From a bacterium (GTDB lineage Bacteria > Myxococcota_A > UBA9160 > SZUA-336), in NCBI GenBank assembly GCA_024226335.1, contig JAAELY010000522.1:1-55530 (forward strand): a DNA stretch of 55,530 nt. The letters are read 5' to 3'. Below, piece by piece: positions 1 to 55,530 of this stretch. Made by a program: the position numbers and the translations under genes. The notes below the pieces were generated by a model that searched no databases, was not told the DNA's origin, and saw only the letters and a list, made by a program, of their open reading frames with translations. Numbering within the stretch: position 1 is the first letter of the stretch; each line of letters begins with the position of its first letter.

Positions 1-369
1 TAAACTGATTTTCGAGTATTTCGACGAATTTCGACGAAATCGGTCGCCTAGTGGAGAATCAGTAGAATCCGTCCTGTTGACGGCCAGCTTCTTCGCTCTT
101 GCACCATCTGTGGATTCCGCTGTGCAGAACGAGCCTGTCGTCGTTCACTGAGGGCGGAGAACCCGGGAACTTCGCGAGCTTCGCGGACTGTCGGGGATTT
201 CCCGCGCAGACTCCTCAGTCGCGTTTCGGTGTCGCACTCAGGCGAAAACGCAACCGCTTCGAATCGACGTTGCCGTTTGGCCGCCTCTCATGGGAAAGTC
301 GGCTCCCGGTGAGAGGTTGACCGGCACGTTCATTGGCAACGTTTTGGCTTTTTTGGGGGCAAACCGTCC
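1..369. other. Non-coding leader upstream of dnaA, possible origin-proximal region
   Basis: No convincing gene lies here; the short open frames have no family resemblance. The left end is relatively AT-rich and carries short tandem repeats (positions 10-38). One 9-mer at 109-117, read on the minus strand, matches 7 of 9 bases of the DnaA-box consensus TTATCCACA. I see no cluster of good DnaA boxes, so an origin is possible because dnaA follows, but it is not shown. The region should also hold the dnaA promoter, which I could not place. Confidence 0.4.
10..38 (+). repeat. Tandem 10-bp repeats TTTCGACGAA
   Basis: Two perfect copies of TTTCGACGAA lie head to tail at 19-28 and 29-38. A diverged copy, TTTCGAGTA, precedes them at 10-18. 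Iterated short AT-rich motifs next to dnaA can be part of an unwinding or initiator-binding region; that role is inference. The window starts 9 bases upstream, so the array may continue to the left. Confidence 0.5.
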
Positions 370-1716
370 GTGGAAATTCAGGGGGGTTGGGACGTCGTTC
401 GCGACGCGGTCCGGCGAACTGTCGGTTCGTCTGCGTACGACAAATGGTTCGGACGAGTCGAAGTCTTATTAGAGGACGGATCTCTGGTGATCCAGGGTCC
501 AGATCGCTTCAGCGTGAACTGGATCCGCCGGCACTACGACGGGGTCATTCGCGCCGCAGCTTCGGGCGTTCGAGACATCGAGTACCGCGTGGATCCGGCG
601 TTGTTTCAAGACGAGGCAATGCCGGTTCCCGCGATCGAGCCGAGCGAATCAGAGATCCCCGACGAAGCCGAGCAGGGCCGTCTCGATGCCTTTGCGGGTT
701 TCGTTTCGGGACCCAGTAACGCCCTGGCCCTCGAAGCCGCCCGCGCGGTCGCACGCGGCCGGGCCAATCGCTGCAGCCCTCTCTATCTCGCCGGTCCCAG
801 CGGTGTGGGAAAAACCTATTTGTGCAAGGCAATCCGGGAAACTCTGGGCCGCGACGTCGTCTACCGCTCGGCTGAGGAGTTCACCAGCGAAGTCACAGGT
901 GCGATGCGCACCGGAAAGATGGCATCGATCCGCGATCGCTACCGGCGCTCGGCCAATGTACTGATCCTGGAAGACGTGCAGTTCCTGGCGGGCAAACGCG
1001 CCACACAGATGGAGCTATTCCACACCCTGGAACACCTGATGAGCCGCGACCGGACCGTCGTCCTGAGTGCGGACCGGCCGCCTTTCGAAATCGATGGACT
1101 CGATCCCAAGCTGGCTTCGCGGATGGGTTCGGGCTTCGTCGCCTGTATTGCACCGCCTCCTTTTGAAACCCGTCTACAGACCCTGCGCCTGAAAGCAGCG
1201 GGCGGAGGCGTCCGCGTCCCCGAAGATTGCCTGGAACTGCTCGCGCAACGGCCGGTTGAAAGCGTTCTCGACCTGCTGGCCGGACTGAATCAAGTGGTTG
1301 CACGCTCCACCCTCTTGCACCGGCCCATCAATACTGACCTCGTACGCGAAGCGCTGAGCGCCGTCGAAGTACCGGGTCGTCCCCGACGCGTGGAAGAACT
1401 GCGCACACTGGTCGGTCGCGTCTACGGTTTGAACGAAACCCAATTGCGCAGTCGCTCCAGACGACGCAGCGTGAGTCGGCCTCGACAGATCGCAATGTAC
1501 CTGTGCCGACGCTACACCGAAGCCTCACTCGCCGATATCGGGCGCGCTTTCGACAAGGATCACACGACGGTCCTGTACTCGATCAACGCCGTGGAACAAC
1601 GAATGCGCGAGAGCGCGCAATTCCGCTACGAGATCGAAGCACTCCTGCCACGCCTCAATTCGCCGAATCCTGTCCATAGTGCTTCCGATAGTAGTCGAGG
1701 TACTCGCCGGACCTGA
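370..1716 (+). CDS. dnaA: Chromosomal replication initiator protein DnaA
   Basis: This protein binds DnaA boxes and opens the replication origin in an ATP-dependent way. Of 448 residues, about 1-75 form the N-terminal domain I. The AAA+ core carries Walker A GPSGVGKT (residues 142-149), Walker B LILEDVQFL and sensor I VVLSADRPP. The C-terminal DNA-binding domain IV has the signature around DHTTVLYS (about residue 398). The start is GTG at 370, after a G-rich stretch. The length is normal for the family. dnaN is not next to it; instead its last 62 bases overlap the 3' end of the convergent rfbB, so the C-terminal tail past the DNA-binding domain (Ser/Arg-rich) is encoded opposite rfbB. The function is secure; whether it sits at the origin is not shown. 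Confidence 0.93.
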   Translation: MEIQGGWDVVRDAVRRTVGSSAYDKWFGRVEVLLEDGSLVIQGPDRFSVNWIRRHYDGVIRAAASGVRDIEYRVDPALFQDEAMPVPAIEPSESEIPDEAEQGRLDAFAGFVSGPSNALALEAARAVARGRANRCSPLYLAGPSGVGKTYLCKAIRETLGRDVVYRSAEEFTSEVTGAMRTGKMASIRDRYRRSANVLILEDVQFLAGKRATQMELFHTLEHLMSRDRTVVLSADRPPFEIDGLDPKLASRMGSGFVACIAPPPFETRLQTLRLKAAGGGVRVPEDCLELLAQRPVESVLDLLAGLNQVVARSTLLHRPINTDLVREALSAVEVPGRPRRVEELRTLVGRVYGLNETQLRSRSRRRSVSRPRQIAMYLCRRYTEASLADIGRAFDKDHTTVLYSINAVEQRMRESAQFRYEIEALLPRLNSPNPVHSASDSSRGTRRT

Positions 1717-2683
1717 TCGGTTCCCACCAGTCCCGATTCTCGTCATACCAGGCCACGGTTCGCGCGACTCCCTCCTGGAGATCAGCCTGTGGCGACCAGC
1801 CGAGTGCGCGAATCTTTGCCGTATCGACGGCGTAGCGCTGGTCGTGACCGGGCCGAAGTCCTTCCACCGGCCGGATCAACGAATCGGGTTTTCCGCAACA
1901 GCGCAGGATCATCTCCGTCAGTTCCTTGTTGGGAACCTCGGGATCCTGGTTCGCTCCCACGTTGTAGACCTGACCGGATTCACCCCGCTGCAATAGTAGC
2001 AGCAGGGCGCGACAGTGGTCTTCGACGCGCAGCCAGTCCCGCACTTGCGTCCCCCCATCGTATAAGGGCAGCGCCTCGTCCGAGAGCGCGTTGATGACGA
2101 AGAGCGGAATCATCTTTTCCGGAAACTGGTAGGGACCGTAGTTGTTCGTGCAACGCGAAACGATCACATCGAGTCCGTGTGTTCGGTAGAAGGCGAGGGC
2201 GAGATGGTCGGCCCCGGCCTTGGCTGCAGAGTAGGGACTCGATGGAGCGAGCAGGGTCGTCTCGTCTGGAAAACCCGGATACGCGACGTCGCCGTAGACT
2301 TCATCTGTGCCCACTTGCAGGAAACGCGCACCCGCACAGTGTTCGCGCATCGCCTCGAGCATCACATAGGTACCGTACACATTCGTGTCGATGAACTCGC
2401 CGGCACGCTCGGAGCTGGTCGAACGATCCACGTGGGTTTCGGCTGCGAAATTGACGATCCAGTCGGCCTCCTCGATCAGGCGTGCGACGGCTTTCGGATC
2501 GCGAATATCTCCCCTGGAAAACTGGTAACGCGCTGATTCCGCGACATCTGCCAGATTGGCGGGATTCCCGGCGTAGGTGAGCAGATCCAGATTCATGATC
2601 TGCGCTTCCGGTTGTTCGGAGAGCAGCAGGCGGATGAAGTTCGAACCGATGAACCCGCAGCCGCCGGTAACCAGGACTTTCAT
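1655..2683 (-). CDS. rfbB: dTDP-glucose 4,6-dehydratase
   Basis: Converts dTDP-glucose to dTDP-4-keto-6-deoxyglucose, the branch point for rhamnose and other deoxysugars in surface polysaccharides. It is a 342-residue extended SDR of normal length. The N-terminal NAD-binding motif is GGCGFIGSN, the catalytic TDE triad is in TDEVYG, and the Tyr-Lys pair is in SPYSAAKAGAD. It is the last gene of a leftward run, starting with ATG 6 bases after the cofH stop, so it is probably co-transcribed with cofG and cofH. None of the rfbA, rfbC or rfbD partners is next to it. Its 3' end overlaps dnaA. Confidence 0.92.
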   Translation of the reverse strand: MKVLVTGGCGFIGSNFIRLLLSEQPEAQIMNLDLLTYAGNPANLADVAESARYQFSRGDIRDPKAVARLIEEADWIVNFAAETHVDRSTSSERAGEFIDTNVYGTYVMLEAMREHCAGARFLQVGTDEVYGDVAYPGFPDETTLLAPSSPYSAAKAGADHLALAFYRTHGLDVIVSRCTNNYGPYQFPEKMIPLFVINALSDEALPLYDGGTQVRDWLRVEDHCRALLLLLQRGESGQVYNVGANQDPEVPNKELTEMILRCCGKPDSLIRPVEGLRPGHDQRYAVDTAKIRALGWSPQADLQEGVARTVAWYDENRDWWEPIRSGEYLDYYRKHYGQDSAN

Positions 2684-2689
2684 ACCATC

Positions 2690-3916
2690 CTAGTAGCCAC
2701 TCCCCATGCCGGTGGCAAACAACGCCTGAGGCTGTGCGAGTTCGAGTTCGGCGAAGGCGGTCGCTTCGGTCGCAGGTGTCGCCCTGCGTCCATAGGTAGT
2801 CGTGCGTTCGTAGGGAATACGAGCGATTTCGCGGATCAAACGCCGGATGGTAGGTACCTCGACGTGATCGCCGTGCTCCGATCCCGCGGCATTGCTGATC
2901 GACTCCTCCATGAGAGTTCCGCCAAAGTCATTGGCCCCCGACATCAGTCCGACCTGACCGAGCTTGAATCCCATCTTCACCCACGAGATCTGCACGTTCT
3001 TGATGTACGGGCGCAGGAAAAGACGCGCGGTGGCCAGTAGCGCCAGGTCCTCTTGCATGCTCGCCCCCGCACGAGAGTGTTCGTTGCGGTAGAGCTTGGT
3101 CTGGTGATGAACGAAACCGAGCGGGACGAACTCGGTAAAGCCCCCGGTGTTCTTCTGGATATCGCGCAGCAGATCCAGGTGCTTGGCGACGTGCTGGGGC
3201 GTCTCGATGTGCCCGTATAGAAGAGTTGAACTCGAACGAATCCCCAGTTCATGGGCCGTGGTGATGATCTCGACCCAGCGGTCGGTCATCAACTTCTTCG
3301 GGCTGATGATCTTGCGCACTCCATCGTCGAGGATCTCTGCGGCTGTACCGGGCATCGTTCCCAGTCCCTCGTCCTTGAGCATCGAGAGGTAATCGCGCAG
3401 GGACATTCCATTGGACTTCTGCACGCCGAAGTGAATCTCTTCGGGTGAGAGTGCATGGAGGTGGATATTGGGCAGCTCCGCTTTGATGGCGCCGATGATC
3501 TGCGCGTACCAGAAGCCATCCTTATTGGGGTGGATCCCGCCCTGGAGGCAGAGTTCGGAAGCCCCGGCCTTCCAGGCTTCGTGCGCGCGTTCCAGGATTT
3601 CCTCGATACTGCGCTCGTAAGCGTCCGAATTGTGCTTGTGTCGGGAGAAGCCACAGAACTTGCAACCGACATAGCAGATGTTGGTGAAGTTGATGTTGCG
3701 ACAGACCACATAGCTCACCTCGTCACCGACATCGTCCTGGCGAACGGAATCGGCGACGGCGCATAGGATCTGCAGATCGCGGCCACGCGCGCCCAGAAGC
3801 GTGGCTGCGTCGGCCTGCGAGAGCTCCCGGCCTTCGAGAGACTTCTCGAGGGCAGCGTGTACGTGGTGATCGGTTCCGCGCAACAGTTTCTCGGACAGGG
3901 ACTGGGGGGCTGACAT
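2690..3916 (-). CDS. cofH: CofH, radical SAM 5-amino-6-(D-ribitylamino)uracil:tyrosine 4-hydroxyphenyl transferase (F420 biosynthesis)
   Basis: CofH joins a tyrosine-derived hydroxybenzyl radical to ribityl-aminouracil, the first half of making the deazaflavin F0, core of coenzyme F420. The 408-residue protein has the radical SAM cluster CX3CX2C in CYVGCKFCGF (Cys81, Cys85, Cys88) and the family-typical stretch ELCLQGGIHP. The ATG directly follows the cofG stop (TGAATG), with a GAAGGAG ribosome site inside the end of cofG, which implies tight coupling. MqnC and MqnE are related menaquinone enzymes, but the pairing with CofG makes CofH the better call. Later F420 genes (cofC, cofD, cofE) are not in the window. 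Confidence 0.9.
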   Translation of the reverse strand: MSAPQSLSEKLLRGTDHHVHAALEKSLEGRELSQADAATLLGARGRDLQILCAVADSVRQDDVGDEVSYVVCRNINFTNICYVGCKFCGFSRHKHNSDAYERSIEEILERAHEAWKAGASELCLQGGIHPNKDGFWYAQIIGAIKAELPNIHLHALSPEEIHFGVQKSNGMSLRDYLSMLKDEGLGTMPGTAAEILDDGVRKIISPKKLMTDRWVEIITTAHELGIRSSSTLLYGHIETPQHVAKHLDLLRDIQKNTGGFTEFVPLGFVHHQTKLYRNEHSRAGASMQEDLALLATARLFLRPYIKNVQISWVKMGFKLGQVGLMSGANDFGGTLMEESISNAAGSEHGDHVEVPTIRRLIREIARIPYERTTTYGRRATPATEATAFAELELAQPQALFATGMGSGY

Positions 3917-5128
3917 TCAGGCTCCTTCAGACGCACTCGACGGCGGCAGTGGATAGCCGTCCGCATCGCTTGCGGCGCGCAAACGCCGAAGCATCTCGGG
4001 ATCGAAGAACTCGGGTTGCTGCACGATATACGCAGGATACACGCAGTGCCGATCGCGAAGTGTATAGCCTGCGGCCCGGGTTCGGGCGCGCAACTCCTCT
4101 AGCTCGGGCCAGGGTGCTTCGGGATTGATGAAATCGATCGTGACGGGCGACACCCCGCCCCAGTCATTCAGTCCGGACCGCACCAGTAGCTCGAGCGATG
4201 TGGGGGAAAGATTCGGTGGCGCCTGCAGATTCATCTGCGGACCGAGCAGGAGACGCGCGAGCGCAACCGTACCGGCCATCAGTTCGTCCGATGGCATTGG
4301 CAGATCGGCCAGCGCCGTGCCCGACTTCGGGTGAAAATTCTGCACGATGACTTCCTGGATATGCCCGCCCTCGTTGTGCAACTCGCGGATCGCCAGCAGG
4401 GTATCGACGCGTTCTGCTGGCGTCTCACCGATTCCGATCAGGATTCCGCTGGTGAACGGAATCTTCAGCTCTCCCGCCTCGCGCGTCATGCGCAGGCGCA
4501 GTTCGGGTTCTTTGTCGGGGCAGTAGTAGTGTGCTTCACCCTTCTGGCGCAGGCGCGGGCTGACGGTTTCCAGCATCAGCCCCATGCTCGCGTTGAAAGG
4601 GCGCAGCCGGGTCAGCTCTTCGGCGCTCATGATGCCCGCATTCGTGTGCGGGAAGACCCCCTGCTCGTAGGCCACACGACACGCCTCGATCAGATACGCC
4701 GTGGTGTTCGCGAAACCCTGCTCCTGCAACCAGCCGCGATAGCCGCGATAGGCGACTTCGGGCTTGTCGCCCAGGCAGAAGAGCGCTTCGGGACAGCCGG
4801 CGGCGAAGGCCTTGCGAGCCATCGCTCGAACGTCCGATAGCGGCCAGGTATGAGCGTCCGGATCGTCGGGCTGAACGGCGAAAGTGCAGTAGCCACAGCG
4901 ATTCCGGCAGAGATTGGTGAGCGGAATAAAGACGTTTCGCGAGACGGTGATCTCGCGCCCGTGCCCGCGAATACCGAGTTCCTGAGCGGCCTCGAGCAGG
5001 GGCTGCAGGATCGCCTCGGGTTCGCGATCGAGTTGCCAGGCGATCTCCAACGCCGCGCCGCGGCCCAGGGGCTCCGCGTCGACTGCCTTCCGGATCGCTT
5101 CGATCTGCTCCGCGCGGGTCAGCGCCAA
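3917..5128 (-). CDS. cofG: CofG, radical SAM 7,8-didemethyl-8-hydroxy-5-deazariboflavin synthase (F420 biosynthesis)
   Basis: CofG closes the deazaflavin ring to give F0, acting on the CofH product. The 403-residue protein carries CX3CX2C in CRNRCGYC (Cys74, Cys78, Cys81). The typical CofG segments MGLMLETVSP, GILIGIGET and GLNDWGGVSPVT are all visible. The chosen start is TTG at 5128, preceded by a purine-rich GGAGA; no in-frame ATG is near it. It leads the cofG-cofH-rfbB run. Two separate genes are present, rather than the FbiC fusion usual in actinobacteria. The F420 product could serve the LLM-type oxidoreductase at 46214-47089. Confidence 0.9.
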   Translation of the reverse strand: MALTRAEQIEAIRKAVDAEPLGRGAALEIAWQLDREPEAILQPLLEAAQELGIRGHGREITVSRNVFIPLTNLCRNRCGYCTFAVQPDDPDAHTWPLSDVRAMARKAFAAGCPEALFCLGDKPEVAYRGYRGWLQEQGFANTTAYLIEACRVAYEQGVFPHTNAGIMSAEELTRLRPFNASMGLMLETVSPRLRQKGEAHYYCPDKEPELRLRMTREAGELKIPFTSGILIGIGETPAERVDTLLAIRELHNEGGHIQEVIVQNFHPKSGTALADLPMPSDELMAGTVALARLLLGPQMNLQAPPNLSPTSLELLVRSGLNDWGGVSPVTIDFINPEAPWPELEELRARTRAAGYTLRDRHCVYPAYIVQQPEFFDPEMLRRLRAASDADGYPLPPSSASEGA

Positions 5129-5243
5129 TCCCGTCTCCCGTGTCCCGGGCCGTTCGACCCGTTTCCTCTGTCCCGCGACCGCACCCCCCAGTGCTGTTTT
5201 CGAACGATAGCACAGGGGGCAGGGACAGAGGCGGAGAGCGGAT

Positions 5244-6356
5244 TCAGTGGGGCTGAGCCTTGTGCCGGAAGGTACCGGCCAACGCGCGGAGCAATGCGAG
5301 CGCGATCAGCCCGGCCAGAAAAGCCCGTCCGGCATCGACACCCTGTGGAAGGTCTTCGACCAATAGACTCATGACGGCGGCGACGACAACGAACGCCAGG
5401 GCTTTTTGCGTGGTGCGAGCCGCGGCTGACGTGGCGGTCCGTTCGAGTCGCAACCAGGTGAGCACGAGAAACAGGCAGGCCAGCAGACCGATGAACGTCC
5501 CCCAGGCGGATACGCCTGACTTCTCCGCCGGAGCTGGCTCGGGAACGATTTCGGCGGGCGGCGGGCTGACCTCGGCAATCGCGGGGTCTGGGGCGGTCTC
5601 GCGCTCGGGTGGGGCTGTTTCCGATCGGTAGCGCAGAGGCTCGGAGACGCGCACGCGCTCGATCATCTCGTGGAAGGTTGCGCGATGGACCGCGAGCCGA
5701 TCGCTCATGCCCTGGATCACCAGGGATCCGACTTCGGTCGGGATGATCGCAGTGAGCGTCGCCAGGTTGCCGCCGGATTTGATCTCCCCTTTCGTCCAGA
5801 TGATGTTGCGCTCCCGGTCGTAGCGAATCTGCTCGTAACTGAACGGGACACCGGGTATGGATGCGCGGGTGGGGGCACTGAGCTCCGCGTCTGCCACCCG
5901 TTCGTAACTCGCCAATTCTGTGGCCGTGTACTTCTTGCCCAGCATCGCTGTAATGGTGAACAAGGCGTAGCCATCGGCCTGGTTCCGCGGCATGAACTCG
6001 ACCGCGGTGATCAAAGCGGTCGCTCCTCCTTCATCGCGCACCTTCTCGGCAAGCGCGTCGATGCGATCGAAGATTTCCTCGGGCACATCCGTCCAGCCCG
6101 CCGGAATATCGACTGTGATGTGCTCTCCCGTGAGCCCCGCCGGATACTGGATGCGCCGCGCCGGTGCCGCTTGTTCCCGGGATTTGACTCGCGGCGCAGA
6201 GGAATCCAGAAACGGATCAGCAGTCGTGTCCATCTGATCGGGGTCGTCTTGCCGCAATTCCTCCTGAGCCCGAGTCGCGGCCGGTACCCAGACGAGCAAT
6301 GCGACGAGCAGAAGGCTGCGCAGAAAGTGGGTATGGGCGTGGAGTCGGAGGCTCAT
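5244..6356 (-). CDS. Exported membrane protein of unknown function
   Basis: A 370-residue protein that I do not recognise. Residues 1-30 form a signal peptide ending near ATRAQ. The middle (about 70-235) is a soluble, mixed alpha/beta region, followed by a Pro/Glu/Ala-rich linker (about 240-275). The C-terminus has three hydrophobic segments, beginning FIGLLACLFLVLTWL and ending in GLIALALLRALAG. The N-terminal domain is therefore probably outside the cytoplasm and anchored from its C-terminus. It lies 43 bases downstream of the DNA methyltransferase and 115 bases upstream of cofG, all leftward. Nothing ties it to F420 or DNA methylation beyond position. Confidence 0.75.
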   Translation of the reverse strand: MSLRLHAHTHFLRSLLLVALLVWVPAATRAQEELRQDDPDQMDTTADPFLDSSAPRVKSREQAAPARRIQYPAGLTGEHITVDIPAGWTDVPEEIFDRIDALAEKVRDEGGATALITAVEFMPRNQADGYALFTITAMLGKKYTATELASYERVADAELSAPTRASIPGVPFSYEQIRYDRERNIIWTKGEIKSGGNLATLTAIIPTEVGSLVIQGMSDRLAVHRATFHEMIERVRVSEPLRYRSETAPPERETAPDPAIAEVSPPPAEIVPEPAPAEKSGVSAWGTFIGLLACLFLVLTWLRLERTATSAAARTTQKALAFVVVAAVMSLLVEDLPQGVDAGRAFLAGLIALALLRALAGTFRHKAQPH

Positions 6357-6399
6357 TGCGTTCGGAAATCGTCCCAGATCGCGTGCATCTTTAGAACAG

Positions 6400-7251
6400 T
6401 TAGGGAACCGGCCGCTTCGCCGGGATGTCGACGATCTCCGGTTCTGCGTAGGTAAGACGCTTGCGCATGACCTCGATCGCTTCGGGGTTCGAATCCATCA
6501 GCACGAACTCGCGCTGATTGCGCGCAGCCGCATCGCCGAGCGTTCCGCTGCCCGCGAAGAAGTCGAGCAGGAGATCGCCCGGATTGCTGTGCACGCGCAC
6601 GATGCGCTCGACCACTCCCAACGGTTTCTGTGTGGCGTAGCCCGTGCGCTCCCGACCCGACGTCGGCACGATCGTGTTCCACCAGACATCGGTCGGAGTT
6701 TTGCCGCGAGCCGCTTTCTCTGCCCCGACCAGACCGGGAGCCTGGTAGGGAATCCGATCGATCTCATCGTAATTGAACGTGTAGTTTGACGGATCCTTGG
6801 CGTACCAGAGAATCGTGTCGTGCTTGGCCGGCCAGCGCCTCTTCGGACGCCCGCCGTAATCGTACGACCAGATGATCTCGTTCATGAATGCGTCGCGACC
6901 GAAGATCTGATCCACGAGCACCTTGCAGTAGTGAACTTCGCGGGCATCGAGGTGCAGGAAGAAGGAGCCGTCCGGTTTCAAGATCCGGTAGGCGTGGTGA
7001 ATCCGCGGCTCGATGAACTTCAGGAAGTCATCGAAAGAATCCGCGAATTCGCTCGTACCCACGACTTCGGTGCGATAGCGTCGGCCCTGAAAACCGACGC
7101 GATCTCCAGCGGCATCCTGCCTGGTGCGCATCCGAGTTCGGCGCTGCGGTTTACCCGTGTTGAACGGCGGGTCTACATAGATCAGATCGACCGAGCCGTC
7201 CGCTAGCTCGGGCAGTAGCACTTCGTTGTCGCCAAGCAGGATTCTGTTCAC
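6400..7251 (-). CDS. Site-specific DNA methyltransferase, beta-type N6-adenine/N4-cytosine
   Basis: Transfers methyl groups from S-adenosylmethionine to adenine N6 or cytosine N4 in a specific DNA sequence. In this 283-residue protein the catalytic motif IV DPPF (residues 27-30) precedes the SAM-binding motif FAGSGT (232-237). That order is characteristic of the beta class. The central part should hold target recognition. The start is GTG at 7251. I see no restriction endonuclease or specificity gene on either side, so it looks like an orphan methylase, which often has regulatory or cell-cycle roles. It lies about 5.5 kb from dnaA. The recognition site cannot be read from the sequence. Confidence 0.87.
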   Translation of the reverse strand: MNRILLGDNEVLLPELADGSVDLIYVDPPFNTGKPQRRTRMRTRQDAAGDRVGFQGRRYRTEVVGTSEFADSFDDFLKFIEPRIHHAYRILKPDGSFFLHLDAREVHYCKVLVDQIFGRDAFMNEIIWSYDYGGRPKRRWPAKHDTILWYAKDPSNYTFNYDEIDRIPYQAPGLVGAEKAARGKTPTDVWWNTIVPTSGRERTGYATQKPLGVVERIVRVHSNPGDLLLDFFAGSGTLGDAAARNQREFVLMDSNPEAIEVMRKRLTYAEPEIVDIPAKRPVP

Positions 7252-7268
7252 GCGGTTATCCTGCGCTC

Positions 7269-8030
7269 ATGAGCGTGCGCGCAGTCATTTTCGACTTATT
7301 CGACACACTGGTGGATCTCCACATGGAGAACCTGCCCCGCGTTACCCTGGGCAAGCGTCAGATTCCCTCCACGCTCGGGGCCCTCCACGAGCAGATTGTG
7401 CGGCACGTCGACATGGAGATCGAGGAATTCCTGAATATCGTGCGCGAGGTCGACAAGATCTCCCGCGAAACGCGCTACAAGCAAGGTCTGGAGTTTCCGA
7501 CCCTGCAGCGCTTCGAAGAGATCTGTGAGCGACTCGGAACGGACGACCCGGACTTGCCCGAAACCCTGACGCGCACGCATATGAGGGCCATCCAGGACCA
7601 GGTCCGCTACCTGCCCCATCACGTGGACCTGCTGCGGGAGCTGCGAGACGCAGGCTTGAAGACCGCCATCTGTTCGAACTTCAGCCATGCCCCCACGGGT
7701 CTGGATGTGATCGAGGAAGCCGGACTCACCGAGCAACTCGACGAGGTCGTGATTTCGGTGGATGTGGCTTATCGCAAACCGCGCGCCGAGATCTTCGAAG
7801 AAACGCTGCGACGGCTTTCGATCGCACCGGACGAGGGTATTCACGTGGGCGACAACCTGGACGCTGATGTGGACGGTGCGGCGAAACTCGGAATTCGCAC
7901 CGTCTGGGTGACACGCAGGGTTTCGGATCCCAGAGTGCATCTGGAGCGTCACAAGGGCCGTGCACCGGAGTTCGTAGTCAGCGATCTGCGCGAAATTCCG
8001 GGAATTGCAGTCGCTGGGTGCGCCTCGTGA
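7269..8030 (+). CDS. HAD-family hydrolase
   Basis: A phosphatase or dehalogenase-type enzyme of the haloacid dehalogenase superfamily, 253 residues. Motif I is DLFDTL with the nucleophile Asp9 and general acid Asp12. Motif II is the Ser in ICSNFS, motif III the Lys in YRKPRAE, and motif IV HVGDNLDADVDGA. A helical cap (about residues 18-95) places it in the subclass I group. It is divergent from the DNA methyltransferase with only 17 bases between the start codons, so the two promoters must overlap or lie inside the genes. The substrate is unknown. Confidence 0.83.
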   Translation: MSVRAVIFDLFDTLVDLHMENLPRVTLGKRQIPSTLGALHEQIVRHVDMEIEEFLNIVREVDKISRETRYKQGLEFPTLQRFEEICERLGTDDPDLPETLTRTHMRAIQDQVRYLPHHVDLLRELRDAGLKTAICSNFSHAPTGLDVIEEAGLTEQLDEVVISVDVAYRKPRAEIFEETLRRLSIAPDEGIHVGDNLDADVDGAAKLGIRTVWVTRRVSDPRVHLERHKGRAPEFVVSDLREIPGIAVAGCAS

Positions 8031-8524
8031 GTTCGGTATACCGCCGCATAGCGTTGTTGATTCTGGCAAGTACCTGGGCTTTCGGCTGTGCGCTGGTCGG
8101 ACCGGGAGACCCGCGATCGGCCTACGCAGGACCGTTCATCACCGAATTCGGCATCGTCGGCTCCGACGACGCGGGAAAACAAGCTGTCGAAGCCTCGCGC
8201 GCGATCGTTTTGACGGAGGCGGGGCGGAAAGTCGGTTTCCGCGTACTGCCTTCTTATAACGTACCTTTCGAGGCCTACACTGTGCTGTACATGCCTGAGC
8301 CTCCACCCCACTCCACTCTGGTGGGCTCGAAACTCGAGAGCGACTCGGGTTACGCCGCGCGTACGTCCATGAAGATGGCTCGTGGCGAGACGTTTCTGAG
8401 TTCGGTCCTGGCGGCGGACGACCCGATCGGCATCTACACAGCGGAACTCTATCTGGACGGTCGCGTCGTCTCGAAGGTGCGCTTCGAGGTCAGTTCGCCA
8501 GCGACCGAATCCGATCTTCCGTGA
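8027..8524 (+). CDS. Small exported protein of unknown function, possible lipoprotein
   Basis: About 165 residues and not recognised. The N-terminus is a typical export signal (RRIALLILASTWAFGCA). The Cys is preceded by AFG, which only loosely fits a lipobox. The mature part looks beta-rich, including GIYTAELYLDGRVVSKVRFEV near the C-terminus, a sentence like those in bacterial Ig-like or stress-sensor domains. I chose GTG at 8027, which overlaps the HAD stop (GTGA). A GTG at 8018 in the same frame would add three residues. Translation is probably coupled to the HAD gene. Confidence 0.65.
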   Translation: MSSVYRRIALLILASTWAFGCALVGPGDPRSAYAGPFITEFGIVGSDDAGKQAVEASRAIVLTEAGRKVGFRVLPSYNVPFEAYTVLYMPEPPPHSTLVGSKLESDSGYAARTSMKMARGETFLSSVLAADDPIGIYTAELYLDGRVVSKVRFEVSSPATESDLP

Positions 8525-8558
8525 AACCGAGGAAAACCAGACGCGAGGCCCGAGTTTG

Positions 8559-8993
8559 ATGAGCGCCGACCAGCTCTTCTTGATCTGCAACTACGGAATC
8601 CTGCCAGCCTGGTGCCTGCTGATCTTCGCTCCCAGATGGGAGTGGACTCAACGGCTCGTGCACGCCGTGTGGGTTCCCGTACTGCTGGGTCCGGTGTACG
8701 CCTGGGCGATCCTCAGCGATAGCGGCACACCCGACGGCGCCAGTTTCGGGTCGCTACAGGGCGTGATGCTGTTTTTCACATCGGCCCAGTCCGCGCTTGC
8801 GGGCTGGATTCACTACCTGGTGTTCGACCTCTTCGTAGGCGCTTGGGAGTTGCGCGACGCCCAGCGTCGGGACCTGCCTCATCTGGCCGTCGTACCGTGT
8901 CTGGTGTTCACCCTCATGCTCGGACCGCTAGGCCTGCTTCTATACCTGCTATTGCGTTTCGGCCTGAAACGCGAACTCTCCCTCCAGGAGTAG
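8559..8993 (+). CDS. ABA4-like (DUF4281) integral membrane protein
   Basis: A 144-residue membrane protein with four hydrophobic segments. It resembles the ABA4/DUF4281 family: NYGILPAWCLLIFAP at the start, HYLVFDLFVGAWELRD in the middle and GPLGLLLYLLLR at the end. In plants ABA4 is needed for neoxanthin formation; the role of bacterial members is not established. I prefer ATG at 8559 to the TTG one codon earlier. It is followed 12 bases later by the ABM-domain gene, so the two probably form a transcription unit. Confidence 0.75.
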   Translation: MSADQLFLICNYGILPAWCLLIFAPRWEWTQRLVHAVWVPVLLGPVYAWAILSDSGTPDGASFGSLQGVMLFFTSAQSALAGWIHYLVFDLFVGAWELRDAQRRDLPHLAVVPCLVFTLMLGPLGLLLYLLLRFGLKRELSLQE

Positions 8994-9005
8994 AGAGGAC
9001 TCGAG

Positions 9006-9308
9006 ATGATACTGGAACAGGCCCTTCTCAACGTGAAGCCGGGCCAGGAGGACGCGTTCGAAAGCGCGTTCGAGAAGGCGCAGAAGATCGTCGCCTCGAT
9101 GCCCGGGTATGTTTCGCACGAGCTTTCGCGCTGTCTCGAAAACGACTCGCGTTATCTACTCTTGATCCGTTGGGACAGCCTCGAAGATCACACCGAGGGT
9201 TTTCGCGGCTCATCCGAATACCAGAAGTGGCGCGAGCTACTGCATCACTTCTACGATCCCTTTCCCAGCGTCGAGCACTACGAGTGGACGACCGGACCGG
9301 GTCTGTGA
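9006..9308 (+). CDS. Antibiotic biosynthesis monooxygenase (ABM) domain protein
   Basis: A 100-residue protein with the dimeric alpha/beta-barrel ABM fold: an N-terminal strand ILEQALLNVKPG, a helix to about residue 30, then SMPGYVSHELSR and SRYLLLIRWDSLEDH, both typical of the family. Members are cofactor-free monooxygenases, haem-degrading enzymes or enzymes of unknown role. I see no haem-binding signature that would decide. The last bases meet the stop of the convergent methyltransferase, with no space between them. Confidence 0.8.
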   Translation: MILEQALLNVKPGQEDAFESAFEKAQKIVASMPGYVSHELSRCLENDSRYLLLIRWDSLEDHTEGFRGSSEYQKWRELLHHFYDPFPSVEHYEWTTGPGL

Positions 9309-10097
9309 TCAGCTCTTCGTCGCCACGAAGAGGTAGCGATTCAGGCTGAAGAAGTACTCACCCGCCGCACCGAGTTCGCGTAACTCCTGTTTCCAGGCCT
9401 CGACTTCTTCCTCGCTGACGCCGGCCCGCCCAGCGACAAAGGCGGCGATCGCGCGGGTGATTCCGTAGCTGTAGGTGTGCTGCTGGTACTCGGTGTTGAG
9501 CAGCGGAACGACTTCGACGCGGCGCACGCGCAATCCAACTGCTTCCAGGCGTGGCCCCAGCGTCGCCGGAAGACCGGGATCGTGAAGGTGTTCCTCCCAG
9601 GCATCCATGATGCGGCGCAGACGATCCGGATCCCTTGTGTGGAAGACGGCGCTGTCCCAGTGCGTATCCAGAATCACCACGCGACCACCGGGCTTGAGCA
9701 CACGGGCGACTTCGGCGAGTGCCGTGCCCATATCGGGCACGTATTCGTAGACCTGGGTCGACACGACTGCATCGAAGCTCTCGTCGCCGAACGGAAGTTC
9801 TTCCGCATCGGCTTGTTTGAATTCGGTCCACGCCTGTTCTGCACAACGTGCTCGAGTCATCGCCAGCATCGGTTCGCTCTTGTCGATGCCCGCGACGAAC
9901 CCCGTCTTGCCGACCGCCGCGGCGAGATCGAAAGCGAGCAACCCGGGACCGATACCGATATCGAGAGCGCGCTCTCCGGGGCGCATCGCCAGAGTTTCGA
10001 GCACTCGGCAACGCTGCACCACGATATCGGGTGTTAGATAGACGCGTTCCAGCGTCTTTGCGGCTTGTGCGTCGAACTCGAGCTGTTGGGAACTCAT
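9309..10097 (-). CDS. Class I SAM-dependent methyltransferase (UbiE-like)
   Basis: A 262-residue small-molecule methyltransferase. Motif I ALDIGIGPGLLAFDLA binds SAM, GFVAGIDKSEPML supplies the acidic residue that contacts the ribose, and FDAVVSTQVYEYV with VARVLKPGGRVVILD are motifs II and III. The second half is probably substrate-binding. It is the last gene of a leftward operon, 7 bases after the flavoprotein gene and behind an esterase-like lipoprotein. The substrate is unknown, and the resemblance to UbiE-type enzymes does not prove quinone methylation. Confidence 0.82.
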   Translation of the reverse strand: MSSQQLEFDAQAAKTLERVYLTPDIVVQRCRVLETLAMRPGERALDIGIGPGLLAFDLAAAVGKTGFVAGIDKSEPMLAMTRARCAEQAWTEFKQADAEELPFGDESFDAVVSTQVYEYVPDMGTALAEVARVLKPGGRVVILDTHWDSAVFHTRDPDRLRRIMDAWEEHLHDPGLPATLGPRLEAVGLRVRRVEVVPLLNTEYQQHTYSYGITRAIAAFVAGRAGVSEEEVEAWKQELRELGAAGEYFFSLNRYLFVATKS

Positions 10098-10104
10098 GCG
10101 CCCA

Positions 10105-11544
10105 TCATACCCCCGCAGCTTTGCGGCCCGCTCTTCGGCCGAAGAATGTTGCGTCCCCGAGCGACAGGCCGCTGGCGTACCCGGGAGCCGCCAGACATGC
10201 AGTCGCGCGACCGGCGGCGTAGAGGCCTCTTATCGTTTCACCGTCGGGCGTGAGTACTTCGCCGTCGACCGTAGTCGACAGACCGCCGAGTGTGAAGGCG
10301 GCGTACAGCGAACTCTGTGTACGACAGTCGAGCGCACCATAAGGCGGATTGACAAGTGGCGTGAGCCACTTCGGATCCTTGCCAAACAGCGGATCGCCTC
10401 CGTGTTCGGCGTGTCGGTTGTACAGGGCCAGCGAAGTCTGCAGGCTTCCGTCGGGTAGACCGAGCTGAGTTTCCAGTTCCTCGATCGTCTCGCCGACCGC
10501 CGCGACGTCGCGCGGCACGTTTGGTCGCAGAAACGTCTCGTCGTCGAGAATCAGAAAGGCCTGCCCATCGTTGCGGAACACAGCGTATTCGCCGAGTCGT
10601 CCCATATAGGCATCTTCGTTGATGAAGCGTTGACCCTGAGCATTCACCAGGATGCCCTTGAGCAATTCCTTCGGCTCCGTGAAGGGCAACGAGATCGAAC
10701 CCATCCCCATGTTCACTGTACTGGCACCGGCGCCGACTCCCATGCGGATCCCGCTGCCATCGTCTCCTTCGGCTCCGACGCGCACATTGCAACGGCGCAG
10801 CAATGGCGCGTGCTGGTCGAGCATCTCGTCGTTGTTGATAAAGCCACCCGTGCTCAGAATCACACCGTGGGTCGCGCGAATCAGCAGTTCTGCTCCGCCG
10901 ATGCTCGCGAGTGCACCGAGCACCTCGCGCTGCGGCGTGACCACCAACGTCTGACAACGAGCATCCGTGAGAAACTCCGTCGACGTGCGCTGCACACTGG
11001 CCACGAGCTTTTGCATGAGCAGGCCGCCCGCCGCCCCGGGAATCTGTGGCACGTGACCGCGAGGCGCAGGCCGGGCAATTCGATTGAACGGCGCAACGGC
11101 TTCATTGCCCGAGTACACCAGACCGTCATCGGTCGGTGGTTCACCGCTATAGCCGGGATAGAACACTGGCTTGAAGGCAACTCCAAGTTCGGCAAGCCAG
11201 TGGTAGTGCTCGATACTTCCGTCGCAGTACAGGCGAATCTTGGCTTCGTCGGGTTTCTCCCCGCACGCGGCCATCAAATACTTGTACATCTCCTCTGGCG
11301 TGTCTTCGAAGCCGCACTCCTTTTGCACAGGAGTACCCCCACCCAGGTAGAGCACTCCGCCCGACATCGCAGATGTTCCGCCGCCTCCACTGGCTCGTTC
11401 CAGGAGGGTGACCCGCGCCCCTGCGCGCGAAGCCTCGATCGCGGCCGCAGCGCCGGCAGCGCCGCATCCCACCACCAGGACTTCCGTCTCGACGTCCCAC
11501 CGCTCGACTTCTCTGCTGTCGACGACCTTGGAGGGCTTTCGCAT
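10105..11544 (-). CDS. FAD-dependent oxidoreductase, 3-ketosteroid dehydrogenase/fumarate reductase family
   Basis: A 479-residue flavoprotein. The N-terminal dinucleotide-binding fold is VLVVGCGAAGAAAA, with ERASGGGGTSAMSGG following, as in 3-oxosteroid-1-dehydrogenases and fumarate-reductase flavoproteins. The C-terminal FAD segment is GLYAAGRATACLAAPGY and SGLSLGDATFFGRRAG. Such enzymes add or remove a double bond next to a carbonyl or carboxylate. Steroid, quinone-like or other enone substrates are possible and cannot be separated here. It lies between an esterase-like lipoprotein (9 bases) and a methyltransferase (7 bases), in one probable operon. Confidence 0.82.
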   Translation of the reverse strand: MRKPSKVVDSREVERWDVETEVLVVGCGAAGAAAAIEASRAGARVTLLERASGGGGTSAMSGGVLYLGGGTPVQKECGFEDTPEEMYKYLMAACGEKPDEAKIRLYCDGSIEHYHWLAELGVAFKPVFYPGYSGEPPTDDGLVYSGNEAVAPFNRIARPAPRGHVPQIPGAAGGLLMQKLVASVQRTSTEFLTDARCQTLVVTPQREVLGALASIGGAELLIRATHGVILSTGGFINNDEMLDQHAPLLRRCNVRVGAEGDDGSGIRMGVGAGASTVNMGMGSISLPFTEPKELLKGILVNAQGQRFINEDAYMGRLGEYAVFRNDGQAFLILDDETFLRPNVPRDVAAVGETIEELETQLGLPDGSLQTSLALYNRHAEHGGDPLFGKDPKWLTPLVNPPYGALDCRTQSSLYAAFTLGGLSTTVDGEVLTPDGETIRGLYAAGRATACLAAPGYASGLSLGDATFFGRRAGRKAAGV

Positions 11545-11553
11545 TCCGCCATC

Positions 11554-13182
11554 CTACCGCGACTGCGTTGGCGGAAGTCCACAGTGATACCACTGCTCGG
11601 GCTCTTCACAGCCACAGGTGGGTTTCCAGAAGGATTCCCGCCAGAACTCCAGATCGGTGAAGTCACCGTGTCGAATGGGAACTCCGGGTCCGCTGCCCGG
11701 GAAGAGCTTGAAGTGGATCTGATCGTGCAGGTGGTCAGGAACGTAGCGATGGCCGTGCAAAAGGCTCAGAGCGCGTCCAGAAGTGCGATCGAGGAGAGTG
11801 TCGGGGCTTTCCAAGAAGGAATCGATCCAGACCAGGAGCGAACCCGGGGGAGCCAGATCGAAGACTCGCATGCCCAGGATTTTCCGATCGGGAAAGCGTT
11901 CGGCCGCCTCCGCGTGCTCGTGCAAGGTGAGATGGTAGATATTCGTTTCCGGATGACGATCGAGATAGGGCAGCGCGCTTTCGAGGTAGCTTCGCAGAGA
12001 ATCCGCAGCAGCCATGTAGACGATATTCTTGAACTCGGGAACACCGACCTCGCCTCGCGTCGGTTCGAAGTTTGCGACGCGCAGCAGCTCATTGGTGATG
12101 ATCGCACCCATGCTATGCCCGACGATCGTGATCTCCAGCCGGTCACAGCTTGCGTGCTCCCCTTGCGGACCGCATTGCTCTTCGCGCAACGCTCGCATGA
12201 AGCGACGCAATGCACTTTCGGGCGCCCGATCGACCCAGGAGTAGTCATCGGCGTGGGCCGAAGCCTCTTCGGGTTCCAGCAGGAACTCCGCTTCGTTGTT
12301 GAACAGGAGGCGCACGCGGCGCTTCATCGAAGCCCAGGCTGCTGCGCCTCCACTCTCGACAATCGGACTGATCGCCACCCGCACCGGCAGCCAGAACAGA
12401 CTGCGGACGGCCGAGCCGATCGTTCCACCGCCTCCGGCTGCGCGACCAATCGAGATCTGCGGTTCCGAGCTGCCGGGTTTGGCGCAATCACATGCGCTGT
12501 CGCGACACACGAGCGCCTCGCCGGTCCGGCGCGCGACTTCGTCTTCATCCGGTTCGACCATCGGAATCTGCCCGCGCATCCTACGCTGGACGCTTCCGAG
12601 TACGGGGACAAAACCGAGCGAATCGAGTGCCGCCTGGGCCTCGAGCAACCAGACCAGTGGTGCGCGCGTCAATCCCCGCCCGATATCTCCGGCGAGCACC
12701 ACAGGCGACCACAGAATTCCCAGACCCGTCGGCCATTCTTTGCCCTGGCGGGTGCGCAGGAGGTGTTCATTGAAATAGCTCGATACCAGAGACGAATCCC
12801 AGTTCACGAAGATGGGGTAGAAATCCTTCATCTGCTCGCTGAGCGTCAGCACGCGAACCAGCGTCTCGCGTTGCTCATTCAGCCCGCCGTGAATGAAGAT
12901 CAGGACTTTCCTGGGCGCATCGGGCTTGCGCAATCCGGCGATCACGTCGGGGAACGGATTGCTCTTCCCGTCCCAGTCCAGCGGCAGTGTTTCGTATCGA
13001 CTGGGTGTGATTTTGGAGAAGACGGATCCATCGGGGCCAACCGGCTGGCCTTTGCGATCGAACATGACCACGTGTTCCGCTGGAACACCGCTTGGCATGC
13101 TTCTGCACGCCGCGCCGACGAGTACGAGCGCAATCGTCAACAGGAGTTTCCCGATCCACCGGATGTCGCTGGCGATATGCAT
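11554..13182 (-). CDS. Alpha/beta-hydrolase lipoprotein (esterase-like)
   Basis: A 542-residue exported hydrolase. The signal peptide ends in the lipobox LVGAAC, so it is probably lipid-anchored. The oxyanion-type segment VLIFIHGGLNEQRET and the nucleophile elbow GHSMG (Ser near residue 357) identify an alpha/beta hydrolase. The 240-residue stretch between them has several hydrophobic parts, which may form a lid or membrane contact. It heads the leftward operon with the flavoprotein and methyltransferase. A long open frame on the opposite strand across this gene is a codon-bias shadow. The substrate is unknown. Confidence 0.78.
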   Translation of the reverse strand: MHIASDIRWIGKLLLTIALVLVGAACRSMPSGVPAEHVVMFDRKGQPVGPDGSVFSKITPSRYETLPLDWDGKSNPFPDVIAGLRKPDAPRKVLIFIHGGLNEQRETLVRVLTLSEQMKDFYPIFVNWDSSLVSSYFNEHLLRTRQGKEWPTGLGILWSPVVLAGDIGRGLTRAPLVWLLEAQAALDSLGFVPVLGSVQRRMRGQIPMVEPDEDEVARRTGEALVCRDSACDCAKPGSSEPQISIGRAAGGGGTIGSAVRSLFWLPVRVAISPIVESGGAAAWASMKRRVRLLFNNEAEFLLEPEEASAHADDYSWVDRAPESALRRFMRALREEQCGPQGEHASCDRLEITIVGHSMGAIITNELLRVANFEPTRGEVGVPEFKNIVYMAAADSLRSYLESALPYLDRHPETNIYHLTLHEHAEAAERFPDRKILGMRVFDLAPPGSLLVWIDSFLESPDTLLDRTSGRALSLLHGHRYVPDHLHDQIHFKLFPGSGPGVPIRHGDFTDLEFWRESFWKPTCGCEEPEQWYHCGLPPTQSR

Positions 13183-13246
13183 GTCTTGGCACTGTAGGAC
13201 AACCCTGTCCAGAGCGGCCGGCGCCGCGGTGTATTAGCCTGCGCCC

Positions 13247-14395
13247 ATGGCCGGAGTCTTGTGGACGATCTGGATAGCGACGGGCGGGCTGCTCACCTAC
13301 GTGTATGCGGGCTACCCCCTTCTGTCGGGCTTGCTTGCACGCATCGCCGCCCGTCCGCATCGCCGAGACGCAATCGAGCCCAGCGTTTCGCTGATCATCC
13401 TGGCCTATAACGAAGAGCGCGGCATAGCGGCCAAACTGGAAAATTCCCTCGCCCTCGACTACCCGAGCGACAAGCTCGAGATCGTGGTCGCCTCGGACGG
13501 CTCCGAGGACCGGACGGACGAAATCGTCAGAGGATTCGCCGATCGGGGCGTGCGCTTGTTCCGCGCGGATGAACATCCGGGCAAAACGGGAACCACCAAT
13601 CGCGTCGTACCCGGCACCCAGGGCGATATCCTGGTGTTCTCGGACGCGACGGGCGTCTACGGTCACGATGCACTTCGGGCCCTGGTTCGGAACTTCGCCG
13701 ATCCCGAGGTCGGTGCCGTCAGCGGGCGGGTTACATATACGTACGGCGGGTCCGCATCCGCCGAAGGTTTCGATGCCTACCAGAAGCTGGTGGTATTCGC
13801 GCGCAAGGCCGACGGTGAATGGGGTACCGAGACTTCGACCAGCGGCAGCATCACCGCAATTCGCCGCGAGTTGTTTCGGGCAATTCCCTGCCAACTCGAC
13901 TTCGACATGGCCAATCCACTGCACGTTGCCTTTGCGGGATACCGCACCGTTTACGAACCGGAAGCGACCTCGGGTGAGGAAGCGCGGGAAGAAGCTGCAA
14001 GCGAGTTCGGCGCCCGAGTCCGCATGGCCGTCTTCTCTTTCAGCTTCCTCCCCTACTTCCTGTCGCACCTGCGCGAATGCCAGAATCGCCGCTATGTGTT
14101 CCAGATGCTCAGCCACAAGGTGTTGCGCTGGCTCTCACCCTTCCTGCTACTCGGGTTCTTGGCCAGCAGCGCCTTGCTCGCGTCTCAATCGACGCTCGCC
14201 GTCAGCGCACTCACGGCTCAACTCCTGTTCTATGCGCTAGCAGGGGCGGGCTATCTGATGCAAGGCTCGCGTGGCCTGATTGCACGAGCCACCGGCATCC
14301 CGCTGTTCTTCGTGACGATCAACCTGGCGTTTCTCGTAGGCGGAATGCGCTGGCTGCGCGGCGAACGAATCGGGACCTGGAAACCCGAACGCTAG
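13247..14395 (+). CDS. Membrane-bound family 2 glycosyltransferase
   Basis: A 382-residue inverting glycosyltransferase, probably moving a sugar from a nucleotide donor to a growing surface polysaccharide or glycolipid. One N-terminal membrane segment (about 1-25) is followed by the GT-A domain with SVSLIILAYNEERGI, VASDGSEDRT and the metal-binding-type SDATG. ETSTSGSITAIRR precedes the acceptor region, and a QNRRY stretch stands where processive enzymes have QXXRW. Three C-terminal membrane segments follow. It is divergent from the lipoprotein esterase with 64 bases between them. The sugar is unknown. Confidence 0.87.
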   Translation: MAGVLWTIWIATGGLLTYVYAGYPLLSGLLARIAARPHRRDAIEPSVSLIILAYNEERGIAAKLENSLALDYPSDKLEIVVASDGSEDRTDEIVRGFADRGVRLFRADEHPGKTGTTNRVVPGTQGDILVFSDATGVYGHDALRALVRNFADPEVGAVSGRVTYTYGGSASAEGFDAYQKLVVFARKADGEWGTETSTSGSITAIRRELFRAIPCQLDFDMANPLHVAFAGYRTVYEPEATSGEEAREEAASEFGARVRMAVFSFSFLPYFLSHLRECQNRRYVFQMLSHKVLRWLSPFLLLGFLASSALLASQSTLAVSALTAQLLFYALAGAGYLMQGSRGLIARATGIPLFFVTINLAFLVGGMRWLRGERIGTWKPER

Positions 14396-14451
14396 CAAGA
14401 CCTGCGCAGCCAAGCGGCAGGCCGCACCCAGTATCCTTGGAGCAGTCCACT

Positions 14452-14506
14452 ATCGGCGTTGATTTGCCTCGGAGACGGGATGTGATTCAAGTCCTGTCCC
14501 GCCGAT
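14452..14506 (+). other. Nested inverted repeats in the leader of the PilZ gene
   Basis: ATCGGC at 14452-14457 pairs with GCCGAT at 14501-14506. Inside it CGGGA (14476-14480) pairs with TCCCG (14497-14501). Both ends sit within 70 bases of the PilZ start codon, which has no clear ribosome-binding site. A regulatory leader or a remnant of a structured RNA is possible, but I could not fit it to a tRNA cloverleaf or to a cyclic di-GMP riboswitch. Confidence 0.25.
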
Positions 14507-14522
14507 TCCGAAAAATTCGCTG

Positions 14523-15080
14523 ATGGCGCGACAACGTTCAACAGGAACCGATATCGTCGGCTCCGTACTATCACTGTTTCGACAGCCCAAGGCGACCAAG
14601 GTCAAGGCTCGGGTGCCAACGGCATCCAAGAAGAAGCAGCCGAAGATGAAGGTCACGCCCAAGAAGGTCTCGCAGGAGGCCTCGGGCGACGAGCCTCGCG
14701 CGATTCGCGTGGCTCAACGTTTCGATCTGACGGCATCTGTGGAATTGACCAGTACCGGTGGCTGCGAGTGCGGAAGCGGTACTGTGCGCAATCTCTCCAC
14801 GAGCGGTGTACTCATCGAACCGGGAACCATGGACGTTCCGGTGGGCACCTCGATCACGGTATTGTTCACGGTGATTGCAGACGCGACGAATCTGACGGTG
14901 ACCGGACGGGTCGCGCGCTTTACCTCGGAAGGCCTCGCGGTCAGTTTCGTCGCTCCTGACGAAAGGTTTCGGGCCGTGGTCAGTCAAGTGATCCCGAAAC
15001 TCGCGCCCAAGACCGAAGGCGCCTGGCGCTTCCGAATGCCGGACAAGGATCCGAAGAAAGACAAGAAGGGCCGCCGATAG
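14523..15080 (+). CDS. PilZ-domain protein, probable cyclic di-GMP receptor
   Basis: A 185-residue cytoplasmic protein. The N-terminal 55 residues are Lys-rich and probably disordered. A PilZ domain follows with the two cyclic di-GMP-binding motifs intact: RVAQR (Arg62 to Arg66, fitting RXXXR) and NLSTSG (90-95, fitting [D/N]XSXXG). It ends in another Lys-rich tail. PilZ proteins pass the cyclic di-GMP level on to motility or polysaccharide synthesis, and it stands next to the GT2 gene. There is no cyclase or phosphodiesterase in the window. No strong ribosome site is seen before the ATG. Confidence 0.85.
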   Translation: MARQRSTGTDIVGSVLSLFRQPKATKVKARVPTASKKKQPKMKVTPKKVSQEASGDEPRAIRVAQRFDLTASVELTSTGGCECGSGTVRNLSTSGVLIEPGTMDVPVGTSITVLFTVIADATNLTVTGRVARFTSEGLAVSFVAPDERFRAVVSQVIPKLAPKTEGAWRFRMPDKDPKKDKKGRR

Positions 15081-15122
15081 CCGCGTCCATCGGCGCCAGA
15101 GCTTCGCGCCGTCCTTCACATG

Positions 15123-15180
15123 CCTTTTGCGAACCTCCTTTCGCGAACCCCTTTTCTGAAATCCCTCTTTTCGGAAACCC
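15123..15180. repeat. Four degenerate 14-15 bp tandem repeats
   Basis: Four head-to-tail units begin CCTTTTGCGAACCT, CCTTTCGCGAACCC, then CCCTTTTCTGAAAT and CCCTCTTTTCGGAAA. Each is a pyrimidine tract followed by a short GAA-containing part. The array sits in the 162-base gap between the PilZ gene and the Coq4-like gene, upstream of the latter. No palindrome long enough for a terminator is present. It may be a slippage-derived repeat or a protein-binding array. Confidence 0.6.
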
Positions 15181-15242
15181 TGACCTGACGGAAACTCCCC
15201 GCTCGCGGTGATAGGCTGGTGTCGATTCCGAAAGGAGACACC

Positions 15243-16007
15243 ATGCCAAGCGACCAGGGAATGAAACTGCGTCGGGAGTGGCTTCTCGGATTTCGCAGCC
15301 TCTGGCAATTCATCAGGGGAAAGGGCGGCCTCGATAGCGCCATGGAGGCCATGTTCGCGCTGGCGGGCCCCACCGTCGAGCGGGAATTCGAGAAGTTCGC
15401 CGCGCATCCGGTGGGACAGAGACTGCTGAAGGAATCTCCCCGTCCGGATCTGAATGCTCTGCTGGCCGATCAAGCAACATTGCGCGCGATGCCCGAGGGC
15501 AGCTTCGCCGACGCCTATCTCATCTATATGGGTGATGTGGGCATGGCCCCGGCCGACGCGTTTCTGGAAGCGGCCGGCCTCGACGAAAAGGCAAGGCGTT
15601 TCGGTTGGAGCGATGATCAGCTCTGGTTCGTAAGACGCATGGCGAACAGCCACGACCTGTTTCACGTCCTCGGGGGCTACGATCGCACGATCACCGGCGA
15701 AGTCGGCGTGGACGCCTTCACCGCTGGGCACATCCCGCTGATCCCGATTCGCCTGATGATGCTGTACTTCCTGATCCTCAAGCCGTCGGATCCGATCAGC
15801 TGGTGTCGCTACGTCCTGAACTCCTACAAGCACGGACACAGAACTCCTTCTCTTTTCTGCGTCGACTACGAAGCCGTGCTACCCCTGCCTCTCGATGAAG
15901 TGAGGCGCCAGATCGGCGTCCCGAGCTTTGAAGAAATCCACGCGCGAGGCGTCCCCCTGAAGGGACGAGTCCTGGATCGAATCGAACGAAGGATCGAGGG
16001 CCGCTAG
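15243..16007 (+). CDS. Coq4-like protein (ubiquinone biosynthesis COQ4 family)
   Basis: A 254-residue protein with the COQ4 signature HDXXHX11E: His137, Asp138, His141 and Glu153 in HDLFHVLGGYD...GE. These residues hold a metal ion in the family. COQ4 organises or takes part in coenzyme Q biosynthesis in mitochondria; bacterial homologues are less well understood. The start is ATG at 15243 with a good AAAGGAG site; an upstream in-frame GTG at 15219 would include that site and is rejected. A lipoprotein cytochrome c follows 15 bases later, which fits a respiratory role. No other coq or ubi gene is present. Confidence 0.83.
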   Translation: MPSDQGMKLRREWLLGFRSLWQFIRGKGGLDSAMEAMFALAGPTVEREFEKFAAHPVGQRLLKESPRPDLNALLADQATLRAMPEGSFADAYLIYMGDVGMAPADAFLEAAGLDEKARRFGWSDDQLWFVRRMANSHDLFHVLGGYDRTITGEVGVDAFTAGHIPLIPIRLMMLYFLILKPSDPISWCRYVLNSYKHGHRTPSLFCVDYEAVLPLPLDEVRRQIGVPSFEEIHARGVPLKGRVLDRIERRIEGR

Positions 16008-16022
16008 GAAATGGGAGAGAAG

Positions 16023-16490
16023 ATGGGCGCGGTTTCGAATTCTACAATCGCGAGCCTCGCGTTGGCGATGGTAGTGCTCCTGGGAGCCTGCGCGCAGGCC
16101 AATCTCCAGACCAGTCCAGAGGCTCCACCTGTCGCCGTGATTGTCGAGCCCGTGGTTCAGGGCCCTCCCGATCCCGATGCGGGAAAGCAGTTCTTCGACA
16201 GCATCCGCGGAGGCAACTGCAAGATCTGTCACTACACGAACGAGCGACGCATGGTCGGTCCCGGCATGAGAAACGTCACCCGGCGCCACACGGAAGACTG
16301 GCTTCGCATGTGGCTCAACGATCCACAGGGAACCTGGCGCAGTGGACATCCCGAGACTGAAGAACTGAGGACCAGGACGCGCAAGAACAAGGTTCCCGTC
16401 ACCGCTTGTGTGAAGCAGCCCATGACCGAGAAGCAGGTGGACGACCTGATCTCCTTCCTCAAGACCCTGGAAACGGATCAGACGCCGTAG
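16023..16490 (+). CDS. Lipoprotein c-type cytochrome, mono-haem
   Basis: A 155-residue exported electron carrier. The signal peptide ends in the lipobox LLGAC, so it should be lipid-anchored. The haem site is CKICH (Cys66, Cys69, His70). Met residues in GPGMRNV or QPMTEKQ are candidates for the sixth ligand, the latter fitting the usual C-terminal Met loop. I prefer ATG at 16023, which has GGGAGAG just before it, to ATG at 16011. It follows the Coq4-like gene closely and could take electrons from the quinol pool. Confidence 0.85.
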   Translation: MGAVSNSTIASLALAMVVLLGACAQANLQTSPEAPPVAVIVEPVVQGPPDPDAGKQFFDSIRGGNCKICHYTNERRMVGPGMRNVTRRHTEDWLRMWLNDPQGTWRSGHPETEELRTRTRKNKVPVTACVKQPMTEKQVDDLISFLKTLETDQTP

Positions 16491-16499
16491 AGAGCGAGT

Positions 16500-17501
16500 T
16501 CAGCCCAGGGCGACGAGCGTAATCGCGACCAACCCCAGACCGCCGAGCGCAGCCAGGACCAAGAGCATCATGCGCAGACGGCCGATCGTCAGGAAGGGAC
16601 CGAGCGGACTGTTGAAGATGGCCTGACGCAAGGGCATCCAGATGCGCTCGCCCAGAATCTTGGGTGGCAGCTTTTTCATTGCGTTGATGATGCGACGCTG
16701 CAGAATCACCCGAGGCGACAACGAGTGTTCGAATGCGGCCAGGTCGTAGCTGCCTTCGATGATGAAGCGCTTGATCTTGAACGGGTCCGTATCGCGATTG
16801 CACGTGCCGTTGTCTGAAGTACAGACTGACGCGTAACCCGCTTCCTTGCACAGTTCCAGGGTTTCGCGTTTGTAGAAGTTCAGCGGTACGGCGAAGTGGT
16901 CGACCTTGCGGTCGATCCACTCCGAGAGTGTTTTCTTCGAGCGCACGAGTTCGTCCAGGACCCGCTCACGACTCATCTCGTTCAGCCCGCGGTGGCTGAC
17001 GGCGTGTGATCCGATCTGGATCCCGCCCTCTGCACAGCTGCGCATCTCTTCGATCGTCATGCGACGTTCGAAGTATTCGCCTTCGTGAAAGATCCAGGCG
17101 TCCTCATCGATGGTCACGAACACGGTCGAGGGTATACCCAGGCCCGAGAGGATCGGGAGCGCGTGCTTGTACACACTCTCGCAACCGTCGTCGAAGGAGA
17201 TGAAGACCGGATTGTCGGGCAGAGGCGCCTTCGTGCTCAGATGCGCGGCCAGCTGATCCAGACCTATGAAGTGGTAACCGTGCGCGCGCAACCAGACGAG
17301 CTGTTCCTTGAAGCGATCGTCTGGCATCGAGAAGATCTGCTCGGTACCTGTAAACCGGTCGTAGGTAGAACGCGGAATGACGCGATGGTAGAGCAAACAG
17401 AGAATGCGATCGTCGCGGCTTTCCTCTCGGTACATGCGCGAAAGCACAGCAGCGAGCCCAGCGACCCCGACCCAACCCACGAGTGCAACCCAGCCCAGCA
17501 C
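16500..17501 (-). CDS. Polysaccharide deacetylase (NodB/CE4) with terminal membrane segments
   Basis: A 333-residue enzyme that removes N- or O-acetyl groups from a polysaccharide. An N-terminal membrane segment anchors the catalytic domain. NodB motif 1 is FISFDDG (catalytic Asp and metal-binding Asp) and motif 2 is GSHAVSHRGL (two metal His). The C-terminus has a further hydrophobic hairpin. Start GTG at 17501, 7 bases after the XrtA-type deacetylase stop. It is the third gene of the ATP-grasp, deacetylase, deacetylase operon; two different CE4 enzymes in a row suggest successive steps on one exopolysaccharide. Confidence 0.85.
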   Translation of the reverse strand: MLGWVALVGWVGVAGLAAVLSRMYREESRDDRILCLLYHRVIPRSTYDRFTGTEQIFSMPDDRFKEQLVWLRAHGYHFIGLDQLAAHLSTKAPLPDNPVFISFDDGCESVYKHALPILSGLGIPSTVFVTIDEDAWIFHEGEYFERRMTIEEMRSCAEGGIQIGSHAVSHRGLNEMSRERVLDELVRSKKTLSEWIDRKVDHFAVPLNFYKRETLELCKEAGYASVCTSDNGTCNRDTDPFKIKRFIIEGSYDLAAFEHSLSPRVILQRRIINAMKKLPPKILGERIWMPLRQAIFNSPLGPFLTIGRLRMMLLVLAALGGLGLVAITLVALG

Positions 17502-17508
17502 GCGCGAC

Positions 17509-18459
17509 TCAGACTCGCGCCGCGGCTGACGGAGGCGCGGGCGGAAGGTGCATTGGATCCGGCGTAGGCTGCGTAGTGCGCGCCAGCTCGCGCACGTCGA
17601 GCACTTTGCCGATCACCGCAGGGTGATTCTCGGCAATCCAACGGCGCACGCCTATGCAGCGGTAGTGCTCCATCATCGCGCGCAGCTTGCGCTCGGTGGT
17701 CTCGAGCCCCACGTAGTACTTGAAGCGGCGCAGACGCGGCAGCGCAATACGCGGCTGGTCTACGTCGATTTCGCGCGGATGAATGTAGATGTTCGTCGGT
17801 CGACCGCGTGAATTGTCTGCGGCGATTGCAAAACGCAGAAAACTCCAGGGGAACAAGCGCACATACCCCCCCCCGCCGTAGGGAAGGCGGAAGCGACCGA
17901 ACCCGAAAGTCGCCGCGGGAATCTCGACCAGATCCCCGGCATTGCAGCGCACGATATGTGGCTGCTTGTACGGAGAGGGAAAGCCTCCGTGACTCGAGGC
18001 CGCCGGACACAACGATGCGTCGTAGCTGAAACCGGCCTCGGCAATCAGTTCGAAAGCCCACGCATCCTGGGGTGTGATCGAATTCCCCGGTGCGCGAAAA
18101 CCCTCGCAAGGTTGCGAGGTCAGATCTTCGAGCAGCTTGCGAGATGCGGCCAGATCGCCGGCCAGCGATGCCCTGTCGTGTCGTCGCACGACTTCGTGCC
18201 AGAAGGAATGGCTGGCCAGCTCGTGGCCCGCCGCGGCGATGCGCTTGATCAGCTCCGGATACTTCCACGCCACCCAGCCGACCGTGAAGAACGTGGCGTG
18301 CGCGCCGCCTTCGTCGAGCAGTTCCAGCAGACGATCGGTATTGCGCTCGACCCCGGAGGGCAGATCTTCCCAGCCGTCCCGTCCGGGGGCATCGTCGCTT
18401 TCGAGGATATGGAACCAGTCCTCGACATCGATCGTGAGCATATTGGTCTTACGGGCCAC
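17509..18459 (-). CDS. XrtA-type polysaccharide deacetylase (DUF3473 C-terminal domain)
   Basis: A 316-residue protein of the deacetylase subfamily found in exosortase A (XrtA/PEP-CTERM) polysaccharide loci. The start NMLTIDVEDWFH is diagnostic. HATFFTVGW and GHELASHSFWHE hold the NodB metal ligands, and FRAPGNSIT follows. The C-terminal DUF3473 part shows YIHPREIDVDQPR and RRFKYYVGLETTE. The start is GTG, two bases after the ATP-grasp stop. No exosortase or chain-length regulator is in the window, so the rest of the locus must be elsewhere or absent. Confidence 0.87.
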   Translation of the reverse strand: MARKTNMLTIDVEDWFHILESDDAPGRDGWEDLPSGVERNTDRLLELLDEGGAHATFFTVGWVAWKYPELIKRIAAAGHELASHSFWHEVVRRHDRASLAGDLAASRKLLEDLTSQPCEGFRAPGNSITPQDAWAFELIAEAGFSYDASLCPAASSHGGFPSPYKQPHIVRCNAGDLVEIPAATFGFGRFRLPYGGGGYVRLFPWSFLRFAIAADNSRGRPTNIYIHPREIDVDQPRIALPRLRRFKYYVGLETTERKLRAMMEHYRCIGVRRWIAENHPAVIGKVLDVRELARTTQPTPDPMHLPPAPPSAAARV

Positions 18460-18461
18460 GC

Positions 18462-19712
18462 CTACTCCGAGTCTCCGCTCTGGGACGGTCGCGGAGGACC
18501 ATCGGTTCGATCCGTTGGCCGCCGGACGTGAGTAAAGTACTTGGAAATCACGTCCCGGGGCACCGCCAGAAGCATACCAGGATCGGATAGCGCCAGATCC
18601 CCGAAGTCCTTGTTCCGGGGATCGAGCGTCGTGCGCAGGAACTCGAGCAATCCCAGTTCGCGGGTGCGCAAGAAGTGCCAGGATGCGAGCAGATCGCGAA
18701 CGGGCAGCTGCCAGCGAACCGAATCATCCTGTTCGTCGATGTGCACCGGATTCGGATTGCCCGTCAGGTCGCAGTGCGCGTCCCAGACCACGTCGACTCC
18801 GGCGGCGCGCGGCAGCGAGTACCAGAGCGTGGGACGGGGGTTCAACTCGATCAGCTTCCACGCCTCGTCGCGCGGGTCCCATTTGTACTCGGTTCCGCAG
18901 ATGCCCGAATAACGCAGCTTCGCCACCAGTTCGAGCGAAAGGTCCGCGATCTCCTGGGACCAACACGCCTCCATGTACGAACCGGAACCGTAACGCGGCG
19001 GGTACTGGCGCGACTTGCGCGCGGTGAACAACGACCGGCACTTGAATTGAGCATCGGTATAGAGCCCGGCCACGAAGATATTCGTCTCGGGCCCGGGGAT
19101 GACTTCCTGCAATACCGAATCTCCACCCCAGTCGCGAAACTGTTGCCACCAGCGCACGAGACCGGCGGAGTCCTCGACCTCGACCAGTTTCTCGCCGCCC
19201 AGGTGGCGACGAAAGAGGTGGCCCTGTGTGGGTTTGACGATCGCGGGATAGCGCACTTCCGCAGCGGCGCGTTCCGCATCGGCCTGGTCTTCCGGAAAGA
19301 AGGTCCGCGGCATGACGATGCCGAGCCCCTCGCAACGTCCGTAAAATGTCTGCTTGTCCATCAGGAGCGACGAAACTTCGGGCTTCATCGACTGCATCAG
19401 GATGAAGTGATCGCGCAACGCCTGGTTGTGGTCGGCCACGAAGTCGATGTACGGGTCGCCCGCGGTATAGATGACCGGCCGATGCTCCTGTTCACTGCCG
19501 AACTTCATGAGCGCGGCCAATAACTCAGGCCCTGCCGGAAGCGAGGCAAAGCGTGGGTCGCCCGAAACCCAGCGCGAGCTATGACCCAACGCCTGGGGCT
19601 CGCTATCGACGCCCCAGACCTTCACGCCGCGAGGCGCGAGCGAACGCGCCACGGCCAGACCCGTGGCCGACAGGGTCAGGATCACGGCGGGGTGGGATTG
19701 AGGCGTAGACAT
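18462..19712 (-). CDS. ATP-grasp ligase-family protein in a polysaccharide operon
   Basis: A 416-residue protein with an N-terminal dinucleotide-like domain (TLSATGLAVARSLAPRG) and an ATP-grasp fold. YPAIVKPTQGHL carries the ATP-binding Lys, VLQEVIPG the hinge, and GTEYKWD with ELNPRPTLWYS the Mg-binding Glu and Asn. Such enzymes join a carboxylate to an amine or thiol; related proteins occur in XrtA-type polysaccharide loci. The start is ATG at 19712, since the frame upstream to 19958 shows no conservation and lies in the divergent gap. It heads the operon with two deacetylases. The substrates are unknown. Confidence 0.8.
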   Translation of the reverse strand: MSTPQSHPAVILTLSATGLAVARSLAPRGVKVWGVDSEPQALGHSSRWVSGDPRFASLPAGPELLAALMKFGSEQEHRPVIYTAGDPYIDFVADHNQALRDHFILMQSMKPEVSSLLMDKQTFYGRCEGLGIVMPRTFFPEDQADAERAAAEVRYPAIVKPTQGHLFRRHLGGEKLVEVEDSAGLVRWWQQFRDWGGDSVLQEVIPGPETNIFVAGLYTDAQFKCRSLFTARKSRQYPPRYGSGSYMEACWSQEIADLSLELVAKLRYSGICGTEYKWDPRDEAWKLIELNPRPTLWYSLPRAAGVDVVWDAHCDLTGNPNPVHIDEQDDSVRWQLPVRDLLASWHFLRTRELGLLEFLRTTLDPRNKDFGDLALSDPGMLLAVPRDVISKYFTHVRRPTDRTDGPPRPSQSGDSE

Positions 19713-20019
19713 CGAGCCTAGATTAACGGATCGAGAGCCGCGGGGATGAATGCGCAATTGACACCCCGGGTGGGTTGGGGCATCGTGCGCTGCCTGATGA
19801 TTCCATCCCAGCGACAGACTGCGGCCTTGCTCCTGGCAATTCCCAGCACTCCAATCCGCCGCACCCGTACGGGGTCCCCCCGGCGCGGATAGGTCTGTCG
19901 ACCCTCCGGCGCCGTCGGGGGACTTTTGAACGGGTCGTGTTTCCGCCCGCTCGGACACGGCACCGAGTCCTTCGTTCGCCCGGAATCAGGCGGCCCACCC
20001 GCCTCCAGATGGAAGAGTC
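19713..20019. other. Divergent intergenic region without a recognisable gene
   Basis: 307 bases separate the ATP-grasp gene (leftward) from the alpha/beta hydrolase gene (rightward). The minus frame stays open across most of it but has a composition unlike the neighbouring proteins and no family match. Promoters for both operons are expected here. I could not place a clear -35/-10 pair, hairpin or repeat. Confidence 0.5.
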
Positions 20020-20892
20020 ATGGCCCAAAACCCACACTTCTCGGATTACGTGGCACCCCATGCATGGTGCGGCAGCGGTCCCCCGCTGCTCTTGATCGCC
20101 GGCCTCGGTGGAAAGGGCACGAGCTGGCGCCCATATCTGCAGACGGCCGCCAAGCACTTCTCGGTATTGACCTTCGACAATCGCGGCGCGGGCCTGGCGC
20201 CTGCGCTCGAGGGTCCGGTTTCGATCCGCGATCTGGCGCTAGATGTGCTGGCACTCATGGATCACCTGGGGCTGGAACGCGTGCCGGTCATGGGTCGCAG
20301 CATGGGCGGGATGATCGCCCAGGAACTCGCGCTGCTCGCGCCCGAGCGAGTCTCCAAGCTGGTGTTGGTGGCCACCACGGGCCGGTGCGACGCTCACGTT
20401 TCGGCGATCTTCGAGCTCTGGGCGGAAATGGCAGAAGAAAGAGTCCCGGCCCAGATCCGCCACCGCAGCTCCATGCTCTGGTGCCTCGGCCAGCAAGCCC
20501 TGCAGAACGAAGCAGCGGTCCAGCCGTACCTGAAGACGAAGCTCGGCGCGGATCGGCCGGACGACTACGCCTTCCAGGCACGGGCGTGTGCAAGCCACGA
20601 CGCACTCGACCGATTGGCGGATCTGACGGTACCCTCACTGGTGATCGCCGGTGAAGACGATCGGCTCACGCCCCCGGCTCACGCCCTCGCCCTGGCCGAG
20701 ACGATTCCCACATGTGGGCTCGAGATCATTCCGGGCGCGGGCCACCTCGTCTATCTTGAACAACCCGAACTCTTCACCCACGCGGCCACGGATTTCCTGC
20801 TCCGCGACCGAATCGAAACGGGAGAGGATTCGGGAGAGATTCTCGCCAGAAGGAGAGCGCCGATATGTCCGGAAAGTACGAAGCCGTGTTGA
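20020..20892 (+). CDS. Alpha/beta hydrolase
   Basis: A 290-residue cytoplasmic hydrolase. The oxyanion segment is LLLIAGLGGKGTSW, the nucleophile elbow GRSMGG (Ser), the acid in GEDDRLTPP and the catalytic His in GAGHLVYLEQP. The lid region is about residues 125-200. A GGAAGAG site precedes the ATG. The last 28 bases overlap the start of the aminotransferase, so the two are translationally linked. Esterase, lactonase or C-C hydrolase activity are all possible; the sequence does not decide. Confidence 0.82.
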   Translation: MAQNPHFSDYVAPHAWCGSGPPLLLIAGLGGKGTSWRPYLQTAAKHFSVLTFDNRGAGLAPALEGPVSIRDLALDVLALMDHLGLERVPVMGRSMGGMIAQELALLAPERVSKLVLVATTGRCDAHVSAIFELWAEMAEERVPAQIRHRSSMLWCLGQQALQNEAAVQPYLKTKLGADRPDDYAFQARACASHDALDRLADLTVPSLVIAGEDDRLTPPAHALALAETIPTCGLEIIPGAGHLVYLEQPELFTHAATDFLLRDRIETGEDSGEILARRRAPICPESTKPC

Positions 20893-22058
20893 ACCGCGAG
20901 AAGCTGGTCTTTGCACCGGGCGTGCGACGCTGGCCGCTTGCGCTCGATCGAGGAGCGGGCTCCAAGGTCTGGGACGTTGAAGGCCGCGAGTTTCTCGATC
21001 TGACGGCGGGCTGGGGTGTGACCTCAATCGGTCACTGCCATCCGGCGCTGGCCGAAGCGATCGCAGATCAGGCGAGCAAACTCATGCAGACGACCAACGT
21101 CGTGTACTCCGAGCCACAACTCGATCTGGCAGAACGCATCGCCCGCATCAGCCCGGCGAACATGCAGCACTCGTTCTTCACGTCATCGGGCGCCGAGGCC
21201 AATGAGGGCGCACTCAAGCTGGCTGTTCGCCGGACCGGGCGCAGCAAGTTCGTCGCCACACTCAATAGCTTCCACGGACGCACACTCGGCGCCATGGGAT
21301 GCCTCGGCCAGGAGAAGTACCGCAAACCCTGGGCGGGCATCGTGCACGAGGCGGATTTCGCACCCTACGGAGATCTGGCAGCCGCCCAGCAGCTGATCGA
21401 CAAAGACGTGGCCGCCGTGATCGTCGAGCCCATCCAGGGCGAGGGCGGGGTCGTCGTTCCACCGGCCGACTATCTGACCGGTCTCGAGAAAGCTTGTCGC
21501 GATGTCGGTGCGCTGTTGATCCTCGACGAGGTCCAGACCTGTTGTGGTCGCACCGGACGTTGGATGGCACTCGAGCACAGCGGTGTACAACCCGACATCC
21601 TGACCTTCGGCAAGGGCATTGGGGGTGGCGTTCCGATCGCGGCGTTCAGCGCGACCGACGACGTCATGAACGCCATCGTGCCGGGAGATCACGGTGGAAC
21701 CTACGCCGGTAATCTGCTGGCTTGCCGGGCCGCAGCCACCGTCATGAAGGTGATCGAAGACGATGGACTGGTCGAAAACGCGCGAGTGCTTGGAGACCAC
21801 ATCATGGAGCGCTTCGGGGCACTCGCCAAGCGCCAGGCCGACAAGGTCGAGGCCGTGCGCGGCGCGGGCCTGCTCGTGGGCCTGGTACTCCGCGATGCCG
21901 AACTCGCTGCGGCGGTGCACCCGGAAACCCGCGAACGCGGCGTGCTGGTCAACCTGACCGCCGAGCGGGTCATCCGACTCTTCCCCGCACTGAACATCCC
22001 CAGGGACGAACTGGATCAAGCCCTGGACGTGATCGAAGCGGTCGTCGAAAAATCCTAG
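20865..22058 (+). CDS. Class III PLP-dependent aminotransferase, acetylornithine aminotransferase type
   Basis: A 397-residue aminotransferase of ArgD-like length. FTSSGAEANEGALKLA binds the cofactor phosphate. LILDEVQTCCGRTG holds the Asp that contacts the PLP ring, and the Lys that forms the Schiff base is in TFGKGIGGG. It transfers the amino group from an omega-amino acid, typically N-acetylornithine, to 2-oxoglutarate. An AGAAGGAGAG ribosome site precedes the ATG. No other arginine gene is nearby, so the exact substrate (acetylornithine, succinylornithine, GABA or another) is uncertain and I leave the symbol empty. Confidence 0.85.
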   Translation: MSGKYEAVLNREKLVFAPGVRRWPLALDRGAGSKVWDVEGREFLDLTAGWGVTSIGHCHPALAEAIADQASKLMQTTNVVYSEPQLDLAERIARISPANMQHSFFTSSGAEANEGALKLAVRRTGRSKFVATLNSFHGRTLGAMGCLGQEKYRKPWAGIVHEADFAPYGDLAAAQQLIDKDVAAVIVEPIQGEGGVVVPPADYLTGLEKACRDVGALLILDEVQTCCGRTGRWMALEHSGVQPDILTFGKGIGGGVPIAAFSATDDVMNAIVPGDHGGTYAGNLLACRAAATVMKVIEDDGLVENARVLGDHIMERFGALAKRQADKVEAVRGAGLLVGLVLRDAELAAAVHPETRERGVLVNLTAERVIRLFPALNIPRDELDQALDVIEAVVEKS

Positions 22059-22066
22059 CGGGGCAG

Positions 22067-22756
22067 CTAGCGAGCGGGCAGCTTCGCCCCGTGGTAGGGA
22101 CAGAAGTTCCAGTTGGCTTCCAGATCTTCGCCGCCGGTCGGACAGATTCGCGTTCCCGCGACTGAGCTGAGCGGGGCGCGCCAGCGGAACACGATCGGGA
22201 GCCGAGCCTCGTCGATGCGGTATTCCAGGCGCAGTTCGCCTTCTTGCCCACCGAGCAGGATCGGCTTGCCAGAAGGATCCGTGTTGTTGATCGGAAGCAG
22301 GCGCAATCCGTCGCCGAATAGCGACAGGGACGCCTTTAGCGGATAGATCAGCTTGGGTGCGAGTTCGGCGAGTCGCGGATTGACTTCGCGCAGAACCTCG
22401 AACGGTTTCAGGTTCACCGTAATCGTCGAGCGCTTCACGAACTCGGCAATCTCGGTCATCCGGGGCTTGGCGTCCGCAACCACCGTCGCCTCGACCACAC
22501 CGATGATCAGGTAGTCGTCGAAGACTCGGCGCACCTCGTCGATCTCCGACGCGCTCATCTTCTGCTCGCGGGCGGAGGCGACCCAGTACTCCGGCGGCAA
22601 CCACCACGCGTTGATCACGCGACCGGTTTCGGCCACGGTGTTCGCCACTTCCTCGACTATGGAGGTGGTCTTGGGCATCGCAACCTGCGCCGCGACGGGT
22701 AGTGCGACGAAGCTGGACAGTGCTGTTACGAGAGTGACGGCAAGCGCGTATTTCAC
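22067..22756 (-). CDS. Exported protein of unknown function
   Basis: A 229-residue protein that I do not recognise. The start is GTG at 22756, giving a signal peptide (KYALAVTLVTALSSFVALPVAAQ). The N-terminal half is helical; the C-terminal half has strands and ends in a Cys-containing element (CPTGGEDLEANWNFCPYHG), which looks like a small zinc-ribbon-type label with Cys and His spaced as CX14C plus His. It is the last gene of a leftward run behind a second unknown protein and the TPP enzyme. It converges on the aminotransferase with 8 bases between. Confidence 0.7.
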   Translation of the reverse strand: MKYALAVTLVTALSSFVALPVAAQVAMPKTTSIVEEVANTVAETGRVINAWWLPPEYWVASAREQKMSASEIDEVRRVFDDYLIIGVVEATVVADAKPRMTEIAEFVKRSTITVNLKPFEVLREVNPRLAELAPKLIYPLKASLSLFGDGLRLLPINNTDPSGKPILLGGQEGELRLEYRIDEARLPIVFRWRAPLSSVAGTRICPTGGEDLEANWNFCPYHGAKLPAR

Positions 22757-22782
22757 GGCGGCGGAGTGTAGCGAGTCGGCGC

Positions 22783-23487
22783 TCAAGCCACCCACTCGGC
22801 GACGCGCTCTCGGTAGGCTCCGATCGGGTCGGCGGTCGGGTCCAGATCCTCCAGCCAGTTCGAAGCCGTGTGCTGGAGTTCGCGCGCCACATCCCCGCGC
22901 CAGGCCCGAACCAGATCGGCGGGTTGTTCGCGCTCGACGTAGGCAAAGCTCAGATTTCGGCTCGCGCGGGGCGGAAGTGCGATGCCCAGGTCGAGCGCCA
23001 AACCCACCCGCGGCCCGGGCTCGGGCGCCCGCGCGCGGATCACTGAAGAACTCTCGGCCAGCGCGCGGACACACTCGCCAGCTTCGCCCTCGGTCACTCG
23101 TTCGCATGCTCCATCTCCCGCGCGGTACACCCCATCAGACACATCCCAGGTCTCGGAATATTCGAGATATACAGGCGAGTCGGCGAGGTTCTCCAGGCGC
23201 ACGAGCGAGAACAGCAGAGGATGATCTCCGGCTGGCGCGAAGACCAGGTGCAAAAGCGCGAGATCCGGTGTGTGCAAGATGCGCCGCACCTGCGCGACGC
23301 CGTATTGCGTTTCGTCGGCTTCGTTGGTGCGCAACAAGCGCCGCTCGCAGCGCACGAAGGCGTCGATGCGAGCACCGCAGAACCGGACCTCGTTCTCGCG
23401 CGCAACTCCCCCGCAAGCCCGGTTCGCAACCGGGTGTCCGGAAGAATCCGCGACCGGTATCACCGGCCCCCAGGCCGGGTCTGCCAA
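22783..23487 (-). CDS. Protein of unknown function, beta-rich
   Basis: About 234 residues. The frame runs open far upstream inside the TPP enzyme gene, but the meaningful part begins about 20-50 bases after that gene's stop. TTG at 23487 and GTG at 23463 are the candidate starts, so the 5' end is uncertain. The sentences LFSLVRLENLADSPVYLEYSE and PPRASRNLSFAYV look like the beta-sandwich domains of carbohydrate-active proteins, but I cannot name a family. No signal peptide is visible. It lies between the TPP enzyme and the exported unknown protein. Confidence 0.55.
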   Translation of the reverse strand: MADPAWGPVIPVADSSGHPVANRACGGVARENEVRFCGARIDAFVRCERRLLRTNEADETQYGVAQVRRILHTPDLALLHLVFAPAGDHPLLFSLVRLENLADSPVYLEYSETWDVSDGVYRAGDGACERVTEGEAGECVRALAESSSVIRARAPEPGPRVGLALDLGIALPPRASRNLSFAYVEREQPADLVRAWRGDVARELQHTASNWLEDLDPTADPIGAYRERVAEWVA

Positions 23488-23509
23488 CGGGTTGGCCAGG
23501 CGCGATGGA

Positions 23510-25150
23510 TCAGACGTAGGTGCTGCCCTTCGGCGCGCCTTCGTCCTTGCGGATCTTGACGTTGATGCACGCGGGCTTGCCCGACGCAAAGGCGCGTTCG
23601 AGCGCCGGACGGATCTCGTCAGGCTTCTCGCAGTACTCGCCGTGTCCACCCATCGCCTCGACGACCTTGTCGTAACGCGTGTAGTTGAGGTGCGTGGCGA
23701 CCGCGCGATCCTTGCCGAACAAGGCGACCTGCGGACGCAGCATCTGACCCCACGCCGCGTCGTTTCCGATGATGCCGACGATCGGCAGGTTGAAGCGAAT
23801 CGCGGTATCGAACTCAAAACCGTTGAGGCCGAACGAACCATCGCCGTAGATGATCAGGACCTTCTTGTCCGGGAACGACGCCTGCGCGGCCAGCGCAAAC
23901 GGCATACCGACACCCAGAGTTCCGAGCGGTCCCGGATCCATCCAGCAGTTCTCCTTGAGAACCGGCAAGACCTTCGCCGCCTGGGCGACAATGTCGCCGC
24001 CGTCGCCGATCAGGATCGTGTCTTCGTCGATGAAGTCGCGAATCTCACGCGCCATCCGCAGCGGGTCAACCGGCACCTCGTCCGAGTTCAACTGGTCCTG
24101 GAAGCTCGCCTCGATCTCGGTCTCCTTCGCCCGGAGTTCATCTCGCCAGGCGGTGAAGTCCAGTTGGATCGACTCGTCCTTCATCAACTGCTGCATGGTC
24201 TCCAGCGCCGTTCCGATATTGCCCACGACCGCAGCGGCGGGCGAACGATTCTGGCCGATCAACGTATTGTCCATATCGAGTTGAATGATCTTCGCGTCGG
24301 CGGGAATCGACTGGCCGTAGCGCAGGCGGAAGTCGAGCAATGCACCGGCGAGCACGAAGACGTCGCACTGCTTCATCGCGTCCTTGCGCACGCGATTGAA
24401 GAACTGCGGATCGTCGGAACGCAACTGACCCCGGCCCATGCCGTTCAGGAAGACCGGCAGTCGGGTCTCCTGTGCGAACTGACGCAGTGCTTCTGAACCC
24501 TCCGACCACTTGACGCCGGTACCGGCCATCATGATCGGACGCTTGGCCCCCTTGAGGATCTGCAGAGCTTCGAGCACTGCGGTTCGATCGGGCTGCAGGC
24601 GCGGGGCCTGACGGAAGGTCGGGAACCAGGCATCTTCGAACTCCGAAGCACCGGTGAGGATGTCCATCGGAATCTCGAGGAACGAGGGACCGGGCACGCC
24701 GGACACCGCATGGCGAACCGCGATTTCGATGTACTCGGGAATGCGCTTGGTCTCGTAGCAGGCGTCGGCCCACTTCGTGATCGGCTTCATCACCGAAACG
24801 TGATCCATCTCCTGTAGCGATCCGCGGCGCATATTGTCGAATGGCCCCTGTCCGCCGATCACCAGTATGGGACTGTTCGCTCGCCAGGCGTTCGCGACGC
24901 CGGTCACGCCGTCGGTCACACCGGGTCCGGCGGTCAGCACTGCGCAGCCGATCTTTCCGGGGTTCAGGCGACTGTACGCGTCTGCTGCGTGGACCGCGGC
25001 CTGTTCGTGGCGTACGTCGATGATGCGGATGCCTTCGTCGATCGCACCATCGTAGATGGCCATGACGTGCCCACCGCTGAGTGTGAAGATACAGTCGACG
25101 CCGGCCGCCTTGAGAGCGCGCGCGGCGAGTTTGCCACCGTGAACTGGCAT
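23510..25150 (-). CDS. Thiamine pyrophosphate-dependent enzyme (acetolactate synthase/2-hydroxyacyl-CoA lyase family)
   Basis: A 546-residue three-domain TPP enzyme. The activating Glu is in DVRHEQAAVHAADAYSR. The middle domain has RPIMMAGTGVKWS and SIPADAKIIQLDMD, and the C-terminal TPP-binding motif begins GDGSFGLNGFEFDTA and ends in the family Asn (IIGNDAAWG). The family includes acetolactate synthase, 2-hydroxyacyl-CoA lyase, oxalyl-CoA decarboxylase and glyoxylate carboligase. The absence of a regulatory subunit gene and of ilv genes argues against branched-chain synthesis, and I favour a lyase or decarboxylase. GGAGG precedes the ATG. Confidence 0.83.
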   Translation of the reverse strand: MPVHGGKLAARALKAAGVDCIFTLSGGHVMAIYDGAIDEGIRIIDVRHEQAAVHAADAYSRLNPGKIGCAVLTAGPGVTDGVTGVANAWRANSPILVIGGQGPFDNMRRGSLQEMDHVSVMKPITKWADACYETKRIPEYIEIAVRHAVSGVPGPSFLEIPMDILTGASEFEDAWFPTFRQAPRLQPDRTAVLEALQILKGAKRPIMMAGTGVKWSEGSEALRQFAQETRLPVFLNGMGRGQLRSDDPQFFNRVRKDAMKQCDVFVLAGALLDFRLRYGQSIPADAKIIQLDMDNTLIGQNRSPAAAVVGNIGTALETMQQLMKDESIQLDFTAWRDELRAKETEIEASFQDQLNSDEVPVDPLRMAREIRDFIDEDTILIGDGGDIVAQAAKVLPVLKENCWMDPGPLGTLGVGMPFALAAQASFPDKKVLIIYGDGSFGLNGFEFDTAIRFNLPIVGIIGNDAAWGQMLRPQVALFGKDRAVATHLNYTRYDKVVEAMGGHGEYCEKPDEIRPALERAFASGKPACINVKIRKDEGAPKGSTYV

Positions 25151-25239
25151 TGGGGTTCCTCCGAGAAATTCGCGCCCAGAGTAGCAGGGCTGGCGCTGTG
25201 GTTGGGAGTCGGGCCAGAACGCCTATTCCCGTATCTTCC

Positions 25240-26133
25240 TCAGCGCATCTCCCGCAAGCCCTCGGTCAGCTCGGGAAAGCTCAGGCCGATCCTCTCAGCT
25301 TCGGACAGCGCCGCTTCGGCCTCCGACCAGAGTCTCGCCTCGATCAGGGAGACGATCAGGTTCTGGTGCGCGACGCTCAGCTCGACGGAATCGCAACGTT
25401 CGCCGTCACAGGGCAGTAGGTCCCTGTATAGGCCGGTAGCCCGGGCGAAGCGCCCTGCGGCCCGGGCGTAGTTGCGCCGCTCACTGAATTGCAGGCCGCG
25501 ACGTACGGACGCCTGGGCGAGCAGGCGGGTGACATCTGTATTGTCGGGTCGAGTCTTGTGCAGGCGCTCGAGACTGTCGATCCCGGCATCGATCTGACCC
25601 CGCTCGATCAGCTCGTAGGCCAGATCGAGTCGCCGTTCCACACCTGCTCGGAAGATCGGCGTCCGGGCTTCGAGATCGGGGGCGAGCACGCCTGCTTCAC
25701 CGCGCAGACGCTCCGACAGCTCATCGTCGGGCTCGAACGCCGCGCGGTCCAGGAGAATGACCGCCAGCGCGTGCTCCAGTTCCGAATCATCGGGCAATGC
25801 GACGAGGGCTTTGCGCAGATCGGACTCGGCCTCGATCAGCGGCTGGATGCCCTTGCGCGCATCGCGCGTTCGCGCGGCCCGTTGGATATGTGCGGCAACC
25901 CACGCGCGACGCAAGCGATCGTTCCAAGGAGTGCGTTCGAGTGCCTCTGCGTAGGCGTCGATCGCCACTTCGTAGTTTCCCACCTTCAAAGCCGCATCGG
26001 CGGCGGCCACGAGCGGAGCAACACCGAATCGCTCCCGAACCTGCGCCTCCTGGTCGGGTTCCCCTCGCGTGCCACACGCGCTCAGACTCGCCAGAGCCAA
26101 AACGAGTACGCCTGCTTTGCCGGTCAATCTCAC
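25240..26133 (-). CDS. Lipoprotein with TPR-like helical repeats
   Basis: A 297-residue lipoprotein. The start chosen is GTG at 26133, giving the signal GKAGVLVLALASLSACG with lipobox LSAC. An upstream in-frame ATG at 26193 would add 20 residues. The mature part is entirely helical. The clearest TPR units are around AADAALKVGNYEVAIDAYAE and IERGQIDAGIDSLERLHK. Such proteins are scaffolds for envelope complexes. It is divergent from the YbjQ-like gene. The partner is unknown. Confidence 0.75.
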   Translation of the reverse strand: MRLTGKAGVLVLALASLSACGTRGEPDQEAQVRERFGVAPLVAAADAALKVGNYEVAIDAYAEALERTPWNDRLRRAWVAAHIQRAARTRDARKGIQPLIEAESDLRKALVALPDDSELEHALAVILLDRAAFEPDDELSERLRGEAGVLAPDLEARTPIFRAGVERRLDLAYELIERGQIDAGIDSLERLHKTRPDNTDVTRLLAQASVRRGLQFSERRNYARAAGRFARATGLYRDLLPCDGERCDSVELSVAHQNLIVSLIEARLWSEAEAALSEAERIGLSFPELTEGLREMR

Positions 26134-26229
26134 GGGCGCCGAAGTTAACCGAGGCACCGCTCCCGCACCAACACGACTGTGTGAACCATCCAATACAGTC
26201 TGAGATACGCCGGGCCGATAGGGTTTGCG

Positions 26230-26571
26230 ATGGCAGAGTCTGATTCGGCCGAAGAACTGAATTCCGAAAACGACGTGGAACTCTACACGTCGCCCTGGGT
26301 GAGTGGCACCCGGGCCGCGGCCTACTTTGGCCCGATCAGCTCCGAACTCTTTCTCGAAGACGAGAGCTTCGAGGATCGCTCCGCCGCCTGGAGCAAGGCC
26401 GAACGCGAATTGCTCGAGTCGCTACGCGACAAGGCGCGCTCGCTTGGTGCCAATGCCGTCGTTGGCCTCGAAGTGACCCTGGATCCTTTCGCCTGCCAGG
26501 CGGAGACCGAGGTCTCGGGACTACGCCTGCACGCCGTTGGCACGGCTGCCAAACTCGAGCCGCTCTTCTAG
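26230..26571 (+). CDS. YbjQ/UPF0145-like protein
   Basis: A 113-residue protein whose core fits the YbjQ (DUF74, heavy-metal-binding domain) fold: VSGTRAAAYFGPISSELF near the start, then a long helix and the typical LRDKARSLGANAVVGLEVTLDP. These are homopentameric proteins of unknown function. The first 20 residues are acidic and extra to the domain. It stands alone between two leftward genes. Confidence 0.72.
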   Translation: MAESDSAEELNSENDVELYTSPWVSGTRAAAYFGPISSELFLEDESFEDRSAAWSKAERELLESLRDKARSLGANAVVGLEVTLDPFACQAETEVSGLRLHAVGTAAKLEPLF

Positions 26572-26595
26572 CTCGAACCGTTTTCCTGGCTCGAG
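26554..26595. repeat. Inverted repeat between convergent genes, possible weak terminator
   Basis: CTCGAGCC at 26554-26561 pairs exactly with GGCTCGAG at 26588-26595; the 26-base loop is long. It spans the end of the YbjQ-like gene and the short gap before the convergent dehydrogenase. No good T-run follows on either strand, so termination is only suggested by position. Confidence 0.3.
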
Positions 26596-26637
26596 CGGCG
26601 TTTCCGGCTGACCCGCCTAGCGACGCTTTCCCCGCGA

Positions 26638-27528
26638 CTACACCGGATTGAGCAACGGTCGTCCGGCGAGCACAGCGACGATGTTCTCGGCAGCAATCTC
26701 CGCCATGCGATTGCGCGTGGCAATCGTGGCACTGCCCACGTGGGGCGCAAGCACCACCTGTGGCAACTCTGCGAGCCCTGGAGAAAGGGCGGGTTCGTTC
26801 TCGAAGACATCCAACCCAGCCGCGGCAATCCGGCCCTCTCGGAGTGCGTGCACGAGCGCGCTCTCATCGATCACCGCTCCCCGCGCGGTATTGACCAGTA
26901 CGGCGTGTGGGCGCATCCGTCGCAGTTCGGCCTCGCCGATCAGATGGCGCGTTTGGCGCGTCAGTGGAACGTGCAGAGACACGAAATCCGAGCGCTCCAG
27001 CAACTCGGGCAGATCCAGTCCGCGATCGCGACCGCAACTGAGCACCTGCATGCGAAAGCCCTCGGCGCGTTGAGCGACGGCCCGTCCGATGCGCCCTTCG
27101 CCCACGATTCCCAGCGTGCGCCCGGTCACGTCGAGTCCGATACCCAGGAGTGGCTCCCAGCCCGTGAAGCCGCCGCCGCGCACCAGCCGGTCCCCCCAGG
27201 GAATGCGCCGCGCCGCCGACAGCAAGAGCGCGAACGCCAGATCTGCGGTCGCGTCGGTCAACACGTCAGGGGTGTTGCTGACCGCGATGTCCAGGTCGCG
27301 GGCCGCATCGAGGTCGATGTTGTCGGTTCCCACCGCCATGTTCGCGACGATCTTCAAGCGCTTTGCAGAACGGAGCAGTTCGGCGTCGACCCGATCGGTC
27401 AGAAGCGACAGCAGTGCGTCGGCATCTTGAATCCCCAGCCCACCTGTCGTAACGGTGTGGCCGGCGGCGCGGAGCCGTTCCAGGCCCACTTCGGGGATCG
27501 GAGCGCTAAGGTGGACTCGCGCACTCAT
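26638..27528 (-). CDS. D-isomer-specific 2-hydroxyacid dehydrogenase (glyoxylate/hydroxypyruvate reductase type)
   Basis: A 296-residue NAD(P)H-dependent enzyme. LGIVGEGRIGRAVAQR is the nucleotide-binding turn. The catalytic Arg is in NTARGAVID, the Glu in GLDVFENEP and the His in LAPHVGSAT. The start is ATG at 27528; the frame's earlier ATG only adds sequence in the divergent gap. The length and motifs fit glyoxylate or hydroxypyruvate reductases, but phosphoglycerate or other 2-hydroxyacids cannot be excluded. It is divergent from the YkvA gene. Confidence 0.87.
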   Translation of the reverse strand: MSARVHLSAPIPEVGLERLRAAGHTVTTGGLGIQDADALLSLLTDRVDAELLRSAKRLKIVANMAVGTDNIDLDAARDLDIAVSNTPDVLTDATADLAFALLLSAARRIPWGDRLVRGGGFTGWEPLLGIGLDVTGRTLGIVGEGRIGRAVAQRAEGFRMQVLSCGRDRGLDLPELLERSDFVSLHVPLTRQTRHLIGEAELRRMRPHAVLVNTARGAVIDESALVHALREGRIAAAGLDVFENEPALSPGLAELPQVVLAPHVGSATIATRNRMAEIAAENIVAVLAGRPLLNPV

Positions 27529-27584
27529 GTGTTCTGCTCTACGGAAGGACCCTTCATGAACGCATCCTCGCACAGGAGACGGCG

Positions 27585-28160
27585 TTGAAAGAGTTGAAGG
27601 TCACATTCACGCTGGATGCCAAGGACGTCGACCATTTGCGCCGGATCCTGCAGCGCTCCCAATCGAGCGTATTGAAGAAGACTGAGGACGGGGTGATCGG
27701 CGCAGCGCTCGTACTGGCGCGCGAGGTTCGCAAGTTCAGCCCTCCCGAATACGTGATGGAGCGAGTCGAGCGACTCGAGAGTTTCGTCGACATGATCAAC
27801 GATCAGGACTGGGCCCTGCCCGTTTCCGTGAAACGCAAGGTGCTCGGTGCTCTGGCCTACTTCACCGACGCCGAAGACCTGATCGCTGATCCGGTCCCCG
27901 GTCTGGGCTTCCTGGACGATGCCATCATGATCGAGCTCGTGACCCGGGAGCTGCGCCACGAGCTGGTCGGCTATCGGGATTTCTGCGATTTCCGCGAGAC
28001 GGTCGAGCAGCGGCCCTGGACCCCAGCGGCGCAGAAAGCCCTTCCTGGGCGGCTGAAAACCAAGCGGAAACAGCTGCGTGAGCGCATCGAACGGAACGAG
28101 ATCCGGGCCGCTGAGAAGGCGGCCCTCGGGACAAGAGGCCGGCTGCGAAAGCTCTGGTAG
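27585..28160 (+). CDS. YkvA/DUF1232-domain protein
   Basis: A 191-residue protein. The central segment SVKRKVLGALAYFTDAEDLI followed by DPVPGLGFLDDAIMI is the DUF1232 (YkvA) signature, normally a short membrane-associated helical pair of unknown function. It is preceded by about 80 residues with no known domain and followed by a Lys/Arg-rich tail. The start is TTG at 27585 with AGGAGA seven bases before it. The small basic peptide gene and purM follow on the same strand. Confidence 0.72.
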   Translation: MKELKVTFTLDAKDVDHLRRILQRSQSSVLKKTEDGVIGAALVLAREVRKFSPPEYVMERVERLESFVDMINDQDWALPVSVKRKVLGALAYFTDAEDLIADPVPGLGFLDDAIMIELVTRELRHELVGYRDFCDFRETVEQRPWTPAAQKALPGRLKTKRKQLRERIERNEIRAAEKAALGTRGRLRKLW

Positions 28161-28195
28161 CAAGATCTCCCAGCCTTGGATATGCTCCGCCTCCC

Positions 28196-28321
28196 ATGAA
28201 GAAATCGACCAAGCTGCCGCACCGCAACCGTCGCCGAAGCGCCCGCCATCGCGCCAAGCTCAAGGCGAAGAACCGCAGAGTCCGGCTGCGCCGAAGCAAG
28301 GGCGAGCAGAGCCGGCCTTAG
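28196..28321 (+). CDS. Very basic 41-residue peptide
   Basis: A complete small open frame from ATG at 28196 to TAG at 28319. It encodes 41 residues, more than 45 percent of them Lys, Arg or His: it begins MKKSTKLPHRNRRRSARHR and continues AKLKAKNRRVRLRRSKG. There is no acidic patch or membrane segment, and only one acidic residue (Glu). The composition resembles small ribosome-associated proteins, and the neighbours (purM, tgt, rlmE, rplC) are nucleotide, tRNA and ribosome genes. That link is inference, and I do not recognise a named family. No clear ribosome-binding site precedes it. Confidence 0.65.
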   Translation: MKKSTKLPHRNRRRSARHRAKLKAKNRRVRLRRSKGEQSRP

Positions 28322-28339
28322 CGCCGCGCTTCGACCCCC

Positions 28340-29407
28340 ATGAGCACGCGCGAGTACGCTCGTAGCGGCGTCGACACCGACGAGGCAGATCGCGCTCTCG
28401 CGAGACTCCTGCTCGAGGTCGCACCGACCCAGGCCTTTGGCGCTTCCAGCGAGATCGGCGTGGGCCATTTCGCGGCCGTAATCCGCGTCGGGCCCGTCCA
28501 GCTGGCGCTGACCACCGACGGTGTTGGAACCAAGCTGCTGATCGCCGAGACGATCGAGCGCTATGACACGGTCGGCATCGACTGTGTCGCCATGAACGTC
28601 AACGACTTGATCTGCGTGGGCGCCAAGCCGGTCGCCATGCTCGACTACATCGCCTGTGAAAAGGCCGACCCCGAGATATTTTCCCAGCTGGGCCGCGGTC
28701 TGGCTGAAGGCGCGAAGCTCGCCGGAGTCAGCATCGTGGGCGGCGAGACCGCTCAGGTCCCCTCCATGGTGCGGGGCGTGTCGGAGGGCAAGGGACTCGA
28801 TCTGGTGGGCATGGCCGTCGGATTCGTTCCCGAGGGTGCCCTGATCGACGGCAGCACGATCGAGCCGGGCGATATCGTGATCGGTGTCGAATCCAATGGC
28901 GTGCACTCCAACGGGCTGACCCTGGCGCGCCAGGTGCTGAACAGGTTCAAGCTCGAGGAGTACATCGAGGAACTGGGCAGCACGATTGGCGAGGAATTGC
29001 TCAAGCCGACCCATATCTACGTGCCCCAGGTCGAGGCCGTAGCGGGGGCGGGTATCCAGCCGCGCGCGATCGCGCACATCACGGGCGACGGACTGCTGAA
29101 TCTGCGCCGCGTCGAGGCGCCTGTGGGCTTCGAGATCACGGATCTGCCCGAACCCAACCCGATTTTCGGCCTGATCGAGCGCAGCGGCGAAGTCGCCCGG
29201 GGCGAGATGCGGACCGTCTTCAACATGGGCATCGGCCTGTGCTTCGTGGTGCAGCCCTCCGACGCCGAAAAGACACTCCACGCCGTGCGCGAGACGGGCC
29301 TGCAGGCGTGGCAGATCGGCCATGCAGTGGCCGATCCGGAGCGCAAGGTGCGAATCCCCGCCGAGAAGCTGCTCGGCCACTCCAAGCAGTTCCTCGGCGA
29401 GAAGTGA
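28340..29407 (+). CDS. purM: Phosphoribosylformylglycinamidine cyclo-ligase (AIR synthetase)
   Basis: Fifth step of purine synthesis: ATP-dependent ring closure of FGAM to aminoimidazole ribotide. The 355-residue protein has all family landmarks: the N-terminal GASSEIGVGHFAAV, LTTDGVGTKLLIA, VGIDCVAMNVNDLICVGAKP, GGETAQVPSMV and the C-terminal HITGDGLLNLRR. Length is normal. It lies 18 bases after the small basic peptide and 10 bases before tgt. The usual partner purN is not adjacent. Confidence 0.95.
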   Translation: MSTREYARSGVDTDEADRALARLLLEVAPTQAFGASSEIGVGHFAAVIRVGPVQLALTTDGVGTKLLIAETIERYDTVGIDCVAMNVNDLICVGAKPVAMLDYIACEKADPEIFSQLGRGLAEGAKLAGVSIVGGETAQVPSMVRGVSEGKGLDLVGMAVGFVPEGALIDGSTIEPGDIVIGVESNGVHSNGLTLARQVLNRFKLEEYIEELGSTIGEELLKPTHIYVPQVEAVAGAGIQPRAIAHITGDGLLNLRRVEAPVGFEITDLPEPNPIFGLIERSGEVARGEMRTVFNMGIGLCFVVQPSDAEKTLHAVRETGLQAWQIGHAVADPERKVRIPAEKLLGHSKQFLGEK

Positions 29408-29417
29408 ACGTCCCCCG

Positions 29418-30614
29418 GTGATCCGGTGGACCCTCGAGGCGACTGACCCTTCGTGCGCGGCGCGAACCGGCCACCTGGAAACCCCCCGCGGTCAGGTCGA
29501 GACACCGATCTTCATGCCCGTCGGAACCCGCGCCGCAGTGCGCGGGATGGCCCCGGACCAGTTGCGCGACGCGGGAGCCGAGATCCTGCTAGCCAATACC
29601 TACCACCTGATGCTGCGGCCCGGTGCCGACCTGGTGCGCAAGGCCGGAGGCCTGCATCGCTTCATGGCCTGGAATGGTCCGATCCTGACCGATTCCGGGG
29701 GATTTCAGGTATTCAGCCTGAAAAACAAGGAAATAGAGCGCGATGGCGTACGTTTTCGCAATGAAATAGACGGAAACGAAGTTTTCATGACACCCGAGAG
29801 CTCCATCGAGATTCAGCACGCTCTCGGCGCCGACATCATCATGGCTTTCGACGAGTGCACCCCCTTCCCGGCAGATCGCGAGATGGCGCAGCGGGGCGTC
29901 GACAGCACCCTGCGCTGGCTGGAGCGCTGCGTCAAAGCGCACGGTTCCAGCGAGCAGGCGTTGTTTGGCATCGTGCAGGGGTCGGTCTATCCCGACCTGC
30001 GTCAGCGCTGTGCCGCGGCCGTCTGCGCACACGATCTGCCGGGGTTCGCGATTGGCGGAGTTTCGGTAGGTGAGGGGATCGAGGAGCTCAAACGCATCGT
30101 CTCGGTCACCGCGCCGTTACTACCCGAGGACAAGCCGCGCTATCTGATGGGCGTGGGTCTACCCGAAGATCTTCTGGAGTCGGTCGAGCGCGGCATGGAC
30201 ATGTTCGATTGCGTCATTCCAACGCGCTATGCGCGTTCAGCCACGCTGTTCACACGGCGCGGCCGTATTCGCATGACGCACAAGAACTACCGGCGCGATT
30301 TCTTCCCAATCGACCCGTCTTGCGATTGCTACGCGTGCCGCACGTTCACGCGCGCCTATCTGCATCACCTGTACGGGGCAAACGAAATCCTCAGCACGAT
30401 TCTCGGCGCGATTCACAACGTGCGTTTCTATCAGCGCCTGATGCAGGACATGCGCGAGGCGATCCGCGCGGCTCGCTTCCCCGCATTCAAGCGTGAGTTC
30501 CTGGCGGAGTACGGTGCGACGGCCGAACCGGGCGCGAATCTCAAGCGCCCGAGCGGGAGCCGCGGCCGGAAGAGCCGCGCCGGCGGCGCTTCCTCGCGCG
30601 ACCGCCGCCGCTAG
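29418..30614 (+). CDS. tgt: Queuine tRNA-ribosyltransferase (tRNA-guanine transglycosylase)
   Basis: Exchanges guanine for preQ1 at position 34 of tRNAs with GUN anticodons, in queuosine synthesis. The 398-residue protein shows LANTYHLMLRPG, the catalytic-site segment ILTDSGGFQVFS, IMAFDECTPFP, FDCVIPTRYAR with the nucleophile Asp, and the zinc site CDCYACRTFTRAYLHHL. The start is GTG at 29418, 10 bases after purM; an earlier frame start lies inside purM and is rejected. It has a 24-residue Arg/Ser/Gly-rich tail beyond the usual end, and that tail is encoded where the gene overlaps rlmE on the opposite strand. Confidence 0.94.
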   Translation: MIRWTLEATDPSCAARTGHLETPRGQVETPIFMPVGTRAAVRGMAPDQLRDAGAEILLANTYHLMLRPGADLVRKAGGLHRFMAWNGPILTDSGGFQVFSLKNKEIERDGVRFRNEIDGNEVFMTPESSIEIQHALGADIIMAFDECTPFPADREMAQRGVDSTLRWLERCVKAHGSSEQALFGIVQGSVYPDLRQRCAAAVCAHDLPGFAIGGVSVGEGIEELKRIVSVTAPLLPEDKPRYLMGVGLPEDLLESVERGMDMFDCVIPTRYARSATLFTRRGRIRMTHKNYRRDFFPIDPSCDCYACRTFTRAYLHHLYGANEILSTILGAIHNVRFYQRLMQDMREAIRAARFPAFKREFLAEYGATAEPGANLKRPSGSRGRKSRAGGASSRDRRR

Positions 30615-31224
30615 TCCCTCCAGTAGCCTGTTTCGGACCGGCCACCCAGTAGAATTCCTTGGAGGAGGCGCGCTTTCCCTCCGGGCGCACCTCGCTCACG
30701 TGGCCGAAGCGCTTGTTGAGCACGCCGCGAAAAGCCTGGCTCTGAGGCCCGGGAAAGGCCTTCACGACCAGCGTGCCCTTCGGCTCCATGACCCGATCCG
30801 CGACCGCCAGAGCCGCTTCGTGCAACTCTTCGATCGCGGCGCGATCCACGTCCTTGATGCCCGTGAGCTTTGGCGCGGCATCGCAGAGCACCGCGACGGC
30901 TTTGCGATCTCCCAGATGTGCAGCGATCTGATCAGCCGCGTCAGATTGCGTCATATCGAGCTGTAGCGACACGACCGGTGGCGCGAGGGGTTCGATCTCG
31001 TCGATATCCACGCCGATCACGAAGCCCTGCTCTCCGACGCGTTCTGCCAGGATCTGCAACCAGCCGCCGGGCCAGCTACCCAGATCGACGACGGCATCAC
31101 CGGGCTTCAGCCGCGCAAAGTTTCCGAGCAGGCTCTCCAGCTTATAAGCAGCCCGAGAGCGAAAACCCTCTTCCTTCGCCTTGCGGTAGAAGGAATCCTG
31201 GCGCTCGTAGCGAGCCGTGACCAG
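30541..31224 (-). CDS. rlmE: 23S rRNA 2'-O-methyltransferase RlmE/FtsJ, non-canonical start
   Basis: Methylates the 2'-hydroxyl of U2552 in 23S rRNA late in 50S assembly. The family core is complete: DSFYRKAKEEGFRSRAAYKL, VVDLGSWPGGWLQ (SAM site), VLCDAAPKLTG, TLVVKAFPG and SSKEFYWVA, holding the Lys/Asp/Lys/Glu catalytic residues. No ATG, GTG or TTG precedes the first conserved block. The only such codon is a TTG at 31059, which would remove the N-terminal 55 residues and cut through the SAM motif. I place the start at CTG 31224, preceded by GAAGG three bases away; a stop lies three codons upstream. It follows rplC by 17 bases. The Arg/Gly/Ser-rich tail overlaps tgt by 74 bases. Confidence 0.85.
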   Translation of the reverse strand: MVTARYERQDSFYRKAKEEGFRSRAAYKLESLLGNFARLKPGDAVVDLGSWPGGWLQILAERVGEQGFVIGVDIDEIEPLAPPVVSLQLDMTQSDAADQIAAHLGDRKAVAVLCDAAPKLTGIKDVDRAAIEELHEAALAVADRVMEPKGTLVVKAFPGPQSQAFRGVLNKRFGHVSEVRPEGKRASSKEFYWVAGPKQATGGTSGGGRARKRRRRGSSGRGSRSGA

Positions 31225-31241
31225 TCGCCTTCAGGTCCGGT

Positions 31242-31868
31242 CTAGACGGCGGGACGAATGCGGACCAGGCCGTTGCGATGGCCGGGAACCGAACCACTGA
31301 TGAACAGGAGGTTCTTTTCCGCGTCGATCTTTACGACCTTGAGACCGCGCATCGTCGTGCGCGTATTGCCGTGCTGGCCGGCCATCTTCTTGCCGGGCAG
31401 GATGCGACCGGGATAGGTTCCCGCCGACATCGCGCCACCGTGGCGGTAGTACTCATGGGTACCGTGGGTCTGGCTGTGAGTCTGGAAGTTGTGCCGCCGG
31501 ACCACGCCGCTGAAACCGCGACCTTTGCTGGTTCCACTCAGGTCGACGTCCTGGCCTTCCTCGAAAGTGCTGCAGCCGAGCTCCTGGCCGACCTCGAGCG
31601 CGGCCAGCTCTTCCTCGCTGAGGCGGACCTCGAAGAGGACGCGTTTGGGATCGACTCCGCCCCGTTTGAAATGGCCCATCAGGGCCTTGGTAGCGTGCTT
31701 TTCCTTGCGCTCCTCGAAGCCGAGCTGGACCGCGGAGTAGCCGTCGGTCTCCTCGCTCTTCTTCTGGACCACGGTACAGGGCCCCGCGCGCACGACCGTG
31801 ACGGCAACCCGGTTCCCGTCTTCGCTGAAGATCTGCGTCATTCCCAGTTTGCGACCAACGATTTCCAC
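31242..31868 (-). CDS. rplC: 50S ribosomal protein L3 (uL3)
   Basis: An early 50S assembly protein contacting the peptidyl-transferase region. The 208-residue product is full length: VGRKLGMTQIFSEDGN at the start, GTSKGRGFSGVVRRHNF, then GRILPGKKMAGQHGN and the C-terminal GSVPGHRNGLVRIRP. The GTG start at 31868 has AAGGAG before it. It is not in an S10-type operon: no rpsJ before it and no rplD after it. The downstream partner is rlmE. It has its own promoter-like -10 box. Whether another rplC copy exists elsewhere cannot be seen here. Confidence 0.93.
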   Translation of the reverse strand: MEIVGRKLGMTQIFSEDGNRVAVTVVRAGPCTVVQKKSEETDGYSAVQLGFEERKEKHATKALMGHFKRGGVDPKRVLFEVRLSEEELAALEVGQELGCSTFEEGQDVDLSGTSKGRGFSGVVRRHNFQTHSQTHGTHEYYRHGGAMSAGTYPGRILPGKKMAGQHGNTRTTMRGLKVVKIDAEKNLLFISGSVPGHRNGLVRIRPAV

Positions 31869-31883
31869 GAGACCAGCTCCTTG

Positions 31884-31901
31884 GCGCCCTTGCTCGGGCG
31901 C
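31884..31901 (-). promoter_or_regulatory. Hairpin in the rplC leader directly before the ribosome site
   Basis: GCGCCC and GGGCGC form a perfect 6-bp stem with a 6-base loop in the leader of rplC. The stem ends one base before the AAGGAG ribosome site, so folding could mask it. Autogenous control of ribosomal protein genes by leader structure is well known for other operons. The idea that L3 itself is the effector here is inference. Confidence 0.4.
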
Positions 31902-31923
31902 ACCCTCCTGTGAGGGGCGGCGC

Positions 31924-31929
31924 ATTATA
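31924..31929 (-). promoter_or_regulatory. Probable -10 box of the rplC-rlmE promoter
   Basis: On the minus strand the sequence reads TATAAT, a perfect sigma-70 -10 box, about 55 bases upstream of the rplC start codon. There is no good TTGACA at 16-18 bases above it (the position reads TCGCGC). The box supports rplC having its own transcription start instead of belonging to a longer operon. Confidence 0.5.
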
Positions 31930-31987
31930 GCGGCGAGGCGACCGATGCGCGACCGTTGTGGATCACCTCTTGTCTGGAGAACCCTCT

Positions 31988-32866
31988 ATGCGGCTCTTTG
32001 CGCGCCTTGGCCTTTTCGCCCTCCTGCTGATCGTCCTGCTGATCGGCGGAATCGTGATCTATTTCAACAACATCGCTCGGGCGGGGATCGAAGGCGGCGC
32101 CAGCCATGCGCTCGGGGTAGAGACCGTCCTTTCCAGTTTCCGGCTGCGCCCGATTCGGGGCGAAATCGGGCTTTCCGGACTCGATATCAAGAACCCTCCG
32201 GGATTCGAACGCCCCAGCTTCATGAAACTGGGCAGCGCCAGCGCCAGCGTGGACCTGCAGAGTCTCACTTCCGATGTGATCGTGATCCCGAAAATCGATC
32301 TCACGGGATTCGAGATGACTCTCGAGCAGAACAGCGGGGGCTCCAACTACGGAACAGTGCTCGATAACCTCGAGAAGCTGAGCCCGGGAGGCGAGCCGGA
32401 AAGCGAAACCGAGCCCGGTGCCGAAAAACGCGTCGTGATTCGGGAATTGCTGATTCGCGACATCTCCGCCTACACGAAATTCTCGCGCGCCGGGGTATCC
32501 CTTCCGGAGATCGAGTTCCAGGTTCCGGAAATTCGCCTGACGAACCTCGGAGAAGAAGGCGGGGGTATCTCGATACCGGAGGTCATGGCGCTGGTAACAC
32601 AGACGGTGCTGCGCGCAGTCGTGAAGAAATCGGGCGCGCTACCCCTGGGGCTCGCGCGCGATCTGACGGGTCGCCTCGACAAACTATCGGCGGCACTTCC
32701 CGTTCACAAAGTCGCGACCACGCTTGGCGGGACGGCCGACAAGCTCGGCGACACGGGCCGAAAAGCCGCAGAAGCTCTTGGCTCCGGGGTCGAGGGCGTA
32801 ACCAGCGGCACCGGCAAGGCTGTGGACAAGCTCAAAGGATTCCTGGGGGGCAAGAAGGAAAAGTAG
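31988..32866 (+). CDS. AsmA-like membrane-anchored protein
   Basis: A 292-residue protein. One N-terminal membrane segment (LGLFALLLIVLLIGGIVIYF) anchors a periplasmic domain. The sentences FRLRPIRGEIGLSGLDIKNP, LGSASASVDLQS and IPKIDLTGFEMTLEQ are typical of AsmA-like repeated beta-groove proteins, which are linked to outer-membrane lipid transport or assembly. It is much shorter than full AsmA and ends in a helical, Gly/Lys-rich part. ATG at 31988 with CTGGAG before it is preferred over a start ten codons upstream. Divergent from rplC. Confidence 0.75.
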   Translation: MRLFARLGLFALLLIVLLIGGIVIYFNNIARAGIEGGASHALGVETVLSSFRLRPIRGEIGLSGLDIKNPPGFERPSFMKLGSASASVDLQSLTSDVIVIPKIDLTGFEMTLEQNSGGSNYGTVLDNLEKLSPGGEPESETEPGAEKRVVIRELLIRDISAYTKFSRAGVSLPEIEFQVPEIRLTNLGEEGGGISIPEVMALVTQTVLRAVVKKSGALPLGLARDLTGRLDKLSAALPVHKVATTLGGTADKLGDTGRKAAEALGSGVEGVTSGTGKAVDKLKGFLGGKKEK

Positions 32867-32928
32867 TTCCCCCGGGACAGCCCCGTCATGAGTACTGCCT
32901 CGTGCCCAGCTGCGCCGGCTTCGTGCCC

Positions 32929-32951
32929 GAAACGGCACCGTTTCGTATAGT
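32929..32951 (+). promoter_or_regulatory. Palindrome GAAACGG-CA-CCGTTTC beside a TATAGT box, upstream of mfd
   Basis: Seven-base perfect arms at 32929-32935 and 32938-32944 are followed one base later by TATAGT (32946-32951), a plausible -10 box. The palindrome would occupy the spacer of an mfd promoter, as an operator would. It does not look like the LexA box of Escherichia coli (CTGT-N8-ACAG). I see no good -35 box. Confidence 0.4.
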
Positions 32952-32972
32952 CAAAGCCTGGAAAACAAGAGA

Positions 32973-33001
32973 CCCACCCCCCGGATCGCTCCGGCGGTGG
33001 G
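32973..33001 (+). terminator. Strong GC-rich hairpin between the AsmA-like gene and mfd
   Basis: CCCACC...CCGGA pairs with TCCGG...GGTGGG around a TCGC loop, with one or two unpaired C residues in the 5' arm. CATCTTTGCG follows, so the T-tract is poor. It could end transcription from the AsmA-like gene, or act as a leader structure within the mfd mRNA, 36 bases before its start. On the minus strand it is followed by TCTCTTGTTTT, a slightly better T-run. Confidence 0.45.
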
Positions 33002-33036
33002 CATCTTTGCGTTAACGACCTGGAATTGAGGGATCG

Positions 33037-36000
33037 GTGCGAGTCAGCGAGCTGATCGAGAGTGTCGCAGGCCGAGAACGGCCACTGCGACTACTGCGCG
33101 TGCGGGGAACGGCCGGGGCGTTCCTCGTCGCGCACCTGCGTGCAGAGCACAAGGGTCCACTGCTCGTGATCTCGCCCAGCTCGAAAGCCGCCGAGACATT
33201 TGACGGTGCGTTGCGGGCGTTTTCGCCGGAGACGGACACGACGATCTTCCGGCGCCACGACACTCCGCCCTACGATCGCTTCTCGCCCCATCCCGAGATC
33301 GAGAACCGACGCATGAGTCTTTTGTACTCCTTGCTGTCGGCGGGCGGGGATACACCTCTCACACTGATCGCGCCCTGGACCGCGCTGATGCGACGCGTGC
33401 CATCGCGGTCCGAGCTGCGGGGGCGCATCACGCATCTGGAGTGCGGACTGACTCTGGACCGCGACGCGTTGCTCGAGGTCCTGGTCTCGGCGGGGTACCA
33501 CCGCGCGAGTCTGGTCGAAGAACGCGGCGAAGTCGCGGCCCGCGGCGGGATCCTCGATTTGTTTCCGCCGCACTTCGACAAGCCCGTGCGCATCGAGTTC
33601 GACTTCGACCAGATCGGTTCGATCCGGCAGTTCGATTCAGCGACCCAGCGTTCGGAGAGCGAACTTCGCAGCTTCGTCGCGATCCCTCCACGCTCCTATC
33701 GCCTGCCCAACAATCTGGACGACCTGGTCAGGCGTGTGCGTGAGATGGGGCGCGATGCACGCATTCCCGAATCGAACATCTACTCGCTGACCGAAGCATT
33801 GGCCCGCCGACATCTGCCGACCGGCATCGAGAACCTGGAAGCGCTTTTCCACGATCACATGGAGACGGTTTTCGATTACCTGCCCGAGTCGACGCTGATC
33901 GTAATGGACGATCCCGAAGCGATCGCGACCCGCGCCCAGGCCTACACCGAAGAGATCTTTCAGGGTCACTCCCACGCCCAGGCTCTGGATCAGCTCGTCT
34001 GCGATCCGTTGAGTCTCTTCATCGCCGACGACACCGCTTTCGACCTGGTCAGGGCGCGGCGGCCCGTACTGCTCGACCGTCTGGGCGTCCGCGATCTGGC
34101 TGCGAACGAGGAGATCGCGGATCTTCAGGCGAAAGATCACCGCGTTCTGCGCCAGGAGATCCAGGACAACCGCGGTAGCGGCCGCGCCCTGCAACCTCTG
34201 GCCGACCAACTCGAGCGCTGGCAGACCGAAGGTCGGCGCGTGCGCATTACCTGTCCATCGCTTTCGGCCGCCGAACGCCTCGCCGACATTCTGGCCGACT
34301 ACAACCGCGACCTCCCAATCGCGCGCACCGGCGGTGAAGAGCGCTCCGGTGAGTGGACCGACTGGCCCGAGCCCGGTGCCGTCGATATCGCCCTCGCGAA
34401 ACTCGAAGACGGTTTCGAACTGCCCGACGAGAACCTCGTCCTGCTGACCGAACAGAACATCTTCGGTACACGCCTACAGTCACGCCGACCTGTGCGTCGC
34501 ACGCGAGAGGGCCAATCGATCGATCGGCTGGCGCAGATCCAACAGGGCGATTTCCTGGTTCACGCGGAACACGGAATTGGCCTGTACGGCGGGTTGCTCC
34601 AGTTGAACGCCGGAGGCGTGCGACAGGAATTCCTGCTGCTGGAATACGGCCAGGGCGACAAGCTGTATATTCCCGTTTCGCGCCTCGGTCAGATACAGCG
34701 CTTCGCCAGCGCCGACGGTTCGACGCCTTCTCTGGACAAACTCGGCGGCCAGGTGTGGACGCGTACGAAAGCGCGTGTGCGCAAGGCCATACGCGACATG
34801 GCCGACGCGTTGCTCGCGGTGATCGCCGCGCGCAAAGTGTTGAGAGGTTTCGCTTTCCCACCACCCGACCCGAGCTACGAGGAATTCGAAGCGCGCTTTC
34901 CCTACGAAGACACACCGGACCAGAACCGCGCCAGTCAGGATGTACTCGAGGACATGCAACGCGAGCAGCCCATGGACCGGCTCGTATGCGGAGATGTCGG
35001 TTTCGGCAAGACTGAAATCGCCTGTCGAGCGGCCTTTGTCGCAACGGCCGCTGGCAAGCAGGTCGCGTTCCTGGTTCCGACGACCGTTTTGTGCCAGCAG
35101 CATCTCGAAACGCTCAAAGAGCGGTTCGCAGAAACACCTGTGCAGGTGGCTTCGCTATCGCGTCTCTCGTCCACCAAAGAGGCGCGAGCGGTTCGTGAAG
35201 GCCTGGCCGCGGGACAGATCGACATCGTCGTCGGCACTCATCGGCTGCTTTCCAAAGACATCAGCTTCCGCAATCTGGGACTCGTGGTCGTCGACGAGGA
35301 GCACCGCTTCGGCGTGGCTCATAAAGAGCGCCTCAAGCAGATGCGCAAACTCATCGACGTGCTGACTCTCTCGGCCACACCGATTCCACGCACGTTGCAG
35401 ATGGCGTTTTCGGGCATGCGCGAACTTTCGGTGATTGCCACACCGCCTCCAGAACGCCTGGCGGTGCGCACCCAGGTGTGTCGCTTCGGCGACGAGATCA
35501 TTCGAGAGTCGATTGAACGCGAGCTACGCCGCGGGGGTCAGGTGTTCTTCGTCCACAATCGCATCGAAACGATCGCGGAGATGGGCCACTTCCTGCGAAA
35601 CCTGATGCCGGATATTCGCATCGCCATCGCGCACGGCCAGATGCATGCGCAGAAACTCGAAGAGGTGATGCTGGCCTTCATGAAGCGTGACTACGACGTG
35701 CTCCTGTGCACGGCGATCATCGAGTCGGGTCTCGACATTCCCAACGCCAACACGATCCTGATCAACCGGGCCGATATGTTCGGAATGGCACAGCTCTACC
35801 AGCTGCGGGGGCGCGTCGGACGCAGCGATCGCAGGGCTTATGCCTATCTGTTTTTGCCGCCAGGTGGTGGAATTTCCGAAGACGCACTGCGCCGGCTCGA
35901 AGCGATCCAGGACCTGTCGGAACTGGGGGCGGGCTTCCGTCTGGCAACCGAGGACCTGGAGATCCGGGGCGCCGGAAACATGCTGGGCGGTGAGCAATCG

Positions 36001-36579
36001 GGGAATATCGCCTCGGTCGGCTATGACCTGTACATGCAGATGCTCGAGGAGGCGATCGCGCGCTTGCAGGGCGAGGGGATCGAGGAGTTCATCGAACCCG
36101 AGATCCGCCTGCCGGTTCCGGCATTGCTGCCCGAGGACTACATTCCAGACGTCAGTCAGCGGCTGGTGTTGTACAAGCGGCTCTCGTCCGCACGCAACGT
36201 CGAAGATCTCGATGATGTGCGCTCGGACCTGCTCGACCGCTTTGGAGCACTACCTTCCGAAGCGCAGTGCCTTTGCGAGGTCATTCGTTTGAAGGTCCGT
36301 TGTCGCACGCTCGGTATCGAATCCGCCGAGGTCAAAAATGGAGAACTGGTCATGCGAGTCGCCGAACAGGCGCGTATCGATCCGCGTCAGCTGGTGCGCT
36401 TCATCGAGCGCCCGGGAACTCCCATTCGCGTCACCCCCGAGCGTCAGATTTGTCTGGCGCTGCGTCGCAGCGATGATTCCCTGGCAGAGGCCTTCGGACT
36501 GCTGGACCTGATTGCACCGGAGAAGAACGAAGACGGCACGGCCGGCGAAACCGGCGCAGCGAAAGAGGAAGCGAGATGA
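33037..36579 (+). CDS. mfd: Transcription-repair coupling factor Mfd
   Basis: Removes RNA polymerase stalled at DNA damage and recruits UvrA. The 1180-residue protein has the normal order. First is an UvrB-like N-terminus (residues 1 to about 450). Next is the polymerase-interacting domain around [16 protein letters not shown] (about 505-570). The translocase has Walker A GDVGFGKT (652-659), [10 protein letters not shown] and the [12 protein letters not shown] motif. The C-terminal UvrA-binding domain begins [16 protein letters not shown]. The start is GTG. It leads an operon in which ppiC overlaps it by ATGA, and the downstream uvrA is its direct partner. Confidence 0.96.
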
Positions 36580-37511
36580 GCGAGAGAATGACCGGGCCTG
36601 CGCACGATCCCACGCGGCCCAAGAACTCGATCCACCGCGGACTGTTTCTGGTACTGGGTCTATTCTGTTTCGCGTGTAGTTCGGGTCCGGACGAGGACAC
36701 CTGGGTGGCCCGGGTAGACTCCGCTCCGATCAGTTTCGGAGAGCTGCAGCGCCTGATCGCCGAAGGCGAAAAGCTGCATCCGGAAACTCGTCGCGAAGAT
36801 CTGCTGAACCAGGTGCTCAATCGCCTGGTCTCGGACCAGGTGGTTTTGAATCGAGCCCAAGAGGCGGGCGTCGGAGTCATCGACGAGGAAATCGATAGGC
36901 GCTTGCGGCGACTGCACGGTCCGGACTTCGGCAAGATCGACACGGAATTCCGTGAGAGCGTTCGCCGGGAAATGACTCTGGAGCGCATGACACTTTTCGA
37001 CCTGGCCAAGAAGATGCGAGTGTCCGAAGCCTCGATCTCACTGCACTACGAGGAAAACAAGGCGAGATACAAGCAACCCGTGCGAGTGCAGATCCGTCAG
37101 ATCGTGGTCGAAGAACGCGAGAAAGCCGAGAAACTGCGCAAGGAATTGAGGGGCGGTGCCGACTTCTCCGAACTTGCCGATGAACACAGTCTCGCGCCCG
37201 AAGCGAGCGAAGGCGGCTTGCTGCCGCCGTTTGCTGCGGGCGAACTGCCCGAGGCTTTCGACGAAGCCTTCAAGCTGAAGAAGGGAAAGCGCGCCCTTTC
37301 GAAGGTCATCGAGTCGCCCTACGGTTTCCACGTCTTCAAACTCGAGTCCAGGACCAAGGCGAAGCAGAGAGAGTTCCAGGAAGTCCGGGAAGAGATTGTG
37401 ATGGAACTGGAGCGCCAACGGCTGGAAGAACTGCGCCGGGAATGGCTACGAGGTCTGAGGCGCGACGCGAACATCCAGGTCAACGACGAACTACTGAAAA
37501 CCCTGAGGTGA
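36576..37511 (+). CDS. PpiC-type peptidyl-prolyl isomerase lipoprotein
   Basis: A 311-residue periplasmic foldase. The signal peptide ends in the lipobox LFCFAC, so it is lipid-anchored like PrsA. The N-terminal chaperone part is SurA-like and helical (about 45-165). The parvulin domain follows, with VQIRQIVVEEREKAEKLRKE, SLAPEASEGGLLPPF and SKVIESPYGFHVFKLES. The start overlaps the mfd stop (ATGA). Next to surA, it probably shares the task of folding outer-membrane or exported proteins. Confidence 0.87.
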   Translation: MSERMTGPAHDPTRPKNSIHRGLFLVLGLFCFACSSGPDEDTWVARVDSAPISFGELQRLIAEGEKLHPETRREDLLNQVLNRLVSDQVVLNRAQEAGVGVIDEEIDRRLRRLHGPDFGKIDTEFRESVRREMTLERMTLFDLAKKMRVSEASISLHYEENKARYKQPVRVQIRQIVVEEREKAEKLRKELRGGADFSELADEHSLAPEASEGGLLPPFAAGELPEAFDEAFKLKKGKRALSKVIESPYGFHVFKLESRTKAKQREFQEVREEIVMELERQRLEELRREWLRGLRRDANIQVNDELLKTLR

Positions 37512-37521
37512 ATTCCCCGAG

Positions 37522-38484
37522 ATGAAGACCGTGCTGACCCTACTATTGTCCATCCTTGTCTCGAGTTCCGTTCATGCGGAATTGCTCGATGGCGTAGCTG
37601 CGATCGTGGGCGAAGACGTCATCCTGCGCTCGGAGCTCGATGAGGCCACCGACGGCGCCGTGCAACAGATCCGAGAACAGAACGGCAGCCTGACCCCCAA
37701 AGAGTTGCGTGTACTGCGACGCCAGGCGCTTCAGAGCCTGATCGACGAGCGGCTCATCAGCCAGATCACCACTCGCCGCAACCTGAATGCGACACCCGCA
37801 GAGATCGATCAGGCAATTGTCGGAATTGCCGCAGACGAAGGAACCAGCGTCGACCGGATCTACGAGGAGGTCGCCGGCCACGGCCTGGCGCGCGAAGCGT
37901 ACCGCAAACAGATCGGTAAGCAGCTCACGCATATGAAACTGATCTCGAGTCTGGTCCAGCAGCAAGTCTCTGTGAGCGACGAGGAAATCCTGGCACTCTT
38001 CGAGAAACGCTACGGCGCTGCGCGCCCGGGCAACCGTCTGAGCGTTCTGCACATCTTGATTCCGGTCTCCGAAGAAGCCACAGCCACTCAACGCACGGCG
38101 GCCGCGGACTTCGCCCAGCGCGTGCGACAGCAGGCGATTGAGAGCGGCAATTTCGGAGGCTTGGCGCGCGCGCACTCTGCTGCGCCCAGCGCACGCGAGA
38201 ACGGACTGACGGTCTTCGTCCAGCGGGATGCCCCGATCGAGATCCTGGCGGCACTCGAAGGCCTTGAACCCGGCGGGATCACTGAGATCGTCGAGACGGG
38301 TCACGGGCTCAACCTGTTCCAGTTTCTCGAAAGTGTCGACCCGAGCACGATCACACTTGCGCAGGTCCAAGACAAATTGCGCGCCGAGTTGATGGAGCGC
38401 AAGTCGGTACCCGAGTTCAAGAAGTGGCTCGACGATATCCGAGAGACCCGGTACATCGAGGTCATGCATCCGGATCTGAAGTGA
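37522..38484 (+). CDS. surA: SurA-like periplasmic chaperone/peptidyl-prolyl isomerase
   Basis: Guides outer-membrane proteins through the periplasm. The 320-residue protein has a signal peptide (cleavage near VHAEL), then the SurA N-terminal domain (LLDGVAAIVGEDVILRSEL, and LQSLIDERLISQ). One parvulin domain holds RLSVLHILIPVSEEA, PSARENGLTVFVQ and EIVETGHGLNLFQFLE. E. coli SurA has two parvulin domains and is longer; one domain is common in deltaproteobacteria. Follows ppiC by 10 bases and ends in a GTGA overlap with pdxA, as surA-pdxA pairs often do. Confidence 0.87.
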   Translation: MKTVLTLLLSILVSSSVHAELLDGVAAIVGEDVILRSELDEATDGAVQQIREQNGSLTPKELRVLRRQALQSLIDERLISQITTRRNLNATPAEIDQAIVGIAADEGTSVDRIYEEVAGHGLAREAYRKQIGKQLTHMKLISSLVQQQVSVSDEEILALFEKRYGAARPGNRLSVLHILIPVSEEATATQRTAAADFAQRVRQQAIESGNFGGLARAHSAAPSARENGLTVFVQRDAPIEILAALEGLEPGGITEIVETGHGLNLFQFLESVDPSTITLAQVQDKLRAELMERKSVPEFKKWLDDIRETRYIEVMHPDLK

Positions 38485-39451
38485 GTCCAGCGCGCCCCTC
38501 CCCCCGGAACGCGCGAAAGCCAGGTGCCCCCCGCATCGGTCTGACGGTCGGAGACCCGGCGGGGATCGGTCCGGAATTAGTCGCGGCGGTGCTGCGCGAG
38601 GGCCCGTCGGCCTCGCTAGTCATCTATGGAGACGTCGCGGCCGTCGAGCGTTGCGGCCCACTGCCCGGGAAATTCGAGACTCGAGACTTCTGCTCCGCGC
38701 CGGTGGAGCCGGGCAAGCCGGATTCCGCTGCGGCCGATGGCATCATCGACGCGATCCGCTGCGCTGCCCAGGACTGTCTCTCGGGTGAACTCGACGCGAT
38801 GGTGACCGCTCCGATTTCCAAACAAGTGATCGGAGACGCCGGCTTTTCCTTTCCGGGCCATACCGAGCTTCTCGCGGAGGTCGCCGGGCACGAACCAGCC
38901 GTGATGCTGCTCGTGGGAGGCGGACTACGCGTAGGTCTGGCGACGATCCACTGCGCCCTGCGCGACGTTCCGGAACGATTGAGCGTGGACGGCATCGCCG
39001 AAGTGCTGGGCGTGATGCACACCGACCTGACGGGACGCTTCGCGATCCCGGATCCGCGTATTGCCGTCTGTGGACTCAATCCCCACGCCGGAGAGTCGGG
39101 CCGGTTCGGGGACGAAGAGTTCCGGGTGATCGAGCCGGCCATCGCACGCGCGCGCAAGAACGGTATCGACGCGAGCGGCCCCTGGGCGGCTGACAGCCTG
39201 TTCCACCGCGCACTTCAGGGCGAGTTCGATGCCGTACTCGGCATGTATCACGACCAGGCGCTGGGTCCGTTGAAGACGCACGCCTTCAATCGCTCGGTCA
39301 ACGTAACGCTAGGCCTGCCACTGATCCGTACCAGCGTCGACCACGGTACGGCGTTTGAAATCGCGGGAAGCGGCCGAGCCGATCCCGGATCGATGCTAGA
39401 AGCGCTACGATTGGCGATCGAATTGAGCTCGAACGCGAGGAAGACCGAAGC

Positions 39452-39455
<4 letters not shown>
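38481..39455 (+). CDS. pdxA: 4-hydroxythreonine-4-phosphate dehydrogenase
   Basis: Oxidises 4-phosphohydroxy-threonine in the DXP-dependent route to pyridoxal phosphate. The 324-residue protein shows [18 protein letters not shown] at the start, [20 protein letters not shown] with the metal-site His, [14 protein letters not shown], and [16 protein letters not shown] with the second metal His; [14 protein letters not shown] closes the active site. The start is GTG at 38481, overlapping the surA stop, which avoids an upstream start within surA. The gene ends in ATGA overlap with uvrA. Confidence 0.94.
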
Positions 39456-42286
<2,831 letters not shown>

Positions 42287-43144
42287 ATGAGTGACGAGGA
42301 CTACGAGTACGAGCCGCCGCCGCCGCTGAATACCGGCTTTCTGCTGGTGCTGGCTCTGGCCGCACCACTACTGCAAATCGTGTTCTTCGTGCTGCTAGTC
42401 AACGGCCCGGGCGTGCCTGCGGGTGCCGCCTCAGCGGGCATGGCCACCATCTTCAGTTACGTGCTGCTCTTGACGGCCTGCGCCAAGCGCATCCCGGAGC
42501 CGGCTGGATTGCATCTGGGAATCGTCATTCCACGCGGCATCGCGTGGATCGCCGTCGCTTTTTTGGTCTGGGCGATTCTGCTCAGTAGCGAAACCGACAA
42601 TATCGTCCGCGCCCTTTTCCCGATGCCCGCCTTCGACGCAGGCGAGCCGAATCCCGAAGGGGGCTTCTACCGCGGTCTGGGTTCGATCGTGACCTACGTG
42701 GTGGTCTTCCCGATCGCCTTCGAACTTTTCTTCCGCGGTGCGATGCAACCGGTGCTGGTAGCCGAACTCGGCACACGCGCGGGAATCGCCCTGACCGCGG
42801 CGCTATGCGGTTACGCCACTGCAATGGGCCTGTTCAACCCCTGGGCGATCGTACCCGCAATCATGAATGCACTGGTCCTGGGCATCCTGCGTCACGGAAC
42901 CGGGTCGATCCTGCCCTGCCTCGCGCTGCATGCATCCTGGGGAATCCTTCGCCTGGCGGCAGAGAATCAGATGCTTGGCATCGGCGGCTTCGACGATCTG
43001 AGCCAACCCCATACGTCCCTCGGCTGGCTGCTACTCGCAGGCTTGCTCACCGGAATCGGACTGCGCTTGTGTCGGGTTTCGGGAGATGCGGTTCTACCGG
43101 GAACCGATGCCGAAACCGACGGAGGCGGAGTCGGCGACGACTAG
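42287..43144 (+). CDS. CPBP-family membrane protein with a degenerate active site
   Basis: A 285-residue polytopic protein with about seven hydrophobic segments. FELFFRGAM matches the family motif EEXXXR except that the first Glu is Phe. The second motif (FXXXH) is replaced by AMGLFN, lacking the His, while the final His remains in LALHASWG. Intact CPBP proteins are intramembrane proteases of the Rce1 type; this one may be a pseudoenzyme or a diverged relative. It starts directly after the uvrA stop. The C-terminus is Gly/Asp-rich. Confidence 0.7.
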   Translation: MSDEDYEYEPPPPLNTGFLLVLALAAPLLQIVFFVLLVNGPGVPAGAASAGMATIFSYVLLLTACAKRIPEPAGLHLGIVIPRGIAWIAVAFLVWAILLSSETDNIVRALFPMPAFDAGEPNPEGGFYRGLGSIVTYVVVFPIAFELFFRGAMQPVLVAELGTRAGIALTAALCGYATAMGLFNPWAIVPAIMNALVLGILRHGTGSILPCLALHASWGILRLAAENQMLGIGGFDDLSQPHTSLGWLLLAGLLTGIGLRLCRVSGDAVLPGTDAETDGGGVGDD

Positions 43145-43305
43145 TTGGGGCCCGGTCGATCGCTCGAGTACGGCGTCAGGCCGAGGCGCTTGCGCGGATA
43201 GTCGATGCGCACGCCGGTGCCGCGCAACGAGATGGCCAGTTCGACATCCTGTACTTCGACATCCTCGATGTGGATCGAGGCGACGCGCTGGATGGCAACA
43301 CCGAA
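43141..43305 (-). pseudogene. 3' remnant of a leftward gene
   Basis: A 54-codon open frame on the minus strand ends in TAG at 43143. It reads like a real protein end: IQRVASIHIEDVEVQDVEL, then ISLRGTGVRIDYPRKRLGLTPYSS. It is cut off upstream by an in-frame TGA at 43306-43308 and has no ATG, GTG or TTG start at its beginning. Its alternating Ile/Val/Asp pattern suggests beta strands. I cannot name the family. It lies directly behind the four-helix membrane protein, in a different frame from it, so it is probably what is left after a deletion. Confidence 0.45.
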
Positions 43306-43316
43306 TCACACTCGAT

Positions 43317-43844
43317 TCAGAGTTGGTGCCTTTTTGCGATCCGGATTCTCGCACCCGTGGCGCATAGAGCGACCGATATCAGGATCGACGAGGCGAGGAG
43401 AAGCCACTTCACGTGCGAGAAGAGTCCGCTGATCGCAATCCACGGGTGCGCGATTGCGGCCGGTTCCAAAAGGAAGACGACGTGAAAGCTGTTTTCGACG
43501 AAGTCGCATGCTCCTGCAACGACAGGCAGCACGATCAGGGCGTTCCAGGAATCCGGGCGATTTGAGAAGTTCAGCGCACTGGCCGCGCAAGCTGCAAGGA
43601 ACAACCCGTACCAGAGCGGATGCGGGAAATCGACGACAAAGTGACGCCAGTAGGCGTCGAGTACACCTGCATCAACCCACGACTGCTTGATCGCCAGGAA
43701 TGCCTCAGGCGATAGAGCGGTCTGGAGTCGGAACACTTGTAGCCTGTCCAGAGGTTCGATGATCGAGAGGATCGTCAGTTGTGACACGAGGTAGGTCAGG
43801 CCGAGCGTGAGGATGATCCACCGTCTACCGAGTACCTGCCTCAT
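43317..43844 (-). CDS. Small polytopic membrane protein
   Basis: A 175-residue membrane protein with four hydrophobic segments: WIILTLGLTYLVSQLTIL, HPLWYGLFLAACAASALN, WNALIVLPVVAGACDFVEN and WLLLASSILISVALCATGA. I do not recognise the family. The segment GACDFVENSF with charged residues inside the membrane could be functional. ATG at 43844 has GGAG eight bases before; an in-frame start at 43880 is rejected because it overlaps the deiodinase gene. It is the last complete gene of the selenoprotein operon. Confidence 0.7.
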   Translation of the reverse strand: MRQVLGRRWIILTLGLTYLVSQLTILSIIEPLDRLQVFRLQTALSPEAFLAIKQSWVDAGVLDAYWRHFVVDFPHPLWYGLFLAACAASALNFSNRPDSWNALIVLPVVAGACDFVENSFHVVFLLEPAAIAHPWIAISGLFSHVKWLLLASSILISVALCATGARIRIAKRHQL

Positions 43845-43872
43845 CCGAGTCACTCCCGCCACCCGTTGAATC

Positions 43873-44550
43873 TCAGGCAATTCGCTTCAGCTCGCTCTGA
43901 ATCGCCTCTTCCAGGGCGCCGGGCTTGAGGCCAAAGGGACCGGGATCGCCCTGGAACGCCACTTTCCCACCCCGCCCTACGAGGTAGAGCCGAGTCGGAA
44001 GGGCACCGTATGCGCTGGCGATCTCATCGCCGATTCCGTCGATCACGACCGGTATCCGAATCTTCAGATGAACGGCGCAAGTCGCCGCGACCTCGTGCCG
44101 CTCGGCGTCCGTCGTAGGATCGTTGATACGAATGTCCTGGTCGCGATTCATGTTCACGACCCAGCCATCTTCCGGATGTGCTTCTCGTATGTAGACCACC
44201 GCGAAATCGACGCGATCGCGATAGCGCTCCCACAACCCGTGCAGCGCGTCCAACTGGACGCGAAAGGGAGGTCAGGTGTAGGAACCGAAGATGAGCGCCA
44301 CCGGGCGAGCGGCGGCGAGGGCCTGGAGATGAAAGATCTCCCCGGTCGACCGTTCGCTGCCGGTACTGAAATCGGCCACGGGAGACTCGAAGTCGAAAGC
44401 TATGTCGCCTTCGACCAAGTCGGCGGTGGCCAGTCGCTTCTGGTCGGGGTCCGCCATGATATCGGGAAGACCCTTGGGCGAGTCCTCGGGCGTGAAGGCC
44501 CTCCAGTCGAAGGTCGCCGCATCGGTCGGATCGTCATCGGATTTCGACAT
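43873..44550 (-). CDS. Iodothyronine deiodinase-like selenoprotein (UGA decoded as selenocysteine)
   Basis: Two frame-sharing pieces, 44272-44550 and 43873-44271, are joined by a TGA at 44274-44272. The protein around it reads RPVALIFGSYT-U-PPFRVQ, matching deiodinases, where GSCT-U-PPF carries the catalytic selenocysteine; here it is residue 93 of 225. Downstream, VDFAVVYIREAHPEDGW is the family hallmark with the active-site His, then IRIPVVIDGI and PTRLYLVGRGGKVAFQG complete the thioredoxin fold. The ATG has a strong AGGAGG site eight bases before it. A SECIS-type hairpin follows the TGA. Bacterial members are not known to act on thyroid hormone; dehalogenation or peroxide reduction are possible. 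It follows a cupin gene by 87 bases. The second piece alone has only a TTG and no ribosome site. Confidence 0.88.
44245..44274 (-). promoter_or_regulatory. UGA selenocysteine codon with bacterial SECIS hairpin
   Basis: After the UGA (44274-44272), nine bases lead to a perfect 7-bp stem, CGCGTCC-AGTT-GGACGCG (44262-44245). The distance from UGA to the apical loop is 16 bases and the loop has G at its second position, both within the accepted bacterial SECIS pattern recognised by SelB. A CCC/GGG pair may extend the stem across an internal loop. The hairpin lies inside the coding sequence, as bacterial SECIS elements do. Confidence 0.8.
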
Positions 44551-44637
44551 TCGGGTCCCTCCTCATTCCGCAGACTAGCGCATGCGGCCGGGCCGCTTCA
44601 GCTCACTTCTCTTCTTCCGCCCGATTCTCGCTTGCGA

Positions 44638-45042
44638 TCAGGGTGCAGGTAGCGGAGGGACGATCGAGAATCCCGGTGGTAGCTCATCGGTCATCTCCGG
44701 TGGCCGCGGCACATAGGCGAAGAAATAGCAGAGCGGCTCGTCACCGGTGTTGCGCGATGTGTGAGTAACGCCAGCGGGCACGAAGATCGCCTGTCCCTGT
44801 TCGACTTCGTAGTGATCGCCGTCGAGCTGCAAGCTCCCCCGTCCCGCGACGACGTAGTAGATCTCGTCGCTCGATGGGTGCACGTCGGGCGATCCTTCGC
44901 GACCGGGTGCGAGCCAATAGAGCCCGGCCGTCGTCCGTTCGGAGCCACAGTTCCCACGGTCGATGAGGAAACAGACCCGTTGGCTGCCATCCTCGGAGGC
45001 GACGTGCAAGGCGTCCTTCTGTCCGATTACGCGTTGATTCAC
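44638..45042 (-). CDS. Single-domain cupin protein
   Basis: A 134-residue cupin. Motif 1 is visible around GREGSPDVHPSSDEIYYVVAGRG (two metal-type residues, His and Glu, but the usual first His is replaced), and motif 2 around GQAIFVPAGVTHTSRNTG with the second His. Cupins may be dioxygenases, isomerases, halide-binding proteins or sensors. It lies 14 bases after an ACAD-fold flavoprotein and upstream of the selenoprotein in the same operon, so a role in the same pathway is likely. Confidence 0.8.
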   Translation of the reverse strand: MNQRVIGQKDALHVASEDGSQRVCFLIDRGNCGSERTTAGLYWLAPGREGSPDVHPSSDEIYYVVAGRGSLQLDGDHYEVEQGQAIFVPAGVTHTSRNTGDEPLCYFFAYVPRPPEMTDELPPGFSIVPPLPAP

Positions 45043-45056
45043 GGCTTCATTCTCCG

Positions 45057-46211
45057 TTAGCGGGTCGGCGCTTGCGCGACGAGCTGGCGACCGAAGGCTT
45101 CGAAATTGCTGTCCACGACGAAGATGTGCTGCGATGCGGCGAGCAGATCTCGGAGCAGTCGCTGCATCGGGCTGGTCGAGTAGAGACCACTCGCCCCGAT
45201 ATACCGGAAACCCATCGTGGCGGCGTCGAGTGCGGCCTGGGTGGCGTGGGTCGCCATCGCGCGAAGTTCGATCTCCAATTCGGGAGGCACGGTGTCACCC
45301 GCTCGACTGAGGGACTCCATTCGGCCGATCGCATCCATCGCATAGAGGCGCGACGCTGTGAGCGATGCTTGCGCGACGCCGAGATCGCGCAGGAATGACT
45401 CCCGGTCGGCAACGGACGTTCCAGACCCGAGGCGTTGCTTCGATTTCGCGACCACCGTGAGCTCTTCGATCGCTCTCTCTCCGACTCCGATGGCAAAACC
45501 GGCATGTATGGGTGCAACCTGCGGCACGACTCCAGGCCGGAACCTCAGACCTCCGCGAAGTGGCTCGGGGTTCGGGAACGCGTAGGTGAAACCCTCGGGC
45601 ACAAAGACTTCATCAAACGAGTAGTCGCAGCTCCCGGTGCCCTTGAGGCCTGCAACGTGCCAGCTGTCGGCTACTTGCACGCTCGTTTTCGGGATGATGA
45701 CCTGTATTGCCTCGGGTGGAGCGTCACCTTCGGCCTCGACAATGCATCCCGATAGGGTCCATTCCGATTGGTGGATGCCGCTCGCATAGCCCAGGCTACC
45801 ACTCGCGATGAAGCCTCCCTCTACGCGGCGCGCCCGCCCGAGCGGTGCGAGTTGACCCGCAACGACCGCGTCGACCTCGCTGCTGAAGATCTCGTCCGCA
45901 GCCTCCTGGCTGATGTACGCACCCATCATCGCGGTATGCGTCGACCCCACGGCCACGTTCCAACCCGCCGATGTGTCGGCGGCCGCCAGTGCAGCAACGA
46001 CTTCGAATTCGAGCAGTGGATCGGCCTCGAAGCCTCCCAACTCTGTGGGCCAGCACAGGCGAAACAGTTTCGCAGCGTGCAAGGCTTCGACGGCCGATCC
46101 GTCGAGGCAGCGCGCCTCCTCGGACGCCGCCGCAGATGCCTCGAGTGTCGGGCGAACCGTCTCGACGGCTCTCAGCAATTCCTTCCTCAGTGTCTCGCGA
46201 TCAACGCTCAT
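45057..46211 (-). CDS. Acyl-CoA dehydrogenase-fold flavoprotein, probable flavin-dependent monooxygenase (HsaA/DszC type)
   Basis: A 384-residue protein of the acyl-CoA dehydrogenase superfamily. DTSAGWNVAVGSTHTAMM and VEGGFIASGSLGYASGIHQS, then GTGSCDYSFDEVFVPEG, are typical of the group that uses reduced flavin to hydroxylate aromatic or steroid rings, not of true acyl-CoA dehydrogenases. The expected C-terminal Glu motif (EGTSEIQ) is missing and the end is IGASGLYSTSPMQRLLRDL. The start is ATG at 46211 with GGAGG six bases before it. Two bases separate it from the F420-type oxidoreductase gene. Confidence 0.82.
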   Translation of the reverse strand: MSVDRETLRKELLRAVETVRPTLEASAAASEEARCLDGSAVEALHAAKLFRLCWPTELGGFEADPLLEFEVVAALAAADTSAGWNVAVGSTHTAMMGAYISQEAADEIFSSEVDAVVAGQLAPLGRARRVEGGFIASGSLGYASGIHQSEWTLSGCIVEAEGDAPPEAIQVIIPKTSVQVADSWHVAGLKGTGSCDYSFDEVFVPEGFTYAFPNPEPLRGGLRFRPGVVPQVAPIHAGFAIGVGERAIEELTVVAKSKQRLGSGTSVADRESFLRDLGVAQASLTASRLYAMDAIGRMESLSRAGDTVPPELEIELRAMATHATQAALDAATMGFRYIGASGLYSTSPMQRLLRDLLAASQHIFVVDSNFEAFGRQLVAQAPTR

Positions 46212-46213
46212 TC

Positions 46214-47089
46214 TCATTCCTCCCATCGGGAAATTGTTAGTTCACGCACGTTCATGAGTGCCGGACCGATTTCTTTCACATCGAAACTCGGTGGCGGAAC
46301 CAGGATTCTGTGGGCGCCGAGATCCTCGTAACGACGGGCGACGTCGAAGCCGTCGGGCCCGAGGACGGCCGGATCGGCGACCGTAAACTCGAGGGCATTG
46401 GGATCGCGTCCCGCATCCAATGCGCTGGTCCGCGCCAGTTTGAAGAGGGCCGAAAGCTCCTCCGGGGACCCTTTGGCCGGAAAGAAGCCATCTCCAATTC
46501 GGCCGGCTCTACGCGCTGCGGCTTCGCTATGTCCACCGATGACGATCGGGATCGGCGAGGCCGGGTGCGGTGTCAGGCGCGTGCCTTGGAAACTGACATG
46601 CGTACTCTCGTAGGTGGCTACCGGCTCACTCCACAACGCACGAAGGGCGCCCACGTAGTCATCGTGACGTTGGCCTCGATGCTCGAACGGCACGCCAAGT
46701 GCGTCGAATTCTTCGCGCAACCAGCCGATACCAACCCCCAGACTAAAGCGGCCCCCGCTCAACCGATCGAGGGTCGCAGCCTGTTTCGCGACGACGAGTG
46801 GGTTGCGCTGAGGCAGGACGAGGATCCCGGTCGTGAAACGCAGGCGTTCGGTGATCGCAGCGGCATACGCATACCAGACGAGCGGATCGGCCATATCGGC
46901 CCGACCTTCACCCGGCACACGACCATCGTCGGAGTATGGATAGGACGAGGTGTAGTCGGTCGGCATCACGACGTGTTCGCCTGTCCACAGGGATTCGAAA
47001 CCGGCCTCTTCGGCTCCTCGGGCGATCGCCCGGGCGCCCTCCGGTCCAGCGAAGGTCATCACGGCGGCATACCAGACTCCGAACTTCAC
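46214..47089 (-). CDS. LLM-class oxidoreductase, probably F420-dependent
   Basis: A 291-residue luciferase-like TIM-barrel enzyme. GFESLWTGEHVVMPTDY, RLRFTTGILVLPQRNP, RLSGGRFSLGVGIGWLREEF and PIPIVIGGHSEAAARRAGRIGDGF are the F420-dependent LLM subfamily landmarks. F420 itself is supported by cofG and cofH in this window. It would reduce or oxidise a substrate by hydride transfer. It heads the leftward operon with the flavoprotein, cupin and selenoprotein. It is divergent from the LysR regulator, which probably controls it. Confidence 0.85.
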   Translation of the reverse strand: MKFGVWYAAVMTFAGPEGARAIARGAEEAGFESLWTGEHVVMPTDYTSSYPYSDDGRVPGEGRADMADPLVWYAYAAAITERLRFTTGILVLPQRNPLVVAKQAATLDRLSGGRFSLGVGIGWLREEFDALGVPFEHRGQRHDDYVGALRALWSEPVATYESTHVSFQGTRLTPHPASPIPIVIGGHSEAAARRAGRIGDGFFPAKGSPEELSALFKLARTSALDAGRDPNALEFTVADPAVLGPDGFDVARRYEDLGAHRILVPPPSFDVKEIGPALMNVRELTISRWEE

Positions 47090-47114
47090 GATCTCGTCCT
47101 CCTCGAGAGACCTT

Positions 47115-47131
47115 ATATCGAGCTACGATAT
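47115..47131. promoter_or_regulatory. Dyad ATATCG-N5-CGATAT in the LLM/LysR divergent region
   Basis: Perfect six-base arms lie 26 bases upstream of the LLM start in an unusually AT-rich gap. LysR-type regulators bind dyads of about this size (T-N11-A), and the spacing here is T-N12-A or T-N11-A depending on the base chosen. Close to the leftward promoter, it would be an activation or repression site. Confidence 0.5.
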
Positions 47132-47161
47132 GTCTGAGAACTATCAAATACTTGCCGATTG

Positions 47162-47176
47162 ATATCATTTTGATAT
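47162..47176. promoter_or_regulatory. Dyad ATATCA-N3-TGATAT next to the LysR gene start
   Basis: Perfect six-base arms begin 26 bases before the LysR start codon. It is related in sequence to the dyad at 47115-47131, and the two are separated by 30 bases. Two half-related sites in a divergent gap are the usual recognition and activation pair of LysR regulators. Confidence 0.5.
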
Positions 47177-47187
47177 ATCGTGGTTCG

Positions 47188-48117
47188 ATGCATTTGAACA
47201 TCCGCGTCGATCAACTCCTCTCGGTGTTGGCGATCACCGAGCACGGAACTCTGCGGGGCGCGGCCGTCGCACTCGGCACGTCCCAGCCGGCGCTATCGCG
47301 AACGCTGCGCGAGGTGGAGCGCATTCTGGACGTTCGCCTTTTCGAACGAGGTCCGCGCGGTGTCGCACCGACTCGATTCGGCCGCGCCGTAGCTCGCCAC
47401 GCGACGGTCATCCGCGCAGAAGCCCAACGGACCTTGCTCGACCTCGACGCACTGCGCAGTGCCGAGGCCGAACCCATAAGGCTGGGTGTGGTTCCAGTCG
47501 TCGCGGCACCGCTGGTCGCCGATGCAATCACCGAGACCCGCTGCGCTCATCCCGAAACGATCATTCGCATGGAAGCCCGGCCGCAGAGCGAGCTCCTCGA
47601 ACGACTCGCGGCGGGACACGTCGACCTCGTTCTAGGACCACTCGCCGATCCAGGTGAAGCCGGGCCTGGCTTCGAACAAACGAAGATCTTCAGCGAGGAT
47701 CTGTGCGTCATCGCGGGAAAGTCGCACCCGCTCGCGCGACGCCGGGGGGTCCTGTCACTCGAAGATCTGGCGGATCAAGAATGGCTACTGTCACCACACG
47801 GGTCGCACGAGCGATCGAGCGTCGATCTTGTGTTTCGGCGCGCTGGGCTCTCAGCGCCACCACCCAGGATCGAATCCGAGGATGTTCCGTTTCAGATGTA
47901 CACCGTGGCCACATCGAATCTACTCAGTGTCATTCAGAGATCCCAAGCGACGTTTGGCGCGGTCCTCGGCTTGCGTGAACTTCGCGTCGATCTGGGTACT
48001 CCAGCAGCCGATATCGGGGTGACGTATCCGATCGGCTCCCCGCTCCAGGAAACTGCGAAGGACCTGATTAGCGCGCTGAGGAAAGCGGCCGCGCGAGTCG
48101 GCCTCGTGCAGGGGTGA
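47188..48117 (+). CDS. LysR-family transcriptional regulator
   Basis: A 309-residue regulator. The N-terminal winged helix-turn-helix is HGTLRGAAVALGTSQPALSRTLREVERILDVRLFERG shortened to its core: AAVALGTSQPALSRTLRE. The C-terminal half is the periplasmic-binding-like effector domain (from about residue 90). The start is ATG at 47188; an upstream open frame to 46936 lies within the divergent gene. It is divergent from the LLM-type oxidoreductase, so it probably controls that operon, including the selenoprotein, in response to a pathway metabolite. Confidence 0.88.
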   Translation: MHLNIRVDQLLSVLAITEHGTLRGAAVALGTSQPALSRTLREVERILDVRLFERGPRGVAPTRFGRAVARHATVIRAEAQRTLLDLDALRSAEAEPIRLGVVPVVAAPLVADAITETRCAHPETIIRMEARPQSELLERLAAGHVDLVLGPLADPGEAGPGFEQTKIFSEDLCVIAGKSHPLARRRGVLSLEDLADQEWLLSPHGSHERSSVDLVFRRAGLSAPPPRIESEDVPFQMYTVATSNLLSVIQRSQATFGAVLGLRELRVDLGTPAADIGVTYPIGSPLQETAKDLISALRKAAARVGLVQG

Positions 48118-48121
48118 AAGG

Positions 48122-48595
48122 CTAGCCCGACGCTTTGGGTCGGCACGGAACCAGCACGCTGCGCCGGAAACGAATCGCGATTTCACCGTGCTGGTTGCGT
48201 CCGAGGGTTTCGACGCGAACGATGCCCTGATCGGGCCGGCTCTTCGATTTGCGCGCCTCCAGGATCTCGGTCACGGCATACAGCGTGTCGCCGTGGAAGG
48301 TCGGGCCGACGTGGTCGATGTTCTCGTAGGCGAGATTCGCGATGGCCTTGCCACTGATATCGGCCACCGTCATTCCTACGACGACGCTGAATACGAGCGG
48401 TCCCACCACGAGCCTCTGGCCGAACTCCGTCTGTGCAGCGTAGGCGGCATCGATGTGGAGAGGGTGCTGATTCATGGTGAGCAGTGCGAACTGCAGGTTG
48501 TCCGCTTCGGTGATCGTGCGCCCGGGCCAGTGCTCGATCACCTCGCCGACTCGAAAGTCCTCGTAGTAGCGTCCGTAGTTTTCGCGCGTGGCCAT
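48122..48595 (-). CDS. MaoC-like acyl-CoA hydratase
   Basis: A 157-residue hot-dog-fold protein. GRTITEADNLQFALLTMNQH with PLHIDAAYAAQTEFGQ is the MaoC hydratase centre; the usual catalytic Asp is Asn or a neighbouring position and the His is present. YENIDHVGPTFHGDTLYAV follows. Mesaconyl-CoA or enoyl-CoA hydration is the likely reaction. The ATG overlaps the upstream stop (TGATG). It is the third gene of the leftward acyl-CoA operon and converges on the LysR gene with 4 bases between. Confidence 0.85.
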   Translation of the reverse strand: MATRENYGRYYEDFRVGEVIEHWPGRTITEADNLQFALLTMNQHPLHIDAAYAAQTEFGQRLVVGPLVFSVVVGMTVADISGKAIANLAYENIDHVGPTFHGDTLYAVTEILEARKSKSRPDQGIVRVETLGRNQHGEIAIRFRRSVLVPCRPKASG

Positions 48596-50106
48596 CAGTC
48601 TGATTCCCCGGAGTTGCGAGCCCGATTGCGACGGAAGCGGGAGTCGCGCCACAGGTGCTCCAGTGTCGTCACGGCCGCATTGCCCGATGCGTAACACATC
48701 CGGCCAGTGGCCCGCACCGTGGTCGGTCCCGGATTTTCAGGGTTCGTGATCGCGAGCTCCGTTGCCGTGAGGATGGGTTTGTGGTGTTTCGCCGAAGCGT
48801 CGGAGGCCGCTGTTGCGAAGCGGGTGTCTTGACGTTCGTGGTAGGCCACGATGCGCTCGAGTCCGGGATCGGCGTGGAAGGGACCGGCCGCCAGAAGAGC
48901 GGCCTGGTTCGATTGGATTCCGAGGCCCAGGTAGATGATGGCGTCGATCTCGGGATGTGCAGCGACGACTTCCATCAGATCGGGGATCGTGTCCCGGGTC
49001 TCGCCACCGGCGAGATCGATCGGGTTGTGCCGACTCCAGCGGGGCGGGATGTGCCCGTCGATCGTCTCTCGCAGATCGTTCGGAAGTTCAACGAGTTCCA
49101 ATTCACTGCGCTCGATGGCCTCGGCCGTCTGGATCGCCCAGCCACCGGCCGTGCTGAACACCGCGGTACGTGGACCCGCGGGCAGAGGTTGCGTCGCGAA
49201 TCCCGCGGCCGCATCCCAGGCTTCTGGAATCGATGGCGCAATCGTCACGCCTGCGCGTCGCAGGGCATCGTCGAAGCCCGGACCCGTTGCCGTCGAACCC
49301 GTGTGCGCGGAGACCGCACGCGGGCCGATTCGCGAACCGCCGCTGCGCACCACGACCACCGGCATGCACTCGTTCGCCCGTGCGAGCCGCCGCACCAGAT
49401 CGTCGGAGTCTTGAACGTCTTCGAGATACACGAGGCCAACGTGAGTCTCTGGATCATCGACAAAGTAGTCGAGACAATCCGCTACCCCGATCTGAGCGCA
49501 GTTTCCGGCTGAGACCGCCCGACTGATCCCGATACCACACTGGCGAGCGTAGTTTCCAAAGGTCGAAATGAAGCCGCCCGATTGGCTGGCGATACCAATG
49601 TGGCCCGCCGGCGGCATGGGCGCAACGATCTGGGCGCACATCGATACCGGGGTCGAGATGATGCCTTGCCCGTTCGGTCCCACGATGAGCAGATCGAGTT
49701 CATCGGCCAGCTCGACCAGGGCTCGCTGTGCGGCGACCCCTTTGGCGCCCGCTTCGGCAAAGCCGGCACCCGCGATGAAGACGGCACGGGCTCCTCTGTT
49801 TGCGGCCTGCCTCAGCACGGCTTCGACAGCGGGTTGCGGAACACCTGAGAACACGAGATCTACGCGCGCGGCGGCGGGCAACTCATCGATGCTGGTGTAG
49901 GTTGGATCGCCTAACACGGGCTCGGCAGAAAGATTGGTTCCGTAGAGCTCGCCGGCAAAACCCATGGCCTTCAGGTTGTGATAAACCGAGAAACCGAATT
50001 TCCCCGGATGACTCGTCGCGCCGGCGACGACGATTCCCCCGGGTTCGAACAGGGCTTGCCAGTGCTCGGTTCGAGGTTTCAAGATGGCGACCTCAACGGA
50101 GCCCAC
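48595..50106 (-). CDS. NDP-forming acyl-CoA synthetase, alpha-type protein
   Basis: A 503-residue protein of the succinyl-CoA-ligase superfamily. The CoA-binding domain has IVVAGATSHPGKFGFSVYHN, and IGIASQSGGFISTFGNYA leads the flavodoxin-like domain. The phosphorylatable His is in VSAHTGSTATGPG. The third domain reaches about residue 480. The ATP-grasp beta part is absent both from the gene and from the window, so a partner subunit must be elsewhere if it acts as an acyl-CoA ligase. The start is GTG at 50106, overlapping the acyl-CoA dehydrogenase by 14 bases. Confidence 0.82.
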   Translation of the reverse strand: MGSVEVAILKPRTEHWQALFEPGGIVVAGATSHPGKFGFSVYHNLKAMGFAGELYGTNLSAEPVLGDPTYTSIDELPAAARVDLVFSGVPQPAVEAVLRQAANRGARAVFIAGAGFAEAGAKGVAAQRALVELADELDLLIVGPNGQGIISTPVSMCAQIVAPMPPAGHIGIASQSGGFISTFGNYARQCGIGISRAVSAGNCAQIGVADCLDYFVDDPETHVGLVYLEDVQDSDDLVRRLARANECMPVVVVRSGGSRIGPRAVSAHTGSTATGPGFDDALRRAGVTIAPSIPEAWDAAAGFATQPLPAGPRTAVFSTAGGWAIQTAEAIERSELELVELPNDLRETIDGHIPPRWSRHNPIDLAGGETRDTIPDLMEVVAAHPEIDAIIYLGLGIQSNQAALLAAGPFHADPGLERIVAYHERQDTRFATAASDASAKHHKPILTATELAITNPENPGPTTVRATGRMCYASGNAAVTTLEHLWRDSRFRRNRARNSGESD

Positions 50107-51250
50107 CCCGTTCGCGGAGCTTGCGGGCGATCACCATCTTCTGGATCTCGCTGGTGCCTTCTCCGATGATCATCAGCGGTGTGTCGCGGTAGTAGCGCTC
50201 CACGTCGTATTCACTCGCGTAGCCGTTGCCCCCGTGGATGCGCAAAGCCTCGGTTGCGATTTCGAACGCCGCTTCGGACGCGAAGAGCTTGGCCATTCCG
50301 GCTTCGAGATCCACACGCGCTCCTGAATCGAAGCGCCGAGCCGCATCGTAGGTCATGAGCCGGGCCGCGCGAAGCTTGGTGGCCATTTCGGCGAGCTTGA
50401 ACTGGATCGCCTGGTGATCGAAGATCTTTTTGCCGAAGGCCTCCCGCTCCTGCGCGTAGTCCATGGCGCGGTCAAACGCAGCCTGGCCCACCCCCACCGC
50501 ACGAGCTGCGATATTGATGCGTCCGACTTCGAGCGCGGACAGTGCGTAACGCAGACCTTTCCCGATGCCTTCGTCGCCGCCGAGTATGCGCGCGTTGGGC
50601 ACTCTGTGATCGCTATAGGCCATCTCGACCGTCTCGATTCCCTTGTAACCGAGTTTCGCGATCTCTTTGGAAACGCTGATGCCTTCAAAGGCCTGGCCCG
50701 GTTTCTTCTCGACGAGAAAACACGTGATTCCGTCGTCGGAAGTTCGGGCCAGGAGCATCACTAGGCGGGCCCGGCTGCCGTTGGTGACCCACATCTTGGT
50801 CCCGTTGATGATCCAATGAGCACCGTCGCGCACGGCCTTGCAGCGCAGGTTGCGGGCGTCGCTACCCGCATCGGGTTCCGATAGAGAGAAAGCCGCCCGG
50901 TAGGATCCGTCCACCATCTTGGGCAGGAACTCCTGGCGCTGCGCCTCGGTGCCGTAACGGCTGATCATCGAGACGGCGATCTTGTGAGTATTGAGCAGGC
51001 CCGCCAGAGACATCCAACCGCGCGACAGCTCTTCGATGATGCGCGCATAGGTCGTGACGTCGAGGCCGAGTCCACCGTGCTCGGGTGCGACCGTCGCGCC
51101 GAAGAGTCCGAACTCACACATCTGCTCGAACATGCGCTGAGGGAATTCGTCGGCGTGTTCGAGAGCCGACGCGTTGGGGATGACCTCGCGGTCGACCCAT
51201 TGGCGGATCGTATCGATCATGTCGTCTGCAATCTGTTGATCTGTCGCCAA
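50093..51250 (-). CDS. Acyl-CoA dehydrogenase
   Basis: A 385-residue flavoenzyme catalysing alpha-beta dehydrogenation of an acyl-CoA. AAFSLSEPDAGSDARN and WIINGTKMWVTNGSRA bind FAD, REAFGKKIFDHQAIQFKLAE is the family motif, and LMIIGEGTSEIQKMVIAR carries the catalytic Glu. The start is TTG at 51250, with GAGGGT upstream; an earlier frame start at 51358 would add an unconserved stretch. It heads the leftward unit with the synthetase and MaoC protein, the three enzymes of a beta-oxidation-like sequence. Divergent from the SDR. Confidence 0.9.
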   Translation of the reverse strand: MATDQQIADDMIDTIRQWVDREVIPNASALEHADEFPQRMFEQMCEFGLFGATVAPEHGGLGLDVTTYARIIEELSRGWMSLAGLLNTHKIAVSMISRYGTEAQRQEFLPKMVDGSYRAAFSLSEPDAGSDARNLRCKAVRDGAHWIINGTKMWVTNGSRARLVMLLARTSDDGITCFLVEKKPGQAFEGISVSKEIAKLGYKGIETVEMAYSDHRVPNARILGGDEGIGKGLRYALSALEVGRINIAARAVGVGQAAFDRAMDYAQEREAFGKKIFDHQAIQFKLAEMATKLRAARLMTYDAARRFDSGARVDLEAGMAKLFASEAAFEIATEALRIHGGNGYASEYDVERYYRDTPLMIIGEGTSEIQKMVIARKLRERGGLR

Positions 51251-51360
51251 CCGTCGACCCTCGCGCTTGCAATTCGGCACTGAATGAAGGGATGACAGGA
51301 GCATAACCCCATGGCGGATCTTCCGGGCGGGCGGGAACCAGGTGGCCCATAGGTCCATTC

Positions 51361-51391
51361 TTGAGTGGGTCCCAGTACTATGATACTAATT
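51361..51391 (+). promoter_or_regulatory. Candidate FadR-type operator, copy 1
   Basis: TACTATGATACTA at 51376-51388 is a near-palindrome (one mismatched pair) containing TATGAT, a good -10 box for the SDR gene, 47 bases before its ATG. The same 13 bases recur upstream of the SCP2-like gene. Beyond the core, TTG at position -15, single G and CC, and TT after the core are also shared. It sits in the divergent gap between acyl-CoA dehydrogenase and SDR and could control both. Confidence 0.6.
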
Positions 51392-51431
51392 GGACGTCGG
51401 TTCTCGCAGCTTTCCACGATTAGGAGACGTC

Positions 51432-52199
51432 ATGTCGTTCGCAGATCAGGTGGTGTTCGTCACGGGAGGCGGAAGCGGCATGGGGCGGCTTGCCGCACAG
51501 CGCATGGCCGACGCCGGAGCGAAGGTCGCCGCCGTCGATATCAACGAGGCGGGGCTGGCCGAAACCGCTCAGGCGCGCGAAGCCATTCACACCTTCCGCC
51601 TCGACGTCACCGACGGCGAAGCGGTGCTCGCGACGGTGAAGGAGGTCGAGAACCGCCTCGGCCCCATTGATCGCGTCTACAACGCGGCCGCCATCATGCC
51701 TACCGGGCTGCTCATGGAACAGGATACGGAGACGATACTGCGTGTCATGGAGATCGACTACAACGGCGTGGTCCACGTGGCCAAGGCCATCCTGCCGGGC
51801 ATGCTCGAGCGCGGGCGCGGCGATCTGATCAACTTCGCTTCGATTGCCGGTTGGGGTCCGACTCTGCACTTTGGCGCGTACAACGCGGCGAAGTTCGCGG
51901 TGGTGGCCTTCAGCGAGGTTCTCTACCACGAGAACCGGGACACGGGTGTGCGCATCATCGCCGTCTGCCCACCGCCGGTGGCCACCCCGCTGCTCGAGCA
52001 GGCGACCTCGAAGCCCAAGATGCTCGAGCAGGGCGGCAAGCCGATCGAGCCGGGTGAGGTCCTCGACGCAATCGAACGGGACCTCGCCAAGGGCAAGGCG
52101 TTCTGCTTTCCGACGGCCACGACGAAGTTCGCCCAGATTCTCCGGCGCTTCGTACCCGGGCTGATGTGGTCAATGGTGCATCGGGTCGAGGGCCGTTAG
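51432..52199 (+). CDS. Short-chain dehydrogenase/reductase
   Basis: A 255-residue NAD(P)-dependent oxidoreductase. The nucleotide-binding turn is VTGGGSGMG, the structural Asn motif YNAAA, the catalytic Ser in FASIAGWG and Tyr150 with Lys154 in GAYNAAKFA. It ends in a hydrophobic segment (ILRRFVPGLMWSMVHRVEG), which may contact membrane. The start is ATG at 51432 with TAGGAGAC before. It oxidises or reduces an alcohol or ketone, a likely 3-hydroxyacyl or steroid step of the pathway. Confidence 0.87.
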   Translation: MSFADQVVFVTGGGSGMGRLAAQRMADAGAKVAAVDINEAGLAETAQAREAIHTFRLDVTDGEAVLATVKEVENRLGPIDRVYNAAAIMPTGLLMEQDTETILRVMEIDYNGVVHVAKAILPGMLERGRGDLINFASIAGWGPTLHFGAYNAAKFAVVAFSEVLYHENRDTGVRIIAVCPPPVATPLLEQATSKPKMLEQGGKPIEPGEVLDAIERDLAKGKAFCFPTATTKFAQILRRFVPGLMWSMVHRVEGR

Positions 52200-52277
52200 A
52201 AGTCTCTATGAGTTCGATTGAGCGTGACTCGGATAGAGCGATCCGACACGGAACGATCGGATGAAAGAGTGGCTGCA

Positions 52278-53006
52278 ATGAAGACAACCGATCGCGCGGC
52301 CGTTCGCGTGGCGCGCAAGATCGTCAACGAGATCCGGCGCCGACGGCTGCGGCCGGGCACCAAACTCGCGGCCGAACACAAGATGGTCGAGAAATTGGGT
52401 GTCGCGCGTGCAACGGTTCGCGAGGCGCTGCGATTCCTCGAGCTTCAAGGCGCATTGCGCATCAAGGCCGGACCGGGCGGAGGACCTGTCGTCAGCGTCC
52501 CGGGCGCCGACCATCTTGCGAGCGTGCTTTCGCTTCAGCTTCAGTTCGCCAATGCGTCGTTTCGCTCCGTCTCCGAAGCCCGAACAGCGATCTATCCCGT
52601 GCTGGCCGGTGAGGCCGCCGAAAATGCAACGCATCAGGACATCGAGACCTTGCATCAGAGCATCGACCGAATGCGCCTGGTCATCGACGACACGGAACTC
52701 TTGACCGAGGAGCTGTGCCGCTTTCAAGACCTCGTCGCCGCCGCGTCTGGAAATGCAGTCCTCGGATTGCTCGTCAATGCCCTGCACAGGATGTCTGAGA
52801 GCTCGGGAGTCGAACACGATGCGAAACAACGCCGGGCCGGAGTCCGGGGTAGCGCGGAAATTCTTCGCGCGATCGAGTCCGGCAATGGCGAAGAAGCGAG
52901 GGCGGTTACCGAGAAGCTTTTCGCCGCGGCAATGCGCTACTGGGAGCGCATCCATCCAGATGCCTTGAAACAACCCGTCGCATGGATTCAATCGGACCAA
53001 TCGTGA
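52278..53006 (+). CDS. FadR-subfamily GntR transcriptional regulator
   Basis: A 242-residue regulator. The winged helix is KIVNEIRRRRLRPGTKLAAE with GVARATVREALRFLE as the recognition part. An all-helical FCD-type effector domain follows (from about residue 85), including EARTAIYPVLAGEAAENATH. Such regulators usually repress their target until an acid or acyl-CoA binds. The start is ATG at 52278. It lies between the SDR and the SCP2-like gene, and a 13-bp near-palindrome is placed before each of these neighbours, which points to the regulator's own operators. Confidence 0.87.
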   Translation: MKTTDRAAVRVARKIVNEIRRRRLRPGTKLAAEHKMVEKLGVARATVREALRFLELQGALRIKAGPGGGPVVSVPGADHLASVLSLQLQFANASFRSVSEARTAIYPVLAGEAAENATHQDIETLHQSIDRMRLVIDDTELLTEELCRFQDLVAAASGNAVLGLLVNALHRMSESSGVEHDAKQRRAGVRGSAEILRAIESGNGEEARAVTEKLFAAAMRYWERIHPDALKQPVAWIQSDQS

Positions 53007-53063
53007 CCGCGGCAGCTCCTCGAGTACCCGTCTCGCGAACCCGGATCGCGGACGGACCGTCGA

Positions 53064-53094
53064 TTGGAAGGCATCCATTACTATGATACTACTT
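53064..53094 (+). promoter_or_regulatory. Candidate FadR-type operator, copy 2
   Basis: TACTATGATACTA at 53079-53091 is identical to copy 1 at 51376-51388. TTG is again 15 bases upstream of the core, CC two bases before it and TT one base after it. The TATGAT inside could serve as -10 box for the SCP2-like gene, whose ATG is about 96 bases downstream. The position, just after the regulator gene, suits negative control of the downstream unit. Confidence 0.6.
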
Positions 53095-53183
53095 ACGAGG
53101 CCCGCTTGGACGCGGCCAGCGCCAGAAGAGATCGGCCACGACGGCCGCGCAGTGGGTCCGAAACGACCCCGAGGAGATTCCAC

Positions 53184-53606
53184 ATGAGCATTCGATTTCC
53201 GTCCCTCGAGTTCTTCAAGGCGCTGCAGCAGCGCACGAAGGACGACGCAGCTGTTTTCGAGAAACTCGGTGTTTGCGACACTACGTTTGGCATTCGGGTT
53301 GGCAGCGATCTCTATCGGATCGAATTTGAAGTGTACGAATGCACCGAGGTCGATGAAGCGAGCGATCCGGCTTCGCTGGACTTCGTCCTCTCTGCGCCTG
53401 TCGAGGTGTGGAAGGAGATGTTCGAGTCCGTCGTTGCGAACGGGGGCGCGGATGCCGCGCACACGATCAATTCGCTGACGCATATCGGCGACGTGATGAA
53501 GGTCGAATACGAAGACCCGGAAGGCCACGATCGACTCTATCGCTTCATGGCGACCATCCAGGAGTTCCTGGACGAGGCCCAACACCTCGATGTGGGGCTA
53601 GGCTGA
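53184..53606 (+). CDS. SCP2-like sterol-binding-domain protein
   Basis: A 140-residue protein. The start is ATG at 53184 with GAGGAG before it. IRVGSDLYRIEFEVYECTEV, then LDFVLSAPVEVWKEMFESV, resembles the SCP2 lipid-binding domain (strand, then the segment equivalent to substrate-lining). These proteins carry fatty acids, sterols or acyl-CoAs. I see no signal peptide. The stop overlaps the start of the first ferritin-like gene (TGATG), so it is co-translated with it, suggesting that it delivers the substrate. Confidence 0.6.
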   Translation: MSIRFPSLEFFKALQQRTKDDAAVFEKLGVCDTTFGIRVGSDLYRIEFEVYECTEVDEASDPASLDFVLSAPVEVWKEMFESVVANGGADAAHTINSLTHIGDVMKVEYEDPEGHDRLYRFMATIQEFLDEAQHLDVGLG

Positions 53607-54691
53607 TGGCGTACATCGGACCGAAAGATTTTTCGCAAGACACCAACCTGATCGCCGAAGTCATGCGGGTCATGAGCGGCGACCTCAATCTGGAGTGGAT
53701 GAAGGACCGTCCACACCCGATGACCGCCCGTCCCAAACAGGCGCGGCGCGGTCTCACACTCGACGACATCAACGACGATCCGCATTACGGGCCCGGGGCG
53801 ATACCGGAGATCGTCCGGCACAACTTTTCGATGGCTCCGCGCGGCAGCACCCTGTCCGAAGGCTTGCCGTCGCTCGGCTACCGCGTCAACCGAAAGAGCG
53901 ATGTCTGGGCCGACTCTGCGACGGTGCTGTACGAGGAGAGCAAGTCTCGACGCTGGGCGCCGGCTCACGACGTCCCTTGGGCTGTGCTCGATGAGACGGT
54001 GTTCAGCCCCGAACAGGACAGAGCGATCCGCCAGCTGTGCACGAGTTTGATCTCGATCAGCCTCGTCTCAGCGGACGTGCCCTCCCGTTGGGTCTGGTTG
54101 ATGAACCAGGAGTTCCACGAGATCAAATACTGGATGTGCGCGCAGATGTTCGACGCTTCGCGGCTGGCCGAGGCCTTCCGCAAGCGTGCACTCTACGGCC
54201 GGGGCGCGTTGGGGCACGATTCTCGGGAACTCGGCGAACTGCTCAAGATCGTGATGGAATCGGAGACCTTCCCGCTGGCGTCGGCAGCGCTGAACATCAC
54301 GCTGTTTTCGTTCGTTCAAAGCCTCGGGAGGCGTTTCGAGTCCTTGTCGTCGAACGCCGCCGACACTTATCTCGGAACCCGCCTGGTGCAGGACGCCTCG
54401 CGCTTCGTCGCGTACGGCGTCGACCACATTCGCCAACTCGTTCGGACTCGTCCGGCCGAGGTCGAAATCACCAATGACCACCTCGATCTCGTCGAGAACG
54501 GGCTCATCGGCTACCTCGGCTCGCGGGAACTGATCGAGCCACTGATCGTACTCTCGGGCGGCGTCGAGCCCGTCGCCGCCTTCTACCGCAAGGCTGCAGA
54601 AGAGTACTTCGAACGCTGCGCCGTCGCAGGACTCGGCGAGCGCCGAGACCGCAGTCCACTTCAGGGCTTCCTGAAACTACTCGAAAGCTAG
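53606..54691 (+). CDS. Ferritin-like di-iron paralogue lacking the metal ligands
   Basis: A 361-residue helical protein, full-length relative of the protein that follows. The two align without a gap from about residue 145 to 270. At the six positions that appear to hold iron in the paralogue, this one has Ser150 (Glu there), Ala184 (Glu), Leu187 (His), Phe234 (Glu), Ala264 (Glu) and Phe267 (His). The surrounding sentences (FHEIKYW, AFRKRALYG) are kept, so the fold is likely intact while metal binding is lost. It overlaps the SCP2-like gene by the TGATG start. Probably a structural partner of the downstream protein. Confidence 0.75.
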   Translation: MAYIGPKDFSQDTNLIAEVMRVMSGDLNLEWMKDRPHPMTARPKQARRGLTLDDINDDPHYGPGAIPEIVRHNFSMAPRGSTLSEGLPSLGYRVNRKSDVWADSATVLYEESKSRRWAPAHDVPWAVLDETVFSPEQDRAIRQLCTSLISISLVSADVPSRWVWLMNQEFHEIKYWMCAQMFDASRLAEAFRKRALYGRGALGHDSRELGELLKIVMESETFPLASAALNITLFSFVQSLGRRFESLSSNAADTYLGTRLVQDASRFVAYGVDHIRQLVRTRPAEVEITNDHLDLVENGLIGYLGSRELIEPLIVLSGGVEPVAAFYRKAAEEYFERCAVAGLGERRDRSPLQGFLKLLES

Positions 54692-54703
54692 ACAGGAGAA
54701 AGC

Positions 54704-55530
54704 ATGAGTTATTACGGGTCGACCGACTATCTGGTGGATGACGATTTCGTGCTGCGCATGAAGGACATCCGCAAGGGCAACCTCGATCTCGAATGGATGA
54801 AGACCGGCACCGAGCAGATCGAGGTCAACGCGGCCAGCAAGAAGCGCGGGCTCACCTATCTGGATCTGAACAAAGGTAGTTACGGTTATGACGATCTTCA
54901 GGAGATCCCGCGCGGCCCGCGCGGTGTCGCCCCACGAGGCGCGAGCTACGACGTCGACAACCAGGCTGATCTGGGGCCCGAGCTCAATCGCAAGAGTGAC
55001 GTGTGGGCCTACAAGGTTGCCTCGTTCTACGAGGAATCCGTAAGCCGCCAGTGGGACGCGACGACCGACGTTCTCTGGGCCGACCTCGACAAATACGAAG
55101 TGCCCGAAGAGGTCGAGATCGCATTCGCACAGCTCTGCACCATGTTCACAGAAGTCGAAATGATTGCGACGGATCTACCCGCGAAGTGGTGCTGGCGGAT
55201 GAACAATCAATTTCACGAGGTCAAGGGTTTCATCGCGGGGCAGGCGATGGATGAGGCGCGTCACGCGGAGGTCTTCCGCAAGCGAGCGCTGGCCGGCGGT
55301 GTCGGTCTGATGCAGGGGAGCCCGCAAGCCGAACACTCACTCAAGGCGATCCTCGAGTGCGATACGTACAGCGAGGCGAGCGCTTTCATGCACTTGCTCG
55401 CCGAGGGGAATATTCTGACGATGTTCCGCTTCAGCGAGTTCATCTCGCCGACACCCGTCGACAAGCGGATGTTCCAGCTCGTCATGCAGGACGAAGCCCG
55501 CCACGTCTCGTATGGCCTCCAGCACCTCAA
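54704..55530 (+). CDS. Ferritin-like di-iron protein, 3' end outside the window
   Basis: The first 275 residues of a protein that runs past the window end. ATG at 54704 has AGGAGAA before it. Apparent di-iron ligands are Glu150 (in TEVEMIA), Glu184 and His187 (in MDEARHAEVFRKRAL), Glu234 (in LLAEGNIL) and Glu264 and His267 (in MQDEARHVSYG): the E, EXXH, E, EXXH pattern of ferritin-like oxygenases and desaturases. It probably performs an O2-dependent oxidation or hydroxylation. Its partner is the metal-free paralogue just upstream, with 12 bases between them. The substrate is unknown. Confidence 0.8.
   Translation, partial: MSYYGSTDYLVDDDFVLRMKDIRKGNLDLEWMKTGTEQIEVNAASKKRGLTYLDLNKGSYGYDDLQEIPRGPRGVAPRGASYDVDNQADLGPELNRKSDVWAYKVASFYEESVSRQWDATTDVLWADLDKYEVPEEVEIAFAQLCTMFTEVEMIATDLPAKWCWRMNNQFHEVKGFIAGQAMDEARHAEVFRKRALAGGVGLMQGSPQAEHSLKAILECDTYSEASAFMHLLAEGNILTMFRFSEFISPTPVDKRMFQLVMQDEARHVSYGLQHL

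Follow-up and report, generated by a model that had tools for sequence, protein, structure and literature searches.

The minus-strand gene at 43,873–44,550 of the window (the whole 55,530-nt stretch analysed here) is almost certainly a genuine selenoprotein gene, a single gene in which UGA is read as selenocysteine, although ORF finding with table 11 reports it as two. Animal deiodinases strip iodine from thyroid hormone; the product of this gene, a bacterial PF00837 selenoprotein, probably acts as a peroxiredoxin-like Sec93/Cys158 reductase. Members of the family have been on record since 2005, and what is new here is a cysteine in a later helix, present in 103 of 105 homologues that have no cysteine two residues before the selenocysteine. 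The features on which the description rests are as follows.

44,638–45,042, minus strand: upstream cupin gene (Pfam Cupin_2, 3.7e-19), 87 nt 5' of the selenoprotein gene
44,558–44,563, minus strand: Shine–Dalgarno sequence AGGAGG, 7 nt 5' of the ATG, read directly from the sequence
43,873–44,550, minus strand: complete deiodinase-like selenoprotein gene, 225 residues including Sec93, stop TGA 43,875–43,873
44,272–44,274, minus strand: UGA for selenocysteine 93, context GSYT-U-PPF; only TGA, TGC or TGT across 116 homologous sites
44,245–44,262, minus strand: bacterial SECIS-type hairpin CGCGUCC-AGUU-GGACGCG, from MFE folding, synonymous recoding and covariation
44,173–44,193, minus strand: Y120..E123-A-H125-P126, counterpart of the Dio proton-relay Tyr, Glu and His, from the homologue alignment
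44,077–44,079, minus strand: Cys158, candidate resolving cysteine in helix 148–161, from conservation and the AlphaFold2 helix

The UGA codon, the SECIS-type hairpin and the selenocysteine machinery

The first-pass annotation had read one frame from 44,550 to 43,873 broken only by TGA 44,274–44,272 within GSYT-U-PPF, and translation bears this out: the TGA, at codon 93, is the only internal stop. As it had expected of automated callers, table-11 ORF finding returns two pieces, 44,550–44,272 (92 aa) and 44,253–43,873 (126 aa). The strong ribosome site that it placed at the ATG is the AGGAGG listed above; inspection of the sequence upstream of the TTG of the second piece found none, and this TTG falls within the hairpin. 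The TGA could alternatively be a true stop, left by a pseudogene, a sequencing error or two separate genes, since table 11 reads TGA as a stop and the TTG could serve as the start of the second piece. We regard this as most improbable, as the identical TGA recurs at 92 sites whose records bear the labels of seven or more phyla, the protein stays conserved beyond it with cysteine as the sole alternative at the site, and the second piece has no ribosome site of its own. An alternative genetic code was also ruled out: a tRNA-Sec with a UCA anticodon is present, and the gene itself ends in TGA, which therefore does not serve as a sense codon in general.

The codon counts at the selenocysteine site are TGA 92, TGC 22 and TGT 2, with no other codon among the 116 sites, in a homologue set that is non-random (the patterns came from Sec members, and 80 of the 270 relatives confirmed in the scan of named genomes were used). 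PF00837 genes were found in 32 of 98 genomes (the window's own and its relatives), nearly always with exactly one internal TGA. Orthologues about 60–66% identical to the window protein carry the same TGA in several phyla. The window subtype forms a 19-row clade (support 100) of Sec members throughout, labelled Pseudomonadota, Actinomycetota, Chloroflexota, Acidobacteriota and Myxococcota; individual labels may be wrong, many of these records being metagenome bins, and most sequences overall come from metagenome-assembled genomes. The Cys forms are chiefly planctomycete, with the motif FGNFT-C-GPF. At least six changes between the Sec and Cys states occur across the whole tree, on which the position of the animal Dio sequences is unreliable owing to long branches. 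No close relative was found in the viral contigs searched.

The hairpin has seven perfect pairs and the loop AGUU (44,255–44,252) with G at loop position 2, as had been described from the sequence; the spacing of 16 nt from the UGA given with that description is the distance to the loop, and the stem of the MFE fold begins at 9 nt. Stems of at least seven pairs at the SECIS position follow 6 of the 1344 TGA triplets on both strands of the window, the Sec93 TGA included. Against plain shuffles, the fold of the 50 nt after the UGA is unimpressive (z = -0.74) and that of 37 nt reaches z = -1.95. A synonymous-recoding test of the hairpin itself, in which each gene is compared with 300 recodings that preserve protein and codon usage, is more informative. 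The window hairpin gives z = -3.0 (p = 0.003), with 1 in 300 recodings folding equally well. Across 82 Sec genes, hairpin strength exceeds that of the recodings (mean z -1.99, 49 genes at p <= 0.05), whereas across 24 Cys genes it does not (mean z +0.12, none at p <= 0.05).

The two arms covary as well, in a comparison whose arm exchanges ignore relatedness among the homologues: pairing in the Sec genes is 5.1 of 6 positions, compared with 4.12 when arms are swapped among homologues, and 0 of 500 swaps reach 5.1, while the Cys genes pair at 3.0, compared with 2.83 after swapping, a value reached by 75 of 500. The Sec/Cys contrast is a stronger argument than the covariation, although it still contains the difference in lineage between the Sec and the Cys forms. 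The Cys homologues serve here as a natural negative control and give comparative evidence for the SECIS of the Sec genes. At the base matching loop position 2 of the window hairpin, 77 of 80 distinct Sec sequences have G. An Rfam search of the region, a weak test for a short hairpin within coding sequence, returned no RNA family.

The search for the selenocysteine machinery that the first-pass annotation had proposed yielded all four genes in the source assembly (5.75 Mb in 556 contigs). selA scores 514 bits, selB is one 740-residue frame with both N-terminal and C-terminal matches, and selC, the tRNA-Sec with its UCA anticodon, scores 72.7 bits and is also found by ARAGORN. selD has an in-frame TGA in its catalytic site, MSEIRLTQLVPAGG-U-ARK. 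With this machinery in the genome, and with no residue but Sec or Cys at the homologous sites, the claim of a selenoprotein is upheld. The co-occurrence of selA with the PF00837 gene (31 of 32 genomes with the gene, compared with 56 of 66 without it; p = 0.10, not significant) adds little, because selA is near-universal among the relatives. The selD gene (L021, contig C545, about 2440–1500, minus strand) encodes a selenoprotein itself, with Sec in a GG-U-ARK site.

Family, fold and active site compared with the animal deiodinases

The window protein matches PF00837 (T4_deiodinase) with an E value of 2.9e-28 and 99.2 bits, well over the curated cut-off of 27. Its closest solved structures by phmmer against the PDB are mouse Dio3 (6e-20) and mouse Dio2 (3e-18), in agreement with the deiodinase likeness noted earlier. 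It also matches NCBIfam NF038285 (deiodinase family protein) across the catalytic half (E 5.8e-53); this model is longer, with 347 positions, and the score of 180.6 bits lies below its 250-bit cut-off. An AlphaFold2 model built from 20 homologues has a mean pLDDT of 81, with most of the core above 90 and the N-terminal 40 residues poor. Foldseek with this model returns Dio2 and Dio3 as the best two matches, then ResA/TlpA-type proteins and peroxiredoxins. The AhpC-TSA match of the window protein (18.3 bits) is under the Pfam cut-off of 26, and that of a paralogue reaches 4e-7.

Bacterial deiodinase-like selenoproteins with SECIS elements were described in the 2005 Sargasso Sea data, with four Sec and six Cys members (PMC1088965), and the 2008 GOS survey counted 22 Sec and 21 Cys homologues, as its table is read (PMC2398784). 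The window gene is no different in kind, sharing with these the in-frame UGA, the SECIS just downstream, the apical-loop G, PF00837 and the existence of Cys homologues. Later reviews give the family motif as UxxC (PMC9312934, PMC13188914), but this motif occurs in none of the 105 sequences examined; the +3 residue is Phe in the window protein and Phe, Tyr or Trp in the 105 homologues. Among the open-licence papers searched, none reports experiments on a bacterial deiodinase-like protein.

The window protein and the animal Dio1–3 (PDB 4tr3, 9h48) share the thioredoxin fold, the GS-x-T-U-PPF motif, the Y..E-x-HPxDGW loop and overall sequence. They differ in the position of the SECIS, which lies in the 3' UTR in the animal genes and adjoins the UGA here, and the window copy has no visible membrane anchor. 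The proton relay proposed for Dio2 and Dio3 consists of Ser127, Thr129, Tyr157, Glu160, His162 and His182 in Dio2 numbering (PMC11592359). Five of these six residues are retained in the window protein, and three of them are kept almost without exception in the homologues (Y120 in 105 of 105, E123 in 104, H125 in 105). Over the 105 bacterial rows, F88, G89, Y120, H125 and P185 are invariant or virtually so, T92, E123, P126, D128, W130 and R151 are nearly invariant, and the residues kept include 90, 92, 93, 120, 123, 125, 126 and 128–130; S90 is retained in 84 and replaced by Asn in 19, the latter mostly Cys forms. The sixth relay residue, His182 of Dio2, is replaced by Pro145, a position that is His in 29 and Pro in 71 of the 105. 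The animal enzymes also have a basic residue, Arg275 in Dio3 and Lys241 in Dio2, for which a role in clamping the hormone has been proposed; the window protein has Pro203 in its place. Dio3 Phe258 corresponds to Pro185, which is Pro in 105 of 105 homologues.

These replacements bear on whether the protein could deiodinate thyroid hormone, as a true iodothyronine deiodinase does. Sequence homology with Dio2 and Dio3 speaks for such an activity, but the hormone-site residues are not kept, which makes thyroid hormone unlikely as the substrate, and the family occurs in environmental bacteria of many phyla; we consider this reading very improbable.

The residue two before the selenocysteine is Cys in animal Dio1 and Dio3 and Tyr91 in the window protein. 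The first-pass annotation had noted this Tyr correctly, but it is no oddity of the window gene: it follows a bacterial rule, with Tyr in 76, Phe in 27 and Ile in 2 of the 105 homologues and Cys in none.

The genome holds two more PF00837 genes, both with GSYT-U-PPF, namely a full-length paralogue (L001) and a decayed-looking one (L003). The latter (1270–1893, contig C256) differs from membrane-anchored relatives by internal deletions and a shift of frame and has lost the distal cysteine; either decay of the gene or faulty assembly is the probable cause. In another subtype, seen in L031 (minus strand), L042, L045, L047 and L049, the Sec deiodinase domain is fused on its N-terminal side to a long hydrophobic stretch that probably crosses the membrane several times. 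In L031 this membrane-type copy is convergent with a soluble-type copy on the opposite strand.

Cys158 and the proposed catalytic cycle

The window protein has a single cysteine, Cys158. Of the 105 homologues, 103 have a cysteine at one of the positions 155, 158 and 159, within about one turn of a single helix (148–161 in the AlphaFold2 model), and the two exceptions without a helix cysteine, L050 and L051, are both among the longest branches. Exactly two redox residues, Sec or Cys at 93 and one further cysteine, are present in 82 of 107 aligned cores. In the animal deiodinases, the proximal cysteine at -2 resolves the selenocysteine of DIO1 and DIO3 and is Ala in DIO2 (PMC9141512). In human DIO1 a bond forms between residue 126 and Cys124, two residues before it, and the role of the distal Cys194 remains elusive (PMC9141512). 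The distal cysteine of Dio3 is not the equivalent of Cys158; counted from the shared Arg151 it lies seven residues further on, aligned with I166, so that the window cysteine comes seven residues earlier and inside the helix. The proposed difference from Dio1 and Dio3 is a later-helix cysteine, Cys158, in place of the proximal one.

A catalytic cycle can be proposed on this basis. SelB with Sec-tRNA, bound to the hairpin just past the UGA, would direct the ribosome to insert selenocysteine at codon 93, and the product would be a thioredoxin-fold reductase. The Sec93 selenolate, surrounded by S90, T92, Y120, E123 and H125 in the manner of the Dio proton relay, would attack an oxidised or halogenated substrate. 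Cys158 in the later helix would then resolve the oxidised selenium to a selenenyl-sulfide, which a thiol reductant such as thioredoxin could re-reduce. We consider a Sec93/Cys158 redox cycle likely; the Sec93–Cys158 selenenyl-sulfide and its thiol-protein reductant we infer by analogy with two-site peroxiredoxins. The two-Cys peroxiredoxins (AhpC-TSA/Redoxin) share the fold and a second redox residue in the helix between the next two strands, but the window protein has no peroxiredoxin motif.

With a near-invariant distal cysteine and no proximal one, the bacterial family isolates the question of how the selenium is re-reduced, and it makes testable what deiodinases do without thyroid hormone and how their selenium is recycled. 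We lean towards the view that the bacterial deiodinase-like proteins are a distinct class, in which the later-helix cysteine recycles the selenocysteine and the substrate is a non-hormone organohalide or peroxide, and that the animal enzymes are a specialised offshoot of an ancient family of bacterial redox proteins.

Substrate and gene neighbourhood

Two kinds of substrate were weighed for the Sec93/Cys158 reductase. With a peroxide as substrate, the protein would in effect be a selenium peroxiredoxin guarding the cell against hydroperoxides. The fold neighbours of peroxiredoxin and ResA type, the weak AhpC-TSA match (4e-7 in the paralogue), the Sec/Cys pair typical of two-site peroxidases and the existence of Cys forms, mainly in planctomycetes, are all consistent with this. 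On the other hand, the peroxiredoxin motif PxxxTxxC is absent on reading the sequence, and the Dio-typical loop E-x-H-P-x-D-G-W is retained; a peroxide is a plausible substrate, a little short of an even chance. The other candidate is a halogenated aromatic compound, acted on by a reductive dehalogenase that would work like a Dio on compounds other than hormones. The retained Dio active-site core, with its five relay residues, points this way, as do the monooxygenase-type genes nearby in the window and the glutathione S-transferase and ring-hydroxylating oxygenase genes that adjoin a set of gammaproteobacterial orthologues; the prolines that replace the second His of the relay (Pro145) and the basic clamp residue (Pro203), and the differing orthologue neighbourhoods, argue against it, and we hold this possibility to be rather doubtful.

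The gene neighbourhood is a poor guide to the substrate of the reductase, as the neighbours are not conserved among orthologues. In the window, a luciferase-like monooxygenase, an acyl-CoA-dehydrogenase-type protein and the cupin lie upstream on the same strand. The cupin gene is possibly co-transcribed with the selenoprotein gene; it is not conserved beside the orthologues. In the close group of gammaproteobacterial orthologues, the glutathione S-transferase adjoins the gene, with a Rieske ring hydroxylase, an FMO-like protein and a CoA-transferase nearby. These neighbours weakly suggest catabolism of aromatic or xenobiotic compounds.

The minus-strand run at 44,638–50,106 of the window (CoA ligase, MaoC dehydratase, luciferase-like monooxygenase, acyl-CoA-dehydrogenase type and cupin), with a LysR regulator on the opposite strand among its genes, looks like a catabolic cluster. 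Elsewhere in the family, two planctomycete loci (L086 and L093) each hold both a Sec and a Cys paralogue. Near the start of L093 and of L100 lies a further TGA gene with the motif FGCLT-U-PPFLWNVS, which has no helix cysteine and has about 370 residues downstream with an EF-hand-looking part. Finally, a Fimbriimonadia contig (L131) carries three successive deiodinase-like genes, each with TGA at the site.
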